Shown here one piece after another: positions 1-52,930 of a stretch of DNA of 52,930 bases. The position numbers and the translations under genes are program-made. Below the pieces are notes generated by a model. It saw only the letters and a program-made list of their open reading frames with translations, made no database searches and had not been told where the DNA came from. How positions within the stretch are numbered: position 1 is the first letter of the stretch; each line of letters starts with the position of its first letter. Source of the stretch: Oscillatoriales cyanobacterium (GTDB taxonomy: Bacteria; Cyanobacteriota; Cyanobacteriia; CACIAM-69d); NCBI GenBank assembly GCA_004292515.1, contig RDXB01000071.1, positions 1 to 52,930 of the forward strand. Reading direction: 5' to 3'.

Positions 1-96
1 GTGATGCACGAGCGTAATGCTCACAACTTCCCGCTCGACTTGGCTGCTGGCGAAGCTGCTCCTGTGGCTCTGCAAGCACCTGCAATCAACGGTTAA
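1..96 (+). CDS. psbA: Photosystem II protein D1 (psbA), C-terminal end only
   Basis: The window opens inside this gene, in frame from base 1, and only 31 codons plus the TAA stop are present. The peptide begins [15 protein letters not shown] and ends APAING. This is the conserved D1 C-terminus, including the [13 protein letters not shown] stretch whose His, Glu and Asp side chains and final Ala carboxylate contribute to the manganese cluster. In the family, the residues after LDLA are removed by the CtpA protease in the thylakoid lumen, leaving that Ala as the mature C-terminus. The precursor tail reads [16 protein letters not shown], a normal 16-residue extension. Which psbA copy or D1 form this is cannot be judged from the tail. 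A strong hairpin follows the stop. Confidence 0.97.
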
Positions 97-137
97 TTCT
101 GAAGATTGCCTAGCGCAAACGGTTTAAGTTGAATGCG

Positions 138-166
138 GCGGGGGTGATGGATTCCATCACCCCCGC
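138..166 (+). terminator. Rho-independent-type terminator of psbA
   Basis: A perfect 13-bp stem (GCGGGGGTGATGG paired with CCATCACCCCCGC) closes a 3-base ATT loop, 42 bases after the psbA stop. The run after it (TTGCTATTGG) is only weakly T-rich, so the stem does most of the work. Position and strength fit a psbA transcript end. Confidence 0.8.
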
Positions 167-514
167 TTGCTATTGGTAGCTATCTTGCTACTGATAGCTA
201 TTGCTTTAAGGGTGCTTGAAGGGCCTGTTGCCATGTCCGGTGAAGAACTGTAATGACTGGAATGGCTGATTGATTTCCCACTGCCCAAGCTTGACCCATT
301 GACTGTTTCGGTTGATGAGCTGAAAAGGCGATACCCTCAAATAAAGCCCCTAGTGGCTCTTTGCGATCTCGTCGCGGTGGACTTAAAACTTCAGATGGTT
401 TGACGACAGCTCTTCATGGCAACTCGGGTTAAGCACCTTTATGATTTGGGCTTTACCATTTGGGAAAGAATCGCGGGTTGAATCGCGATCGCCCTTGCCC
501 CTGTTGCCAGTCCT
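167..514. other. Intergenic stretch psbA-ribD
   Basis: No convincing gene is seen. A short duplicated motif (GTAGCTAT / GATAGCTATTGC) lies at about 176-206. The rest should hold the ribD promoter, which I could not pin down. The minus-strand open frame running through here from ribD has no start signal or family resemblance. Confidence 0.5.
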
Positions 515-1654
515 ATGTCTGAGTTTTCGATCGCCGATGCTCCCGCAGCCACCGAGTTTGATCGGGCCATGATGCGGCGTTGTCTCGACTTGGCTCGCCA
601 AGCCCTCGGGCGCACAGCCCCTAACCCCATGGTGGGTAGCGTCATTGTTCAAGGCATCGAAATTGTGGGTGAAGGCTTTCATCCCGGTGCGGGCCAGCCC
701 CATGCGGAGGTGTTTGCTCTGCGATCGGCTGGCGATCGGGCACGCGGGGCTACCGCCTACGTCAGCCTCGAACCCTGTAATCACTACGGCCGCACACCGC
801 CTTGTTCCAAGGCTTTGGTAGAAGCGGGCGTGGCCAAGGTGGTAATCGGCACGGTAGACCCCAATCCCCAGGTTGCCGGCCAAGGCATTGCCACCCTTAA
901 CCGGGCCGGGATCGAAACCCTGGTGGGCGTGGAGCGTGCGGCCTGCGATCGCCTCAATGAGCCGTTTTTTTATCGCATTCAGCATGGGCGGCCCCTGGGC
1001 ATTTTGAAATATGCCATGACCCTTGATGGCAAAATTGCCACCACCCACGGTCACAGCGCTTGGGTCACGGACGAAACAGCCCGCGCCGAGGTGCATCACC
1101 TGCGGTCTAGTTGCGATGCGGTAATTGTGGGGGGCAACACGGTGCGCCGCGATAACCCGAAGCTGACCAGCCATGGCTTAGAAGCCCACGATCCGCTGCG
1201 GGTTGTGATGACTCGCCAGCTTGACTTGCCCCAAACCAAGGCTGATGGCACAGTGTTGCATCTGTGGCAAACGGCGGAGGTGCCGACCCTAGTGCTGACC
1301 CTGCCGGGGGCGCATCCCGAGATGCAGGTTTGGTTGCGCGATCGCGGAGTGGAGGTGTGTGAAGTGCCGGGTCTGTCGCCAAAACGGGCGATCAATCTGT
1401 TGAATGAGCGCGACTGCCTGTCGGTGTTGTGGGAATGTGGTGGGGCTTTGTCGGCCCAGGCGATCGCCGATGGATCGGTGCAAAAAATTCTGGCTTTTAT
1501 CGCGCCCAAAATTGTCGGCGGGGTGGTGGCTCCGTCTCCTGTGGGTGACTTGGGCTTAACCAAAATGATCGACGCGATCGCCCTCGATCGGGTGACATGG
1601 CGGGCCGTGGGCCAGGACTTTGCGATCGAAGGTTACTTGCGTGTTGTTGATTGA
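515..1654 (+). CDS. ribD: Bifunctional riboflavin biosynthesis deaminase/reductase RibD
   Basis: RibD catalyses two successive steps of riboflavin synthesis in the cytosol: deamination of diaminohydroxyphosphoribosylaminopyrimidine, then NADPH-dependent reduction of the ribosyl side chain. The 379-residue length is normal. The N-terminal cytidine-deaminase-like domain (about residues 16-150) keeps the zinc motif HAE (63-65) and the PC-x8-C block (EPCNHYGRTPPC, Cys88 and Cys97). The C-terminal reductase domain starts near residue 160 (GILKYAMTLDGKIAT) and includes the VGGNTVRRDNP segment. The ATG at 515 is used; there is no strong Shine-Dalgarno. The gene stands alone on the plus strand, with a Uma2 gene 111 bases downstream. 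No FMN riboswitch was recognised upstream. Confidence 0.96.
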   Translation: MSEFSIADAPAATEFDRAMMRRCLDLARQALGRTAPNPMVGSVIVQGIEIVGEGFHPGAGQPHAEVFALRSAGDRARGATAYVSLEPCNHYGRTPPCSKALVEAGVAKVVIGTVDPNPQVAGQGIATLNRAGIETLVGVERAACDRLNEPFFYRIQHGRPLGILKYAMTLDGKIATTHGHSAWVTDETARAEVHHLRSSCDAVIVGGNTVRRDNPKLTSHGLEAHDPLRVVMTRQLDLPQTKADGTVLHLWQTAEVPTLVLTLPGAHPEMQVWLRDRGVEVCEVPGLSPKRAINLLNERDCLSVLWECGGALSAQAIADGSVQKILAFIAPKIVGGVVAPSPVGDLGLTKMIDAIALDRVTWRAVGQDFAIEGYLRVVD

Positions 1655-1765
1655 CCCTACCTACTGATGATCTGCTGGGCTTGATCCTGGTCTTGTTGCT
1701 CAGGCCGTTCGCTCAAGCGGAGTTGGCATAATGGGAGCGATCGCCCAAACCGCGAGGCTAGTCCT

Positions 1766-2494
1766 ATGGTTGCTCAACTTGGTCCGCAATCGCCCCCGGC
1801 GGTAATTTACCCTGACAGCGACGGTCAACCGATGGCAGACAACACCCAACAGTTCCGTTGGATTACGGTCATTCAAGGAAATCTCGACTGGATTTTTGCC
1901 CAGGATAATCAGGTTTTTGTGGCGGGCGATTTGCTGTGGTATCCCGTGGAAGGCGATCACAAAACGCGCCAAGCCCCCGATGTGATGGTGGTGTTTGGGG
2001 TCGGTAAGGGCGATCGCGGTTCCTATCGGCAATGGTGCGAAGGAAACATCGCCCCACAGGTGGTATTTGAGATTTTGTCTCCCGGTAATCGCTTGGGAGA
2101 AATGCTGAAAAAGCAAATGTTTTACGATCACTACGGAGTTGAGGAATATTACATCTACGACCCTGATCGCAATGACTTAAATGGCTTTATTCGGGAGAAT
2201 TCACCTCAACAATCGCTGACCCCTGTGGAGGAAATCGAAACCTGGGTGAGTCCACGATTGGGCATTCGATTTGACCTCACGGAAGCCGGCTTGAATTTGT
2301 TTCAGCCCAATGGTCAGCCGTTTTTAACCTATGCGGAATTGGGGAAACAAATGGCGATCGAACGAGATCGCGCCGAAGCCGCTAATCAGCGGGCCGAGGA
2401 AGCCAACCAGCGGGCCGAGGAAGCCAACCAGCGGGCCGATCGCCTGGCGGAACAGTTGCGCGCTTTGGGGATTGATCCCAATCAATTGACCTAG
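1766..2494 (+). CDS. Uma2-family (DUF820) putative restriction-like endonuclease with coiled-coil tail
   Basis: This 242-residue protein has the Uma2/DUF820 fold, a PD-(D/E)XK-like nuclease family greatly expanded in cyanobacteria and of unknown biological role. Diagnostic segments are APDVMVVFG (about 70-78), carrying the catalytic-type Asp, and PQVVFEILSPGNR (about 98-110), carrying the Glu. YYIYDPDRNDL follows further on. From about residue 198 the protein turns into a charged coiled coil with three AEEANQR heptads, encoded by near-identical 21-bp DNA repeats at about 2390-2440. The tail ends LRALGIDPNQLT, common in this family. A second, shorter Uma2 gene lies at 50948-51499. Function inside the cell is unknown. 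Confidence 0.88.
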   Translation: MVAQLGPQSPPAVIYPDSDGQPMADNTQQFRWITVIQGNLDWIFAQDNQVFVAGDLLWYPVEGDHKTRQAPDVMVVFGVGKGDRGSYRQWCEGNIAPQVVFEILSPGNRLGEMLKKQMFYDHYGVEEYYIYDPDRNDLNGFIRENSPQQSLTPVEEIETWVSPRLGIRFDLTEAGLNLFQPNGQPFLTYAELGKQMAIERDRAEAANQRAEEANQRAEEANQRADRLAEQLRALGIDPNQLT

Positions 2495-2554
2495 GGGTGG
2501 GATAGTTCAGTAACTGTTGATTAACCCACCAGCACAGCCCCGTCAGCACAACGC

Positions 2555-4078
2555 CTAGTCATTTGGGGGATGGCCGTGGGCGATCGCAGCGATTACTTCA
2601 ACCAAGGGAACAACAGATGAATAGTTCCGGGCGATCGCCAATTCAGCCATGCGTCGGTAGGGCCGAGCATTGGTGGGGAGGTTGAGGCTTTGCCCCCATT
2701 GCCCCCTCGCGGCCCAATCTGCCCAATTCTGCCAAGCAGTGATCGCCCCAGAGAGTTCTTGACGCTGAATTTGGTAATCCAAGAGGCCGAGCAGATTTTT
2801 GACTGGGCTATGCCAATAGACTTGCCGATCAATCGCCTGCAAGTAGGCCACGATGATCTCAAGGTCAAGCTGATCGGTAAACGCCACTTCCGAGGGTTGG
2901 ACACAGGCAAAATAGCGGACAAGGCGGCACGTCAGGGGGCTATAGCGCCGGGGCAAGGTCTCAGGGAGTGGGCCGCGCTGGGCCCAAATCTGGGCCAGGG
3001 TCATGTAAGCATAGGCAGTGGTTGGGTAGAGAGCGATCGCCCTCTCACAAACCCGTTGAGCCAAATCTAACTGCCCCACAGTCCCCAAAAACCAGCCCAA
3101 CCCATCCAACAACATTGGGTCATCCGTCAGCAGCAGCACTCGATCGAGCGGGGCCGTGGCCCCATCCCAATCCCGGATTTTTCGCAGAAAGAGCTGATAG
3201 TCATTGTTGAGCAGCTCAAAACAACCCGCAAACAAGGCCATGAACAAGTCCACACCCGGCTTGGGGCACTCATCTGGATGGCCTTGGTAGCGGTAGTCAT
3301 CGATCACGACGATGCCTCCAGTCCGTACGATCGGCCAGGTTTGTACCGCATCGCGAAAGGCCACCCAAGGCGCATGGCATCCATCGATATAAGCCAGGTC
3401 ATAGGTATATGAGCGCAATGACTCCAGCGCTTCCCACGACAGGGCTTCGAGCACTTGCACAGAATCAGCGCGGCCCGTTTTGGCCAGGTTGGGGCGGAAG
3501 GCGGCTTGGGGACTGGGATCGATGCAGGTCAGTTGTGATCCGGGATGGGTTAAGACGCGATCGAGTAGCCAGCAAGCCGACATTCCCTCAAAACTCCCAA
3601 TCTCCAATCCCTGCAAGGGCTGACCTTTGTGTTGATCTTGTTGATCTTTTAAAGGGGCGATATGGCGATTCCAGTTGGGCAACTGATTTGAAAACCAATC
3701 TTGGGAAAATTCGTAGCCGTGATCGCGACTTTCTAACCACCCCCGCAGGAGATGGGCTTGTCGAAAACAGTTTTGGGCTTCGGCGCGATCGCCCTGTCGG
3801 CTCAAGCAGTTTCCCAGGGCCGCCCAGCTCTCTGGGGCCTGGGGTGATTGCTTCGTGATTTTGCGCAGTAGCGTGGTGGCGACCTCGACTGCCCGGGCAT
3901 CGATCAACTGTTGCCCCCAATAGACTCGCCGCCACGCATCGAGGCGATCGCCCACCTGGTCGAGCAATTCCAAAACCCGATCGAACTGGCCCTCGGCAAT
4001 CGCAGCCTTAGCTTCCGCCATTAGAGCCTCGACTTCCGTGGGGGTCATGGCTGATGCAGGGGCAATTAAATCTGACAT
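2555..4078 (-). CDS. TPR-repeat protein with class I SAM-dependent methyltransferase domain
   Basis: The 507-residue protein starts with TPR-like helices (about 10-115; AIAEGQFDRVLELLDQVG, WAALGNCLSRQGDRAEAQNCF). A Rossmann methyltransferase of the Methyltransf_24 type follows (about 125-305). The SAM-binding loop is GLEIGSFEGMSACWLLD, the acidic end of strand 2 is LTCIDPSP, and the family motif YIDGCHAPWVAFRDAV is followed by GGIVVIDDY. More TPR-like helices follow (about 325-505). This architecture is common near cyanobacterial glycan and cell-surface genes, and the methyl acceptor is probably a sugar or lipid-linked glycan, but that is inference. The ATG at 4078 is well placed. It is convergent with the Uma2 gene, 60 bases apart. 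Confidence 0.8.
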   Translation of the reverse strand: MSDLIAPASAMTPTEVEALMAEAKAAIAEGQFDRVLELLDQVGDRLDAWRRVYWGQQLIDARAVEVATTLLRKITKQSPQAPESWAALGNCLSRQGDRAEAQNCFRQAHLLRGWLESRDHGYEFSQDWFSNQLPNWNRHIAPLKDQQDQHKGQPLQGLEIGSFEGMSACWLLDRVLTHPGSQLTCIDPSPQAAFRPNLAKTGRADSVQVLEALSWEALESLRSYTYDLAYIDGCHAPWVAFRDAVQTWPIVRTGGIVVIDDYRYQGHPDECPKPGVDLFMALFAGCFELLNNDYQLFLRKIRDWDGATAPLDRVLLLTDDPMLLDGLGWFLGTVGQLDLAQRVCERAIALYPTTAYAYMTLAQIWAQRGPLPETLPRRYSPLTCRLVRYFACVQPSEVAFTDQLDLEIIVAYLQAIDRQVYWHSPVKNLLGLLDYQIQRQELSGAITAWQNWADWAARGQWGQSLNLPTNARPYRRMAELAIARNYSSVVPLVEVIAAIAHGHPPND

Positions 4079-4153
4079 GGGTTGCAGACCAAAGAGGGAT
4101 CAAAAAACAAATTCAGCCAACTCAGCCCCAAATCCGCGTAAGAACCAGCCCGG

Positions 4154-4777
4154 CTAACGGAGGGGAAAGGCTGTGTTGACGCGATTGCGACCCCGAATCA
4201 AGGCTCCGGCAATGACGAAGCGTTGGCCGTCGTTGGCTTGGCAGAAGCGATTGCTGTCACCCGTGCCAAGGCGGTTGTTGCCGGGATAGTTGTAGCCACA
4301 CCAGGCCCAGTCGGGCGCACCGGCCGGGCAGCTCACCCGATTGGCCGCCGCGTAGCGAATCGACTCGGTGACTTGGGCTTGGCTGCACCGATCGGGAAAC
4401 ATGGTGGAAAATTTTTCCCGGCTGCGATCATCCCGATGTCTCCACCGAATGCTGTAGATGCCCCGACTGTTGGGCTGGTCTTCGATTCGGGAGCGGGCGA
4501 TCGAGCTGGGATTGCTGCCGCCGGGGCGCGAGTGAAATCCCTTGGGCCGGCCGTTATCCAATTCCCCACAGAAAATGTGATGTTGGTTGACCTGGGAACC
4601 GCTGGCAAAGTTGCTCCAGTGGGGGAGGCGATCGCAGTTGATCGTTTTTGGGGTGACCGATTCACCCGCTGGGATGTTGATGGCCAGGGCGACCAAGCTT
4701 GCCAGTACCAATCCCCAACGCGATCGTCTCCAGCGATCAGAGCCGGAAAGATGGAGTATGGGGCGGCGATCGAGCAT
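4154..4777 (-). CDS. Secreted EndoU-type nuclease domain protein
   Basis: This 207-residue protein has an N-terminal hydrophobic segment (about 20-38, WGLVLASLVALAINIPAGE) behind a basic start, consistent with a signal peptide or membrane anchor. The mature part has the signature of bacterial EndoU domains: HHIFCGELDNGRPKGFHSRPGG (about 66-87), where the first His and the GFHS His are expected catalytic histidines of this RNase A-like endoribonuclease fold. Six cysteines in the mature part could form disulfides outside the cytoplasm. In other bacteria EndoU domains often act as toxins; in cyanobacteria stand-alone exported versions exist with unknown role. No immunity gene candidate is obvious next to it. 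Domain call rests on the motif only. Confidence 0.65.
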   Translation of the reverse strand: MLDRRPILHLSGSDRWRRSRWGLVLASLVALAINIPAGESVTPKTINCDRLPHWSNFASGSQVNQHHIFCGELDNGRPKGFHSRPGGSNPSSIARSRIEDQPNSRGIYSIRWRHRDDRSREKFSTMFPDRCSQAQVTESIRYAAANRVSCPAGAPDWAWCGYNYPGNNRLGTGDSNRFCQANDGQRFVIAGALIRGRNRVNTAFPLR

Positions 4778-4934
4778 GGGGCTATCTCCAACAGCAGGCT
4801 ACGCGACGGGTCTTGCTCTGTTGTAACTGTTGACCGTTGGGATTGACCGGCAGGCCTTGGCCACTTAGCGCATTCGCCACTGATGAGCGGTTGATCAGGG
4901 GGTGTCGTCGCAAGCGGGAACGGTTGATTTCCCA

Positions 4935-5032
4935 TGCCCCAACCACCATAGACAAGGGGCTTAAGCCCCTTGCCCCCCACAATCTCGCAACGCAAGCATC
5001 AGGGGTTTAGGCGATTTAGACGACAGGCCCTA
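4935..5032 (-). repeat. 3'-end repeat family, copy A
   Basis: Read on the minus strand, the element starts with the TAG stop of the SRPBCC gene (TAGGGCCTGTCGTCTAAATC) and runs through AAACCCCTGAT to the palindrome CAAGGGGCTTAAGCCCCTTG and the TTGGGGCATGGGAAA end. The palindrome can form an 8-bp stem with a TTAA loop but has no T-run. Confidence 0.8.
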
Positions 5033-5485
5033 ACCTTCTTGGGCGAGATCTTCCACTTGCTGGGCATAGGCCCGAAACCGCTCTAAATCGGCTTGGAGGG
5101 TTGATTCCACGATGCGCCCCAAAAATAGGTTATCCATCACTTGGCCGACGATGCCGGGAATCATGTAGGCGATCGTCATGCGGACAATGCTGCTGCCTTT
5201 GCGATCGTAGAACCGAATCGCGCCTCGATTGGGTAATCCGTCGATCGATTCCCATTGGATGATTTGACAGTCGATTAGCCGCACGATCCGCGATTTCCAA
5301 TCAAAGCGAAACCCACCGGAGGCAAACTGCCAAGTCGAAATCTCGGGATCGGTTTCAGACAAATGCACCGAGTCGATCCACTTCATCCAGCGGGGCATTT
5401 GCTCCAAGTCTGACCAGAGGCTCCAGACCTGCTCGATCGGGACGGGGACTTCTACCTGCACGCTATGTTCGAGCCAGTCGGCCAT
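5030..5485 (-). CDS. SRPBCC-family (START-like) protein
   Basis: This small protein (151 residues from the ATG at 5485) has the SRPBCC helix-grip fold used by polyketide cyclases, START proteins and coenzyme Q-binding proteins to hold a hydrophobic ligand. The N-terminus MADWLEHSVQVEVPVPIEQV is the typical first strand. It is followed by VWSLWSDLEQMPRWMKWIDSV, strands with FRFDWKSRIVR, and a C-terminal helix. An in-frame ATG further upstream at 5560 would add 25 unconserved residues, so the internal start is preferred. The ligand is unknown. The TAG stop coincides with the first bases of repeat copy A, so the last codons lie next to repeated DNA. Confidence 0.8.
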   Translation of the reverse strand: MADWLEHSVQVEVPVPIEQVWSLWSDLEQMPRWMKWIDSVHLSETDPEISTWQFASGGFRFDWKSRIVRLIDCQIIQWESIDGLPNRGAIRFYDRKGSSIVRMTIAYMIPGIVGQVMDNLFLGRIVESTLQADLERFRAYAQQVEDLAQEG

Positions 5486-5605
5486 GGGGATTGGCGGGCT
5501 TGTGCGATCGCCCGATGAAACGCTCAACCGTTGATTACGATAGCACTCTGGCTCCAGCACTGCCGGTGAGGACAGCCGATCGCCCCTTACCCCAGGCGAT
5601 CGCCC

Positions 5606-7291
5606 CTAGCGCTTGGTAGCTTCCAGCAGTTGGCCGCGCTCCACGATCGGGGTGATCCGCCAGCCACCGCCCTGCAAGGCTGCTAGCCATTCCCGTGAAG
5701 GTCGGTACAGCCAAAGTCGATCGCCCGGTGCGGTAATTGTGCTGGGCGGTCGATCGGGCACAAACCAAACCCGCACTCGGGGATCGGTACGGTAGCCCAG
5801 GCCGATCACCCGGCCGATTTTTTCGGGCCCCGTCAACAGCCATTGGTTCGGCCGCTGGGCGATCGCGGCGGCCACTTGCCCATCATAAAAACTGCTGTAT
5901 TTGTTCCACCAAGTGTCGGCCCGGGCGATCGCTACTCCAGAAGCCAAGCCCATACAGAGCAAGACGATCGTCACCCCTTGACCCAAGCGGCGGCCGTAGT
6001 TGCCACTCAAGGAGCCACTGAGGGAACGGGGCGTGACCCAAAATTCCGCCAGAGTGTAAGCCACGGCCAAAATCACGGCGATCGAGGCTCCTAGCAAAAA
6101 GCGCGGCACGGTCGATCGCTGGCCGCCATCCACCAAATCCGGCAGGGCCAGCGCCAAAAACGGCAACCCCGATCCACAAAGCACAAACCACTTGGCCTCT
6201 TCGCTGGCAAACCGGATCACCACCCGCAGGCTCCAGCCCACCAACCCGATGATCGGCAAAACCACCCCCAGCCAAATCCACCCGGCCAGTTGGGCCTCGT
6301 CTTGGCCCGTTTCCACATTCACTAGGCGATCGCCCGTCAAACCTTGCAGATCCGCAAACACCCCCACCAGCCCAATTAGCCAGCGGCGGGCGATCGTCAG
6401 CCAGCCCACATTGCGTCCTACCCAGGCCATGCCATCGAAGTTGAGGAAATAGACCACTAGCCAGGGAATAAAGGCCATGCTGCCCAAGCCAGCAACGATC
6501 GCCCAGACCCGCAGCCGCCGACTCCAGCGCCACCGCTCCAGCAGCACCATCCACAGCCCGTGGGCCAGCACCGTCAAGCCAAAGGTGGGGTGGGCATACC
6601 AACCCAGGGCCACCGACACGCCATAGGCAATCCAGCCCTGGCGCACCCGCGACAATCGGCCCCCTGGGTCAAAGGCTCGCGACTCCCGCCAAGCCCGTTG
6701 CACCCGCACCAAGATCGCTCCGGAAATCAAGACCAGCACCACTAGCAGGCTATATTCGCGGGCTTCTTGGGCATAGAGCAAGTGCAGGGGCGACAGGGCC
6801 AAACCGGCCATGGCCAACGCCATCACTGTCCAAGAGTTAAACAATTCCCAGGCTAGCCAGCCGATCGAGGGTAGGGCCAGCCAGCTAATGAGAGCTGCTG
6901 TCAGCCGGGTGCGCTCAATGACCGGGCCACCCAACCCGGCGATCGTCCGGGCCAGACCATAGAACAGGGGCGGATGTTGCGGGTTGTCGTTGGCCAGGGC
7001 GGCGGTGGTGTCGCGCAGGCCTTGGCTCCAGCTTTGACCCGGTGGCAGGGTTTGGAAGCGCATCAAGTCGGCGATCGCCACGGGCTGGCCGGCCAGGGCG
7101 GCTTTGTTGGCCCAGTTGACGGCATCTTCCTTGCCCACGCCGGCCACGCGCATGGCGCTGTGGATTTCGTCGATCCAATAGAGCTTGTGGGACAGGTTGG
7201 TGACGCGCAGGATCATCCCCAGCCCGATCGCCAGCATCACCAGGATCACGGACAGCAGCCAGGTCGATCGCTTGCGGGATTGGGAATACAT
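5606..7291 (-). CDS. GT39-family integral membrane glycosyltransferase
   Basis: The 561-residue polytopic protein starts with a transmembrane helix (about 11-31) followed by SHKLYWIDEIHSAMRVAG, the first extracytoplasmic loop with the acidic DE pair typical of GT-C enzymes of the ArnT/PMT (GT39) class. About ten or more hydrophobic helices follow, including YAQEAREYSLLVVLVLISG, another family hallmark. A soluble C-terminal part follows from about residue 490. GT39 enzymes transfer a sugar from a polyprenyl-phosphate donor on the outer face of the cytoplasmic membrane; acceptor and sugar are unknown here. The next gene upstream in the operon, at 7337-9166, is another large membrane protein 45 bases away, then murG. 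Together these suggest a cell-envelope glycan role. Confidence 0.8.
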   Translation of the reverse strand: MYSQSRKRSTWLLSVILVMLAIGLGMILRVTNLSHKLYWIDEIHSAMRVAGVGKEDAVNWANKAALAGQPVAIADLMRFQTLPPGQSWSQGLRDTTAALANDNPQHPPLFYGLARTIAGLGGPVIERTRLTAALISWLALPSIGWLAWELFNSWTVMALAMAGLALSPLHLLYAQEAREYSLLVVLVLISGAILVRVQRAWRESRAFDPGGRLSRVRQGWIAYGVSVALGWYAHPTFGLTVLAHGLWMVLLERWRWSRRLRVWAIVAGLGSMAFIPWLVVYFLNFDGMAWVGRNVGWLTIARRWLIGLVGVFADLQGLTGDRLVNVETGQDEAQLAGWIWLGVVLPIIGLVGWSLRVVIRFASEEAKWFVLCGSGLPFLALALPDLVDGGQRSTVPRFLLGASIAVILAVAYTLAEFWVTPRSLSGSLSGNYGRRLGQGVTIVLLCMGLASGVAIARADTWWNKYSSFYDGQVAAAIAQRPNQWLLTGPEKIGRVIGLGYRTDPRVRVWFVPDRPPSTITAPGDRLWLYRPSREWLAALQGGGWRITPIVERGQLLEATKR

Positions 7292-7336
7292 GGCGATGGG
7301 TTGTAAATCCGAAAGGGGCGATCGGGCAGAACGGGA

Positions 7337-9166
7337 TCAAGGGCGGGCGGCGGCCATGATGCAGCGGGCGGACAGCACCACCAAGTTGGGTTGCTGATAG
7401 ATCTGACAGGGATGATTGGGGGCTAGGAAGGCTCTGAGGGCCGGTTGCTGGCCCCGTTGTAACTGCTCGATCGCCTGTTGTTGTACGGGTTGAAATTGCC
7501 GCAGCCAGCGGTTGGCCCGGCGTTCTTTGGCTTGCAGGTAATCGAGGCTGAAACTGTCGCGATCGATCAACCAAGCGTCGATCGCGTATTGCTGGTTAAA
7601 CCGGCGCACCTGGGCCAAATCGGGACTGTAGAGCGCCTGTAACAAATCGATCGCCCGCTGCCGAAAGACGCGGTAATAGCCCCAGTGGTAGGGAATTGCA
7701 TATTCGCGCGCCACCAACACCGATCGAGCCGCGAAGGTGGGCAGGTTATCGGCTTCCTTGGCGATCGAGGCCACGCGCCAGGTTTTGGGCTGGGCCGCTG
7801 CGAATTGGTAGAGGCCGGGCGACTCGCCCGCCACGTAGTTGGCCTTGGGGAACCGCTTCAGGCTGAGGGGATAGAGCAGGGCTACCAAGCTGATCACGCC
7901 CGCTAGCAGGCCCGCGCTGGCCCGTTGCCAGGTTGCCCGATCGACCCGACCCAATTGCCGCAGCAGGGTTTCGATCGCGATCGTCAGCACCAGGGCCGCC
8001 GTGATCGGCAGGATCATTCGCAGGCTGTGTTGAGTGTAGCGGCCGGGCAAGTGCAGCCGAAACAGCAGTAAATGGGCGATCACATACCAACTCACCCCGG
8101 ACAGCAACCAGAGGGGAAACAGGGCCAGGTGATCGCTGAGTTGCCCACCCAAGCCGAGCCGATTGCGCCGCCACCAAACCAGGGGCAACAGCAAGCCCAA
8201 AGCCAGCGTCGCGGGGGTGAAGGGATCTTTGGGCAACAGACTGCTGCGCTGACCTAAGATCCAAAAGTCAAACCAGTTGTCATCAAAAAAGTTGGCTCGC
8301 CCACTGGAGAAAAACTCTGGCAGCGATCGGGCTTGGGCGGCCGTCACCACGGGGCCATAGTCCGAGGCTTGCAGGGCATAGATCCCCAAGACGATCGCCG
8401 CCACGACTCCCCCGATTAGACTCAGGCGATCGCGCTGGCCGGCTGGATCGGGACTGTGCCAAAAATCCTGGGTGAAGATCGATCGCATTTGCGGCCACCA
8501 ACGCCCGCGCCACCGCCAGAGCAAGTCGATCGCCAAGATGCCGCCCGCCACCAGCACGTATTGCGGATAGAACAGGCCCAACAGCCCGATCGCCGGTAGC
8601 AACAACCAAGGGTTGGACTGCACCCAGCCCCAAGCAAAAGCCAAAAACAACGGATAGAGGAACGATCGGGGCGTGGCGGAGGCCAGGTCATCATTCATCC
8701 CGAGGGACTGCACCATCAGCACTGCGCCCCAAAAGCCGGCGATCGGGATCGGCAGCAAAGCAGTGGTCAGCCCAAAGGTCAAACCCGCCACCAACAGCCC
8801 CAGGGGAATCGGCAGCCATTTGCTGATTTGCAGCGGATCGCCCCCCAAGACCGCCAGGGCCCGGTAGAGCGATCGATAGCCTTCCGGGGCGACGGACTGG
8901 AAATAATCGGCAATCCAGTCACCGGGAAACAACTCGGGATCGGCCAGCCGCTGCATCCAAAACACGTGCTGGCGCGCGTCGTCTTGGACGATGTAGGGGC
9001 CGCCGGTCGCTTGTCGATAGCCGGCCCAGCCGATCGCCCCGGCGATCGCTAAACTCGCCAGCAACCAAAACAGCCAGACCCGCCGCCGGGGTTGGGTCGG
9101 AAACAACCCACGATGTAGCCACTGACTCCAGGGGGCCGTGGGGTTGGGTGGTGGGGTCGCCGCCAT
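7337..9166 (-). CDS. Large polytopic membrane protein, cyanobacterial, possible GT-C type
   Basis: The 609-residue protein has a basic N-terminus, a first transmembrane helix at about 29-48 (VWLFWLLASLAIAGAIGWAG) and then a periplasmic-type loop with YIVQDDARQHVFWMQRL, whose DD pair after helix 1 resembles the catalytic loop of GT-C glycosyltransferases. About ten further helices follow, and the C-terminal 130 residues look soluble (WLIDRDSFSLDYLQAKERR). I do not recognise a named family with certainty. The gene starts 4 bases after the end of murG and is followed at 45 bases by the GT39 gene, so the three are probably one transcript. A glycan or lipid-linked sugar role is inference from context. 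Confidence 0.65.
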   Translation of the reverse strand: MAATPPPNPTAPWSQWLHRGLFPTQPRRRVWLFWLLASLAIAGAIGWAGYRQATGGPYIVQDDARQHVFWMQRLADPELFPGDWIADYFQSVAPEGYRSLYRALAVLGGDPLQISKWLPIPLGLLVAGLTFGLTTALLPIPIAGFWGAVLMVQSLGMNDDLASATPRSFLYPLFLAFAWGWVQSNPWLLLPAIGLLGLFYPQYVLVAGGILAIDLLWRWRGRWWPQMRSIFTQDFWHSPDPAGQRDRLSLIGGVVAAIVLGIYALQASDYGPVVTAAQARSLPEFFSSGRANFFDDNWFDFWILGQRSSLLPKDPFTPATLALGLLLPLVWWRRNRLGLGGQLSDHLALFPLWLLSGVSWYVIAHLLLFRLHLPGRYTQHSLRMILPITAALVLTIAIETLLRQLGRVDRATWQRASAGLLAGVISLVALLYPLSLKRFPKANYVAGESPGLYQFAAAQPKTWRVASIAKEADNLPTFAARSVLVAREYAIPYHWGYYRVFRQRAIDLLQALYSPDLAQVRRFNQQYAIDAWLIDRDSFSLDYLQAKERRANRWLRQFQPVQQQAIEQLQRGQQPALRAFLAPNHPCQIYQQPNLVVLSARCIMAAARP

Positions 9167-9170
9167 GGCC

Positions 9171-10259
9171 CTACCGTCGAGGGGTGCGGGCGATCGCCGC
9201 GGCCATCAGGGTTGCCAACTGGTGGGCGCTGTCGGGCTGGGCTAACTGCCGCGCCCGATCGGCCATGACCGCCAGTTGCGATCGATTCTGGAGTAGGCTC
9301 AATACCTCACCCCGCAGGCGATCGGGCGAGAGTTCTGCCTGGGTAAAACACCGGGCCGCGCCCGCATCCACAAACACCTGAGCATTGTGGGTTTGGTGGT
9401 CGTCGGCGGCGTAGGGATAGGGAATCAGCAGCGACGGGGTGGCCGTGGCGGCCAGTTCCGTCAGGGTGCCCGCGCCCGATCGACTCACGGCCAAATCCGC
9501 TCGCCCAAACAGGCTGGCCATGTCGTCGTAGAACGGCAGGGCGATATATTGCGGGTGCTCCAGGCTGGCCACATCCGGGTCGCGATCGCCCGTCAAATGC
9601 ACCACCCAAGCCCCCGCCGCAAACCAAGCCGTCGCCACCTCGCGCACCAACCGATTCAGAGCTACGGCTCCTTGGCTGCCCCCGGCCACCACAATCAGCG
9701 GCGCACCGTCGGGAATCGGCAGGGCCAGCGGTTGCGGATGCCAAAAAGTTTCACGGGCGGGCGTGCCGGTGCAAAGGGCGGAAATGTGCCGTTGACGCAG
9801 GCGCACGGCCGCCGCCTCAAAGCCCACGGCCACCGTGTCGCACCAATGGCCCAACCAACGGGTGACGCGCCCCGGAATCGCGTTGGACTCGTGCAACACC
9901 ACCGGCAACCCGAGCGATCGAGCCGCCACGATCGCCGGCCCCGCAATGTAGCCACCCGTGGTCAACACGCCCGCGAACTGCCCCTGCTTCAGCAGCCGTC
10001 GCACTTCAAAGACAGACTTCACCAGACCGCAGGCCGTGGCCAAGGTTTTCAGGCCGAAGCGCTCCTGAAACCCCGTGGCCCGAACCGTATGCAGGGGGTA
10101 GCGATCGGGCACAAGCTTCGTTTCCAGACGATCGGGCACACCCAGCCACTCGATCGACCATTGATCGGCCAATTCCTGGGCCGCAGCTAGGGCCGGGAAT
10201 AGATGCCCTCCCGTGCCACTGGCGGCAATCAGTAATCGCTGTGAGGCGGTTGCGACCAA
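9171..10259 (-). CDS. murG: UDP-GlcNAc:lipid I N-acetylglucosaminyltransferase MurG
   Basis: MurG adds GlcNAc to lipid I on the inner face of the cytoplasmic membrane, the last intracellular step of peptidoglycan precursor synthesis. The 362-residue length is normal. The N-terminal donor loop SGTGGHLFPALA (about 14-25), the second glycine-rich loop (GVLTTGGYIAGPAIVAA), VLHESNAIPGRVTRWL and the C-domain SRSGAGTLTELAA block (UDP-GlcNAc binding) are all present. The start is a TTG at 10259: an in-frame TGA lies six codons upstream, no ATG precedes the first glycine loop, and an AAAGAGAG run is upstream. It heads the murG-membrane protein-GT39 series and is divergent from the exported NTF2-like gene. 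Confidence 0.95.
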   Translation of the reverse strand: MVATASQRLLIAASGTGGHLFPALAAAQELADQWSIEWLGVPDRLETKLVPDRYPLHTVRATGFQERFGLKTLATACGLVKSVFEVRRLLKQGQFAGVLTTGGYIAGPAIVAARSLGLPVVLHESNAIPGRVTRWLGHWCDTVAVGFEAAAVRLRQRHISALCTGTPARETFWHPQPLALPIPDGAPLIVVAGGSQGAVALNRLVREVATAWFAAGAWVVHLTGDRDPDVASLEHPQYIALPFYDDMASLFGRADLAVSRSGAGTLTELAATATPSLLIPYPYAADDHQTHNAQVFVDAGAARCFTQAELSPDRLRGEVLSLLQNRSQLAVMADRARQLAQPDSAHQLATLMAAAIARTPRR

Positions 10260-10452
10260 ACCCGTTTCTCTCTTTCAACCGCTACAATCGAACGAATCAG
10301 GCGGGCGAGACAGGGCAAGATCAGCCAGCCCATCAGCGCCACAGGTTGTCAGCCCCGCAGACGACTGCCCCATGCGATCGACTAGCCTTGTTAATCCTGA
10401 TCGGATTGCACCTGTGCTGTCGATGCCGCTTGACTAACCAACTTACCATTCG

Positions 10453-11295
10453 ATGGATTCGCTCGTGACTCGTTTAACCAGTCAGATCGCCCGTTTGCGA
10501 ACTCAACCGCCGCTGTGTCGTTGGTCGTGGCGAAATCGAGTGTGGACGATCGGGTGTTCAGTGGGGATGGGCATGGCGATCGCCCTGGGGTCAGGCATGG
10601 GCCCCGCCGCCGCCGTCACCGTGGCCCCGGAACTGCAATCCCTACTGGGTGAAATTGACCGCGCCGCCAGCACCAAAGACCCTAGTCTGTTGCAGCGGTT
10701 TGCCCCCGACTTTCGCGGTGCCGATGGCCTCAGCCGCGAGCAGTTGGAACGCAGTCTCGGGCAGTTTTGGCAAAATTTTGATCGTGTTAGCTACAACACC
10801 ACCGTGGAAAAAGTCGATCGCGATCGCAGCGGCTGGACGATCGAAACCCTCACGGAAATCACCGCCACCCAAGACAGCACCAGCCTCGGCCCGGCCAAGC
10901 TGATTTCCCAGGTGCGATCGCGCCAAATCATTCGCAACGGGCTGATTGTGCGCCAAGAACTCTTGTCGGAGCGCACCACCACCCAATGGGGCAGCAAGCC
11001 ACCGGCCGTGCGAGTGCGGCTGCCGGAGCGGGTGCGACCGGGCGAAACCTATAGCTTTGATGCGATCGTCCAAGATCCGCTGGGCGACACATTGCTAGCG
11101 GGTGGGGCGATCGATGCGCCCGTGCGTCCCGAGTCCTACACCCTGCCCCAGGACGCTGTCCTAGAACCCATTTCGGCAGGTGGCTTGTTTAAGCTAGGTC
11201 GCGCGCCCAGCAGTCCGGGGTCGCGCTGGATTTCGGCGGTGTTGGTGGGGCCCGAAGGCATGACCTGGGTGACCCAGCGCCTAGATGTGCGTTAG
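10453..11295 (+). CDS. Exported NTF2-like (nuclear transport factor 2 superfamily) protein
   Basis: This 280-residue protein has a long basic N-region and a hydrophobic stretch (about 30-55, CSVGMGMAIALGSGMGPAAA) that fits a signal peptide ending near AAAVT. The following region (about 58-165: LLGEIDRAASTKDPSLLQRF through SQVRSRQIIRNGLIVRQ) has the pattern of an NTF2-like cone fold, usually a ligand-binding or small enzymatic scaffold. The C-terminal third (RVRLPERVRPGETYSFDAIV) looks like a beta-sandwich. Such proteins are conserved in cyanobacteria without a defined job. It is divergent from murG; about 190 bases between them should carry both promoters. Two short repeat elements follow its stop. 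Confidence 0.7.
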   Translation: MDSLVTRLTSQIARLRTQPPLCRWSWRNRVWTIGCSVGMGMAIALGSGMGPAAAVTVAPELQSLLGEIDRAASTKDPSLLQRFAPDFRGADGLSREQLERSLGQFWQNFDRVSYNTTVEKVDRDRSGWTIETLTEITATQDSTSLGPAKLISQVRSRQIIRNGLIVRQELLSERTTTQWGSKPPAVRVRLPERVRPGETYSFDAIVQDPLGDTLLAGGAIDAPVRPESYTLPQDAVLEPISAGGLFKLGRAPSSPGSRWISAVLVGPEGMTWVTQRLDVR

Positions 11296-11320
11296 GGATC
11301 TGCGCTAGGGATATGCGTCA

Positions 11321-11400
11321 GGGCGGATGGTCAAATCACCTGAAACCCTCATTTCACCTGCGATGCGATCGGGGGGAGGCCAGGGATTTAGAGGATGTCT
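11321..11400 (+). repeat. 3'-end repeat family, degenerate copy K
   Basis: Twenty-five bases after the stop of the NTF2-like gene, in the gene's orientation, the arm is readable (GGTCAAATCACCTGAAACCC TCATTTC), then a decayed core (GGGGGGAGGCCAGGGATTTA). It matches other copies in order and orientation but not closely. Confidence 0.5.
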
Positions 11401-11410
11401 GAAAAGCCTG

Positions 11411-11550
11411 TGGGGTGAACAGCGCCCACCAACTAACCGCTTCATAGCATCTGTGATCTTGCGATCTCAACGTACCCATTGTTTGAGGTGAAGGCTTGAG
11501 GTGAAGGCTTGAGGTGAAGGCTTGAGGTGAAGGCTTGAAGTAAAGGCTGT
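11411..11550 (+). repeat. Direct repeat flanking the FIST/kinase pair, copy 1, with 13-bp tandem repeat
   Basis: Shared blocks with the copy at 14302-14420 include GGGTGA, CTTCATxGCATCTGTGATCT and GTTTGAGGT..AGGCTGTA in the same order and strand. Inside this copy a 13-bp unit TTGAGGTGAAGGC is repeated four times exactly (11483-11534) plus one changed unit (11535-11547). The tandem expansion is missing from the other copy. Confidence 0.7.
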
Positions 11551-11592
11551 ATTTGGGATGAATAGGGTTGAGCCAGTTGGGGCGATCAGCAG

Positions 11593-12813
11593 TTAAGTTG
11601 ATGGATCAACCCGTGCGTGTTTCAAGGGCAACGTAATCGTAAAAGCAGTGCTTTGACCGAGTTCTGATTCAACGGCGATCGTGCCCTGATGTCGCTGCAC
11701 CACAATTTCTCGACATAGTGCCAGCCCTAATCCTGTCCCTTGACCAACGGGTTTGGTGGTGAATGAGCGATCAAAAATTCGCGGCTGAATGCTGGGCGCA
11801 ATGCCCACACCATTGTCACGGATGCAAATCGAAATAGTTGATTGATCAGCCAAAAGTCGAGTTTCGATCACGATCCAATTGGGGCGATCGCACCTATGCT
11901 GACATTTGCGATCGCTATTCAACTCTTCAAGGGCATCGATCGCATTACCCAGCAGATTCGTAAAGACCTGATTAAGCTGCCCTGCAAAGCATTCCACTTC
12001 TGGTAAATCCTGATAATCAGCGATCAACTGAATCTCTGGACGGCTTTGTGTCGCTTTCAGACGATGCTTGAGAATCAAAATAGCAGAATTAATCCCATCA
12101 TGAATATCAAATTTCACCGGAGTATCCAGATCAGTCCGAGCCATAATTCGCAGACTCTTGCTCACTTCTTGCAGGCGCTGGACACCATGCCTCATAGAAG
12201 AAATGATCTTGATCAAGTCCGATCGAACAAATTCTAAATCTAAACCCCACTTCTCATCGGCTTTGTTAGATAAGGAATTGATTGATGAAGGCTTACCTGA
12301 TGAAGGATTGCCTGATGAAGGATTGCCTGATGAAGGATTGCCTGATGAAGGATTGATCGATGAAGGATTGATCGATGAAGATTCAGTGGCTGATTTTGAA
12401 AGACTAGATGATTCGTCTAGGTCAGCATTTTGGGATTCATAGAGATCAATTAATTCTAGTAAGTAATGAATGTAGTCAAGGGCTGGGTCAATATTTCCCC
12501 AGAGAAACTGCAAAGGATTATTGATTTCATGAGCAATGAAGGCCATCGACTGTCCTAGGGTGGACATTTTGTTCTCGGCAATTTGCACATCTCTAAGTGC
12601 TTCTTCTAGGCTCTGATTTTTGGCGGTCAGTTCATCTCGCGATTTTTGTAAATCTCGTAGAACGTTTCTCAGAAGCATTTCTTTTTTGTCATTTAAGTCT
12701 TCTAAGATGGCACGCTCTTCTTCTGAAGCCTGCAGCTTTTTTGACAGAACTCGACATTGTTTTTGGAGTTCATTGAGATGACGTATGGCATCCGGTTTTG
12801 CTTGATAAGTCAT
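11593..12813 (-). CDS. Sensor histidine kinase (soluble, coiled-coil input)
   Basis: This 406-residue kinase has no transmembrane helix. Residues 10-90 are a coiled coil, followed by the dimerisation box SMAFIAHEINNPLQFLWGN with phospho-acceptor His95. The ATP-binding domain shows the N box (NQVFTNLLGNAIDALEELN), G1 (IRDNGVGIAP), F box (IFDRSFTTKP) and G2 (GQGTGLGLALC). Between the two domains' helices a Ser/Asn/Pro/Gly-rich insert (about 137-178) is encoded by a 15-bp tandem repeat, which is unusual inside a DHp domain. The ATG overlaps the stop of the FIST gene by 4 bases (ATGA), so the two are translationally coupled; the FIST protein is the likely sensor partner. No response regulator is nearby. 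Confidence 0.92.
   Translation of the reverse strand: MTYQAKPDAIRHLNELQKQCRVLSKKLQASEEERAILEDLNDKKEMLLRNVLRDLQKSRDELTAKNQSLEEALRDVQIAENKMSTLGQSMAFIAHEINNPLQFLWGNIDPALDYIHYLLELIDLYESQNADLDESSSLSKSATESSSINPSSINPSSGNPSSGNPSSGNPSSGKPSSINSLSNKADEKWGLDLEFVRSDLIKIISSMRHGVQRLQEVSKSLRIMARTDLDTPVKFDIHDGINSAILILKHRLKATQSRPEIQLIADYQDLPEVECFAGQLNQVFTNLLGNAIDALEELNSDRKCQHRCDRPNWIVIETRLLADQSTISICIRDNGVGIAPSIQPRIFDRSFTTKPVGQGTGLGLALCREIVVQRHQGTIAVESELGQSTAFTITLPLKHARVDPST
12284..12373 (-). repeat. 15-bp in-frame tandem repeat within histidine kinase
   Basis: Six consecutive 15-bp units (plus-strand form GATGAAGGATTGCCT or GATGAAGGATTGATC) encode SSINP / SSGNP pentapeptides. The central units are identical, pointing to recent slippage or duplication. 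The frame is kept because the unit is a multiple of three. Confidence 0.9.
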
Positions 12814-13964
12814 TGGTTGTTCCCATCTCCTAACAATAGCGTTACAAATGACAAATTATGAAAAAGGGGTAAAGCTCCTTTTTGGGGCGGGACAATTTCA
12901 CCATAGGTATAAAATCCAATGCAAGGAATGATTTTTGCTAAGTAGCTCATGGCTAGCTGGTATTCTTTGGTGACTTGTGTTCCTAAAAAGTGGCGGCGAC
13001 CTGCACAAGAAAAAATCAGTAATGCTTCAGGCTCAGGCGTAGGGTAGGTGGCGATCGCTTGGGCTACCGATGCCTGAATTGCCATTAACAATTGACTGCG
13101 ATCGGCCTCGGCAATACAAACTTCTGAATTTAGAGGCACATCAGCTGCAAAACTAATGCTGCCATCGGTTTCATTGCAAGAGGTGGCCCAGCGCAGATAA
13201 AACGAGCCTTCCGCTTCCATGATCGCTAAGGGATGTTCGCCCACAAAATTGCTACTGCCCAAATAGTAACGATAAAAATCGGCAGCTGGTTTATGGTCAA
13301 TTTCATATACGGTGTTGCTGATTGCAGATGTGACGCGACCTCGATCGCTAATTGGCATCACACCGCTGGCGACACCATGACCTAACTGCAAGTCGCCTGA
13401 AAATAGCAATAGGGGCACTGAGTCGTTGACAATTTCTGTCTGGTAAAACTGATAGGTTTTTTTAAATAACGAATTGTCACCCGTCGCACCACCGATAATA
13501 GTGACCTCAGGGCCGAGCACCTGTTGCAAGCTATGAAGAATCCGATCGCCACTGCAGCCTAAGCTTTCTGGAAAAATCAGACAGAGCTTAGGTGGTTGAG
13601 TAACTTTCTGGCGGGCCTGGGCGATCGCCACTTGAGCCGCCTGCTCTGGATTGTTTGACACGCCGCGACCAATGCCGGCGCTAATCTGAATGGTGTGAGA
13701 ACAAAACAACATCACAACCAAGGAGTAGCGCTGGAAACCCAAGCGCGAGGAAATTTCGCCATCCGTTGTTCCCCCAACCAATTCAACATTGGGAAAGGCT
13801 TCATGCAGGGCTTGCAAGATGATCGAAAAGTCAAAATCGATCGCAGCTAGCACTAACGCCGCTTGCGGTCGCTCCTCTATCACCTCTTGCTGAAGCTGAG
13901 TGATCACCTCTGAAACAGCCAGGCTTGAGCTTGGATCTTCACTATGACCAACAATAGTCTTCAT
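12810..13964 (-). CDS. FIST domain (FIST_N + FIST_C) sensory protein
   Basis: FIST domains are ligand-binding modules found in signal transduction proteins and thought to sense small molecules such as amino acids. From the ATG at 13964 the protein starts MKTIVGHSEDPSSSLAVSEV, typical for the family. FIST_N covers about residues 5-200 (LVGGTTDGEISSRLGFQRYS, LCLIFPESLGCSGD, IIGGATGDNSLFKKTYQFY). FIST_C covers about 205-375 (VYEIDHKPAADFYRYYLG, LIFSCAGRRHFLG, CIGFYTYGEIVP). A TTG at 14045 would add 27 residues with no Shine-Dalgarno. The 3' end overlaps the histidine kinase ATG, making an operon of sensor and kinase. The protein is soluble; the ligand is unknown. Confidence 0.88.
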   Translation of the reverse strand: MKTIVGHSEDPSSSLAVSEVITQLQQEVIEERPQAALVLAAIDFDFSIILQALHEAFPNVELVGGTTDGEISSRLGFQRYSLVVMLFCSHTIQISAGIGRGVSNNPEQAAQVAIAQARQKVTQPPKLCLIFPESLGCSGDRILHSLQQVLGPEVTIIGGATGDNSLFKKTYQFYQTEIVNDSVPLLLFSGDLQLGHGVASGVMPISDRGRVTSAISNTVYEIDHKPAADFYRYYLGSSNFVGEHPLAIMEAEGSFYLRWATSCNETDGSISFAADVPLNSEVCIAEADRSQLLMAIQASVAQAIATYPTPEPEALLIFSCAGRRHFLGTQVTKEYQLAMSYLAKIIPCIGFYTYGEIVPPQKGALPLFHNLSFVTLLLGDGNNQ

Positions 13965-14045
13965 GGTTTGATGATTGGAGATCTTAGGGTAGTCAATATG
14001 GGGTATTTCAAAATCGTTTTTGACAAAAAATTGTTTAATCGACAA

Positions 14046-14508
14046 AAAAAGTGACGAAATGCTTGTTTTTTATTAATGTATTGATAATGACATTATTTAA
14101 TCAATCAACGCTATTCTTTCGGATGTTTCAGCATGATGATATTCCCTTTCTTTTAGCAAGATTTCCATAGAGTGCCTCGCCCCAAATCCGCCCCAAAATG
14201 GCTACCTACTACCAATCTCGGTTGCTGATGATACAAATCCTGCGCTGAAACCCTTGTCAGATACAGTTTTTACCTCGCTTAATTAAGTGCAGCAACCTCC
14301 AGGGTGAGCATTGTCCACTGACTAATAGCTTCATGGCATCTGTGATCTGGGGCTTGTGATCTGAGGCGATTGTAATCTGAGGCGATCTGATGTGCTGATC
14401 GTTTGAGGTCGAGGCTGTAAGAATCCTGAGTAGCATCAATCTACAAAACTGGTATACCTATTTACCAGCTTTCGATTTAAAACAGCACAAATTAAAACAG
14501 CGCAAGCG
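14046..14508. other. Gene-free AT-rich stretch upstream of the FIST gene
   Basis: The first 120 bases are AT-rich and should carry the FIST-kinase promoter (TTGATT and ATAATG-like boxes on the minus strand around 14080-14110, not decisive). The second half is the flanking repeat at 14302-14420. No gene was found. Confidence 0.5.
14302..14420 (+). repeat. Direct repeat flanking the FIST/kinase pair, copy 2
   Basis: Same block order as 11411-11550: GGGTGAGCATTGTCCACTGA, CTTCATGGCATCTGTGATCT and GTTTGAGGTCGAGGCTGTAA, on the same strand. Here the middle is expanded by a different small duplication (GTGATCTGAGGCGATT / GTAATCTGAGGCGATC). Confidence 0.65.
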
Positions 14509-14534
14509 GGGGCTAGCGATTAACAACTAGCCCC
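14509..14534 (-). terminator. Probable terminator of clpP
   Basis: An 8-bp perfect stem (GGGGCTAG with CTAGCCCC) and a 10-base loop lie 50 bases after the clpP stop. On the minus strand it is followed by CGCTTGCGCTGTTTTAATTT, a loose T-rich tail. Confidence 0.5.
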
Positions 14535-14584
14535 AGCGTGATCCCTGATCGAGGTGGTGATGGTGGTTATTGGCCAGTGGGGGT

Positions 14585-15193
14585 TTAAACCGCTGCAACC
14601 AACGGCTCGGAGGCCGACGGGCGGCGATCGATCACCTGGTCAATCAAACCGTATTCCTGGGCCTCGGTGGCCGACATAAAAAAGTCACGCTCTGTGTCTT
14701 CTTCGATGCGGCTGAGGGGCTGTCCCGTGTGATCCGCCAAGCAGCGGTTCAGGTTGGCCTTGTGATAGAGAATTTCTTTCGCTTGGATTTCAATATCCGT
14801 CGCTTGGCCCTGCGCGCCGCCCAGGGGTTGGTGAATCATAATCCGCGAGTTGGGCAGGCTCATGCGCTTGCCCTTTTCACCGGCACTGAGCAAAAACGCG
14901 CCCATGCTGGCGGCTAGGCCGACGCAGATGGTACAAACGCTCGGGCGAATGTGGTTCATGGTGTCATAAATGCCCATGCCTGCCGTCACCGAGCCACCAG
15001 GGGAGTTGATGTACAGGTAAATATCCTGTTCGGGATCTTCGGCATCGAGGAACAGGAGTTGCGCCACGATCGAGTTGGCCACGTCTGCGTCGATCGCTGT
15101 TCCCAAAAACACAATGCGCTCCCGCAGCAACCGGGAATAGATATCAAAAGCGCGTTCGCCGCGGCCAGATTGTTCGATAACAGTCGGGATCAT
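14585..15193 (-). CDS. clpP: ATP-dependent Clp protease proteolytic subunit
   Basis: This 202-residue serine protease subunit forms the barrel that degrades proteins unfolded by ClpC or ClpX. The catalytic triad is intact: Ser96 in [14 protein letters not shown], His121 in [16 protein letters not shown] and Asp170 in [11 protein letters not shown]. The [22 protein letters not shown] motif of the oxyanion region is also present. The N-terminus [20 protein letters not shown], with no propeptide, resembles the ClpP1-type subunit of cyanobacteria, but cyanobacteria have three or four ClpP/ClpR paralogues and the exact one is not certain. The gene is monocistronic here, with a hairpin downstream and a repeat-rich gap upstream. 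Confidence 0.95.
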
Positions 15194-15299
15194 GCGCGTC
15201 CTATGGCTTGTGAATGACCTGAAACATCATTGATTCTAGCGAGTTGCGTCGAACACCTTCCAGTTGACTCGATACGGGTCTCCGCCCCTGCGATCGTGC

Positions 15300-15371
15300 T
15301 CTGGGATTCCTGTTGGGATCTTCGTTGGGATTCTTGTTGGGATCTTTGTTGGGATGTCTGCTGAAATCCTC
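15300..15371 (+). repeat. 12-bp tandem repeat upstream of clpP
   Basis: About six units of GTTGGGATCTTY, the inner four nearly identical (15312-15359) with diverged units at both ends. Minus-strand frames through it give only SQQ/NPN low-complexity peptides, so it is treated as non-coding. Confidence 0.85.
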
Positions 15372-15435
15372 GCTTGGTGGAATCCGCGCTGGGATTTTCA
15401 CTGGGTGCAGGCGGGATGATCAGATGATTAATAGT

Positions 15436-15518
15436 GGGAATAACGCAGCGGGAATGGCGCAGCGGGAATGGCGTAGCGGGAATAACGCAGCGGGAATAAC
15501 TCATTGGGAATGGCGTTT
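15436..15518 (+). repeat. 14-bp tandem repeat
   Basis: Units GGGAATAACGCAGC / GGGAATGGCGYAGC repeat at 15436, 15450, 15464 and 15478, then two decayed units. It lies in the same gap as the 12-bp array and differs in sequence. Confidence 0.85.
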
Positions 15519-15601
15519 GGGAACTGACCCACTCTGGTGGTAACGCTGGTGGTAAGTAACTCTGGTGACAAGGCTGGTGGTGTGAAAACCAAGCAGGGGC
15601 A

Positions 15602-15640
15602 AATAAAAGCCGGGTCAGGTGAGCGTCCCACCTACCCGGC
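15602..15640 (-). terminator. Minus-strand intrinsic terminator overlapping the end of a small ORF
   Basis: On the minus strand GCCGGGT pairs with ACCCGGC, with an inner AGGTG/CACCT stem. TTTTATTT follows immediately. This is one of the best intrinsic terminators in the window and implies a transcript coming from about 15.8-16.0 kb on the minus strand. Confidence 0.75.
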
Positions 15641-15836
15641 TTACCGTTGTCGTAAAGAGAGTTAGAGCAGAGTCAACAGAGATGTGGTCGATGTCGTTGG
15701 AGGAGAGGTCAGAGATGTCCGCTGCGGAGACCGCTGGCTGATCGATCTGATTTTGTCGAGGTGTTGAAGCAGATCGGTCATTGAGGCCGCGATCGAGTGT
15801 GTCGCCCTTGCTAGCCTTGAATGGCTTCTTCAGCAC
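15615..15836 (-). CDS. Possible small protein (73 aa), unrecognised
   Basis: A 73-codon frame starts with GTG (MLKKPFKASKGDTLDRGLND) and ends ALTLFTTTVSRVGGTLT; its stop lies inside the strong minus-strand terminator hairpin. The composition is that of a soluble, polar peptide with a middle rich in Asp and Ser (AADISDLSSNDIDHISVD) and an amphipathic end. No Shine-Dalgarno stands before the GTG, and I know no family for it. Support comes from the terminator placed exactly at its end, a 180-base AT-richer upstream gap able to hold a promoter, and normal codon choice. Alternatively the transcript is a non-coding RNA and the frame is chance. Confidence 0.4.
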   Translation of the reverse strand: MLKKPFKASKGDTLDRGLNDRSASTPRQNQIDQPAVSAADISDLSSNDIDHISVDSALTLFTTTVSRVGGTLT

Positions 15837-15840
15837 CGTT

Positions 15841-16161
15841 TCTATGCCACTCAGAGTAATCGGAAACTGCGGCTAGTCTATGAAGCTACGATGAACTTTC
15901 GCGACTTTCTGATAAACCTTTGGTAAAGAATTTCAAACAGTCTCCAAGCCTAACGGGACTGGGGTTTAGCTGCGAGATCTCCCAGGACGATTCGGCGATC
16001 GTCTATGTATTTATGAAGCTTAGGCGATCGCCGTAAAATTCAACTCGTCTTGTGTTGTCTCCTGTTGCCCCGTTGCATTCCAGTCCAGATCCGAGGCTGA
16101 GAGGATATCTGAAAGGTATCGTTTGGCCCGGGCCAAGTACCAATCGTTGTGGGGGCAGAGC
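15841..16161. other. Gap upstream of the GT2 gene
   Basis: No gene was recognised. It contains HIP1 sites and a GAGGATATCTGAAAGG motif (16098) similar to GAGGATGTCTGAAAAG at 11391 and GAGGATGTCTGAACAG at 32606, a small dispersed motif. Confidence 0.4.
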
Positions 16162-16221
16162 ATGACCACTGGCCCCGTCCGATCGGGGGCGTATTCACAG
16201 TCCCGAGTTGAGCGCCCAGCC

Positions 16222-17262
16222 ATGCCCTTGGTGTCGATTATTTTGCCGGTGTTTAATGGGGTGGTCACTTTGGGTGATACGGTGCGATCGCTCCTAGACC
16301 AAACCGAACCCGATTGGGAGTTGCTCATCATTGATGACGGCAGCGTCGATCGCTCCCTGGCTTTGGCTGAATCCTTTGCTGCCACCGATCCGCGCATTCG
16401 GGCTTATGCCTTTGCCAATGGGGGCCAGGCGATCGCCCGCAACCGGGGCATTGAGCTAGCCCAGGGCGACTATCTGAGCTTTATTGATGCGGACGATCGC
16501 TGGCATCCCGACAAACTACGGGCCCAACTGGCGGCTCTGACCGCCGACCCTGATGTGGGCTGGGTCTACAGTTGGACGCTGCTGACCGATGATGATGGCC
16601 AGGCGATCGCCCGACCCGTGGCCAGTCCCTTCAGCGGTTGGATTTATGGGCCGTTGTTGGTGACGGATTTTGTGTCCAGTGGCTCTAATGTGTTGGTGCG
16701 GCGATCGGCGCTGGCGGTTGTGGGCGGCTTTGACCCAGCTTGTGTGCCTTCGGAAGATTGGGATCTGTGGTTGCGGCTGGCTTGGCGGTTTCCGGTGGCC
16801 CAAGTCCCGGCGGCCCATGTGTTTTATCGGCAGCGTCCCACCTCCTCCTCAGAAAATGTTTGGCGGCAAGAGCGGGTCAGTCGGCAGATTATCCAAACTG
16901 CGATCGCCCGATCGCCCGATCATTTAGCCCCTTACCGTGCGGTGATTTGGGGCAACCGTTATAAGTATTTGCTGTTCAAGGCTCTGGACGGCCCGGCGCG
17001 ATCGAGCCGAGGTTGGACGGCGATTCGGTTTGCCGCAGTTGTGTTGTGGTGCGATCGCGGCGTGCTGAAACAGTGGCAATTATGTTTGGGCGTGGCGCTG
17101 AAGATTTTGGGCATGGTGTTGCCGGGGGCGATCGGTCGGGGAGTGGGCGATCGCCCGGCCTTGCAGCGCATTCAGGATCGGATTTTGGCCCTGACGCGGA
17201 TGCCCCGGTTCGATCGCCCGATCGGCGCGGAACTGGACGCAACGCAGTCGCCTAGCCCCTAG
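16222..17262 (+). CDS. Family 2 glycosyltransferase
   Basis: This is a cytosolic GT-A fold glycosyltransferase (346 residues from the ATG at 16222). The nucleotide-sugar domain starts at once with MPLVSIILPVFNG and continues with WELLIIDDGSVDRSLALAES, ARNRGIELAQGDYLSFIDADD (the DxD-type metal site) and WHPDKLRAQL. The acceptor-side motif SEDWDLWLRLAWRF follows at about 170-185. A C-terminal extension of about 120 residues carries weakly hydrophobic helices. Earlier in-frame starts exist at 16162 (ATG) and 16123 (TTG), but the added residues are unconserved. The sugar and acceptor are unknown. It stands alone on the plus strand and is followed by copy E of the 3'-end repeat. Confidence 0.88.
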   Translation: MPLVSIILPVFNGVVTLGDTVRSLLDQTEPDWELLIIDDGSVDRSLALAESFAATDPRIRAYAFANGGQAIARNRGIELAQGDYLSFIDADDRWHPDKLRAQLAALTADPDVGWVYSWTLLTDDDGQAIARPVASPFSGWIYGPLLVTDFVSSGSNVLVRRSALAVVGGFDPACVPSEDWDLWLRLAWRFPVAQVPAAHVFYRQRPTSSSENVWRQERVSRQIIQTAIARSPDHLAPYRAVIWGNRYKYLLFKALDGPARSSRGWTAIRFAAVVLWCDRGVLKQWQLCLGVALKILGMVLPGAIGRGVGDRPALQRIQDRILALTRMPRFDRPIGAELDATQSPSP

Positions 17263-17315
17263 CACCTTCCAGTAGCGAAACTAGATCAATAAGCTGGGCT
17301 GGCAGCCAGTAGTAG

Positions 17316-17395
17316 TGCGGCAAGCTGATTTTGATTGGTTTCGTTACTCGATCATTAGGGGGCAAGGGGCTTAAGCTCCTTGTCTAACACGATTG
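17316..17395 (+). repeat. 3'-end repeat family, copy E
   Basis: The element is oriented with the GT2 gene, starting 54 bases after its stop: arm remnant (GCTGATTTTGATTGG), CGATCATTAGGGGG, then core CAAGGGGCTTAAGCTCCTTG. The TAG-adjacent part of the arm is missing. Confidence 0.65.
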
Positions 17396-17502
17396 ATTTC
17401 GCACAATTCTCCTAGACTAAGACGCTGGGTTATCAGAGCCTGAAATTCAGACAAATCAAGCTCGAAAAAATGATTAACCCAGTGAATTAGAGCAGTTGTA
17501 CT

Positions 17503-17587
17503 AGTAGGTTGGGTTGAGCTTGCGAAACCCAACGCGATCAATACAAACTTTGCTGGTGTTGGGTTTCGCGCCTCCACCCAACCTACT
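17503..17587. repeat. 85-bp inverted-repeat (fold-back) element
   Basis: The left arm AGTAGGTTGGGTTGAGCTTG (17503-17533 in full) pairs with the right arm GTTGGGTTTCGCGCC..ACCCAACCTACT (17558-17587), leaving a 24-base loop. The GTAGGTTGGGTT...AAACCCAAC pattern is a widespread cyanobacterial intergenic palindrome, probably a MITE-like remnant. The 68-codon frame across it is not considered a gene. Confidence 0.8.
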
Positions 17588-17630
17588 GATCTACTATTGA
17601 TCTACTACTGGTCTACTGATTCATTTTCCC

Positions 17631-17725
17631 AGCCCAACCGCCCTAGACAATTGGCTCAAGCCCCTTGCCCCTCACGATCAAGCAACTCAAGAATCAGGGT
17701 TTCAGGGATTTAATAACAGCCCCTA
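17631..17725 (-). repeat. 3'-end repeat family, copy B
   Basis: On the minus strand it begins with the TAG stop of the CCB-type gene: TAGGGGCTGTTATTAAATCC, then CTGAAACCCTGATTC, GATCGTGAGGGG, core CAAGGGGCTTGAGCCAATTG (left half intact, right half mutated) and GGTTGGGC. Confidence 0.8.
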
Positions 17726-18364
17726 GCCCTTGGTCAAGCTATTGGCTAACTTGTCGGCGATGCCTTCGATCCAGCGTTCGTCTTGGTTGGTGTAGCTGCG
17801 CGGCGCATTGGCTCCCAGGATCAGCACGCCTCGATCGCCCAAGGGTTGCACAATCACGCCCTGGGTGTTTTCGGGCAAATAGTCAAACTCAATGCGCCCC
17901 GGATAGACATTCAGGGCCACCAGATAGACTGGCTTTTGGGTATCGAGCACCCGCTGCACGATCGGGCCCGGTGTGACGGCGGACTGAGTCCCCAAAATCC
18001 CCCGCCGCAACAGGGTGCGCCCATCGGCATAGAGCACGATCGAGCGGGTGACGGTGTTGGTCAGCAACAGGTGCGAGGCCCAGGCTAGCTCGATTTTTAA
18101 GGCCGCTGCTAGATCGTCGGCTAGCTCAAACCCTTCGTTGCCAACCAGTTCCACCGCGTCCGGTTGCTTGGGTTGTACTCGCTGCCACAGCAACCCCGTC
18201 AAGATCAGCACCGCACAGGCGATCGTCCCGGCCACGTCGGAGCGGGCCTGCCATTCGGAAATGTCGGGTGTGAGCGAGCGATTCACAAACAACCCGACCC
18301 CCAACAGACTGCCCACTGCGATCGGCAGCCGTTGTAACCAGCGATCCGTTTGTGACCTTGCCAT
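17723..18364 (-). CDS. ccbB: Cofactor assembly of complex C subunit B-type protein (CCB2/CCB4 family)
   Basis: This 213-residue protein has two N-terminal transmembrane helices (about 11-27 and 43-60), then a GAF-like soluble domain (about 75-205: GNEGFELADDLAAALKIELAW, RSIVLYADGRTLLRRGIL, GVLILGANAPRSYTNQDERW). This layout and these blocks match the cyanobacterial homologues of the chloroplast CCB2/CCB4 proteins, which help attach haem c(i) to cytochrome b6 on the stromal/cytoplasmic side of the thylakoid membrane. The family assignment is from memory of the block pattern and should be checked. Its TAG stop is shared with repeat copy B. It ends a minus-strand pair with the sulfurtransferase gene 49 bases upstream. 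Confidence 0.7.
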   Translation of the reverse strand: MARSQTDRWLQRLPIAVGSLLGVGLFVNRSLTPDISEWQARSDVAGTIACAVLILTGLLWQRVQPKQPDAVELVGNEGFELADDLAAALKIELAWASHLLLTNTVTRSIVLYADGRTLLRRGILGTQSAVTPGPIVQRVLDTQKPVYLVALNVYPGRIEFDYLPENTQGVIVQPLGDRGVLILGANAPRSYTNQDERWIEGIADKLANSLTKG

Positions 18365-18413
18365 GACTGACTGAAACCCTTGTTGAAACTGCGGGCGATC
18401 GCCCTAGCTGAGT

Positions 18414-19331
18414 TTAGGACGCTGGGTTGGCCGTTGCTGCCATGGACTCTAGGGACGATTGTGTCACCACGGGCAGCTCCGGCCGGGCGCACCAATCACT
18501 CCAACTGCCCCCATAGAGCCGCCCATCTGCTCGCCCCGCCCGGGCCAGGGCCCACAGGTTCACGCAGGCCGTCACCCCAGAGCCGCAATAGACCACGGGC
18601 GGATGATCCGGGTCGATCGCCTGGAAATGATCCCGCAAGGCCTCGGGCGATCGGGCTTGGCCCGCATCATCGCAAACCGCCTGCCAAGGATAATTGACCG
18701 CGCCGGGGATGCGACCGGCCACCGGGTCGATCGGCTCCTCTTCACCACGATAGCGGGCCGGTTCCCGGGAGTCGATCAAGGTGCCTTGGCCCGATCCCTG
18801 GAGCCGTTGCACCTGCTCGATCGTCACGAAGAGTTGCGATCGCACCTGGGGTTCAAAGACCTGGGGCGCGGGCTGTGGGATCTCCGTTGTGGTGGGCAAT
18901 CCGGCGGCCACCCAAGCCGACCAGCCCCCATCTAGCAACACCGCCCGATCGTGTCCCAAGTAGCGCAGCAGCCACCAGAGCCGCGCCGCAAACCCAAATC
19001 GTGAATTGTCGTAGATCGCAACCCAGGTTTGCGGGCCAATGCCCCAATGGCCGAGGGTGGCGGCCAGGCGATCGAGCGGGGGCAGGGGATGCCGCCCGCC
19101 CAGTTCCTGTGCGGGGGAGGACAAGTCGCGATCGAGATGGGCATAGACCGCGCCGGGAATGTGTCCGGCGGCATATTGCTGCTCACCCAAGCTCGGATCG
19201 GCCAGCGAGAACCGACAATCGACGATCGCCCAATCAGCATCGGCCAGGCGATCGGCCAAAGCTGTTGGCGTGATCAATCCTTCAAATGCGCCTTCAAATG
19301 CGCCTTCAAGTGCGGCCGGCTCGATCGTCAT
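18414..19331 (-). CDS. sseA: Two-domain rhodanese-type sulfurtransferase
   Basis: This 305-residue enzyme moves sulfane sulfur from thiosulfate or 3-mercaptopyruvate to an acceptor. It has an inactive N-terminal rhodanese domain (about 20-140; WAIVDCRFSLADPSLGEQQY, GHIPGAVYAHLDRDL) and a catalytic C-terminal domain (about 160-290; LIDSREPARYRGEEEPID, GRIPGAVNYPW). The active-site Cys249 lies in the loop CGSGVTA, the form usually seen in 3-mercaptopyruvate sulfurtransferases rather than CRKGVTA of thiosulfate enzymes; the preferred substrate is still uncertain. The symbol is by family analogy. The N-terminus carries a small in-frame duplication (GAFEGAFEG). It probably shares a transcript with the CCB-type gene downstream. 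Confidence 0.87.
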   Translation of the reverse strand: MTIEPAALEGAFEGAFEGLITPTALADRLADADWAIVDCRFSLADPSLGEQQYAAGHIPGAVYAHLDRDLSSPAQELGGRHPLPPLDRLAATLGHWGIGPQTWVAIYDNSRFGFAARLWWLLRYLGHDRAVLLDGGWSAWVAAGLPTTTEIPQPAPQVFEPQVRSQLFVTIEQVQRLQGSGQGTLIDSREPARYRGEEEPIDPVAGRIPGAVNYPWQAVCDDAGQARSPEALRDHFQAIDPDHPPVVYCGSGVTACVNLWALARAGRADGRLYGGSWSDWCARPELPVVTQSSLESMAATANPAS

Positions 19332-19451
19332 GGCCCAATCCTCGCTTCCATAGCCAGTGCAGGTACATCATCTCCCAACCAACCTACCCCGATCGCCTGG
19401 CCCCTTGGTAGCGGTATGCCTGCCAGTGCAACCAGTCAAACGGTTAAAGGC

Positions 19452-19549
19452 AAATGCCCCAATGGTCGTAACAAGGGACTTAAGCCCCTTGTCCCCTACG
19501 ATCTTGTAACGGCGGAATCAGGGTTTTGGGCATTTGATAACACCCCCTA
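19452..19549 (-). repeat. 3'-end repeat family, copy C
   Basis: On the minus strand it begins with the TAG stop of the ABC ATPase gene: TAGGGGGTGTTATCAAATGC, then CCAAAACCCTGATTC, GATCGTAGGGGA, core CAAGGGGCTTAAGTCCCTTG and CATTGGGGCATTTG. It is one of the fullest copies and marks the 3' end of the guanidine cluster. Confidence 0.85.
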
Positions 19550-20314
19550 CGCTCCCACAGCCACCGGTTGACGCAACAGATCGAGAATGGCGTAGCGATA
19601 GTCTTGGAAGGTGCTCGATCGCCGCACAGCCTCATTGCGATCGGCAGGCAAATCGATCACCAACTCCTGACGAATCGTGCCGGGCCGGGCGCTCATCACA
19701 TAAACCCGCTGCGACAGAAAAACCGCCTCTTCCACATCGTGGGTAATCGTCAAAATGGTCGTACCCGTGTTTTGCCACAGGTCGATCAAAAACCCCTGCA
19801 TGGTTTCACGGGTTTGCACGTCCAGCGCCCCAAACGGCTCATCCATTAGCAAAATTTTGGGCTGGGATGCCAAGGCCCGGGCGATCGCCACCCGCTGTTT
19901 CATGCCGCCCGACAATTCGCGAGGCAGCGCCTTGGCAAATTGCGACAGGCCCACCACCCCCATGTAGTAGCACGCCTGCTCAAAACGATCGGCTAGCGAT
20001 GCCCCCTGAAGCTTCAGACCAAAACTGATGTTTTCCTCAACGGTCATCCAGGGATAGAGCGTGTAGCTTTGGAACACCATGCCGCGATCGGCTCCGGGGC
20101 CAATCACCGGTTGACCATCCACCAGCACCTCACCGGCCGTGGGCTGCTCCAACCCCGCCACAATTCGCAGCATGGTGGACTTGCCGGAGCCGGACGCTCC
20201 CACAGCGCAGACTAATTCGCCGGTTTCCACATGCAAATTGATATCTTTGAGCGCCACAATTGTGTTGCCGCGCGCTGAAAATTGCTTGTACAGATGCTTG
20301 ATTTCTAAGTGCAT
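19547..20314 (-). CDS. ABC transporter ATP-binding protein of the guanidine cluster
   Basis: This cytosolic ATPase of the nitrate/sulfonate/taurine (SsuB/TauB-like) importer class is about 255 residues. The Walker A site is GASGSGKST, the signature LSGGMKQRVAIARAL, and Walker B ILLMDEPFGALD followed by ILTITHDVEEAVFLSQRVYVM. The ATG at 20314 gives MHLEIKHLYKQF, the normal first strand. An in-frame GTG at 20341 overlaps the permease stop by 4 bases (GTGA) and is an equally possible coupled start. It is the last gene of the run gdmH-hypA-hypB-binding protein-permease-ATPase. The orthologous order in Synechocystis (sll1077-sll1082) links the importer to guanidine; the substrate is inferred from context, not from the ATPase. 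Confidence 0.9.
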   Translation of the reverse strand: MHLEIKHLYKQFSARGNTIVALKDINLHVETGELVCAVGASGSGKSTMLRIVAGLEQPTAGEVLVDGQPVIGPGADRGMVFQSYTLYPWMTVEENISFGLKLQGASLADRFEQACYYMGVVGLSQFAKALPRELSGGMKQRVAIARALASQPKILLMDEPFGALDVQTRETMQGFLIDLWQNTGTTILTITHDVEEAVFLSQRVYVMSARPGTIRQELVIDLPADRNEAVRRSSTFQDYRYAILDLLRQPVAVGA

Positions 20315-20337
20315 GGGTTGGATGGGGGAGACAACAA

Positions 20338-21198
20338 TCACGCTTTAACAGACCAGCGGCAGGCATAGCGCAGGAGCAGACGAAAGAGGATGTCAATGGT
20401 CAAACCGATCGCCCCAATGATGATCAAGCCAGCAAAGATTTCATCAGTTTTCAAAAAGCGCTGGGCAACGCTAATTCGGCGACCTAGTCCCTCCGTCGCA
20501 GCGACCAACTCAGACACAATTACCAGGTTCCAAGCTGCCGCCATATTGACCCGACAAGTATCAATAATGCCGGGCATAATGTAGGGCAAAATTACCTGTA
20601 ATAAAACTTGCCATCGATTACCCCCGAGGGTGTAGGTAGCCTCGATCATTTCCTTGGGGATAAACTTGACTGAATCCATCACCATCAGGGTGTTGAAAAA
20701 CAATGTCCCGACAAAAACTAGCAAGATTTTGGGTAATTCGCCCAGGCCAAAGTACAAAATCAGTAAGGGAATAAAGGCTGTGGCGGGCATATAGCGCACA
20801 ATGCCCACGATCGGCTCCATTAGCGATCGAATACTGGCAAAAGTTCCCATCAGGGTTCCGAGGGGAATTGCGATCGCAGTTGCTAGGGCAAATCCACCCA
20901 TAATTCGCAACAAACTAGACTGAATATCCACCGGCAGCGCACCGCTCACCCACAGGCGATGAATGGCAGTGACCACTTGGGCCGGTGATGGTAAAAACAG
21001 CGATTTAACCAGTCCACTACTAGCCACGATCGCCCACAAGACCAGGGGCAGGGCGATCGATAAAGCCATCAAAATCCAACTCAATCGTGGGGGCAAATCC
21101 TCCGCAATTTGCCAAAAAACGGAGGGCCGCAACATTCGAGCAGGGCCAGGATTGCGAACTAGCGGTGGGTCGTGGGGAATAAGCACAGGATCAGACAT
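20338..21198 (-). CDS. ABC transporter permease of the guanidine cluster
   Basis: The 286-residue inner-membrane permease belongs to the binding-protein-dependent transport family (BPD_transp_1, SsuC/TauC-like). The first helix is at about 42-62 (ILMALSIALPLVLWAIVASSG), and the ordered helices include GGFALATAIAIPLGTLMGTF and ILLVFVGTLFFNTLMVMD. The cytoplasmic EAA loop is EATYTLGGNRWQVLLQVILPYIMPGI, which docks the ATPase. A binding-protein gene lies 99 bases upstream and the ATPase gene overlaps or abuts its end, so the three make one importer. Nothing in the permease itself reveals the substrate. Confidence 0.92.
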   Translation of the reverse strand: MSDPVLIPHDPPLVRNPGPARMLRPSVFWQIAEDLPPRLSWILMALSIALPLVLWAIVASSGLVKSLFLPSPAQVVTAIHRLWVSGALPVDIQSSLLRIMGGFALATAIAIPLGTLMGTFASIRSLMEPIVGIVRYMPATAFIPLLILYFGLGELPKILLVFVGTLFFNTLMVMDSVKFIPKEMIEATYTLGGNRWQVLLQVILPYIMPGIIDTCRVNMAAAWNLVIVSELVAATEGLGRRISVAQRFLKTDEIFAGLIIIGAIGLTIDILFRLLLRYACRWSVKA

Positions 21199-21297
21199 GG
21201 CAAACCTTTGAGAAAACCCTTCAGAAAACCCCTTCAGAAAACCCTTGCAAGAACCTGGGATGGGAATGGAAGCGTGCTGGAGTCATTCCAACATCCG

Positions 21298-22356
21298 TTA
21301 GGTCGCAGACTTGGTTTGGGCCGCGTAGGCTTTCACAAAGCGATCGTCAAAGAGCTTACTGAGATTGGGTTTAGATTTAGTCAAGCCAGAACTAACCAAG
21401 AATTCTGAGATTTCTTGGGCCGCAAAAACCAAGGATGATCGATCCTTACCCGGTCGAAAGGCCTTTAGATTTTCCTCAACTGTGAAAATCTTAGTGCCAG
21501 CTTCATATTGCTTGTACTCTTCGATGGAAACGCCCGCTCGTTTAGCCATAATGCTATAGGCAGCTTCAGGGTTTTTCTGAATGTAATCGAGCGTGGCAAA
21601 CCAGCTATTCACTAGGGCTTGGACGGCGGCAGGTTTTTCGGTAATTAGCTGACGAGTAACCACTAAATGGTCAGAAATAGCACCGGGAAAGTCCTTGGAA
21701 CTGAAGAGTTCTTTGCTGTCTGGTCGCTCTAGGGCTTTGGTTGTGAAGGGGGCAAATACGCCGACTGCATCCACTTGGCCCGCTGCAAAGGCTGCCGCTG
21801 CTGCACCCGTTTCTAAGGGCTGTAGTTGAATATCGCTAGCTGATAAACCCGCTTTTTTTAGACCCAATAATAAAAGGAAATGATCGACGGTTCCTTCTTC
21901 AACAGCAACGCGCTTGCCTTTCAGATCGGCGATCGACTTGATCTCAGAACTGACGATGATTTTGTCATTACCAGTGGAGTTGTCATTGATCAACACAATT
22001 ACTTGATCAGCACCAGCGGCGATCGAGCTAATCGTGTCATTCAAGGTTTGAGCATTGCCATCCAATTGCCCCACTGTTAAGGCATTAATCGAGTCTAGAT
22101 AGCCATCAAACCACTTGAGATCCACATTGACTTGATTAGCGGCAAAAATCTTGGCATCTTGGGCCACTTGCCAGGGCACCCAACCGGGCCAAACGCTAAA
22201 GCCCATACGCACTACGGGCACGGTGTCACTGGGGGATGAGCCTGTGGTTGAAGTCTCATTATTGTTGGATTGGGATGCACAGCTAATGGTTAGAAATAGG
22301 GCTGCTAAAAAGCATCCTAACCAGCTCAGAAGTTGGCGACGATTGATAGAAATCAT
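21298..22356 (-). CDS. Substrate-binding lipoprotein of the guanidine cluster ABC importer
   Basis: This 352-residue periplasmic binding protein is of the NMT1/SsuA-like class. The signal peptide with lipobox is RRQLLSWLGCFLAALFLTIS followed by Cys26, the predicted lipid-modified residue. The mature part starts with a Ser/Asn/Thr-rich linker, then VVRMGFSVWPGWVPWQVAQD, LDGNAQTLNDTISSIAAGAD, IKSIADLKGKRVAVEEGTVD and VDAVGVFAPFTTKALERPDS, the usual two-lobe pattern. In this superfamily substrates range from sulfonates to nitrate, cyanate and amines. Position downstream of gdmH, hypA and hypB makes guanidine the most likely ligand, although a nickel or urea-like role cannot be excluded. A hairpin upstream (22484-22505) may lower its transcription relative to hypB. 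Confidence 0.88.
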   Translation of the reverse strand: MISINRRQLLSWLGCFLAALFLTISCASQSNNNETSTTGSSPSDTVPVVRMGFSVWPGWVPWQVAQDAKIFAANQVNVDLKWFDGYLDSINALTVGQLDGNAQTLNDTISSIAAGADQVIVLINDNSTGNDKIIVSSEIKSIADLKGKRVAVEEGTVDHFLLLLGLKKAGLSASDIQLQPLETGAAAAAFAAGQVDAVGVFAPFTTKALERPDSKELFSSKDFPGAISDHLVVTRQLITEKPAAVQALVNSWFATLDYIQKNPEAAYSIMAKRAGVSIEEYKQYEAGTKIFTVEENLKAFRPGKDRSSLVFAAQEISEFLVSSGLTKSKPNLSKLFDDRFVKAYAAQTKSAT

Positions 22357-22483
22357 GGGTATGAGTGCGCGATCGCACTGGACTAATGAACACTCAGACG
22401 ACTCAAACCAATCGCCCGAAATCAGCCAAACCAGTCAGCAAAATGAATCAATCAGGCAATCAATCAGGTAATTAAACAAAGCA

Positions 22484-22505
22484 GGGCAATTCCGAAGAAC
22501 TGCCC
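22484..22505 (-). terminator. Attenuator or partial terminator between hypB and the binding-protein gene
   Basis: On the minus strand GGGCAGTTC-TTCG-GAATTGCCC forms a 9-bp stem (one G-T pair) capped by the very stable UUCG tetraloop, 8 bases after the hypB stop. TGCTTTGTTTAATT follows. The imperfect T-run suggests partial termination within the cluster or an mRNA-stabilising structure. Confidence 0.65.
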
Positions 22506-22513
22506 CGAACCAT

Positions 22514-23236
22514 CTAGGCGGTGATCAGATCAGGAGTACGATCGCTCGGCTGGTGCGATCGCCCCGTGACCTGGCGCACCCAGTTCAGCCAATCCTCCAG
22601 GCCAGCCCCGGTTTTGGCACTGACCGGAATAATCACCACCTGGGGGTTGATTTGCCGCACATTGGCCACGATTCGATCAAGATCCACTTCCAGATAGGGT
22701 GCAAGATCGGTTTTGGTAATCAGCAGGCAGTTGGCCTCCCGAAACATCACCGGATATTTCAGGGGCTTGTCTTCGCCTTCGGTGACACTCAGCAGGGCAA
22801 CTTTGGCATGTTCGCCCACCTCAAACTCGGCGGGACAAACCAAGTTGCCGACGTTTTCGACCACCACCAAATCCAGCGATCGCGGATCGAGTAGATCCTT
22901 AAGCTGGTGGATGCCCCCGGCTACCATCCGCGCATCCAGGTGACACGATCGCCCCGTGTTGATCGCCACCACCGGCACGCCACATTGCCGCAGCCGATCG
23001 GCATCCAGCTCCGTGGTCATGTCCCCTTCAACCACGGCGATCGCCAGTTCCGATCGCAGGGCGGCCAGAGTTTTTTCCAGCAGGGCAGTTTTGCCCGCGC
23101 CGGGACTGCTCATCAGGTTGAGGCAGGTAATGCCCCACTCATCGAAATGCTCGCGGTTGTGGTCTGCGCCGGCCTGGTTGGCATGGAGCAGGTTCATTTC
23201 TAAGGCAGCGTCAAAGGTTTGGTGCATGGCATCCAC
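22514..23236 (-). CDS. hypB: Nickel-insertion GTPase HypB
   Basis: HypB is a cytosolic GTPase that delivers nickel to metalloenzymes together with HypA. At 240 residues it has the P-loop MSSPGAGKT (about 42-50), [13 protein letters not shown], the metal-site Cys98-His99 pair in [13 protein letters not shown] with Cys134 in [15 protein letters not shown] (174-178) and SAKTG (206-210). There is no N-terminal His-rich stretch, so it lacks a nickel store. No other hydrogenase maturation gene (hypC-F) or hydrogenase subunit is in the window. It sits between hypA and the importer downstream of gdmH, so its client is most likely the guanidine hydrolase. Starts at Met1 or Met4 (23227) are both possible. 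Confidence 0.93.
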
Positions 23237-23330
23237 TCACAGGGTTTGAATCACAGGGTTTGAATCACAGGGGTTGCAGAGTGGGAACAGGAGCGCGGAT
23301 AAGAACGCAGGGAGCCAATCAAAGTTCTGT

Positions 23331-23428
23331 GCCCCAATCGTCGCAACAAGGGGCTTAAGCCCCTTGTTCCCCACGATGCCGGAACGGTGGAATCAGGGTT
23401 TTGAGCGATTTGACGACCGGCCCCAGCG
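23331..23428 (-). repeat. 3'-end repeat family, copy D
   Basis: It lies between hypA and hypB, 33 bases after the hypA TAA stop and oriented with the gene: GGGGCCGGTCGTCAAATCGC, TCAAAACCCTGATTC, GCATCGTGGGGAA, core CAAGGGGCTTAAGCCCCTTG, GATTGGGGCAC. It splits the hypA-hypB pair by 225 bases. Confidence 0.85.
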
Positions 23429-23461
23429 CCCAATCCATGGCGCAATCCCCCTAGCCATTGC

Positions 23462-23851
23462 TTAAACCGCCGCCAATTGACCGATCACGGTTTCCTGGGC
23501 CGCGTTTTGGTATTCGATGTGGGAAATTTGCAGCTCGCGACCCGATCGAATGTCCTCCATCGGTGCGCCACAGGTGGGACAGGCGTAGTGCAGTCCCACC
23601 TCGGGGCGATAGTCGCTTTGGCAGGCATGGCAAAAAGCCACCAACGGCACCGACTCGATCGCCAACTCCGCCGCCGCCAAAAATGTCCCCTCCTTGTAAG
23701 CATCAAAGGCAAAGACCAAACCCATCGGCTCCACACAGGTAAAATCCCCCACCCGCAGATGCACCCGCGAAATTTGGGGGCGATCGGGCTGCGATTCCCA
23801 CCAATCCCGCAGGGTCAACACCAGCGATCGAGTCATATCCACTTCATGCAT
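23462..23851 (-). CDS. hypA: Nickel chaperone HypA
   Basis: HypA binds nickel through its N-terminal Met-His-Glu motif and passes it on with HypB. The protein has 129 residues. It starts MHEVDMTRSLVLTL, keeping the nickel-ligand His2, and has the structural zinc site CHAC (Cys74, Cys77) and CPTC (Cys91, Cys94). The middle strand VHLRVGDFTCVEPMGLVFAF is typical. The gene starts 97 bases after gdmH on the same strand. HypA is normally found with [NiFe] hydrogenase or urease genes; here its neighbour is a ureohydrolase, in line with the reported need of cyanobacterial GdmH for these chaperones. The last residues (GQLAAV) are followed by a TAA stop and repeat copy D. Confidence 0.93.
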   Translation of the reverse strand: MHEVDMTRSLVLTLRDWWESQPDRPQISRVHLRVGDFTCVEPMGLVFAFDAYKEGTFLAAAELAIESVPLVAFCHACQSDYRPEVGLHYACPTCGAPMEDIRSGRELQISHIEYQNAAQETVIGQLAAV

Positions 23852-23948
23852 CGGCTAATTCCCCCAAATCTCGGGCCTGTTGCAAAACGCTTGGTTGGGT
23901 GCGATCGCCCAACCATCGAGCTGGGCGCGACCGACCGATAGCGAACCC

Positions 23949-25127
23949 CTACGACCAGCCATCCTCAAAAATCTGCGCTTCCTCGTGGATGTAGGACGGC
24001 TTTTCCTGGCGCGGCAACTGGCCCGACAGCACCAAATTCGCCATCGCATCGCAAATCACCCGCGTTGCCATCAGCGAAGTCATGTCGCTGATGTCGTAGG
24101 GCGGCGACACCTCCACGATTTCCAAGCCACAAATCGGAGCCTTCCGAATAATCCGCGACAGCAAATACAGCGCCTCTCGCGGCAACAGACCACCCGGCTC
24201 CGGCCAGCCCGTGCCCGGCACAAAGCCCGCATCAATGCAATCAATGTCGAAGCTGATGTAAACGCAGTCGGTGCCATCAAGGGCCCGTTCCAAGGCAAAA
24301 TCCACCGCTGCATCCAAACCGATTTCCATGATGTCCGTGACGGTCAGGATGTTCGTGGCTCGCTCCCGGCAGACCTTCACCCCTTGGCGCGGCACCTGCC
24401 ACCCCCCAATGCCCAACTGCACCAGGTTCTTGGCGGGGGCGTTTTTGATGTTGGTGGCGTGGAACCAAGGACAGGTGTGCATCCGCTCGTCCAGGTCGGT
24501 CTCTTGGGTATCCACATGGCGATCGAAGTGGATGATGCCGACTTTTTTGTCGCCCAAGTGGCGGCAGACCCCGCGCACCGTGGGATAGCCGATCGAGTGG
24601 TCGCCACCCAAAATGATCGGGAACGCCCCCGACGCAAAAATGTGGGCAATCCCCTTGGAAATTTGGTCGAAGGACTTTTCGTTATTGGCCGGAATCGTGA
24701 AAATGTCGCCCACATCGCAGAGGGTAATCTGCTCGCGCAAATCGATCCCCAGCTCGAAGTTGTAGGGCGTGTACAGGGCCGAAATGCGGCGAATGCCCTG
24801 GGGGCCAAAGCGCGTGCCTGGCCGGTAAGTCGTGCCCGAGTCGTGGGGCACGCCCACGATCGCCACGTCGTAGTTGCCCACCTGGTTCACGTCTTCCAGG
24901 TAGGGCGCTTTCATGAAGGTATTGATCCCGGCGTAGTGGGGCAGTTCCCCGCGCGAGAAGGTGGAAATAGTGCGGTCTTTGATGCTGTCGGCGGCTTCTA
25001 GACCCAGCCGCAGAGCCGCATCGACTTCCTGTTGCCAACCGGTCATCGGGAGTCGAGACTCTAAATCTAGGGCGCGTTTGGCTTCGGACTCACCACCCTG
25101 ATAGTTAGGACGCTCAAAAATACTCAT
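23949..25127 (-). CDS. gdmH: Nickel-dependent guanidine hydrolase (ureohydrolase family)
   Basis: GdmH splits guanidine into urea and ammonium in the cytosol. From the ATG at 25127 the protein has 392 residues, near the 390 of Synechocystis Sll1077. An earlier ATG at 25166 would add 13. All six ureohydrolase metal ligands are visible (numbering from 25127): His177 in LGGDHSIGYP; Asp202, His204 and Asp206 in HFDRHVDTQ; Asp294 and Asp296 in SFDIDCIDA. It departs from agmatinase/arginase at FDRHVD (Ala to Arg) and GTGWPEPGG (Thr to Trp308), and has a long N-terminal region of about 85 residues. The riboswitch upstream, the hypA-hypB chaperones and the importer downstream all support guanidine over agmatine. 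Activity itself is inferred. Confidence 0.9.
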   Translation of the reverse strand: MSIFERPNYQGGESEAKRALDLESRLPMTGWQQEVDAALRLGLEAADSIKDRTISTFSRGELPHYAGINTFMKAPYLEDVNQVGNYDVAIVGVPHDSGTTYRPGTRFGPQGIRRISALYTPYNFELGIDLREQITLCDVGDIFTIPANNEKSFDQISKGIAHIFASGAFPIILGGDHSIGYPTVRGVCRHLGDKKVGIIHFDRHVDTQETDLDERMHTCPWFHATNIKNAPAKNLVQLGIGGWQVPRQGVKVCRERATNILTVTDIMEIGLDAAVDFALERALDGTDCVYISFDIDCIDAGFVPGTGWPEPGGLLPREALYLLSRIIRKAPICGLEIVEVSPPYDISDMTSLMATRVICDAMANLVLSGQLPRQEKPSYIHEEAQIFEDGWS

Positions 25128-25243
25128 TGGCGATGGGGTGTTGGGGTTAGATCGACAACTAGACATCGCTTGGCTGCTTGGTCAGTGGGATTTCCCGGTG
25201 ACTGATGCACGATTGCCACTAATTGCCTGAACATCCGAACAGC

Positions 25244-25298
25244 AAAGCCCGGGGGGTTCTAGGCAACCTTGCGATTAGCCTTAGACCTCCCGGGCTTT
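25244..25298 (-). terminator. Riboswitch expression-platform hairpin
   Basis: On the minus strand AAAGCCCGGGAGG, shared with the aptamer's 3' part, can pair with CCCCCCGGGCTTT; GGTCTAAGGC and GCCTAGAACC extend the stem imperfectly. The sequence after it (GCTGTTCGG) lacks a good T-run, so the mechanism may be termination or another switch. Mutual exclusion with the aptamer's last helix is visible. Confidence 0.7.
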
Positions 25299-25446
25299 TA
25301 TCCCGCCGTGTGACTGACAAGCCATATCCAGTGTCGATGGGTCTGGGGAGCTATGCTGTCAGTTCGCTTCTCTCGGACCAGACACAATCCCTAATCCTTA
25401 CAAGAAATTTTGAGAAGGGTTAGATGGATTGTCGGAACCCTAGAAG
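25244..25446 (-). promoter_or_regulatory. Guanidine-I (ykkC) riboswitch controlling gdmH
   Basis: On the minus strand the three conserved blocks of the ykkC/guanidine-I aptamer occur in order: CTAGGGTTCCG (about 25443-25433), TGGTCCGAGAGA (25380-25369) and ACACGGCGGGATAAAAGCCC followed by GGGAGG (25311-25286). The variable stem between the first two is long, ATCCATC... with GGATTG.... The 3' strand of the aptamer merges into a hairpin reaching 25244, the likely expression platform. The gdmH ATG lies about 115 bases beyond the hairpin. Guanidine binding should relieve termination. The class is established for guanidine export and breakdown genes. Confidence 0.95.
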
Positions 25447-25473
25447 CTTTCAATTTTTATTGAATTGGAGCAT

Positions 25474-25516
25474 AGACTATCGATAAATGAATAACAAATT
25501 TGTATCTCTTACTACA
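25474..25516 (-). promoter_or_regulatory. NtcA-activated-type promoter of the guanidine cluster
   Basis: The minus strand has TGTA-N8-TACA (TGTAGTAAGAGATACA, 25516-25501), the full NtcA consensus, then exactly 22 bases and a TAN3T -10 box TAGTCT (25479-25474). This is the classical spacing of NtcA-activated promoters, with transcription expected near 25467, some 20 bases before the riboswitch. An overlapping sigma-70-like pair TTGTTA-N17-TATGCT is also present. NtcA is the global nitrogen regulator of cyanobacteria, activated by 2-oxoglutarate under nitrogen limitation. Confidence 0.85.
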
Positions 25517-25640
25517 GGAATCTGCCTATTTTCTTAAGCTTGGCAGGTCATGGCCCCATGATCGCCCCTGCGCGATCGCCTGACAAAATTATTTAGTGAT
25601 CATTTCGATTGAATTCTTTAGAAAAATTCTTCAATGACCC

Positions 25641-27386
25641 TCAAGTGGTGCCAGAAAACCAGCGATCGAGCATCTGTTCAAAGTCTCTAGGCTGAATGAA
25701 CAGATCCTGATAAAACCCCATGGATTGGCTGAGACTTTTGATGAGGGGATCGTCACTGAGCGCCACCGAATCTCCGATTAAATAGCCATAATCAAACCCC
25801 AGTTGTCTACTCAGCCGCCAATAGAAATGGCTGACATAGCTGGGGGCAAAGCATTCTAGAATTCGCGTTCCTGCTGCACAAAAGAGTGTATTGGTAAAAG
25901 CCGCGCCGTGGGGCCCCAACACCCATTGGGCCTCGGAAAACAGCATCACTTGCTCAGTAAAAGATAGCCCCTCGGGTACGGTTTCAAAGCCCCAACGATC
26001 AAGCAACGGTTGCAACTCAGCTTCGTTCACGATTCGGCGGCTTTGCGATCGCGACAGGTAGAGCCGTCGCCAGGGCCGGGTGGGCGGTTGGGGCAAGAGT
26101 CGATCGCGCAGGTTTTGCAGACTCGATCGGCAGCCTTCAATCAAGCTGGCAGTGTTAAACACCCAGAGTCGATCGGCTTGGAGGTGGGGCAATTGCTCAC
26201 TGGTTAAACAGCGATCGGGCGCAATTCCAAGGGCGGTCAAGCTGTTGGTTTGAAACGGCAGCGATCGCCCATCAAAGTACCAATAATCGATCGCCTGGCC
26301 CGTTTGGTTGCAGTAGTCCAGCAACTCCACCACCTGCGGCAAAAATTCCACCACCCAGTGGAAATAGTTAGCCGTATGTTGCTTGGCAATCACCGCCACA
26401 TTACCCGCGATCGGCGTGGGCGATGGTAGGCGATCGGAGGTGGCAATCAGCCGATCGACCCCAATCCCCAAGCCCTCAACCACTGCGCCGGCCCGGTTCC
26501 AAATCACCCGGTTATAGGTGTCCACCCAGGCCCGCCCCTGTTCGATCGCCACCAGTTGGCGTGGCGGTTCGCAGAGGGGACTCAACACCGGAAATGCTCC
26601 CAAGGGGCGATCGGGCAGGATCGATCGCGCGGCTGGCAATTCATAAGGCTCGGGGCGGGGTGGTTCCCAGGCGATCGCCACCCCTGCGGCCGGGTCGGTT
26701 GCCAATGGGAGGGTGGCGATCGGTTCTGCCGGGGGCACAAACTCCGCCACCAGTTCCGGCGGAATCAACCGACAAAAGCAATCCCGCGCTTGGTCGGGCC
26801 GCCCCAACCCGTTCAGGGCATCGAACAGCAGGTTATAGGGTGCATCATCGGCCGGGGCAATGTGTAGCGATCGCAAGCACCAGCCCACCGCCGCCGACCA
26901 ATCGCCCTGGCGCATCAACTGCCGCACCGAAGGAACCAACGCCGCCACCAAGGCCCGATCGATTTGGCCAGCGGCCGATCGCCGATCGCGCCGTCGCAAC
27001 CAGCGGCTCAAATCCTCCAGGGTTTGCAGGGACATGGTAGCCGGGTCGAGCTGGGCCACCTGCAAAAACTGCTCGATCGCCTCGTCCGGTTCCCCCAACT
27101 GCCAGAGCAATTGCCCCAACTCCCAGCGGGCCAAGGCTTCCGCCCTGGCCCCACCGGCCAACCCCGTGGCGATCGCCCGTTCCCAGGATCGCCGCGCCGC
27201 CGCCAACCGCCCCGCCACTTGCAACGACTGGGCCAGGGAAGCGTAGGCCACGGCCGACTGGGGCTCCAGCAGAATCGCCGATCGATCCGAGGCGATCGCC
27301 CCCGCACGATCACCCTGATCACGACAAGCGGCCGCTCGATCGAGCAGCCGCTTTACCTCTAACCGGGCGATCGCCGGATCAGCCAT
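25641..27386 (-). CDS. TPR-repeat protein with GT61-family glycosyltransferase domain
   Basis: The 581-residue protein has N-terminal TPR helices (about 1-215; AACRDQGDRAGAIASDRSAI, ALARWELGQLLWQLGEPDEA, DAPYNLLFDALNGLGRPDQA). A GT61 (DUF563) domain follows from about 290. Hallmarks are KQHTANYFHWVVEFLPQVVE, RLYLSRSQSRRIVNEAEL, GFETVPEGLSFTEQVMLFSE and WVLGPHGAAFTNTLFCAAGT. GT61 enzymes (xylosyl- or N-acetylglucosaminyl-type in eukaryotes) act on polysaccharides or glycoproteins; bacterial members are poorly studied and the sugar is unknown. No signal peptide is seen. It starts 21 bases after ccsA on the same strand and may be co-transcribed with it. Confidence 0.82.
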   Translation of the reverse strand: MADPAIARLEVKRLLDRAAACRDQGDRAGAIASDRSAILLEPQSAVAYASLAQSLQVAGRLAAARRSWERAIATGLAGGARAEALARWELGQLLWQLGEPDEAIEQFLQVAQLDPATMSLQTLEDLSRWLRRRDRRSAAGQIDRALVAALVPSVRQLMRQGDWSAAVGWCLRSLHIAPADDAPYNLLFDALNGLGRPDQARDCFCRLIPPELVAEFVPPAEPIATLPLATDPAAGVAIAWEPPRPEPYELPAARSILPDRPLGAFPVLSPLCEPPRQLVAIEQGRAWVDTYNRVIWNRAGAVVEGLGIGVDRLIATSDRLPSPTPIAGNVAVIAKQHTANYFHWVVEFLPQVVELLDYCNQTGQAIDYWYFDGRSLPFQTNSLTALGIAPDRCLTSEQLPHLQADRLWVFNTASLIEGCRSSLQNLRDRLLPQPPTRPWRRLYLSRSQSRRIVNEAELQPLLDRWGFETVPEGLSFTEQVMLFSEAQWVLGPHGAAFTNTLFCAAGTRILECFAPSYVSHFYWRLSRQLGFDYGYLIGDSVALSDDPLIKSLSQSMGFYQDLFIQPRDFEQMLDRWFSGTT

Positions 27387-27407
27387 GAACCCTAGGAGCC
27401 ATGAACG

Positions 27408-28418
27408 TTAGAAGAACCAGCCATAGGAATGCAGCCCCTTACCCAGCAGGTTCACGCCCAGGTAGCAAACCCAGACCACCCCGAAGCCCACCGCCGCCAA
27501 GATTGCCGGCCGGCGACCTTGCCAGCCCTTGGTCAGGCGGGCGTGCAGGTAAGCCGCAAACACCAGCCAGGTAATGAACGCCCAGGTTTCCTTCGGGTCC
27601 CAGCTCCAGTAAGACCCCCAAGCCTCGTTGGCCCACACGCCCCCGGCAATGATCCCGATCGTCAGCAGCGGAAAGCCCAAGCCGATCGTCCGGTAGCTGA
27701 TGTTGTCCAAGGTGTCCGCCAAGGTCAGGCGCTGGGGCGACAGGTTCACTGCCGTCTCTGCCGTCTCTGCCGCTGGGCGATCGAGCAGGGCCACGCCCCC
27801 ATCGGAGCCGATCGCGAGGGCCGGTTCCGGTTCGATCGCCGCTGGGGTCACCGCCAAGCGCGCCACCTTATCCCGGAAGCTGCCCGTGCCCACAGAACTG
27901 CCGCGTAGGGTGATGTTTTGCCCCTTGGTCACAATCAAAAAGGCGATCGCCAACAGTGATCCCACCATCAGCGCCGAATAGCTCAACATCATCACGCTCA
28001 CATGCATCATCAGCCAGTTGGACTTCAGGGCCGGCACCAACGGCTCCGAGCCTTGCATCGTGTCTGGCAGCGACAGGGCCGCAAAGGCCGTAATCCCCAT
28101 GGCCACAGGGGCAGTGACAATGCCCACCCAGCGGCTGCGGCTGCTGCGCTCGGCCAACAAATGCACCGCCGTAATCCCCCAAGCCAGGAAAAACAGCGAT
28201 TCGTATAAATTGCTCAACGGAAAATAGCCCGCCTCAATCCAGCGTGCCCCCAGCAGGGCGGCGATGCAGAGATTGGCGATCGCCATGCCAGCTGTGCCCA
28301 GGGAGCCGAGCAGCGTCCATTGCGGAAACGCGGCCCCCACCCAATACAGCAGCATCGTGACCAACAGCAGGCCGAACGATGTGTTATCTAACCAAGTTTG
28401 CAGTACAACCAAATCCAT
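27408..28418 (-). CDS. ccsA: Cytochrome c biogenesis haem-handling protein CcsA (Ycf5-type)
   Basis: This 336-residue thylakoid/plasma membrane protein belongs to system II cytochrome c assembly; with its partner it carries haem across the membrane and presents it to apocytochromes. About eight transmembrane helices are visible. The tryptophan-rich haem loop reads [20 protein letters not shown], the WWD motif of the family, and ends [10 protein letters not shown] hydrophilic insert of about 60 residues (about 165-230) between helices is usual in cyanobacterial forms. Database names vary: this protein is called CcsA in chloroplasts (ycf5) and often CcsB in bacterial annotation. The partner ycf44-type gene is not in the window. 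The gene begins at ATG 28418. Confidence 0.92.
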
Positions 28419-28710
28419 AGCGTCGGCGGGTTTGATATAGCCCTAGTAATCCCCAGGATCTACCCTATCAAGTTCGGTGATGGTAGTAGCCCTGCGGTAA
28501 ACAGAAGTGGGGACTTCGGGCGGGATGTGATCGCGGTGTCTTCTTTAAAAACCTTATACCAATTCCCCTAGCGAATGCTGGCCAGGAATTTTCTGAATCC
28601 ATGGCCAGGCCGTGGGGGGAGCCAGTTGAACAGGGCGGCTAGACTGGGTTGGGCGGGGCGATTCCCGCATTGTTGGCCCCTAGCAACTGGCCCCAAAAGG
28701 AGGTGTAACC

Positions 28711-29085
28711 GTGAATCTTGACCCAGCAGCAACACCGGATGATGGCCAGGCGGCCCAAAAACGGGCGATCGCCTTTTTAACGATGGACATTCAGCGGGCG
28801 CGGGCGGCGGCGATCGAGCTGGCGGAAAAACTGGCGGCGGTGCGATCGGGCGAGCTGGCCAGTTGGGAGCGGCTGGGAAATGCCTATTGCCTGAATTTGC
28901 ATCCCGATCGCGCCACGATCGAGGACACGATCGACGACCAATCGGCCACCTGTACCCTCTCGATCGACGACTTCGCGCAATTGGTGCAGGATTGGATCAC
29001 GAATTTAGATTTGGATTCAAATTTGGATGCAAATTTAGATTCAGACTCAGATTTAGACCCAGACTCAGATTCTCCAAGCGATTAA
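28711..29085 (+). CDS. Conserved-looking small protein with Asp-rich tail
   Basis: The frame starts with GTG at 28711 behind an excellent Shine-Dalgarno (AAAAGGAGGTG, 10 bases before the start), which decides both gene and start. The 124-residue product has a helical middle (IAFLTMDIQRARAAAIELAE KLAAVRSGELASWERLGNAY), a SIDDFAQLVQDWI segment, and an extremely acidic tail of Asp/Ser/Asn (about 102-122) encoded by decayed short DNA repeats (GATTTAGAT / GATTCAGAT). I know no function. It is followed after 2 bases by a membrane protein gene, so the two form an operon. Confidence 0.75.
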   Translation: MNLDPAATPDDGQAAQKRAIAFLTMDIQRARAAAIELAEKLAAVRSGELASWERLGNAYCLNLHPDRATIEDTIDDQSATCTLSIDDFAQLVQDWITNLDLDSNLDANLDSDSDLDPDSDSPSD

Positions 29086-29087
29086 CC

Positions 29088-29552
29088 ATGCTTCCCTGGT
29101 TATCCCTGCGCCAATTTTGGTTCGCGTTTGTCGGCTATTTACTCTTCAGTACGATTCTGTTTATGGGCAGCTCATTCACGATGCTGGCCTGGATTGTTTA
29201 TCTATTTTTGCTGTTGCCAGTTTATGGCGGCTTGCTGATTGTGTTGCTGACTTTGACCCATCGCTATCGAGGGTGGCGCTTGCGGGTGCGATCGCCCTTG
29301 GCGATCATTACTGGGATGACGCAAATCTTGGCGATCATCACCAGTCCTGGCAACTGCTACGGGTTCAAGCAGGGCAACCAATGCTACAGTCTGGCCCAAG
29401 TTTGGTGGGGCAATGTGGGGGAAATTAGCTTCCAAAACCAGCCGCCCCATTGGACGGCGATCGAACAGGCGTTTTATCCTTTACTCGCCATCCATGTGGC
29501 AATGTTATTGCTGACGACCGTGACCCTACGGCGATCATCTGCCTCGGTTTAA
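29088..29552 (+). CDS. Small membrane protein, unknown function
   Basis: From the ATG at 29088 the 154-residue product MLPWLSLRQFWFAFVGYLLF... shows four hydrophobic segments: about 10-30, 33-55 (MLAWIVYLFLLLPVYGGLLI), 73-88 and 130-146. There is a polar loop with NCYGFKQGNQCY between the last two, whose two Cys could form a disulfide. The start follows the previous gene's stop after 2 bases, so translation is probably coupled. A longer frame reaching back to 28863 overlaps the previous gene in another frame and is not used. I recognise no family. Confidence 0.75.
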   Translation: MLPWLSLRQFWFAFVGYLLFSTILFMGSSFTMLAWIVYLFLLLPVYGGLLIVLLTLTHRYRGWRLRVRSPLAIITGMTQILAIITSPGNCYGFKQGNQCYSLAQVWWGNVGEISFQNQPPHWTAIEQAFYPLLAIHVAMLLLTTVTLRRSSASV

Positions 29553-29667
29553 GGCTTGAATCATTCGGAACAGCATCGATCGCCCAGACCGACCACCGTG
29601 TTGCCTTCCAGAACATCGCTACATCGCTAGTCCCCAGCGATCGCATCAAGCCAACAAGCACCAATGG

Positions 29668-30159
29668 CTAGGCCGGGCGGACACGCATCAACACTTGGTC
29701 AAACTCCACCGGCTGACCATTCTCAACCAAGACTTCAACCACCTCACCGCTAACTTCCGATTCCAGCTCGTTCATTAGCTTCATGGCTTCGATGATACAA
29801 ACGGTCTGACCCGTCGAAACCCGATCGCCCGGCTGCACAAACGGGGCTTCACCCGGAGCCGGTGCGCGATAGAACGTGCCCACCATCGGCGACTTGATTT
29901 CCAGCAGTTTGGGGTCGTTGAGAGGCGGGGGCGAAGATGGTGGCATCGTCGGCTCGCTCAAGGGAGCCATGATCGGTGAGGCCGCCAAAGTCGGCGCTGT
30001 GGCCACAGCCACCGGAGCGATCGCCGTACCTGCTGCTGCCATTGCTACGGCCTTGCGCACCGTCAGCTCATAGTCACCTTGCTTGAGGGTTACCTCGGCA
30101 ATGTCCGTTTGGCTCAACACCAATAGCAGTTCCCGCAATTCATCAAAGTCCAGCGGCAC
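29668..30159 (-). CDS. accB: Biotin carboxyl carrier protein of acetyl-CoA carboxylase
   Basis: AccB carries carboxybiotin between the biotin carboxylase and carboxyltransferase subunits in the first step of fatty acid synthesis. The 163-residue protein has the N-terminal helix [20 protein letters not shown], an Ala/Pro-rich linker (about 38-82) and the biotinyl domain (about 84-162). The biotinylated Lys127 lies in the motif EAMKLMNE. The start is a GTG at 30159 with GGAG upstream (TTAGGAGCGAGACGACCC). It follows efp on the same strand after 379 bases; efp-accB adjacency is common in bacteria. Confidence 0.95.
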
Positions 30160-30538
30160 GGGTCGTCTCGCTCCTAATCGCAGAATGTTAAAGCTTTAAA
30201 AGAAGGGGTGACTGAAAACGGTCTTTATATAGAACGCTAGAACGTAAACACCAGCGCAATAGGGAGATCGAACCAGCGTGGGTTGAATTGCGGAGGCATT
30301 CGGACACCGAGTTCCCAGAGGGTGCGATCGATCGGTTCGCGATTAGGTTAATGACTGGGTCAGCCAGTTAAGCTTGCCAGTCGTGGAACTCATCCTAGTC
30401 GGGAAACCAAAGGGAGCAGCGATCGCCCCAGTCGGATCAAGGTCGCGTCACGGATCGTTTCGTATCGGTTGTAACACCTGACAGCATGATTGGGGACGAT
30501 CGCTGAAAAATTACCTCGCTCCGCCCCCAACCACCGGG
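30160..30538. other. Gap between efp and accB
   Basis: No gene is seen. The part next to accB is AT-rich on the minus strand (GTTCTATATAAAGACCG, TTTTAAAGCTTTAAC) and could hold an accB promoter, so accB need not rely on efp transcription. No clear terminator was found after efp. Confidence 0.4.
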
Positions 30539-31102
30539 CTAGTTGTTCTCGCGGCCCAGATATTTATCTTCGCGAGTATCAATTTTCAGCTTCTCACCCA
30601 CGGAAATAAAGAGGGGAACCATCACCGTTGCGCCAGTCTCCAGCTTTGCAGGTTTTTGACCACCCGTTGCGGTGTCGCCTTTCACGCCCGGATCGGTTTC
30701 AACGACTTCCAACACCACCGTGTTCGGCAAGTCCACCTCAATCACCTTACCGTTCCAGGTGACCACCTGCACTTCCATGCCTTCCTTGAGGTATTTGACG
30801 CGATCGCCAATTTGTGCAGACTTAATCGGCATTTCCTCATAGCTGCGCATGTCCATGAAGACGTAATCATCTCCATCCATGTAGGTGTGCTGCATGTCGC
30901 TCTTTTCGAGCGTTGCTTGCGGCACCGTTTCACCCGCGCGGAAAGTACGCTCGACCACGCCGCCGGTTTGAACGTTTTTCAGCTTCGTGCGGACGAATGC
31001 CGCGCCTTTACCGGGTTTGACATGTAGAAACTCGACGACACGCCAGACAGCACTGTCTAGCTCGATCGTGACACCGGGGCGAAAATCGTTACTGGAAATC
31101 AT
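30539..31102 (-). CDS. efp: Translation elongation factor P
   Basis: EF-P relieves ribosome stalling at polyproline stretches. The start at ATG 31102 gives [20 protein letters not shown] and the normal 187 residues; an upstream frame would add nine unconserved residues. Domain I has the tip loop [17 protein letters not shown] with the conserved Lys32. Domains II and III follow with [20 protein letters not shown] and [20 protein letters not shown], ending [12 protein letters not shown]. No dedicated modification gene (epmA-like) is nearby. It is divergent from the cyclophilin gene; about 284 bases between them carry both promoters. Confidence 0.96.
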
Positions 31103-31386
31103 CGGAAGCGGGGTTACAAAGCGCCGCAAGCGGGCGAAGGACGGGATACACTCTACCGCTTTTTGGGGCCGTTGGGTATGGCAGCGGGAAATCTGGAATC
31201 GACCGGGCTATGGGAAGATTGGAAAGACGATCGCCCGGTAGACGTTCGATTGGATAAGGGTTTTTTCCTCCGATCTCGCTAATCACCCTTGGCGGATCCA
31301 GCAATGGGTGATCGGAGAGACGCTGCTCAAGGATCGAGACCGAATTCGCTCCGTATTTCGCTCCGTATTTTGCTTAGTATTCCATC

Positions 31387-32562
31387 ATGAAAGAGTCGAT
31401 TGTGTTGATCCCGCGCTGGTTTGACATGGCCATGGCTTGGCTCAAGCGAGTCTGGCACGATCGATCCCCGCAACTGCGATCGGTTTTGCGATCGGTTTGC
31501 AGTTGGGCGATCGCCCTCGGGCTAGTTTGGGGTGGCTGGAGCCTGAGCACCGCTCCTGCTTGGGCTGCTCTGCCAGCGGGAAATGCGATCACAGACGGCA
31601 GGGCCCTGCTGCGCTACTCCCTACCAATCAACAATGTCCCCATTCGCAAAATTCAAGCCGAAGTGGAGTCGATCGCCAGTGCCCTGCGGGCCAAGCGCTG
31701 GGGCCCCATCGCCAGCAGCCTCAAGTCTGCCGATCGGCTGGTGAACACCAAGCGTGATGCCATCTTGGCCAGTGTCCAAGCTGATCGCCAAGCCGATGCC
31801 GCCGCCCAGCTCGATGCAATCAGCGCAGGCATTCTAAAAGCAACCACCGCCGTCGAAACCAAAGACAAATCCGCCGTTTGGATAAGCCGCCGGGAAATTC
31901 TCGATGCAGTTGGGGTCATCGAATCAGCCATGGTCGAAGGCTTCCCCTTTGAAGTGCCCGCCGCCTACAGCAACCTGCCCCAACTCAAAGGCCGCGCCAC
32001 GATCGACATCGAAACCAGCAAAGGCAACGTGACGGTCGTGGTTGATGGCTACAGCGCCCCCGTCACCGCCGGTAACTTTGTGGATCTAGTGCAGCGTGGT
32101 TTCTATGATGGGTTGCCCTTCACCCGCGCCGAAGATTCCTATGTCCTACAATTTGGCGATCCCGACGGCCCCGAAGAAGGCTTTATCGATCCGAAAACCA
32201 AGCAATATCGCGCCATTCCCCTAGAAATTCTGGCCCAGGGTGACAAAGAACCCACCTACGGGATCACGCTCGAAGATGCTGGTCGTTATGGTGACTTGCC
32301 CGTGCTGCCCTTTTCCTCCTATGGGGCATTAGCGATGGCACGACCTGAGCCAGATCCAGATGGTGGATCGTCGCAGGTATTTTTCTTCCTGTTTGAACCC
32401 GAATTAACACCAGCCGGTGCCAACTTGTTGGATGGTCGCTATGCCGTATTTGGCTACACGATTAGTAATGGCAAAGCCGTTCTCGACAAGATTCGTCCCG
32501 GCGACAAAATCATCAAAGCCAAGGTGATTGATGGGCTTGAGAACCTCATTCAGCCATCCTAA
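31387..32562 (+). CDS. Cyclophilin-type peptidyl-prolyl isomerase, lumenal CYP38/TLP40-like
   Basis: The 391-residue protein has a signal sequence (about 30-58; SVCSWAIALGLVWGGWSLST APAWA, with the AxA site at AWA). A helical bundle domain follows (about 70-185; LPINNVPIRKIQAEVESIAS, RLVNTKRDAILASVQADRQA) and a cyclophilin domain (about 200-388; ATIDIETSKGNVTVVVDGYS APVTAGNFVDLVQRGFYDG, FTRAEDSYVLQFGDP). The order matches plant CYP38/TLP40 and its cyanobacterial homologues, which act in the thylakoid lumen or periplasm in photosystem II assembly. Several residues for isomerase activity differ from classical cyclophilins, so it may be a chaperone rather than an active enzyme. Confidence 0.87.
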   Translation: MKESIVLIPRWFDMAMAWLKRVWHDRSPQLRSVLRSVCSWAIALGLVWGGWSLSTAPAWAALPAGNAITDGRALLRYSLPINNVPIRKIQAEVESIASALRAKRWGPIASSLKSADRLVNTKRDAILASVQADRQADAAAQLDAISAGILKATTAVETKDKSAVWISRREILDAVGVIESAMVEGFPFEVPAAYSNLPQLKGRATIDIETSKGNVTVVVDGYSAPVTAGNFVDLVQRGFYDGLPFTRAEDSYVLQFGDPDGPEEGFIDPKTKQYRAIPLEILAQGDKEPTYGITLEDAGRYGDLPVLPFSSYGALAMARPEPDPDGGSSQVFFFLFEPELTPAGANLLDGRYAVFGYTISNGKAVLDKIRPGDKIIKAKVIDGLENLIQPS

Positions 32563-32854
32563 TTCTGCGATTGGATGATCCAATCTCTCAAACGGTTAAT
32601 CCTGTTAGAGGATGTCTGAACAGCCAAATTTGATACCCTACATGCCCCATCGATCGATGTCGATGTGGCCAAGGGTCTTGAGCCTCTTGCTGCCACGACT
32701 ATGGGTGCATAGCTCGCGCCAAAAGCTACTTTGCAGATATTCCCCCAGAACCAACTCTATTTGAGTCATTGGATCAGCCCTTTCAGACCGCTGCCAGCTC
32801 TCAGATCTGGCGACTACCCTGAATCTGCATCCACCTAATCTGCAATTGTCTGAA

Positions 32855-32885
32855 ATAGGGACTGGAAGATCCAGTTCCTATTTTT
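32855..32885 (+). terminator. Strong plus-strand intrinsic terminator with no adjacent gene
   Basis: ATAGGGACTGGA-AGA-TCCAGTTCCTAT is a 12-bp stem with one G-T pair, followed by TTTTATTTG. The nearest plus-strand gene (cyclophilin) ended 292 bases earlier, so it ends either a long 3' UTR or a separate small RNA. Confidence 0.75.
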
Positions 32886-32888
32886 ATT

Positions 32889-32940
32889 TGAGCCTTTCAA
32901 CTGAGCCTTTCAACTGAGCCTTTCAACTGAGCCTTTTGAT
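32889..32940 (+). repeat. 13-bp tandem repeat
   Basis: TGAGCCTTTCAAC is present three times in a row (32889, 32902, 32915) plus a partial fourth unit, immediately after the terminator's T-run. Confidence 0.9.
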
Positions 32941-33531
32941 TAGACCTCCTGTGGGAATCAGTGAATAGCTCCTCCTCCCCTAGTCCCTTTTTCTAGGATG
33001 GGTGAAGAGGAGCCAGAAATCAGGGTTTTCAGCGATCGCATTTCGGATCTGCAAGTCCCTTTCCTAATCTGAAACCAGATTTGAAACCGAATTTGGAACC
33101 GGGATTTAGGGTCAGGGTCTGACTGGGTGCAAAAGATCTAGAGATCTATTGAGTGACTATCGGACTAGATGGTCATTGGACTGAAATCTTGCCCATGGGT
33201 GGTCATTGGACGAGATGGTTACTGGACTGAAATCTTGCTCAATCATCAGCACCATTAGCACACAGCACATCTCAAATTGCTCAGGCTGGTAAGGGTTGCA
33301 AGCTATCGAAGGGATTCTCACAAGGGATTCTCATCTGGAGCAGTTGCCAAGGCCAGGTGACACAACAGCATCCTATGACCATTGCTATTTCCTTGCCTGC
33401 GTCATCCCCTCGATCGGGGGCGATCGCCCATTTCTCCCACCCCACCACAGACCCCTACGGCAACGCGGTTCAGGAAGACCGCTATGATGGAGGGGTTTGA
33501 AATATGAAGTTTTTTTGCTTAAACCTTGTCA

Positions 33532-35031
33532 ATGGCAACTGCACCTCGATCGAATGTTGATCCCAGCTCCGAGCCTGTGCTTCTTCCCGATCCCTTAGCA
33601 GCAGGATCGTCGGGCATTCGATCGGTCATTGTCGAAAAGCTATTCTTTGGCAACGAACCGACCCCAGAATTAATCGCCATTCTGTTGGTCTATCTAGTAC
33701 AGGGAATTTTGGGACTGGCTCGTTTAGCCGTCAGCTTCTTCCTCAAAGACGAATTGCACCTCAGTCCCGCTGAAGTAGCTGCTTTGATGGGCGTAGTTGC
33801 TATTCCCTGGATGATCAAACCCCTGTTCGGCTTCATGTCTGACGGGTTGCCCATCTTTGGCTACCGGCGGCGGCCTTACTTAATCTTGTCTGGCATCGGT
33901 GGTGCCCTCGCTTGGGTCGCCATGGCCACGGTGGTGCACACAGGCTGGGCGGCAATGTTGGCGATCGCCCTCTCCTCCCTCTCGGTTGCTGTCAGCGACG
34001 TAATTGCCGACTCCCTCGTGGTGGAGCGAGCCAGAAGCGAATCCAGCGGCACAGCCGGCTCGTTGCAATCGCTCTGTTGGGGCGTATCGGCCTTGGGCGG
34101 GCTGCTCACGGCCTACCTCAGCGGCATTTTACTGGAACAGTTCAGCGCCCAAACAGTGTTTTGGATGACTTCCATGTTCCCGCTGCTCGTGTGCTTTGGG
34201 GCTTTTGCCATTCAGGAAACCCCCTTGGAGTCGCGACCCGATTGGAGCGCCGTTCGCCAGCAAGTGGGAGATCTCTGGCAAGCCGTCTCCCAAAAAGCAA
34301 TTTGGTTGCCAACCCTCTTCCTCTTCCTCTGGCAATCCACCCCTTCATCAGACACGGCGTTTTTCTATTTCACGACCAACGAGCTGCAATTCCCGCCCGA
34401 ATTTTTGGGGCGGGTGCGACTGGTCACGAGTGTGGCTGCCCTGATTGGGGTTTGGGCCTTCCAGCGCTTCTTCAAAAATGTGTCGTTTCGCCGCATTTTC
34501 CTGTGGAGCACTTTGGTTTCCACCGCCTTGGGCATGACAACGCTGTTGTTGGTGACTCACACCAACCGGGCCTTGGGTATTGACGATCGCTGGTTCAGCT
34601 TAGGCGACAGCTTGATTTTGACCGTTGCGGGCCAAATTACCTTTATGCCCGTGCTGGTGCTGTCGGCGCGACTCTGCCCGCCGGGGGTGGAAGCAACGTT
34701 GTTTGCCCTGCTGATGTCGGTTTACAACCTGGCGGGGGCGGTCTCCAGCGAGCTGGGCGCTTTGCTGACCCATTGGCTGGGGGTGGATGAAACCCATTTT
34801 GATCGCCTTTGGTTGTTGGTGACGATCGCCAATCTCTCAACCCTGTTGCCCTTGCCGTTGGTGGGTTGGCTACCCCAAGGAGATGCGACCGATGCCACTG
34901 GCGATCACGACGGTTTCCCCCCAGAAGTCACCGCCGTCAAGCATCGGGAACCAAATCTGGTTCCCACCTTCATGCCCGAAATGTCTCCCCAGCCTGAACG
35001 GGGCGATCGCTCCTCCTCCCATCCTCGCTAG
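33532..35031 (+). CDS. Folate/biopterin transporter (FBT/BT1) family membrane protein
   Basis: This is a 12-helix major facilitator of the FBT family, about 499 residues from the ATG at 33532 (a TTG two codons upstream is less likely). Diagnostic segments are the N-terminal PTPELIAILLVYLVQGILGL ARLAVSFFLKDELHLSPAE, the loop PWMIKPLFGFMSDGLPIFGYRRRPY (helix 2-3 motif with the D-G and R-R-P signature) and DVIADSLVVERARSES. Cyanobacterial and plastid members transport folates, which suggests folate or pterin uptake; substrate is not certain. The C-terminal 50 residues are hydrophilic. A partial copy of the 3'-end repeat starts 5 bases after its stop. Confidence 0.88.
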   Translation: MATAPRSNVDPSSEPVLLPDPLAAGSSGIRSVIVEKLFFGNEPTPELIAILLVYLVQGILGLARLAVSFFLKDELHLSPAEVAALMGVVAIPWMIKPLFGFMSDGLPIFGYRRRPYLILSGIGGALAWVAMATVVHTGWAAMLAIALSSLSVAVSDVIADSLVVERARSESSGTAGSLQSLCWGVSALGGLLTAYLSGILLEQFSAQTVFWMTSMFPLLVCFGAFAIQETPLESRPDWSAVRQQVGDLWQAVSQKAIWLPTLFLFLWQSTPSSDTAFFYFTTNELQFPPEFLGRVRLVTSVAALIGVWAFQRFFKNVSFRRIFLWSTLVSTALGMTTLLLVTHTNRALGIDDRWFSLGDSLILTVAGQITFMPVLVLSARLCPPGVEATLFALLMSVYNLAGAVSSELGALLTHWLGVDETHFDRLWLLVTIANLSTLLPLPLVGWLPQGDATDATGDHDGFPPEVTAVKHREPNLVPTFMPEMSPQPERGDRSSSHPR

Positions 35032-35036
35032 GAGAC

Positions 35037-35072
35037 TAGGGGCTGTCATCAAAGGCCCAAAACCTTGGATTA
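35037..35072 (+). repeat. 3'-end repeat family, partial copy J (arm only)
   Basis: TAGGGGCTGTCATCAAAGGC then CCAAAACCTTGGA match the gene-proximal arm of copies B and C, in the orientation of the transporter gene whose own TAG ends 5 bases before. The core is absent. Confidence 0.7.
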
Positions 35073-35148
35073 CGGTTAGGTCTGGGTTGCTCCATCCCCT
35101 CTTCTGGCTTGGGAAAGGGGGTGGGTTGAGGAGAATTGACGATGAAGC

Positions 35149-35763
35149 CTATAGATCCAGGCGCAACTGACAGGGGGTAAACGATCTCCGATGCAACATG
35201 GTGGGGCCCAGGGTTTGCAAGGCCGCCCGATGGGCTGCCGTGCCATACCCCTTGTTTGCGGCCAAGTCATACCCTGGGTAATGATCGGCTAGCTGAATGA
35301 TTTGGGTATCGCGAGCCACCTTGGCCAAAATACTGGCCCCAGCGATCGCCACGGACTGCCGATCGCCCTGAACGAGGGTGTCCTGGGGGTAAGCCAAGTC
35401 GGGGATCGGTCGGTTGCCATCGACCAAGCAGCGATCGGGCGGGGGATCAAGCAAGGCGATCGCCCGACGCATCGCTAAAAAGGTCGCACCCAAAATATTC
35501 AGCCGATCAATCTCCTCAACGGAGGCTTCGGCCACACCATAGGCGATCGCCAAGGCCTGGATCGGTTCCACCAGGGCTTGGCGTTTGGCCGCCGAGAGTT
35601 GTTTGCTGTCTCGCACACCGCGATCGCGTAGGATTGCGGCCGCCTCAGGCGACAGGATCACAGCCGCCGCCACCACCGGGCCAAAGAGTGACCCTCGCCC
35701 TACCTCATCCACCCCCGCCACCAGGGGGGCAGCGGCCTTCGCTGGGCGGTTGCCCTTGGTCAC
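35149..35763 (-). CDS. rnhB: Ribonuclease HII
   Basis: RNase HII cuts the RNA strand of RNA-DNA hybrids and removes single ribonucleotides from DNA. The catalytic core begins LVAGVDEVGRGSLFGPVVAA AV (first Asp and Glu), continues with RDSKQLSAAKRQAL and ASILAKVARD, and ends normally, with ALQTLGPTMLHRRSF. The frame stays open upstream through the end of rne to 35913, giving unconserved residues. A GTG at 35763 (MTKGNRPAKAAAPLVAG) lies 13 bases after the rne stop and yields a normal 204 residues; a TTG at 35772 is an alternative. The rne-rnhB order is the known cyanobacterial operon. Confidence 0.92.
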   Translation of the reverse strand: MTKGNRPAKAAAPLVAGVDEVGRGSLFGPVVAAAVILSPEAAAILRDRGVRDSKQLSAAKRQALVEPIQALAIAYGVAEASVEEIDRLNILGATFLAMRRAIALLDPPPDRCLVDGNRPIPDLAYPQDTLVQGDRQSVAIAGASILAKVARDTQIIQLADHYPGYDLAANKGYGTAAHRAALQTLGPTMLHRRSFTPCQLRLDL

Positions 35764-35776
35764 GGCTGGCAAGGGC

Positions 35777-37849
35777 TTAAGCGCGCGTGCTAGAACGCCG
35801 CCGCCGCCGCCGCGGGCGGCCCGTACTGTCGCCACCGGGAGTGACCGACAAAATTTCGGGTAAGCCAGCGGCCGGCTCGGGCACTGACTCAGCCTCGATC
35901 GGGCTAGCCTCATCGGTCAAGTCAGCACTGGGGCTTGGTTCGATCGCCCCCGCCTCGGGTTCTGGAGCTGGGGGCGGTGTTTGGCCGGGCAACAGCACCG
36001 AAACAATGGCGCTGTCAGGCCGCTCAGGCTGGCGATCGCTCAACAGCAGCGGCGATACCCCCATCCAGGCATAGACCTCTTGCTCTTCAGAAGTCATGGT
36101 CACGGCCACCACCTCGCGCGGCTCACTCGATCGCGACCCACGACCCCGCCCGCGTTCTGGGCGGCCATTGCGATTTGCAGGATTGCTAGCGGGCACGACC
36201 GGAGCCACAGGCTCAGGCTCCGATAGGGGCGACACCATAGGCGGTGGCTCAATCGGGGCGATCGGCGGCACGGCTGGCGTAGCAACAGCGCCCCGGCGCA
36301 AGGGAGGCTGTTCATCGCTGCCCCCCCGACGGCGACGACGGCGACGACTGTTGCTGCCCCCATTCAGGGACTCTTGATAGTTAGGATGGTTGCTCAGATC
36401 CAGATCTTGCAAATTGGGCAAGGGATCATCCAGGGTTGGCAGGCCGGCCACGGGCGGCGGCGACGGTGGCAACTCGCGAGTCTCCCGCGATCGCCCGCCA
36501 ATCGATCGCCGGCCCCCCGTGCTCGATCGACTCTTTTGCAACATCGGAATATTCGGGCGATCGCTGCCATCGGTCATGTTCGGCAACAAGCTCACCGGCT
36601 CCGCATCATCCGCCTCATCCGGCAGATGGGCCAAAATCCCCAATCCGCCACAGGTGGGACAAGCCCGCCCAAACAACTCATACAAGTTTTGACCCTGGCG
36701 CTTGCGGGTCAGCTCCACCAACCCCAGTTCCGACAGTTGGGCAATTTGCGGGCGAGCCTTATCGGACTTCAGCGCCTTGCTGAAATGCTCCAGCACTTGC
36801 AGGCGATCGCGGTGAGATTCCATGTCAATGAAGTCCACCACAATCACCCCCGCCAAATTGCGTAGGCGCAACTGCCGGGCAATTTCCGTAGCGGCTTCGC
36901 AGTTCGTCCAGAGCACCGTTTCCCGCGCCGTGGCCGATCGGGTGAAGGAACCGGAGTTCACATCAATCACCGTCAAGGCTTCCGTCGGCTCAATGATGAT
37001 GTAGCCGCCCGAAGGTAAATCCACACGCGGCTTGAGCGCCTCCCGAATCGCCGCATTCACCCGGAAATATTCCAGAATCGACGATCGCTCCCGGTGATGG
37101 TCGATCGACACCCCCGGCAGAGTTTTGCTACCCGCCCAGAGGGCCACCTGTTGTTTAATCCGTTTCATCCCCGAGTGGGAATCCACCACCACCCGGTTCA
37201 CATCCTGGGTATAGGCTTCCCGCAACACCCGCTGAATAAAATCATCATCCCGTTCCAGCAGGGCCGGCGCACGGGTCGAAGCCGCCTCCTGTTGGATCGA
37301 CTCCCAACGGCGTTGCAGGGCTTCCAGGTCTTCCATGATCGCCTCTTCGGCCACCCCTTCGGCCTCCGTGCGCACCAGCAGCCCCATGCCCGCTGGCTTG
37401 ATCAAAATAGCCAACGCCCGCAACCGGTGGCGTTCAGGTTCCCGCTCAATCCGCCGCGACAGATTCACGCCCGACCCAAAAGGCATCAACACCAAGTAGC
37501 GCCCCGGCAAACTGACCTTGCCCGTCAGACGCGGCCCCTTGTTGCCCGTCGGCTCCTTCATCACCTGAACCAGGACTTTTTGTTGGGGAGCCAACAACTC
37601 GGTAATCGAACCAGCGGTTTTGCGCAGGCGCAGGGGCCCCAAGTCCGACACGTGGATGAAGCCATTGCGCTCGGAGTCGCCGATATTGACAAAGGCTGCG
37701 TCAATGCCGGGGAGCACATTTTCGACCACGCCGAGGTAAATATCACCGACTTGGTGGCTGCCGGTGGCCACGATCAGTTCTTGAACGCGGTCTTCACTAA
37801 AAACGGCAGCAATACGGTGCTGTTCGGCAATGATGATTTGTTTGGGCAT
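35777..37849 (-). CDS. rne: Ribonuclease E/G
   Basis: RNase E is the main endonuclease of RNA turnover and processing. The 690-residue length is typical of the compact cyanobacterial form. The S1 domain lies at about 35-125 (GDIYLGVVENVLPGIDAAFV NIG, GFIHVSDL). The DNase I-like catalytic region carries Asp296 in LTVIDVNSGSFT and Asp339 in IVVDFIDME. The zinc-link CPTCGG has Cys397 and Cys400. The C-terminal third is low-complexity with basic patches (SNSRRRRRRRGG). It ends GRPRRRRRRSSTRA, matching the short Arg-rich C-terminal peptide that binds polynucleotide phosphorylase in cyanobacteria. A long upstream gap fits a long regulatory 5' UTR. Confidence 0.96.
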   Translation of the reverse strand: MPKQIIIAEQHRIAAVFSEDRVQELIVATGSHQVGDIYLGVVENVLPGIDAAFVNIGDSERNGFIHVSDLGPLRLRKTAGSITELLAPQQKVLVQVMKEPTGNKGPRLTGKVSLPGRYLVLMPFGSGVNLSRRIEREPERHRLRALAILIKPAGMGLLVRTEAEGVAEEAIMEDLEALQRRWESIQQEAASTRAPALLERDDDFIQRVLREAYTQDVNRVVVDSHSGMKRIKQQVALWAGSKTLPGVSIDHHRERSSILEYFRVNAAIREALKPRVDLPSGGYIIIEPTEALTVIDVNSGSFTRSATARETVLWTNCEAATEIARQLRLRNLAGVIVVDFIDMESHRDRLQVLEHFSKALKSDKARPQIAQLSELGLVELTRKRQGQNLYELFGRACPTCGGLGILAHLPDEADDAEPVSLLPNMTDGSDRPNIPMLQKSRSSTGGRRSIGGRSRETRELPPSPPPVAGLPTLDDPLPNLQDLDLSNHPNYQESLNGGSNSRRRRRRRGGSDEQPPLRRGAVATPAVPPIAPIEPPPMVSPLSEPEPVAPVVPASNPANRNGRPERGRGRGSRSSEPREVVAVTMTSEEQEVYAWMGVSPLLLSDRQPERPDSAIVSVLLPGQTPPPAPEPEAGAIEPSPSADLTDEASPIEAESVPEPAAGLPEILSVTPGGDSTGRPRRRRRRSSTRA

Positions 37850-39390
37850 GCAGATTCCTCTGGGAATTCACGGACGATCGCCACATGCGGCCTGCTGCAC
37901 CGTCTGGAGGATGCAGATCTGCGATCGTCGCCGGGGATAAGACAGTAATCGAAGGCTTGCTGACCAACCGCTTCATGCAGGTTTGATCGAGAAAAGCAAA
38001 GGGGGAATGGGTCAAGCTCAACGGTTGGGAGATGCTGTGGAGGTTTGCACCAGCACAAGTCACCTTAGCGCTAGACAAAACTCCCAAGCTCCAACCGGCA
38101 GACCCAATGAATCGTCCCTGGATTAACTGCGGCCAACTTGCGGGCTGGCTGTGGCCTGCGCCAAAGGGCTAACCGCCGAACTATTCCCATTGGGAGCAGT
38201 TGTCCGTTGGGCTAGCCTTCGTCCTCGGGCCCCCGCAGGAGCTGTTGGAGCTTGCACAGAACCGCCAAGACGCAGTTAACAATTTGAGAAACGATTCTAG
38301 AGATGATGCGGCTTAGCGATCGGTAGCATTGCCAGGCCCGAACTCAGTGGTGAGCCTCGTTTAACGGTGGAAGAGCAATGCGATCACCAGTGCATACGCA
38401 GTCTGACGATTGGCCGATCACAGCCCAGTCATTCGACTCGATCAAACGACGGAATCAGCCAGAGGAACGATGCTGACCGATGAGCTTGCCGAGACGTATT
38501 GGTCGAGGTTAGGTCAAATTGCGAGCGATCGAACCGGTAAATGAGCACGCAATCGATCGGCGGCCCAAAAGGGAGAGGCGATCGACAATTCACCAAGAAG
38601 GGCTGCGGCTGAACGGCGATCGGCGATTTGATCAAAATGCGTTTGGTCTGCTGGTCGGTTCACGAATCTGAGGCAGGATAACTAGAGCATCTCCAGCCAA
38701 TTCCTACAAACCCAGTTTCGTCAACGGCAATTGGCCAAAACAGAAATCCAAAGGAGCGGAAGGTTCGACCACTACATCCTGCGAGTTTCATAGATCGGGG
38801 TAGCGCTAATTAGCTCCGATTTACAGCCACTCACCAAACCAGCTTTCAATAGCCGAGGCAATCTCTGATGGCACAGCGGTTGCTCAGGATCGTTCCACCG
38901 CTCAGGCGCTTAATTGAGGACGGGCATTCAGTGCGTTTGATGGACATCTTTCCCTCCCTAGAGGCGAGGGAATTCTAGGCTAAGTCAAACAACCAGGGTT
39001 GTTCCACTAGACTAGGGGTTGACGCTTCATCGGTCGCGACCAGCAACCTGGACTGATGCTGACCTCTACGCCCATTTAGAGTCTCGGACTGCCAGCCTGC
39101 AATTATCGATTTGAACTGTATCAAATCGTGCCAACCCCAACAACTGGAGGGGCTAGGAAGCCGCCCGAGGAGAGCAGGGCTTGTACCCCGTTTGGGGGGT
39201 CAATGCCTGGCCTGCTCGATGTTGAAGGCAATTGGCTGCTGGGCGTGATCGTTGGTGGTGTCGCGCACCGAGACGACGGCCAAGCAACTACCCAATAGTG
39301 TAGCAGGTGGCTAGTACAGAACCTGGAAGCCCTGCGGAATCGCGCGATCGTCCTGTGGAATCGTTACGCTTCGTAACAGCTCAGGGGTTA
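37850..39390. other. Gene-free 1.5 kb upstream of rne
   Basis: No protein gene, tRNA or recognisable structural RNA was found on either strand. The part nearest rne should contain its 5' UTR and promoter, known in other cyanobacteria to be long and involved in autoregulation. At 38949-38971 TTCCCTCCCTAGAGGCGAGGGAA forms a hairpin of the kind seen at ends of IS200/IS605 elements, but no transposase remnant was identified. Open frames at 38429-38635 and 39307-39507 have no start signal and are not supported. Confidence 0.5.
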
Positions 39391-39446
39391 ACTGTTACAC
39401 CTCGACTGTTACACCTCGACCGTTGCAACTCGCCTGTTACACCTCA
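39391..39446 (-). repeat. 14-bp tandem repeat running into the end of the radical SAM gene
   Basis: Units ACTGTTACACCTCG (39391, 39405), ACCGTTGCAACTCG (39419) and CCTGTTACACCTCA (39433). On the minus strand the unit contains GAGGTGTAACAG, and the gene's last codons and TAA stop lie within the outermost unit. Confidence 0.85.
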
Positions 39447-42085
39447 ACCTGTGTCGATCGCGCCATCGCTAGCAACAGTTGCAGCCGGTGCGATCGCACT
39501 AAGCTAATTGCCTGGCCCGTGGCTTGTTCGAGTAGCCAGACCAGATGCTCGGGTCGTAGTTGTTGCCCGTCGTTGCGGCAGAGACCCCGAAATTGCAGGG
39601 TGGCAGATTCGCCTGTGGCCGGCTCGGTGGGGTTGAGCAGTTGCACCTGATCGAGCCAGTCGCGCAAATTTACCTGGGTGGCTTTGCCAGATTTGGTGGT
39701 TTTTTCCCAAAGCCATTCGGAGCGATCGAGGACTGTGGCCACGGCGGCAGACCAATTGATCGCGCCTTCATCGGTGGCCCTCAGCTCAATTTCGTAGTCT
39801 GCTCGATCGAGCTGCTGGCTGGCCGCTGGCTCTTTGAGGGGCACTTCCTCAATGGACAACAGGGCCAAGTCTGGCGGTAGTTGCTCGGCCAAAGCTTGTT
39901 GGATCTGAGCGATCGCCCAAACGTCTGTCAGCTCCAGATCGAGCAATTCTCCTTCGCTAGTGGTTCCCAAGGACAAGGCATGGGCCACCACAATGCGGGG
40001 TGACGGGTGAAAGCCGCCCGTGAAAGACACCGGAATGGCCGCCCGGCGCACGGCTCGATCGAGTAGTCGCATCAAATCCAAATGACTCAGCAGGGCCATC
40101 TCTCCCCGCTTGGCAAACCGCAGCCGCACCCGCTGGGCCCGGGTTTGGTTGGGCTTGAAGTGGCCCTGAAATTGCGGAATCACGGGCGGCGGTACGACCA
40201 CGTTATTACCAAAGTCATAGCCACAAACTCCGCAATGGGAACAGCCCTCGAAGGAGCAGTCAGGAACGGTGGCCGCCTCTAAGGCCCGTTGCAAATCCTC
40301 TTTCAGCCATGTTTTGTCCACGCCGCTGTCTAGATGATCCCAAGGCAAGGGGCGATCGAGCAGGGGAGCCGGGTCGATCGCTTCCGAGGCCGATTCCCCT
40401 GCCCCAAAGGCATTCCACTCGCCTGCTGCCACTTGGCGATATTTCCAGTGCAAACCGGCTTCCTCGATTGCCTGTTGCCAAGCCCCAAAGGCCCGGTCAA
40501 GGCTTTCCCACCAGGAATCCATCCCCGCACCCAACTCCCAAGCCCGCCGCACCACCGGCCCCAACCGGCGATCGCCCCGGCCCACAAAATCCTCCATGGC
40601 CGAAATTCGCACATCGGTGAAATTCGCCTTCAGACCCCGAATTGTCCGAAATTCCTGGCGCAACAGCTCCTGCTTGCGCACAAACTCCACCGTTGAAACC
40701 GTATGCCACTGAAACGGCGTGTGGGGCTTGGGTGTGAAGTTTGAGATCGTCAGGGTGAACTGAATGCGCTTGCGGCCGCGGTTGCCACATTCCTGCTGGA
40801 GCCAGCGCACAGTTTCGGCAATTCCCAACAGGTCTGCATCGGTTTCCCCGGGCAAGCCGACCATGAAATAGAGCTTGATTTTGTCCCAGCCTTGGTTCCA
40901 GGCGGTTTTCACGCCGCGCAACAGTTCCTCGTTGGTCAGTCCTTTGTTAATGATGTCGCGTAGGCGTTGGGTACCCGCTTCCGGGGCAAAGGTCAGGCTA
41001 CTTTGGCGCGTGCCGCCCAGAATATTGGCGATGTTTTGATCAAAGCGATCGACCCGTTGACTGGGCAACGACAGGGTAATGTTTTCGCCCTGGAGCCGGT
41101 TTTTAATCTCCAAACCCACGGCCGGCAGCGCCAAATAGTCCGAGCAACTGAGGGACAACAACGAGAACTCGTTAAAGCCCGTAGCCCGCATCCCGTCGGC
41201 CACCGCGTCGATCACCTCTTCGGGATCCACATCGCGGGCCGGGCGGGTCAGCATTCCCGGTTGGCAAAACCGACAGCCCCGCGTGCAGCCCCGGCGAATT
41301 TCCACCGTGAGTCGATCGTGCACCGTTTCCACGTAGGGAACCAGCCCGATCGAGTAGTGGGGCATCGGTGTGGCTACTCGCCGCAGCACCCGAGCAGGCA
41401 CATCGGGCCGGGCGGGATGCACCGACCCATCGGCGGCCATGTCATAAAACTGGGGCACATAGACCCCCGGTACTTGGGCCAAATCCAGCAAAATTTCTTG
41501 GCGACTCAGGCCCGCATCTTTGCCCTCTTGGATCACCAGGCCGATTTCTGGCAATAGCTCTTCGCCATCGCCTAGGGCCACAAAGTCAAAGAAATCCGCG
41601 TAGGGTTCTGGGTTGGAAGTGGCTGTTTGTCCACCTGCGAAGATTAAGGGGCAGTCGTCGATCGAGCGATCGGCTCGATCGGCCCAAGTCAGGGGCAACC
41701 CGGCCAGATCCAGCATTTCCAAAATATTGGTAGCTCCCAGCTCGTAGCTGAGACTGAAGCCCAGAATGTCGTAATCACTCAGGGGGCGGCGACTTTCGAC
41801 GGCAAACAGCGGAGTTTGGGTTGCGCGCAGCTTGTCGGCCAAATCCTGGGCGGGCAAATAGGCGCGATCGCACAGTTGGCGCGGTTGGGCGTTGATGATG
41901 TTGTAGAGAATCACATGGCCCAGGTTCGACGCGCCCACCTCATAAATTTCCGGGTAGGTCAGCACCCAACGCACCGTTGCCGACTCCCAGGGTTTGTGAA
42001 CCGATCCCAGTTCGTTCCCCAGGTAGCGGGCAGGACGGTTGATGTCAGTTGCGATCAATTGGTCTACAACGGCGGCCACAGGCAT
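39437..42085 (-). CDS. B12-binding-type radical SAM protein fused to DUF2344 domain
   Basis: This 882-residue protein has the TIGR03960-type layout. The N-terminal cobalamin-binding-like domain covers about 1-200 (YLGNELGSVHKPWESATVRW, GFSLSYELGATNILEMLDLAGLPL). The radical SAM core follows with CxxxCxxC at Cys267, Cys271 and Cys274 (RRGCTRGCRFCQPG). The C-terminal DUF2344 (TIGR03936) domain covers about 660-800 (RVRLRFAKRGEMALLSHLDL, PVSFTGGFHPSPRIVVAHAL). In many bacteria the two parts are separate adjacent genes next to an RNase E/G gene; here they are fused and the next gene downstream is rne. The reaction is unknown; a tRNA or rRNA modification role is often suggested from context. The gene ends in a tandem repeat. 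Confidence 0.9.
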   Translation of the reverse strand: MPVAAVVDQLIATDINRPARYLGNELGSVHKPWESATVRWVLTYPEIYEVGASNLGHVILYNIINAQPRQLCDRAYLPAQDLADKLRATQTPLFAVESRRPLSDYDILGFSLSYELGATNILEMLDLAGLPLTWADRADRSIDDCPLIFAGGQTATSNPEPYADFFDFVALGDGEELLPEIGLVIQEGKDAGLSRQEILLDLAQVPGVYVPQFYDMAADGSVHPARPDVPARVLRRVATPMPHYSIGLVPYVETVHDRLTVEIRRGCTRGCRFCQPGMLTRPARDVDPEEVIDAVADGMRATGFNEFSLLSLSCSDYLALPAVGLEIKNRLQGENITLSLPSQRVDRFDQNIANILGGTRQSSLTFAPEAGTQRLRDIINKGLTNEELLRGVKTAWNQGWDKIKLYFMVGLPGETDADLLGIAETVRWLQQECGNRGRKRIQFTLTISNFTPKPHTPFQWHTVSTVEFVRKQELLRQEFRTIRGLKANFTDVRISAMEDFVGRGDRRLGPVVRRAWELGAGMDSWWESLDRAFGAWQQAIEEAGLHWKYRQVAAGEWNAFGAGESASEAIDPAPLLDRPLPWDHLDSGVDKTWLKEDLQRALEAATVPDCSFEGCSHCGVCGYDFGNNVVVPPPVIPQFQGHFKPNQTRAQRVRLRFAKRGEMALLSHLDLMRLLDRAVRRAAIPVSFTGGFHPSPRIVVAHALSLGTTSEGELLDLELTDVWAIAQIQQALAEQLPPDLALLSIEEVPLKEPAASQQLDRADYEIELRATDEGAINWSAAVATVLDRSEWLWEKTTKSGKATQVNLRDWLDQVQLLNPTEPATGESATLQFRGLCRNDGQQLRPEHLVWLLEQATGQAISLVRSHRLQLLLAMARSTQVEV

Positions 42086-42430
42086 TCTCCAGTTGACTCG
42101 GTTCGATCGTAGCAGGGGTGCTGCCTAGAATCCGCCTAGGCCAGTGGCACAGCGCCCGATCGGCTGCTGGTCGGATCTTTCTAGGCTAGATGCAATCATG
42201 GGTGTGGGCTGGGTACGCAGAGTCAGACAAACAGAGTCAGACAACCCAAATCATGCTGGCCCCCTGTTCCCGTCCTGGGAGAAGGGGTTGGGAGATGAGG
42301 GCGATTGAGATTTTGCGTAAGTCCTGGGTGACAAAGATCACGCGCACAAAAGCGGCGCGATCGCATCGGCTACCGCGCCAACCACTGACAATACCAATAG
42401 CCAACTGTTCTTAACTAACAGGAGCTGACC
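42086..42430. other. Gap between the radical SAM gene and the 64-aa gene
   Basis: This is a divergent intergenic region with no gene seen. It holds a small duplication (CAGAGTCAGACAAAC at about 42219-42243) and the AACAGGAG ribosome site of the next gene. Confidence 0.4.
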
Positions 42431-42625
42431 GTGAAAGCAACTCATGCAATCCGGCGTTTGGTGGAAAAGGCTCTCTATCTCCGCCAGCTAACTCCCGACA
42501 TCGAAAACGAGATCAACTACGAGCTGACTCGTCAAGGCTATGTGTCGGACGCTGATTATGAAGCCCTAGAGCTGCTGATGAGTGAGATGGATGAGGGTCG
42601 CATCCAACTGGTTCCTAGCTTGTAA
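42431..42625 (+). CDS. Small conserved cyanobacterial-type protein (64 aa)
   Basis: The frame starts with GTG at 42431 behind a good Shine-Dalgarno (AACAGGAGCTGACC). The product MKATHAIRRLVEKALYLRQL... is 64 residues, all alpha-helical in pattern, with acidic C-terminal half (ADYEALELLMSEMDEGRIQL). Short proteins of this look occur widely in cyanobacteria without known role; a DNA- or protein-binding helper is possible but unproved. It stands alone, divergent from the radical SAM gene. Confidence 0.78.
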   Translation: MKATHAIRRLVEKALYLRQLTPDIENEINYELTRQGYVSDADYEALELLMSEMDEGRIQLVPSL

Positions 42626-43094
42626 ATCTAAAATTCTGAATGCCTAAAGCTTAAGATCATCTTAAGCTAGTTGGCAACTCCTTTCGAGTGGTTTTGGGCC
42701 GGTTTTGGGCAAATTGCGAGGGTTTGCGCCGTCGAACTGCTCAATCGAGTGGCTTGGATTCGGACAATCGCTCGATCGCATCGCACCTCAAGTTTTGATA
42801 GGATGCGCGGCAGTTCACTGGGCACTATTGCACGAGATGCCACCTAGCTGGGCGGTGATGCTCAGGCTGGATGCCTGGATGCCTGGATGCCTGGATCGAT
42901 GGTTGTGATCGGTCGTGAGCGATCTCTGGTCTGAATCGATCGTGTCCGAATTGATCGCGTTTGAATCACGTGTTTGAATCAATCTGTTGATTGACCTTCG
43001 ATCGATTTTGAGTGATATCGAGACAACCCCGACACAACATCCCAACAGGCGCGATCGCAATGAAGCGTTTTGGCAAACCGTCTGCAACAAGCGG
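42626..43094. other. Gap with an 8-bp tandem repeat
   Basis: No gene was recognised. At 42869-42896 GGATGCCT is repeated three and a half times. Around 42930-43010 several related TCGATCGTGT / GAATCAATC short motifs suggest further decayed repeats. Confidence 0.5.
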
Positions 43095-43520
43095 TCAAAA
43101 GAGCGATCGCACAAAAACCTGAAAAACAGTGCGTCCCTTGGGATCTGGCGTAACCGACTGATCGCTGGAACGATCGGCAAACAGCGCCAGCAATTCCACA
43201 TCAAAAGCCAGACGTAGCCGATCGCTGGGCAACACCAAATCCACCCCATCTTCGTTGTTGGTATAGATTTTCTGCGGCCGGTCTCCCCCTTGTCGAGCGG
43301 CCGCGCTGCCGTAGTCTGCTAGCACGAGTGGCCGAACCCAACTGGTCTGGCGATCGGGGTTGCGATCGATTTCCTCCGCGAGTAGTTGCCAGCGATCGTG
43401 CTCTAGGCAAACGATCGGGCGGGCGAGTGTGGCTGGGGGTGGGGGCGGCGTGACGGGTTCTGGGGCGATCGAATCAGGACTCTCCCAACGAGCAGCGGGC
43501 AAAGCAGGCAACACATCCAT
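43095..43520 (-). CDS. Hypothetical protein with Pro-rich N-terminus (about 141 aa)
   Basis: From the ATG at 43520 the product is 141 residues: MDVLPALPAARW, a Pro-rich linker (about 20-31), then a compact domain. The domain includes LARPIVCLEHDRWQLLAEEI DRNPDRQTSWVRPLVLA, GDRPQKIYTNNEDGVDLVLP and LRLAFDVELLALFADR. The CLEHDRWQLL / WVRPLVL pattern is reminiscent of small cyanobacterial proteins of unknown function; I cannot name a family. Codon use is normal and it has no overlap with other genes. A TTG two codons earlier (43526) is possible. It may be transcribed alone; a tRNA gene lies 190 bases upstream on the other strand. Confidence 0.65.
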   Translation of the reverse strand: MDVLPALPAARWESPDSIAPEPVTPPPPPATLARPIVCLEHDRWQLLAEEIDRNPDRQTSWVRPLVLADYGSAAARQGGDRPQKIYTNNEDGVDLVLPSDRLRLAFDVELLALFADRSSDQSVTPDPKGRTVFQVFVRSLF

Positions 43521-43709
43521 TGGCAACTCTTGAGCACTAACCCAGTGAGCGGTTTTGAGGAAATCTGTGGCAGCCTCAAAACGTTGGCACTAGCGATCGA
43601 CAAAATTAGGGGTCGCGAAATTTAGAATATCTGATATATTGTTACCCGATTAATGTGTCTGCCGGTAAATGGGTGCAAAGCGCGCAACCCAGTTTAACCT
43701 GACTCCCAT

Positions 43710-43781
43710 GGGCGGTTAGCTCAGCGGTAGAGCTCCTGCCTTACAAGCAGGCTGTCACAGGTTCAAATCCTGTACCGCCCA
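43710..43781 (+). tRNA. tRNA-Val (anticodon UAC)
   Basis: A complete cloverleaf: acceptor GGGCGGT (43710-43716) pairs with ACCGCCC (43774-43780), discriminator A; D arm GCTC-AGCGGTA-GAGC; anticodon arm CCTGC-CTTACAA-GCAGG with anticodon TAC; T arm ACAGG-TTCAAAT-CCTGT. CCA is not encoded (ATTG follows). Confidence 0.97.
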
Positions 43782-43909
43782 TTGTTTCGACCATTACGCA
43801 ATCCAGTTATTGACTGAACACTGTGCACACCCTGAGCGTGTTGTGCGGTTGGTCAGGGTGCGATCGTCTGCCTAGGGCTTAGGGGATGAGGGCAACCCGG
43901 ATCTAACGG

Positions 43910-45253
43910 TCATCCAAGGCCAAGGGGTTTGGGCATCTGATCACGGCCTTTAAGTCCCTTGTCCTCCCCGATTCGCTGGCGAGCTTCGACCAGATCCAAA
44001 ATTTCGCGGGCGGCTCGATCGGTTGCGCCCTCGCCGCCCAAGCGATCGCGCATGGCGGTGTAATCCTGTTGGAGTTGAGTCGATCGCGCCGGTTCCAGCA
44101 GGGCCAGAGCCTCGGTGGCAATCCGCTCGGGGCTGGCATCTTCTTGCATCAGCTCCGGCACGATCGCCCGCTCGGCCACCAGGTTGGGCGGCGACATGAA
44201 GGTAATCGAAAACTTCAGTAGCTTGCGAGCAATCCAAGCCGTGATCGGGCTGACTTTGTAGGCCACCACCTGCGGAATCTTCAGCAGCGCCAATTCCAAA
44301 TTGACCGTGCCGGATTTGGTCAGGGCCAGGTCGGCGGCGGCCATGGCCGCGAGGCTATCGTTGACGATCGTGGCTTGTAAACCACAGTTGGCCATCGCCT
44401 GTTCGATCACCGCTCGATAGGCCGGCAGCGACACCGGGATGATCAATTGCGCGTTGGGGTGGCGTTGTTGTACCAGGCGAGCAGCTCCCAACAGACTGGG
44501 CATCAACAATTTCAGCTCTTGGCGACGGGAGGCAGGCAGCACCACCACTGTTAATCGATCGGGATCTAGCCCCAACTGTTGCCGAGCCTGGGTGCGATCG
44601 GGTGCGCTGGCCAGGCGATCGATCAGCGGGTGGCCAATCCATTTCACCTGAGCGCCGTAGCGTTCGTAGTAGGTGGCTTCCTGGGGAAAAATCGCCAAGA
44701 TCACATCCGTTAGCCCCACTACCTGGGTGGTGTTGCGATCGCCCAGAGACCAAACCCATTCCTGGGGGGCAATGTAATAGGCCGTGGGCACGTGGGGCAA
44801 TTGCCGTTTAAAAAAATGCCCCATGGCCAGGTTGGGGCCAATGTAGTCAATAAACACGGCGGCATCAGGCGGCTGTTGGCGCAGGGCGGCCTTGGTGCGC
44901 TGTTGTAGTCGTAGGGTCGGGATAACAAAGGGCAGCGCTTCCCAGAGGCCGATCGAGCCAATCGCGCTGGTGTCAAAAATCAACTTTGCCCCGGCCGCCG
45001 CCATTTTCGATCCGCCGAGGGCCGTGATTTCTAGCGATCGCCCCCGTTCGGCCGCCGCCCGCTGCAATGCCCCAATCAACAGGGCCCCTTGCAAGTCGCC
45101 AGAGACCTCACCTGTGCTCAAAAAAATCCGCCAGGGGCGATCGACCTGAACGGAATCGGCCTGAACAGGATCGAGCTGAACGGGATCGGACTGCACAGGA
45201 TTGGGCTTTACAGGATCGGACTGCACGGGATCAGACTGGAGGGGATTAGTCAT
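43910..45253 (-). CDS. lpxB: Lipid-A-disaccharide synthase LpxB with repeat-derived ends
   Basis: LpxB joins UDP-diacylglucosamine and lipid X into the lipid A disaccharide at the cytoplasmic membrane. Core motifs are FLSTGEVSGDLQGALLIGAL (about 49-68), PTAYYIAPQEWVW, GHPLIDRLA, LPASRRQELKLLMP and TKSGTVNLELALLKIPQVVAY K. The 447 residues exceed the usual 380-390. The N-terminal 40 residues are repeats of QSDPV-type pentapeptides (15-bp DNA units at about 45140-45243), and the last 20 residues (EDKGLKGRDQMPKPLGLG) are encoded by a rearranged copy of the 3'-end repeat. Its start overlaps the lpxA stop by 8 bases. It is the last gene of the bamA-lpxC-fabZ-lpxA-lpxB series. Confidence 0.94.
   Translation of the reverse strand: MTNPLQSDPVQSDPVKPNPVQSDPVQLDPVQADSVQVDRPWRIFLSTGEVSGDLQGALLIGALQRAAAERGRSLEITALGGSKMAAAGAKLIFDTSAIGSIGLWEALPFVIPTLRLQQRTKAALRQQPPDAAVFIDYIGPNLAMGHFFKRQLPHVPTAYYIAPQEWVWSLGDRNTTQVVGLTDVILAIFPQEATYYERYGAQVKWIGHPLIDRLASAPDRTQARQQLGLDPDRLTVVVLPASRRQELKLLMPSLLGAARLVQQRHPNAQLIIPVSLPAYRAVIEQAMANCGLQATIVNDSLAAMAAADLALTKSGTVNLELALLKIPQVVAYKVSPITAWIARKLLKFSITFMSPPNLVAERAIVPELMQEDASPERIATEALALLEPARSTQLQQDYTAMRDRLGGEGATDRAAREILDLVEARQRIGEDKGLKGRDQMPKPLGLG
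43915..43982 (-). repeat. 3'-end repeat family, rearranged copy I inside the lpxB 3' end
   Basis: On the minus strand half a core (GGACAAGGGACTTAAA) is followed, not preceded, by the arm motif (GTGATCAGATGCCCAAACCC C). The order is swapped against copies A-D and it lies in the reading frame of lpxB. Confidence 0.6.
45140..45243 (-). repeat. 15-bp in-frame tandem repeat at the lpxB start
   Basis: About six degenerate units of CAGTCCGATCCTGTG type (minus strand) encode QSDPV, KPNPV, QLDPV, QADSV. The series begins right after the lpxB ATG. Confidence 0.85.
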
Positions 45254-46067
45254 GGCTGCTGCGGCGCTTGCGACCCACCATCGGCCCTCGACGACCCGCC
45301 TTCGAGGTTTCGAGGAACTGGATTAGGTGTTGCAGGGCCTCGCACTGGGGCAGCAGCAACAACTCTGCCAGGGAGCGATCGAGGGTTTCATCCGATCGGT
45401 ACAGAATCCGAAAGGCCTTATTCAGGGTTTGGGTGGTCAGGCCGCCGTCTAGTTCGTCGTAGCCGGCCCGCTGCAAACCCACACGGTTGAGGGTACGCAC
45501 CCGGCCCGGACTGCCTTCCACCAACATAAAGGGCGGCACATCGCGATCGATCCGGCTCATGCCCCCAACCATGGCCAACTGGCCAATTCGCACGAACTGA
45601 TGCACGCCCAGCACGCCACCGATCGTGGCCCGCGCTTCGATCGTCACATGGCCCGCTAGGGCCACCCCGTTAGCAATCACCACGTTGTCTTCGATCGTGC
45701 AGTTGTGGGCCACATGGCTGCAAGCCATCAACAAATTGCCATCACCAATTTGGGTCACTTCCCCTTCGGCTGTGGCGCGGTTGATCGTGACGTATTCGCG
45801 AATTTTGTTGTCGTTGCCAATAATCGTTTGGCTGGGTGCGCCTTGATATTTGCGATCCTGTGGCTCCGTGCCGACCGCTGCCCCGGGAAAGATATGGTTG
45901 CGCTCCCCGATCGTGGTGTGACCGTCGATCGTCACGTGGGGGCCGATGTGGGTGTCGGCCCCGATCGTCACGGCCGCACCGATCACGGTATAGGGGCCAA
46001 CCGTCGCCGTGGGATGGATCGTTGCGTCGGGATGGACGATCGCCGTGGGATGAATCGCTGCTTGCAT
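45246..46067 (-). CDS. lpxA: UDP-N-acetylglucosamine O-acyltransferase LpxA
   Basis: LpxA puts the first hydroxyacyl chain on UDP-GlcNAc, opening lipid A synthesis. From the ATG at 46067 (MQAAIHPTAIVHPDATIHPT) the product is 273 residues, close to the family norm of 260-270; a TTG at 46115 would add 16. The left-handed beta helix is evident from hexapeptide repeats (IGADTHIGPHVTIDGHTTIG). The catalytic His lies in LLMACSHVAHNCTIEDNVVI, and GGVLGVHQFVRIGQLAMVGG is present. The helical C-terminal domain follows and ends in a basic tail (KAGRRGPMVGRKRRSSHD). Its stop overlaps the lpxB start, so the two are coupled. fabZ lies 59 bases upstream. Confidence 0.95.
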   Translation of the reverse strand: MQAAIHPTAIVHPDATIHPTATVGPYTVIGAAVTIGADTHIGPHVTIDGHTTIGERNHIFPGAAVGTEPQDRKYQGAPSQTIIGNDNKIREYVTINRATAEGEVTQIGDGNLLMACSHVAHNCTIEDNVVIANGVALAGHVTIEARATIGGVLGVHQFVRIGQLAMVGGMSRIDRDVPPFMLVEGSPGRVRTLNRVGLQRAGYDELDGGLTTQTLNKAFRILYRSDETLDRSLAELLLLPQCEALQHLIQFLETSKAGRRGPMVGRKRRSSHD

Positions 46068-46126
46068 GGAATCGGTGCGATCGCGCTGCCCTGACACACT
46101 AATACAGTTAGTCAATGCTGAAAAGC

Positions 46127-46645
46127 CTAGTCCACCAAAGAGAACATCAACTCACCCTCGCAGGCGAGTTGTCCGTCCACCTCCGCGCGGCCCTGCATTT
46201 TGCCGAACCGCTTTTGCTTCACCCACAGCAGCTCCACGGTCATGATCAGTTGATCGCCGGGTACCACTTGGCGGCGGAAGCGAACCTTATCAATACCACC
46301 AAACAAGAACAGTCCCGACCCCGGTTGCTCGCGCATTTGCGTCAGCACCACGCCACCCACTTGGGCCATGGCTTCGACAATCAACACGCCGGGCATGATC
46401 GGACGATTGGGAAAATGCCCTTGAAAATGCGGCTCATTAAACGTGACATTTTTTAGACCGACGGCCCGCTTACCGGGAACATAGTCGATGATTCGATCGA
46501 CCAAGGCGAAGGGGTAGCGGTGGGGCAGCAGGGCGTGGATTTCTTCCACTGAAAGGCTCTGGGGCGCGCGATCGCTGCTTTCCGTTGCGGTTGCGTCCTG
46601 GGTCTCAGAGGTGGCGATCGGTTCTGGCGTAGAAACAGTAGACAT
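46127..46645 (-). CDS. fabZ: (3R)-hydroxyacyl-ACP dehydratase FabZ
   Basis: FabZ removes water from hydroxyacyl-ACP in each round of fatty acid elongation, and competes with LpxA/LpxD for the same substrates. From the ATG at 46645 the product is 172 residues with an unconserved Ser/Thr/Pro-rich N-terminus of about 32. The hot-dog core then carries the catalytic His in [14 protein letters not shown] and the catalytic Glu in [14 protein letters not shown], with [14 protein letters not shown] between. It ends [15 protein letters not shown] at 46666 is an alternative start. It lies between lpxC (125 bases upstream) and lpxA, the usual cyanobacterial and proteobacterial grouping. Confidence 0.95.
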
Positions 46646-46770
46646 AGGACGTAACAACCTAAACAACGGGCCGGTCAGCAGTTGGAGAAACCTGGAGTGG
46701 CCTGGCTGGGGGCGGCTGGGGCAGCGGCCGGATTGATCGGCTTTGATTGCCTGGCTCCCCGGGGTGTTGG

Positions 46771-47664
46771 CTAGGCCCCAACCGACATCGCAGCGGGCAA
46801 GGGGCTGACGGCCGGCGCAGCTAACAGGGTCACCAGTTGCCCATGCAAGCGATGACTGGCCTTGTAGGCCAAGTAGTGCGCGCGAGGGATGGCCCCGAGC
46901 AGGCTCAAATCGCCAACTAAGTCTAAGATTTTATGACGCGCTGGCTCATTTTCATACCGCAGGGGTGGATTCAGCCAACCGGTTTCGCCACAGACCAAGG
47001 CATTTTCCAGGCTCCCCCCCCGAATCAGACCGGCCGCTTGGAGTTGCTCAATTTGGGGCGCTAATCCAAAGGTGCGGGCGGGGGCAATTTCGGCCGCAAA
47101 GGAACCAGGCTGGCTAGGATTGGGGCTGAAGTCAGACCCTGGCGACCAACTGTGCCATTGGTTGCCGATCGCCGCCAACTCAAAATCAATCCCATAACTA
47201 AACCGCAGCTCCTCGGAGGGCAGGGCCGCCACAAAGGCATCGCCGTCACGCACCCAGATTGGCTCAGTGACGGGCGCAACCGATCGCCCCTGGGTCAGGG
47301 GCTGACAACCGGCCTGGGCGATCGCCTCGCACCAACCCCGAGCCGAGCCATCCAGCAGGGGAATTTCTGGCCCATCCAGCTCAATGTCGGCGGCCGTAAT
47401 CCCCTGGGCAATCAAGGCCGCCATCAAATGCTCGATCGTCCGCACCGTGGCTGTGGGGTCTGCGGGCGATCGCACCTCCGTAGACAGGAGCGTTTGGGAG
47501 ACACAATCCCAGCGGGCGGGAATTTCCGGGCGATCGGGCAAGTCTGATCGCTGAAAATAGATACCCCGATCGCCCACAAGCTGGGGAGCCACGCGCACCC
47601 GCACCACTTGGCCCGAATGCAGCCCCACGCCCGATCGCTCAAACGCCGTTTGCAGGGTGTACAT
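46771..47664 (-). CDS. lpxC: UDP-3-O-acyl-GlcNAc deacetylase LpxC
   Basis: LpxC is the zinc-dependent deacetylase that commits UDP-acyl-GlcNAc to lipid A. The ATG at 47664 gives [20 protein letters not shown] and 297 residues; it lies 4 bases after the bamA stop. A longer frame into bamA adds 38 unconserved residues. Zinc ligands and catalytic groups are visible: the first His in [15 protein letters not shown]; His and Asp in [16 protein letters not shown]; the catalytic His in [11 protein letters not shown]. The [20 protein letters not shown] block is typical. It ends with an Ala/Pro-rich tail. Tight spacing to bamA argues for co-transcription. Confidence 0.95.
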
Positions 47665-47668
47665 GAAT

Positions 47669-49792
47669 CTAGAACCGCTCACCGATGCCAAAGTGCAAGC
47701 GACTGTCGCCCTCGCTGTTCCAGCCATAATCCAACCGGATCGGGCCAAAAGGTGTGCGCGCCCGCAGACCCACGCCATAGCCCACGCCCCAACCGGGCTT
47801 TTCCCGAACTACGGCCGGTTGGCCCGGCACATCCTCATCGGAGCCTAGGTCGCTGGCAAAGTCGAGGAACAGCACGCCACCCACGGGAATCTGTTCTGTC
47901 ACCTTCAGGATCGGGAAGCGATATTCCACGGAGGTTTGCACAAAGTAGCGGGCGCTGCCCAGCTCACCTTCGCCAAAGCCGCGCACGGAGTTTGTCCCGC
48001 CCAGGGGGAAAGCTTCGTAGGGCGGGAGATCACCCAGGATGCCGCCCGCTTGCAGATTCACGGCGATCGTTTCCGGCCCATCGGTGAACTTGGTGAACTC
48101 CACCGGGAAATAGCGGCTGTAGTTGGCCCGCACCCGGGTGAAAAACACATCGGTGATCGGAATTGCTTGATCCAAGCTGACCCGGAAGAACGACCCGGAA
48201 GTGGGCGTAATCTTGTCGTTGCGGAGATCGTTGGCGAGGGACAGCTCCAGGGTGAAGATGTTGTCCTTGCCGTCGCTGTTGAAGGCCAGTTGGTTGCCGT
48301 CTTCGTCTTCGGGGCTGAGATCGCCATCGCGATCGACAATCCGCACGTGCTGGAACTGAGCGCCCAAGGAACCGCTCCAGGTGCTAGACAGGGGCCGACT
48401 AAAGACCACTCGACCGCCCGTACGATCGACCCGAGGCAGATCCCCGTTATCCAGTTCTACTTCGCGCTCACCACCATCAAAAATCAGCGAGGTCGATCGG
48501 CGCTTGAACAGGTTGACCGTGTAAGAGGTCTTGTTGGGGTCGCCCGCAATCCAAGGATCCGTAAAGCTCAGGTCAAAGCCCAAGCCCCGCTCTGAAAGCT
48601 GCACTTCTGCGCCCAGCTTTTGGTTGTTGCCGCCTAGGTTTTGCTCTTGGAAACTGACGGAGCCAAACACGCCACTGGTGGAGCTAAAGCCCACTTCTGT
48701 GCCCAGGACGGCGGTGTTTTTCTCTTGCAAATTTACCGACACATCGACTTTGCGTGGGTCGGTGCCGGGGTTCAAGGTGAGCTGCACATCTTCAAAAATG
48801 CCTAGGCCAAAGACGCGGCGCAGATCCTTCTGGATTTGGTCGCGGTTAAACACGGCTCCGGGCTTGGTCTGCATTTCTCGGAACACGATGAAGTCGCGGG
48901 TGCGGCCATTCACTGGTGTGCCGTCTTCGTTGGTGGGTTTGCCGTCGTCGTTGAGGAAGGTGATGTTGATGTCTTCGATCGAGCCTTCGGCCACTTCCAC
49001 AACCACGTTGCCGTCTTGGCCCACCTGGGGCGTGCCCACCACCTGGGCCAGCACGTAGCCCTGGGACTGATACCACTGGGTGAGCTGTTTGATCGCCTCT
49101 TGCAGCTTGTTCAGATTCAGCGTGGAGCCGTAGAGCGGCCCAAAAATCCGGGTCACTTCCTCGGCGGGCAGCACCGTCGCCCCTTGGACGTTGACGGCTT
49201 GCAGCACCGGGTTGGGGGTGACTTCAAAGGTGACGCGCACACCGAGGGGGGTGTCTTCGGGGATGGCGCGCACATTCCCAAACAGACCCGTGGCAAAAAT
49301 GCGGTTGATATCTTCTTGCAGTTGGCTGCGGGTAGCCGTTTGGCCAGGACGGGTGCGGATCACTTTGTACACCGCTTCCTGCAAGGTTGGGTCGGCCGCA
49401 CTGACCACCACCTCCGACACCAGTACCCGGGCTTCTGTGGGGGCTTCAGTGGGGGCTTCAGCGGGTTCAGGGGTGTTGCTGGGCGCGGAGTCTGTGGGCG
49501 CAGCATCACCGGGGGTCGGGGTGCTGGGGCTGGTCTGGGCGATCGCGCTGGGCACTGTTTGGGGGCGATCGGCTGCAGAGCGCTCATTGGCCGGCACAGC
49601 GGCGATCGGGCGGGTCGTGGGTTCGATCGCCCTTGGCGCGGTCGGGGCAACCTCGGAGCCGGGTTCAGCCGCAGCCACTGGGGCCGGTGCGATCGGGGCT
49701 GGGCTAGCAGCCAATGGCTCTTCGGCCACGGCGCTCAGAGCGGTCAGGGCAGCCAAGACCGGCGACAGCATCATCAAACGCAAAACACGCAT
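47669..49792 (-). CDS. bamA: Outer membrane protein assembly factor BamA (Omp85)
   Basis: BamA inserts beta-barrel proteins into the outer membrane and is the cyanobacterial relative of plastid Toc75. The ATG at 49792 is preceded by GAGGAG and gives [23 protein letters not shown], a signal peptide. A Pro/Ala/Thr-rich linker follows (to about 130), as is common in cyanobacteria. Three POTRA domains come next (about 135-385; [68 protein letters not shown]). The 16-strand barrel carries the loop-6 motif as [17 protein letters not shown] and ends [19 protein letters not shown]. lpxC starts 4 bases downstream. Confidence 0.95.
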
Positions 49793-49819
49793 ACACTCCT
49801 CACCTGAAAACGCGGCCAA

Positions 49820-50101
49820 CTTTCGATGTAGCGATGGAAATGAACGTCGCGATTTTTACGAACAACGCTTCGCCAACCGCCTTGGGGTTACTGCTGTGGT
49901 TCGGGCGGCGATCGGATTCAGACCCAACGCAGTCGTTACGAGATCGTTGGGGCAAGGGGGTTAAACCCCTTAAACCCCTTGTTCACCCGGTTGCTGCGTG
50001 CAGTCCTGTCAGAGGTTTGGAGCGATCGCAGTCCCACTAAACCGCCAGCCAACCACCAAAACAGTGCAATCCTACCGCAGCCGGCCGACTCCTGGGGTGC
50101 T
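49820..50101. other. Gap between purC and bamA with repeat copy H
   Basis: No gene is seen. At 49928-49990 lies a copy of the 3'-end repeat core (GATCGTTGGGGCAAGGGGGT then TTAAACCCCTTAAACCCCTT G) in plus orientation. It is the one readable copy not downstream of a gene on its own strand. Part of the core is duplicated. Confidence 0.6.
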
Positions 50102-50824
50102 CTAATTCGCCAAAACCTTGTCGAGGACTCGCTGATAGGCTCCCTCAACATTGCCTAAATCCTGGCGGAATCGATCCTTGTCGAGCACCCGGGCCACGGG
50201 GTCAGACTCCTGGGCATCCCACAGGCGGCAGGTGTCGGGACTGATTTCATCGCCCAACACAATCCGCCCACCGGCATCAATGCCAAATTCGATTTTGAAA
50301 TCGACCAAAGTAATGCCGCATTGCTGGAAAAACTCCCGCAACAGATCGTTAATGCGCCGGGTCAGGGTCTCGATCTCCCGCACCTGTTCCGGGGTGGCTA
50401 GCTTCATGGCGTAAATCCGCCCTTCGGTGACCAGCGGATCGCCAAAGTCGTCGTTTTTGTAGCAAAACTCGACCAGGGGCGGGTTCAGCTCCGTGCCCAA
50501 GGCTAGGCCCGTTTGTTTGCAGAGACTCCCGGCGGCGATGTTGCGGACAATCACTTCCAGGGGGACGATCGTCAGGGCGCGCACGAGCATTTCATCGGGG
50601 CCCGGACAGTTAACGAAATGGGTGGGCACGCCCGCCGCTTCCAGCTTGCGGAACAAGTGAGCAGCCATGGTGCAGTTGATGCGACCTTTACCGGCGATCG
50701 TGCCGCGTTTTTGGGCATTAAAGGCCGTTGCGTCGTCTTTGTAGCAGGCCAGCAGCACGGTGGGGTCAGCAGTGGCGTAGAGAATTTTGGCTTTGCCTTC
50801 GTAGAGCTTTTGCAGGGCGGTCAT
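50102..50824 (-). CDS. purC: Phosphoribosylaminoimidazole-succinocarboxamide synthase (SAICAR synthetase)
   Basis: PurC joins aspartate to CAIR with ATP in purine synthesis. From the ATG at 50824 the product is 240 residues, the normal length: MTALQKLYEGKAKILYATAD. A further ATG at 50854 adds ten residues. The family blocks KDDATAFNAQKRGTIAGKGR, FVNCPGPDEMLVRALTIVPL EVIVRNIAAGSL, LVDFKIEFGIDAGGRIVLGD EISPDTCRLWD and DKDRFRQDLGNVEGAYQRVL are all intact. The purC-bamA order is frequent in cyanobacteria and likely reflects shared transcription in some, though here 309 bases separate them. Confidence 0.95.
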   Translation of the reverse strand: MTALQKLYEGKAKILYATADPTVLLACYKDDATAFNAQKRGTIAGKGRINCTMAAHLFRKLEAAGVPTHFVNCPGPDEMLVRALTIVPLEVIVRNIAAGSLCKQTGLALGTELNPPLVEFCYKNDDFGDPLVTEGRIYAMKLATPEQVREIETLTRRINDLLREFFQQCGITLVDFKIEFGIDAGGRIVLGDEISPDTCRLWDAQESDPVARVLDKDRFRQDLGNVEGAYQRVLDKVLAN

Positions 50825-50947
50825 GGGGCGATCGAGCGCAATAACTGAACCCATCTAGCTTAGGGCTTGGGCCGGGCTTCCACCTAGATCGATCGCCCTC
50901 GATCAACCACAGAACAGCGACTCACCACCGTGCCGATCGCCCAGCCG

Positions 50948-51499
50948 CTAATCTAAGCCTTGGTAGAGCTGGGCGATGGGAAAGGTCAAATCAAGACTTT
51001 GGAGGGTGACGCGATCGCCCGTTTTATACGTCACCGTTTCCCAGGTATTGTCGGGCTGACGGCGGCGACATTCGACCCAAGGTTGATCCTGTTCAATTAG
51101 GACATATTCTTGCAGATCTGGAATTTGTTGATAGTCTGCAAATTTTTGTCCTAAATCGAACGCTCTTGTGCTTTTAGAAAGAACTTCAACAATTAGTTTG
51201 GGATGACGTTTCACGAGGCGATCTTGTTTGTCGCGATCGTCACAGGTTACGAATGCATCGGGGTAGTAATAAAACTGATCTTCATAACTCACCTTGACAT
51301 TGCCAGAATAAAAACGACATTTGGAATCACCAAGATGCAGCTTAATGTTACTCAAGAGATTGAGAGCAATTCGATCGTGATTGTCGGTGCTGCCGGCCAT
51401 GGCATAGACCAGACCAGAGCGATATTCATGGCGGTGTTGATTGTCTCGCTCTAGCTCTAAATAGTCTGGGGGGCTGATGTAGTGGGGAACAGCAATCAT
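50948..51499 (-). CDS. Uma2-family (DUF820) putative endonuclease
   Basis: This 183-residue protein is the plain form of the Uma2 family, without a coiled-coil tail. Typical blocks are YISPPDYLELERDNQHRHEY RSGLVYAMAGSTDNHDRIAL NL (N-terminal), FYYYPDAFVTCDDRD with the catalytic-type Asp and PKLIVEVLSKSTRAFDLGQK FADYQQIPDLQEYVLIEQD with Glu and Lys. Its AT-richer codons differ somewhat from the GC-rich purC next to it, in line with the mobility of this family. The role is unknown. It is the second Uma2 gene in the window and is only distantly similar to the first. Confidence 0.9.
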   Translation of the reverse strand: MIAVPHYISPPDYLELERDNQHRHEYRSGLVYAMAGSTDNHDRIALNLLSNIKLHLGDSKCRFYSGNVKVSYEDQFYYYPDAFVTCDDRDKQDRLVKRHPKLIVEVLSKSTRAFDLGQKFADYQQIPDLQEYVLIEQDQPWVECRRRQPDNTWETVTYKTGDRVTLQSLDLTFPIAQLYQGLD

Positions 51500-51654
51500 C
51501 GCAGTGTGTTGGGTGGTGGTTAATCTACCCTAGCACTGCTGCTGAGTGGGTTGCTTGGGCGATCGGGCGGGCGATCGCTATCCCACCGACTTCTTGGGTT
51601 TTAGGGATATCTCAGCGGGTATCTGAGAAGTAACTTTCAGCATAAACCAAGCAC

Positions 51655-51747
51655 CAACAGTCGTAGCAGTCAGGGACGTAAACCCTTTGTCCCCAGGATT
51701 TTGTGGCGGCAAAATCAGGATTTCAGGCTCATTGATGATAGGTTCTA
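51655..51747 (-). repeat. 3'-end repeat family, copy G
   Basis: On the minus strand it begins with the TAG stop of the unknown coiled-coil gene: TAGAACCTATCATCAATGAG, then CCTGAAATCCTGATTT, AATCCTGGGGA, a decayed core (CAAAGGGTTTACGTCCCTGA) and a GTTGGTGC end. It is diverged, but has the same order and the same start point as copies A, B and C. Confidence 0.7.
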
Positions 51748-52930
51748 GAGCATAGCTGATTGGCGAAAATATTGTTTCAAACTCGCTAAAGCAGGATCGG
51801 ACACTGATTGCAGGTTATCAACATTCAAAGCACGGTAGTTTTTGGCTTGTGCTGCTGTCTGAATTTCCTGAATGATTGGCATCCGCAAATCAGGATTAAA
51901 CATCAATACCGTTGCATCCTGAATGGCCGCTAGGGGCATTTTTTGAGTCCAAGATTCATACAAAACCACTTCTGTGGGTTTCGCCTCTAAATCCACCAAT
52001 GGGATATCCTGCTCTAATTCGACAGTTGGTGTCGAATCGGCGGGCAACTCTAAAAGTTCTTCCTGGGAGAGTTGTGCAATCCAGTCTGCATGATTGATCC
52101 AAGCATCAATCACTTCCAAGTCAGCATTATAGATCCGCAACAATTCGGGTACGAGGAATTCAACTTCTTCCGCAGTGGCTGGGTTTATGAGGTCAATGAC
52201 GGCTTGGGCAATTTGCGATCGCAACTGCGAGAGGCAATTCACCACTGCTTTATATTGTCCGCGTAGTTGAAAGGTTAGCGCCAATGCTTGCTCGATCGCC
52301 CAGCAACATTCCAAACGACGCAAGCGGGCAGCGGCCGACAAATCTGAGAGTAACTGTGGATTTCGATAATCTGCCAATGCATTCGAGAGCATCAACTCTG
52401 CATTGGAAAGGGTGCTATTCCGAATTGTCAGATCATCGCAGTCCAAAGCTCTTTTGATCAGTCGATTTGCTTCGCAGAACTGACCATAGGCCCGAACCAG
52501 CGCAACACGATGCTGCTCAAACTTGATATCTTCAGCGACTCGCTGAACTTGATCCTTAATTTCTTGGCTCTGAGTATTAACCAAGTTTGTCAGATCCAGG
52601 AATCCTTGTTTTATTTGTATTCTTAGATCCTGTACTTCCTGCCGCAGCTTCATGGTTTGCCACAAGTTAGCGCCCGCAAGGACAACTCCAGCGACTACAC
52701 CAACACCCAAAATGGCTTGGCTGGCCTGCAAAATGCCAACGCTACTTTGCAAGCTAGAAATGCCTGTTTTGATCACGTCTAGCTCGCGATAGGTCTTTTG
52801 AAAACCCCGATGCATTTGGGCAGACTGCTCCGCACTGGCTGTTAAGCCCAGCACCAGTTGAGCAGGAGCCAGCCAGGGAGCCACGCCCATCGATGTTGCT
52901 GCCCCGATCGCGTGTCCCACAAATTTCTTG
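51745..52930 (-). CDS. Unknown protein with membrane segment and coiled coil, 5' end outside window
   Basis: At least 391 residues are present; the frame stays open to the window edge (a GTG at 52920 is possible but the codons before it read KKF), so the true start is probably outside. A helical N-terminal part is followed by a hydrophobic segment (about 66-90, VGILQASQAILGVGVVAGVV LAG) and a long coiled coil (about 90-135, LRQEVQDLRIQIKQGFLDLT). An alpha-helical domain comes next with paired Cys (LECCWAIEQAL). The end (KNYRALNVDNLQSVSDPALASLKQ) looks globular. I recognise no family. Its TAG stop is the first codon of repeat copy G. Confidence 0.7.
   Translation of the reverse strand, partial: KKFVGHAIGAATSMGVAPWLAPAQLVLGLTASAEQSAQMHRGFQKTYRELDVIKTGISSLQSSVGILQASQAILGVGVVAGVVLAGANLWQTMKLRQEVQDLRIQIKQGFLDLTNLVNTQSQEIKDQVQRVAEDIKFEQHRVALVRAYGQFCEANRLIKRALDCDDLTIRNSTLSNAELMLSNALADYRNPQLLSDLSAAARLRRLECCWAIEQALALTFQLRGQYKAVVNCLSQLRSQIAQAVIDLINPATAEEVEFLVPELLRIYNADLEVIDAWINHADWIAQLSQEELLELPADSTPTVELEQDIPLVDLEAKPTEVVLYESWTQKMPLAAIQDATVLMFNPDLRMPIIQEIQTAAQAKNYRALNVDNLQSVSDPALASLKQYFRQSAML

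Follow-up and report, generated by a model that had tools for sequence, protein, structure and literature searches.

The Klebsiella nasF operon is transcribed from an Ntr-activated promoter and is further controlled by a nitrate-responsive NasR antitermination leader. As at the gdmH locus described here, an activator for nitrogen limitation acts at the promoter and the substrate is sensed in the leader via control of a terminator; unlike gdmH, however, nasF employs sigma-54/NtrC and an antiterminator protein rather than NtcA and a riboswitch. Canonical NtcA-activated class II promoters of cyanobacteria carry GTAN8TAC near position -41.5 and a TAN3T -10 box without a -35 box (PMC3898017). The NtcA promoters of glnA, urtA and nirA (PMC3898017) share this site, the -10 box and a nitrogen-scavenging role with gdmH, but only the gdmH transcript next traverses a ligand-sensing riboswitch. 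NtcA control at the promoter and an ON riboswitch, in that case for glutamine, are likewise joined in the leader of gifB (IF17) in Synechocystis (PMC6316151). There, NtcA represses and both inputs report nitrogen excess, whereas at gdmH the site occupies an activator position and the two inputs, nitrogen need and substrate, are independent. The riboswitch of Synechocystis gdmH/sll1077 (PMC8390497, PMC12186494) is of the same aptamer class as the one analysed here, with the same operon order and the same inferred ON logic; the literature searched describes this riboswitch without an NtcA site before sll1077.

The locus lies on contig RDXB01000071.1 of an Oscillatoriales cyanobacterium, of which a stretch of 52,930 nucleotides was analysed as a whole (the window). 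Its GdmH protein is closest to the Synechocystis guanidinase and is 97% identical to the Limnothrix protein and 83-90% identical to those of other cyanobacteria; judged by this protein, the source organism is closely related to Limnothrix. Nickel chaperones and an ABC importer are encoded in the same operon, which extends 3′ of the riboswitch from 25166 to 19547 in the order gdmH-hypA-hypB-ABC transporter (Table 1). The same gene order is given for Synechocystis sll1077-sll1082 in PMC8390497, PMC12186494 and PMC10094980.

Table 1. Features assigned to the gdmH promoter, leader and operon, in window coordinates.
Feature	Positions	Strand	Basis
NtcA-type predicted binding site, TGTA-GTAAGAGA-TACA	25501-25516	-	Sequence; core GTAN8TAC at 25502-25515
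-10 box TAGTCT (TAN3T)	25474-25479	-	Sequence; exactly 22 nt 3′ of the NtcA-type site
Predicted transcription start	25466-25467	-	-10 box and class II geometry
Guanidine-I (ykkC) riboswitch aptamer	25285-25454	-	Rfam RF00442, model 1-107, full length
Expression platform, terminator-like hairpin	25244-25298	-	Fold; overlaps aptamer 3′ end at 25285-25298
gdmH, Ni-dependent guanidine hydrolase (guanidinase)	23949-25166	-	Best solved homologue 7esr/7oi1, 774 bits over 376 aa
hypA-type nickel metallochaperone (GhaA equivalent)	23462-23851	-	TIGR00100, above cut-off
hypB-type nickel GTPase (GhaB equivalent)	22514-23236	-	TIGR00073, above cut-off
Guanidine ABC importer, substrate-binding protein	21298-22356	-	TIGR01728, SsuA family; operon position as sll1080
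Guanidine ABC importer, permease	20338-21198	-	ABC permease families; operon position as sll1081
Guanidine ABC importer, ATPase	19547-20341	-	ABC ATPase families, TauB/NtrD-like; operon position as sll1082

The RF00442 covariance model recognises the aptamer with 79.1 bits (E = 1.7e-12; gathering cut-off 63). Its structure was taken from the Rfam alignment and not from a minimum-free-energy fold, which, for the isolated aptamer, did not reproduce the fold of the covariance model. An earlier, sequence-only reading of this DNA had placed the aptamer about 20 bases beyond the -10 box. The aptamer is confirmed, and its distance is corrected: the model begins 13 nt, and helix P1 ~19 nt, 3′ of the predicted transcription start. 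A small hairpin, UUCAAU-AAAA-AUUGAA, occupies 25449-25464 of the minus strand, where the leader is predicted to begin, directly before P1. At the other end of the aptamer, the terminator-like hairpin (25298-25244) reuses the aptamer 3′ strand GCCCGGGAG (25298-25285), so that platform and aptamer exclude each other, and the stretch 25310-25230 that contains it folds with -38.9 kcal/mol (z = -4.27). The competing hairpin of the earlier reading thus exists and overlaps the aptamer; as a terminator it is less clear-cut, with a weak U-tract after the stem (UUUGCUGUU, 25246-25238) and no match to the hairpin in a strict terminator scan, owing to the bulged stem and the weak U-tract. Many orthologues have such a hairpin in this position and, directly behind its CCCGGGC-type arm, a longer T run. 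Since, in addition, the gdmH start codon (25166) lies ~75 nt past the hairpin, termination is the favoured reading.

Upstream of the aptamer, the minus strand reads TGTAGTAAGAGATACA from 25516 to 25501, an exact palindrome with TGTA and TACA ends. With a weight matrix built from other loci it scores 15.7, compared with a background 95th percentile of 5.8. The TGTA-N8-TACA motif, 22-base spacer and TAN3T -10 box that had been claimed for this strand are all present between 25516 and 25474, and the site is centred at -41.5 if transcription starts 7 nt past the -10 box (~25467). A promoter scan gave no acceptable sigma-70 -35/-10 pair overlapping TAGTCT; its sole promoter-like match on the minus strand, at 25586-25558, lies away from the gdmH -10 box.

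We consider it very probable that a class II NtcA-activated promoter and, behind it, a guanidine-ON riboswitch govern the operon together as a graded AND gate. NtcA binding, start site, termination and gate logic are what we infer, as follows. At high 2-oxoglutarate, that is, under nitrogen shortage, NtcA would bind its site at -41.5 and recruit RNA polymerase to a promoter that has the TAN3T -10 box and no -35 box. Without guanidine, the terminator-like hairpin would take the aptamer 3′ strand and transcription would stop; with guanidine, the aptamer would keep this strand and the polymerase would continue into gdmH-hypA-hypB-ABC. Full output would be reached only when nitrogen is needed and guanidine is present. 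As importer and hydrolase belong to one operon, shutting off both under ammonium would not necessarily confront the cell with imported guanidine.

A graded AND is safer than the strict need of full-length mRNA for both inputs that had been claimed, because NtcA retains some activity on nitrate and because Sll1077 protein rises ~20-fold in guanidine-producing Synechocystis with no mention of deliberate nitrogen starvation in the passages covered (PMC8390497); the serial architecture behind the claim is supported. The Sll1077 rise would also fit an arrangement in which NtcA activates the promoter, but NtcA-independent activity or upstream read-through lets guanidine decide, and nitrogen merely sets the volume. 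Detoxification would favour a response whatever the nitrogen state, and an upstream gene on the same strand (25641-27386) is separated from gdmH by a gap of 474 nt. We regard this arrangement as possible but rather unlikely: the promoter has no -35 box, site and spacing are strongly constrained, and excess ammonium lowers the whole sll1077-sll1082 operon in Synechocystis (PMC10094980). This ammonium repression has been reported to require the protease Slr1821 (PMC10094980), which leaves room for further regulators. Expression of sll1082, furthermore, rises on nitrogen deprivation (PMC12638213). That paper labels the gene nrtD (nitrate transporter); because sll1082 encodes the ATPase of the guanidine operon, the increase bears on guanidine rather than nitrate uptake. 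The published Synechocystis expression data agree with activation by NtcA.

The same data speak against NtcA acting as a repressor at gdmH. NtcA sites at -30.5 and -7.5 do repress gifA and gifB (PMC6316151), but the gdmH site at -41.5 is in an activator position (PMC3898017), and the Synechocystis operon genes go down with ammonium and up on nitrogen deprivation. On site position and expression data, repression was rejected as very unlikely.

By itself, the GTAN8TAC core proves nothing, because the window contains two copies where 1.61 are expected, which is not beyond chance, and the 3.98-Mb genome contains 155. These counts would suit a chance match, with a constitutive or other promoter and regulation by the riboswitch only. 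The probability of a core in any given 150 bp is p ~0.006, the -10 geometry not yet being demanded; within this genome, the position before the aptamer and the spacing to the -10 box are suggestive. The decisive support for an NtcA site is comparative, across loci. For this comparison, 80 gdmH loci, together with the guanidine-I loci from a phylum sample of 386 genomes, were oriented by the aptamer and cleared of near-duplicates, which left 103 loci. In 71 of these, an exact GTAN8TAC lies in the 200 bp preceding the aptamer, whereas each control spacing of the half-sites (N3-N7, N9-N14) is found in only 1-7. Dinucleotide shuffles yield a mean of 2.7 sites (maximum 9), and a far control region has an exact site in 3 of 100. 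When the site is relaxed to GTA-N8-[TCG]AC or GT[AG]-N8-TAC, 91 of the 103 loci contain it, compared with 9-15 for neighbouring spacings, and ~12 are without even this form. The CAC variants fall under GTN10AC, reported to be the best-conserved portion of the larger collection of NtcA-bound sequences in Anabaena (PMC3898017).

The -10 box is conserved in register with the site. A relaxed site is combined with an A...T -10 box at a spacer of 21-24 in 65 loci, as opposed to 1-8 for other spacings. The spacer distribution peaks sharply at 22, where 24 of the 71 exact-site loci have an exact TAN3T. The alignment of gdmH orthologue upstream regions, suggested earlier as a check, thus bears out the site. 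Aligned on it, the loci display T-rich flanks, C/T at position 5 and GATAC followed by A/T, which are known NtcA preferences, and, at spacer 22, a TTGnTAnnnT -10 box. Slightly more than half of the exact sites are located 44-80 nt ahead of where the aptamer model begins and most others within ~125 nt; the former distance would place the transcript start at or just before the aptamer. Compared with the nearest relatives of the window (L164, L179 and L032), the promoter flanks have diverged, while GTAGT...GATAC and the TAG within the -10 box have stayed the same. A chance match was rejected on the control spacings. Conservation of the -10 spacing, absence of the site where NtcA is absent, and the failure to find a good sigma-70 promoter overlapping the gdmH -10 box make it highly improbable as well.

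Exact sites were found in 18 of the 19 families sampled. The nineteenth (f19) is picocyanobacteria-like, with small genomes of 2.3-3.7 Mb, and has GTA-N8-[C/G]AC at -47 to -51 in all 13 loci (L131, L132, L140, L141, L142, L148, L161, L168, L170, L008, L015, L017 and L022). Among them, GTA, AC and the A and T of the -10 box do not vary, nor does the spacing between site and aptamer P1 (GCGG), while the remaining flanks average 36% identity. The register of these loci is GTA-N8-[C/G]AC, N22, xAnnnT, aptamer GCGG, and the RNA is predicted to start at the first base of P1. No terminator-like hairpin was found between aptamer and start codon in this family; its riboswitch probably acts translationally or through another platform. 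Synechocystis-like genomes (genus g7) carry GTA-N8-[T/C]AC; each of the four riboswitch carriers among them has TAGGGT as its -10 box, at spacer 22. In a family of another class (f31), a profile search found a real NtcA in no genome, with at most weak matches (E > 1e-7). Guanidine-I riboswitches are numerous there, yet the site is present in only 2 of 23 loci. The presence of the site thus depends on NtcA across lineages.

The genome under study encodes its own NtcA (TIGR03697, E = 2e-115, 384 bits, above cut-off), with a GTAN8TAC ~334 bp upstream of the matched domain, and its glnA and urtA promoters read GTAN8TAC-N22-TAGGAT, the same layout as gdmH. At E ≤ 0.001 the NtcA model has five matches in this genome, which reflect paralogous CRP-family proteins, but it is very unlikely that one of these uses the gdmH site in place of NtcA, since motif and -10 geometry are those of glnA and urtA here, both of them classical NtcA targets, and since the CRP-type motif, TGTGA-N6-TCACA, is a different one. 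The NtcA-type promoter that the sequence-only reading had put before the guanidine-I riboswitch is upheld by its recurrence in 18-19 families, the layout of glnA and urtA, its near-absence from relatives devoid of NtcA and the expression data from Synechocystis. On the same grounds, the serial arrangement of NtcA site and riboswitch is strongly supported.

Some gdmH loci depart from this arrangement. The aptamer motif search gave no match in 16; some of these have a variant or masked core, and ~8 appear to be without an aptamer. No guanidine-I aptamer is recognisable within 700 bp upstream of gdmH in L043, L068, L069, L080, L083, L085, L096 and L097. NtcA-type sites are still present in L043 and L069, and in L085 gdmH appears 3′ of an ABC ATPase gene, a different gene order. 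Guanidine-I riboswitches also precede other cyanobacterial operons, comprising a DUF1989/biotin-carboxylase cluster, an SsuA-type ABC transporter and a sodium-solute symporter. Exact NtcA-type sites accompany 8 of 16 of these (L128, L145, L147, L153, L162, L182, L184 and L186), at a more variable distance.

Each part of the system is already known, and the phylum-wide pairing of NtcA with guanidine-I is without description in the literature searched. NtcA at gdmH is not reported there either, though the operon may have been listed earlier as an NtcA target. We see about equal grounds for and against the broader view that NtcA and guanidine-I in series constitute an ancestral, near-universal and not yet described gdmH module of cyanobacteria, held in register (with the start predicted at the first aptamer helix in the picocyanobacteria-like family) and shared by guanidine carboxylase and transporter operons. 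The comparative result turns a remark on one genome into a phylum-wide regulatory rule. The guanidine-I riboswitch can be transferred to a constitutive promoter (PMC13226834), and the two-input gate could be used in guanidine-inducible expression tools, to which the native promoter would bring a dependence on nitrogen, and would be useful for engineered guanidine producers. For the organism, these results would tie guanidine use to the global nitrogen regulon. Since cells with ample ammonium seem to hold back both importer and hydrolase, guanidine would be a scavenged nitrogen source and not merely a toxin.
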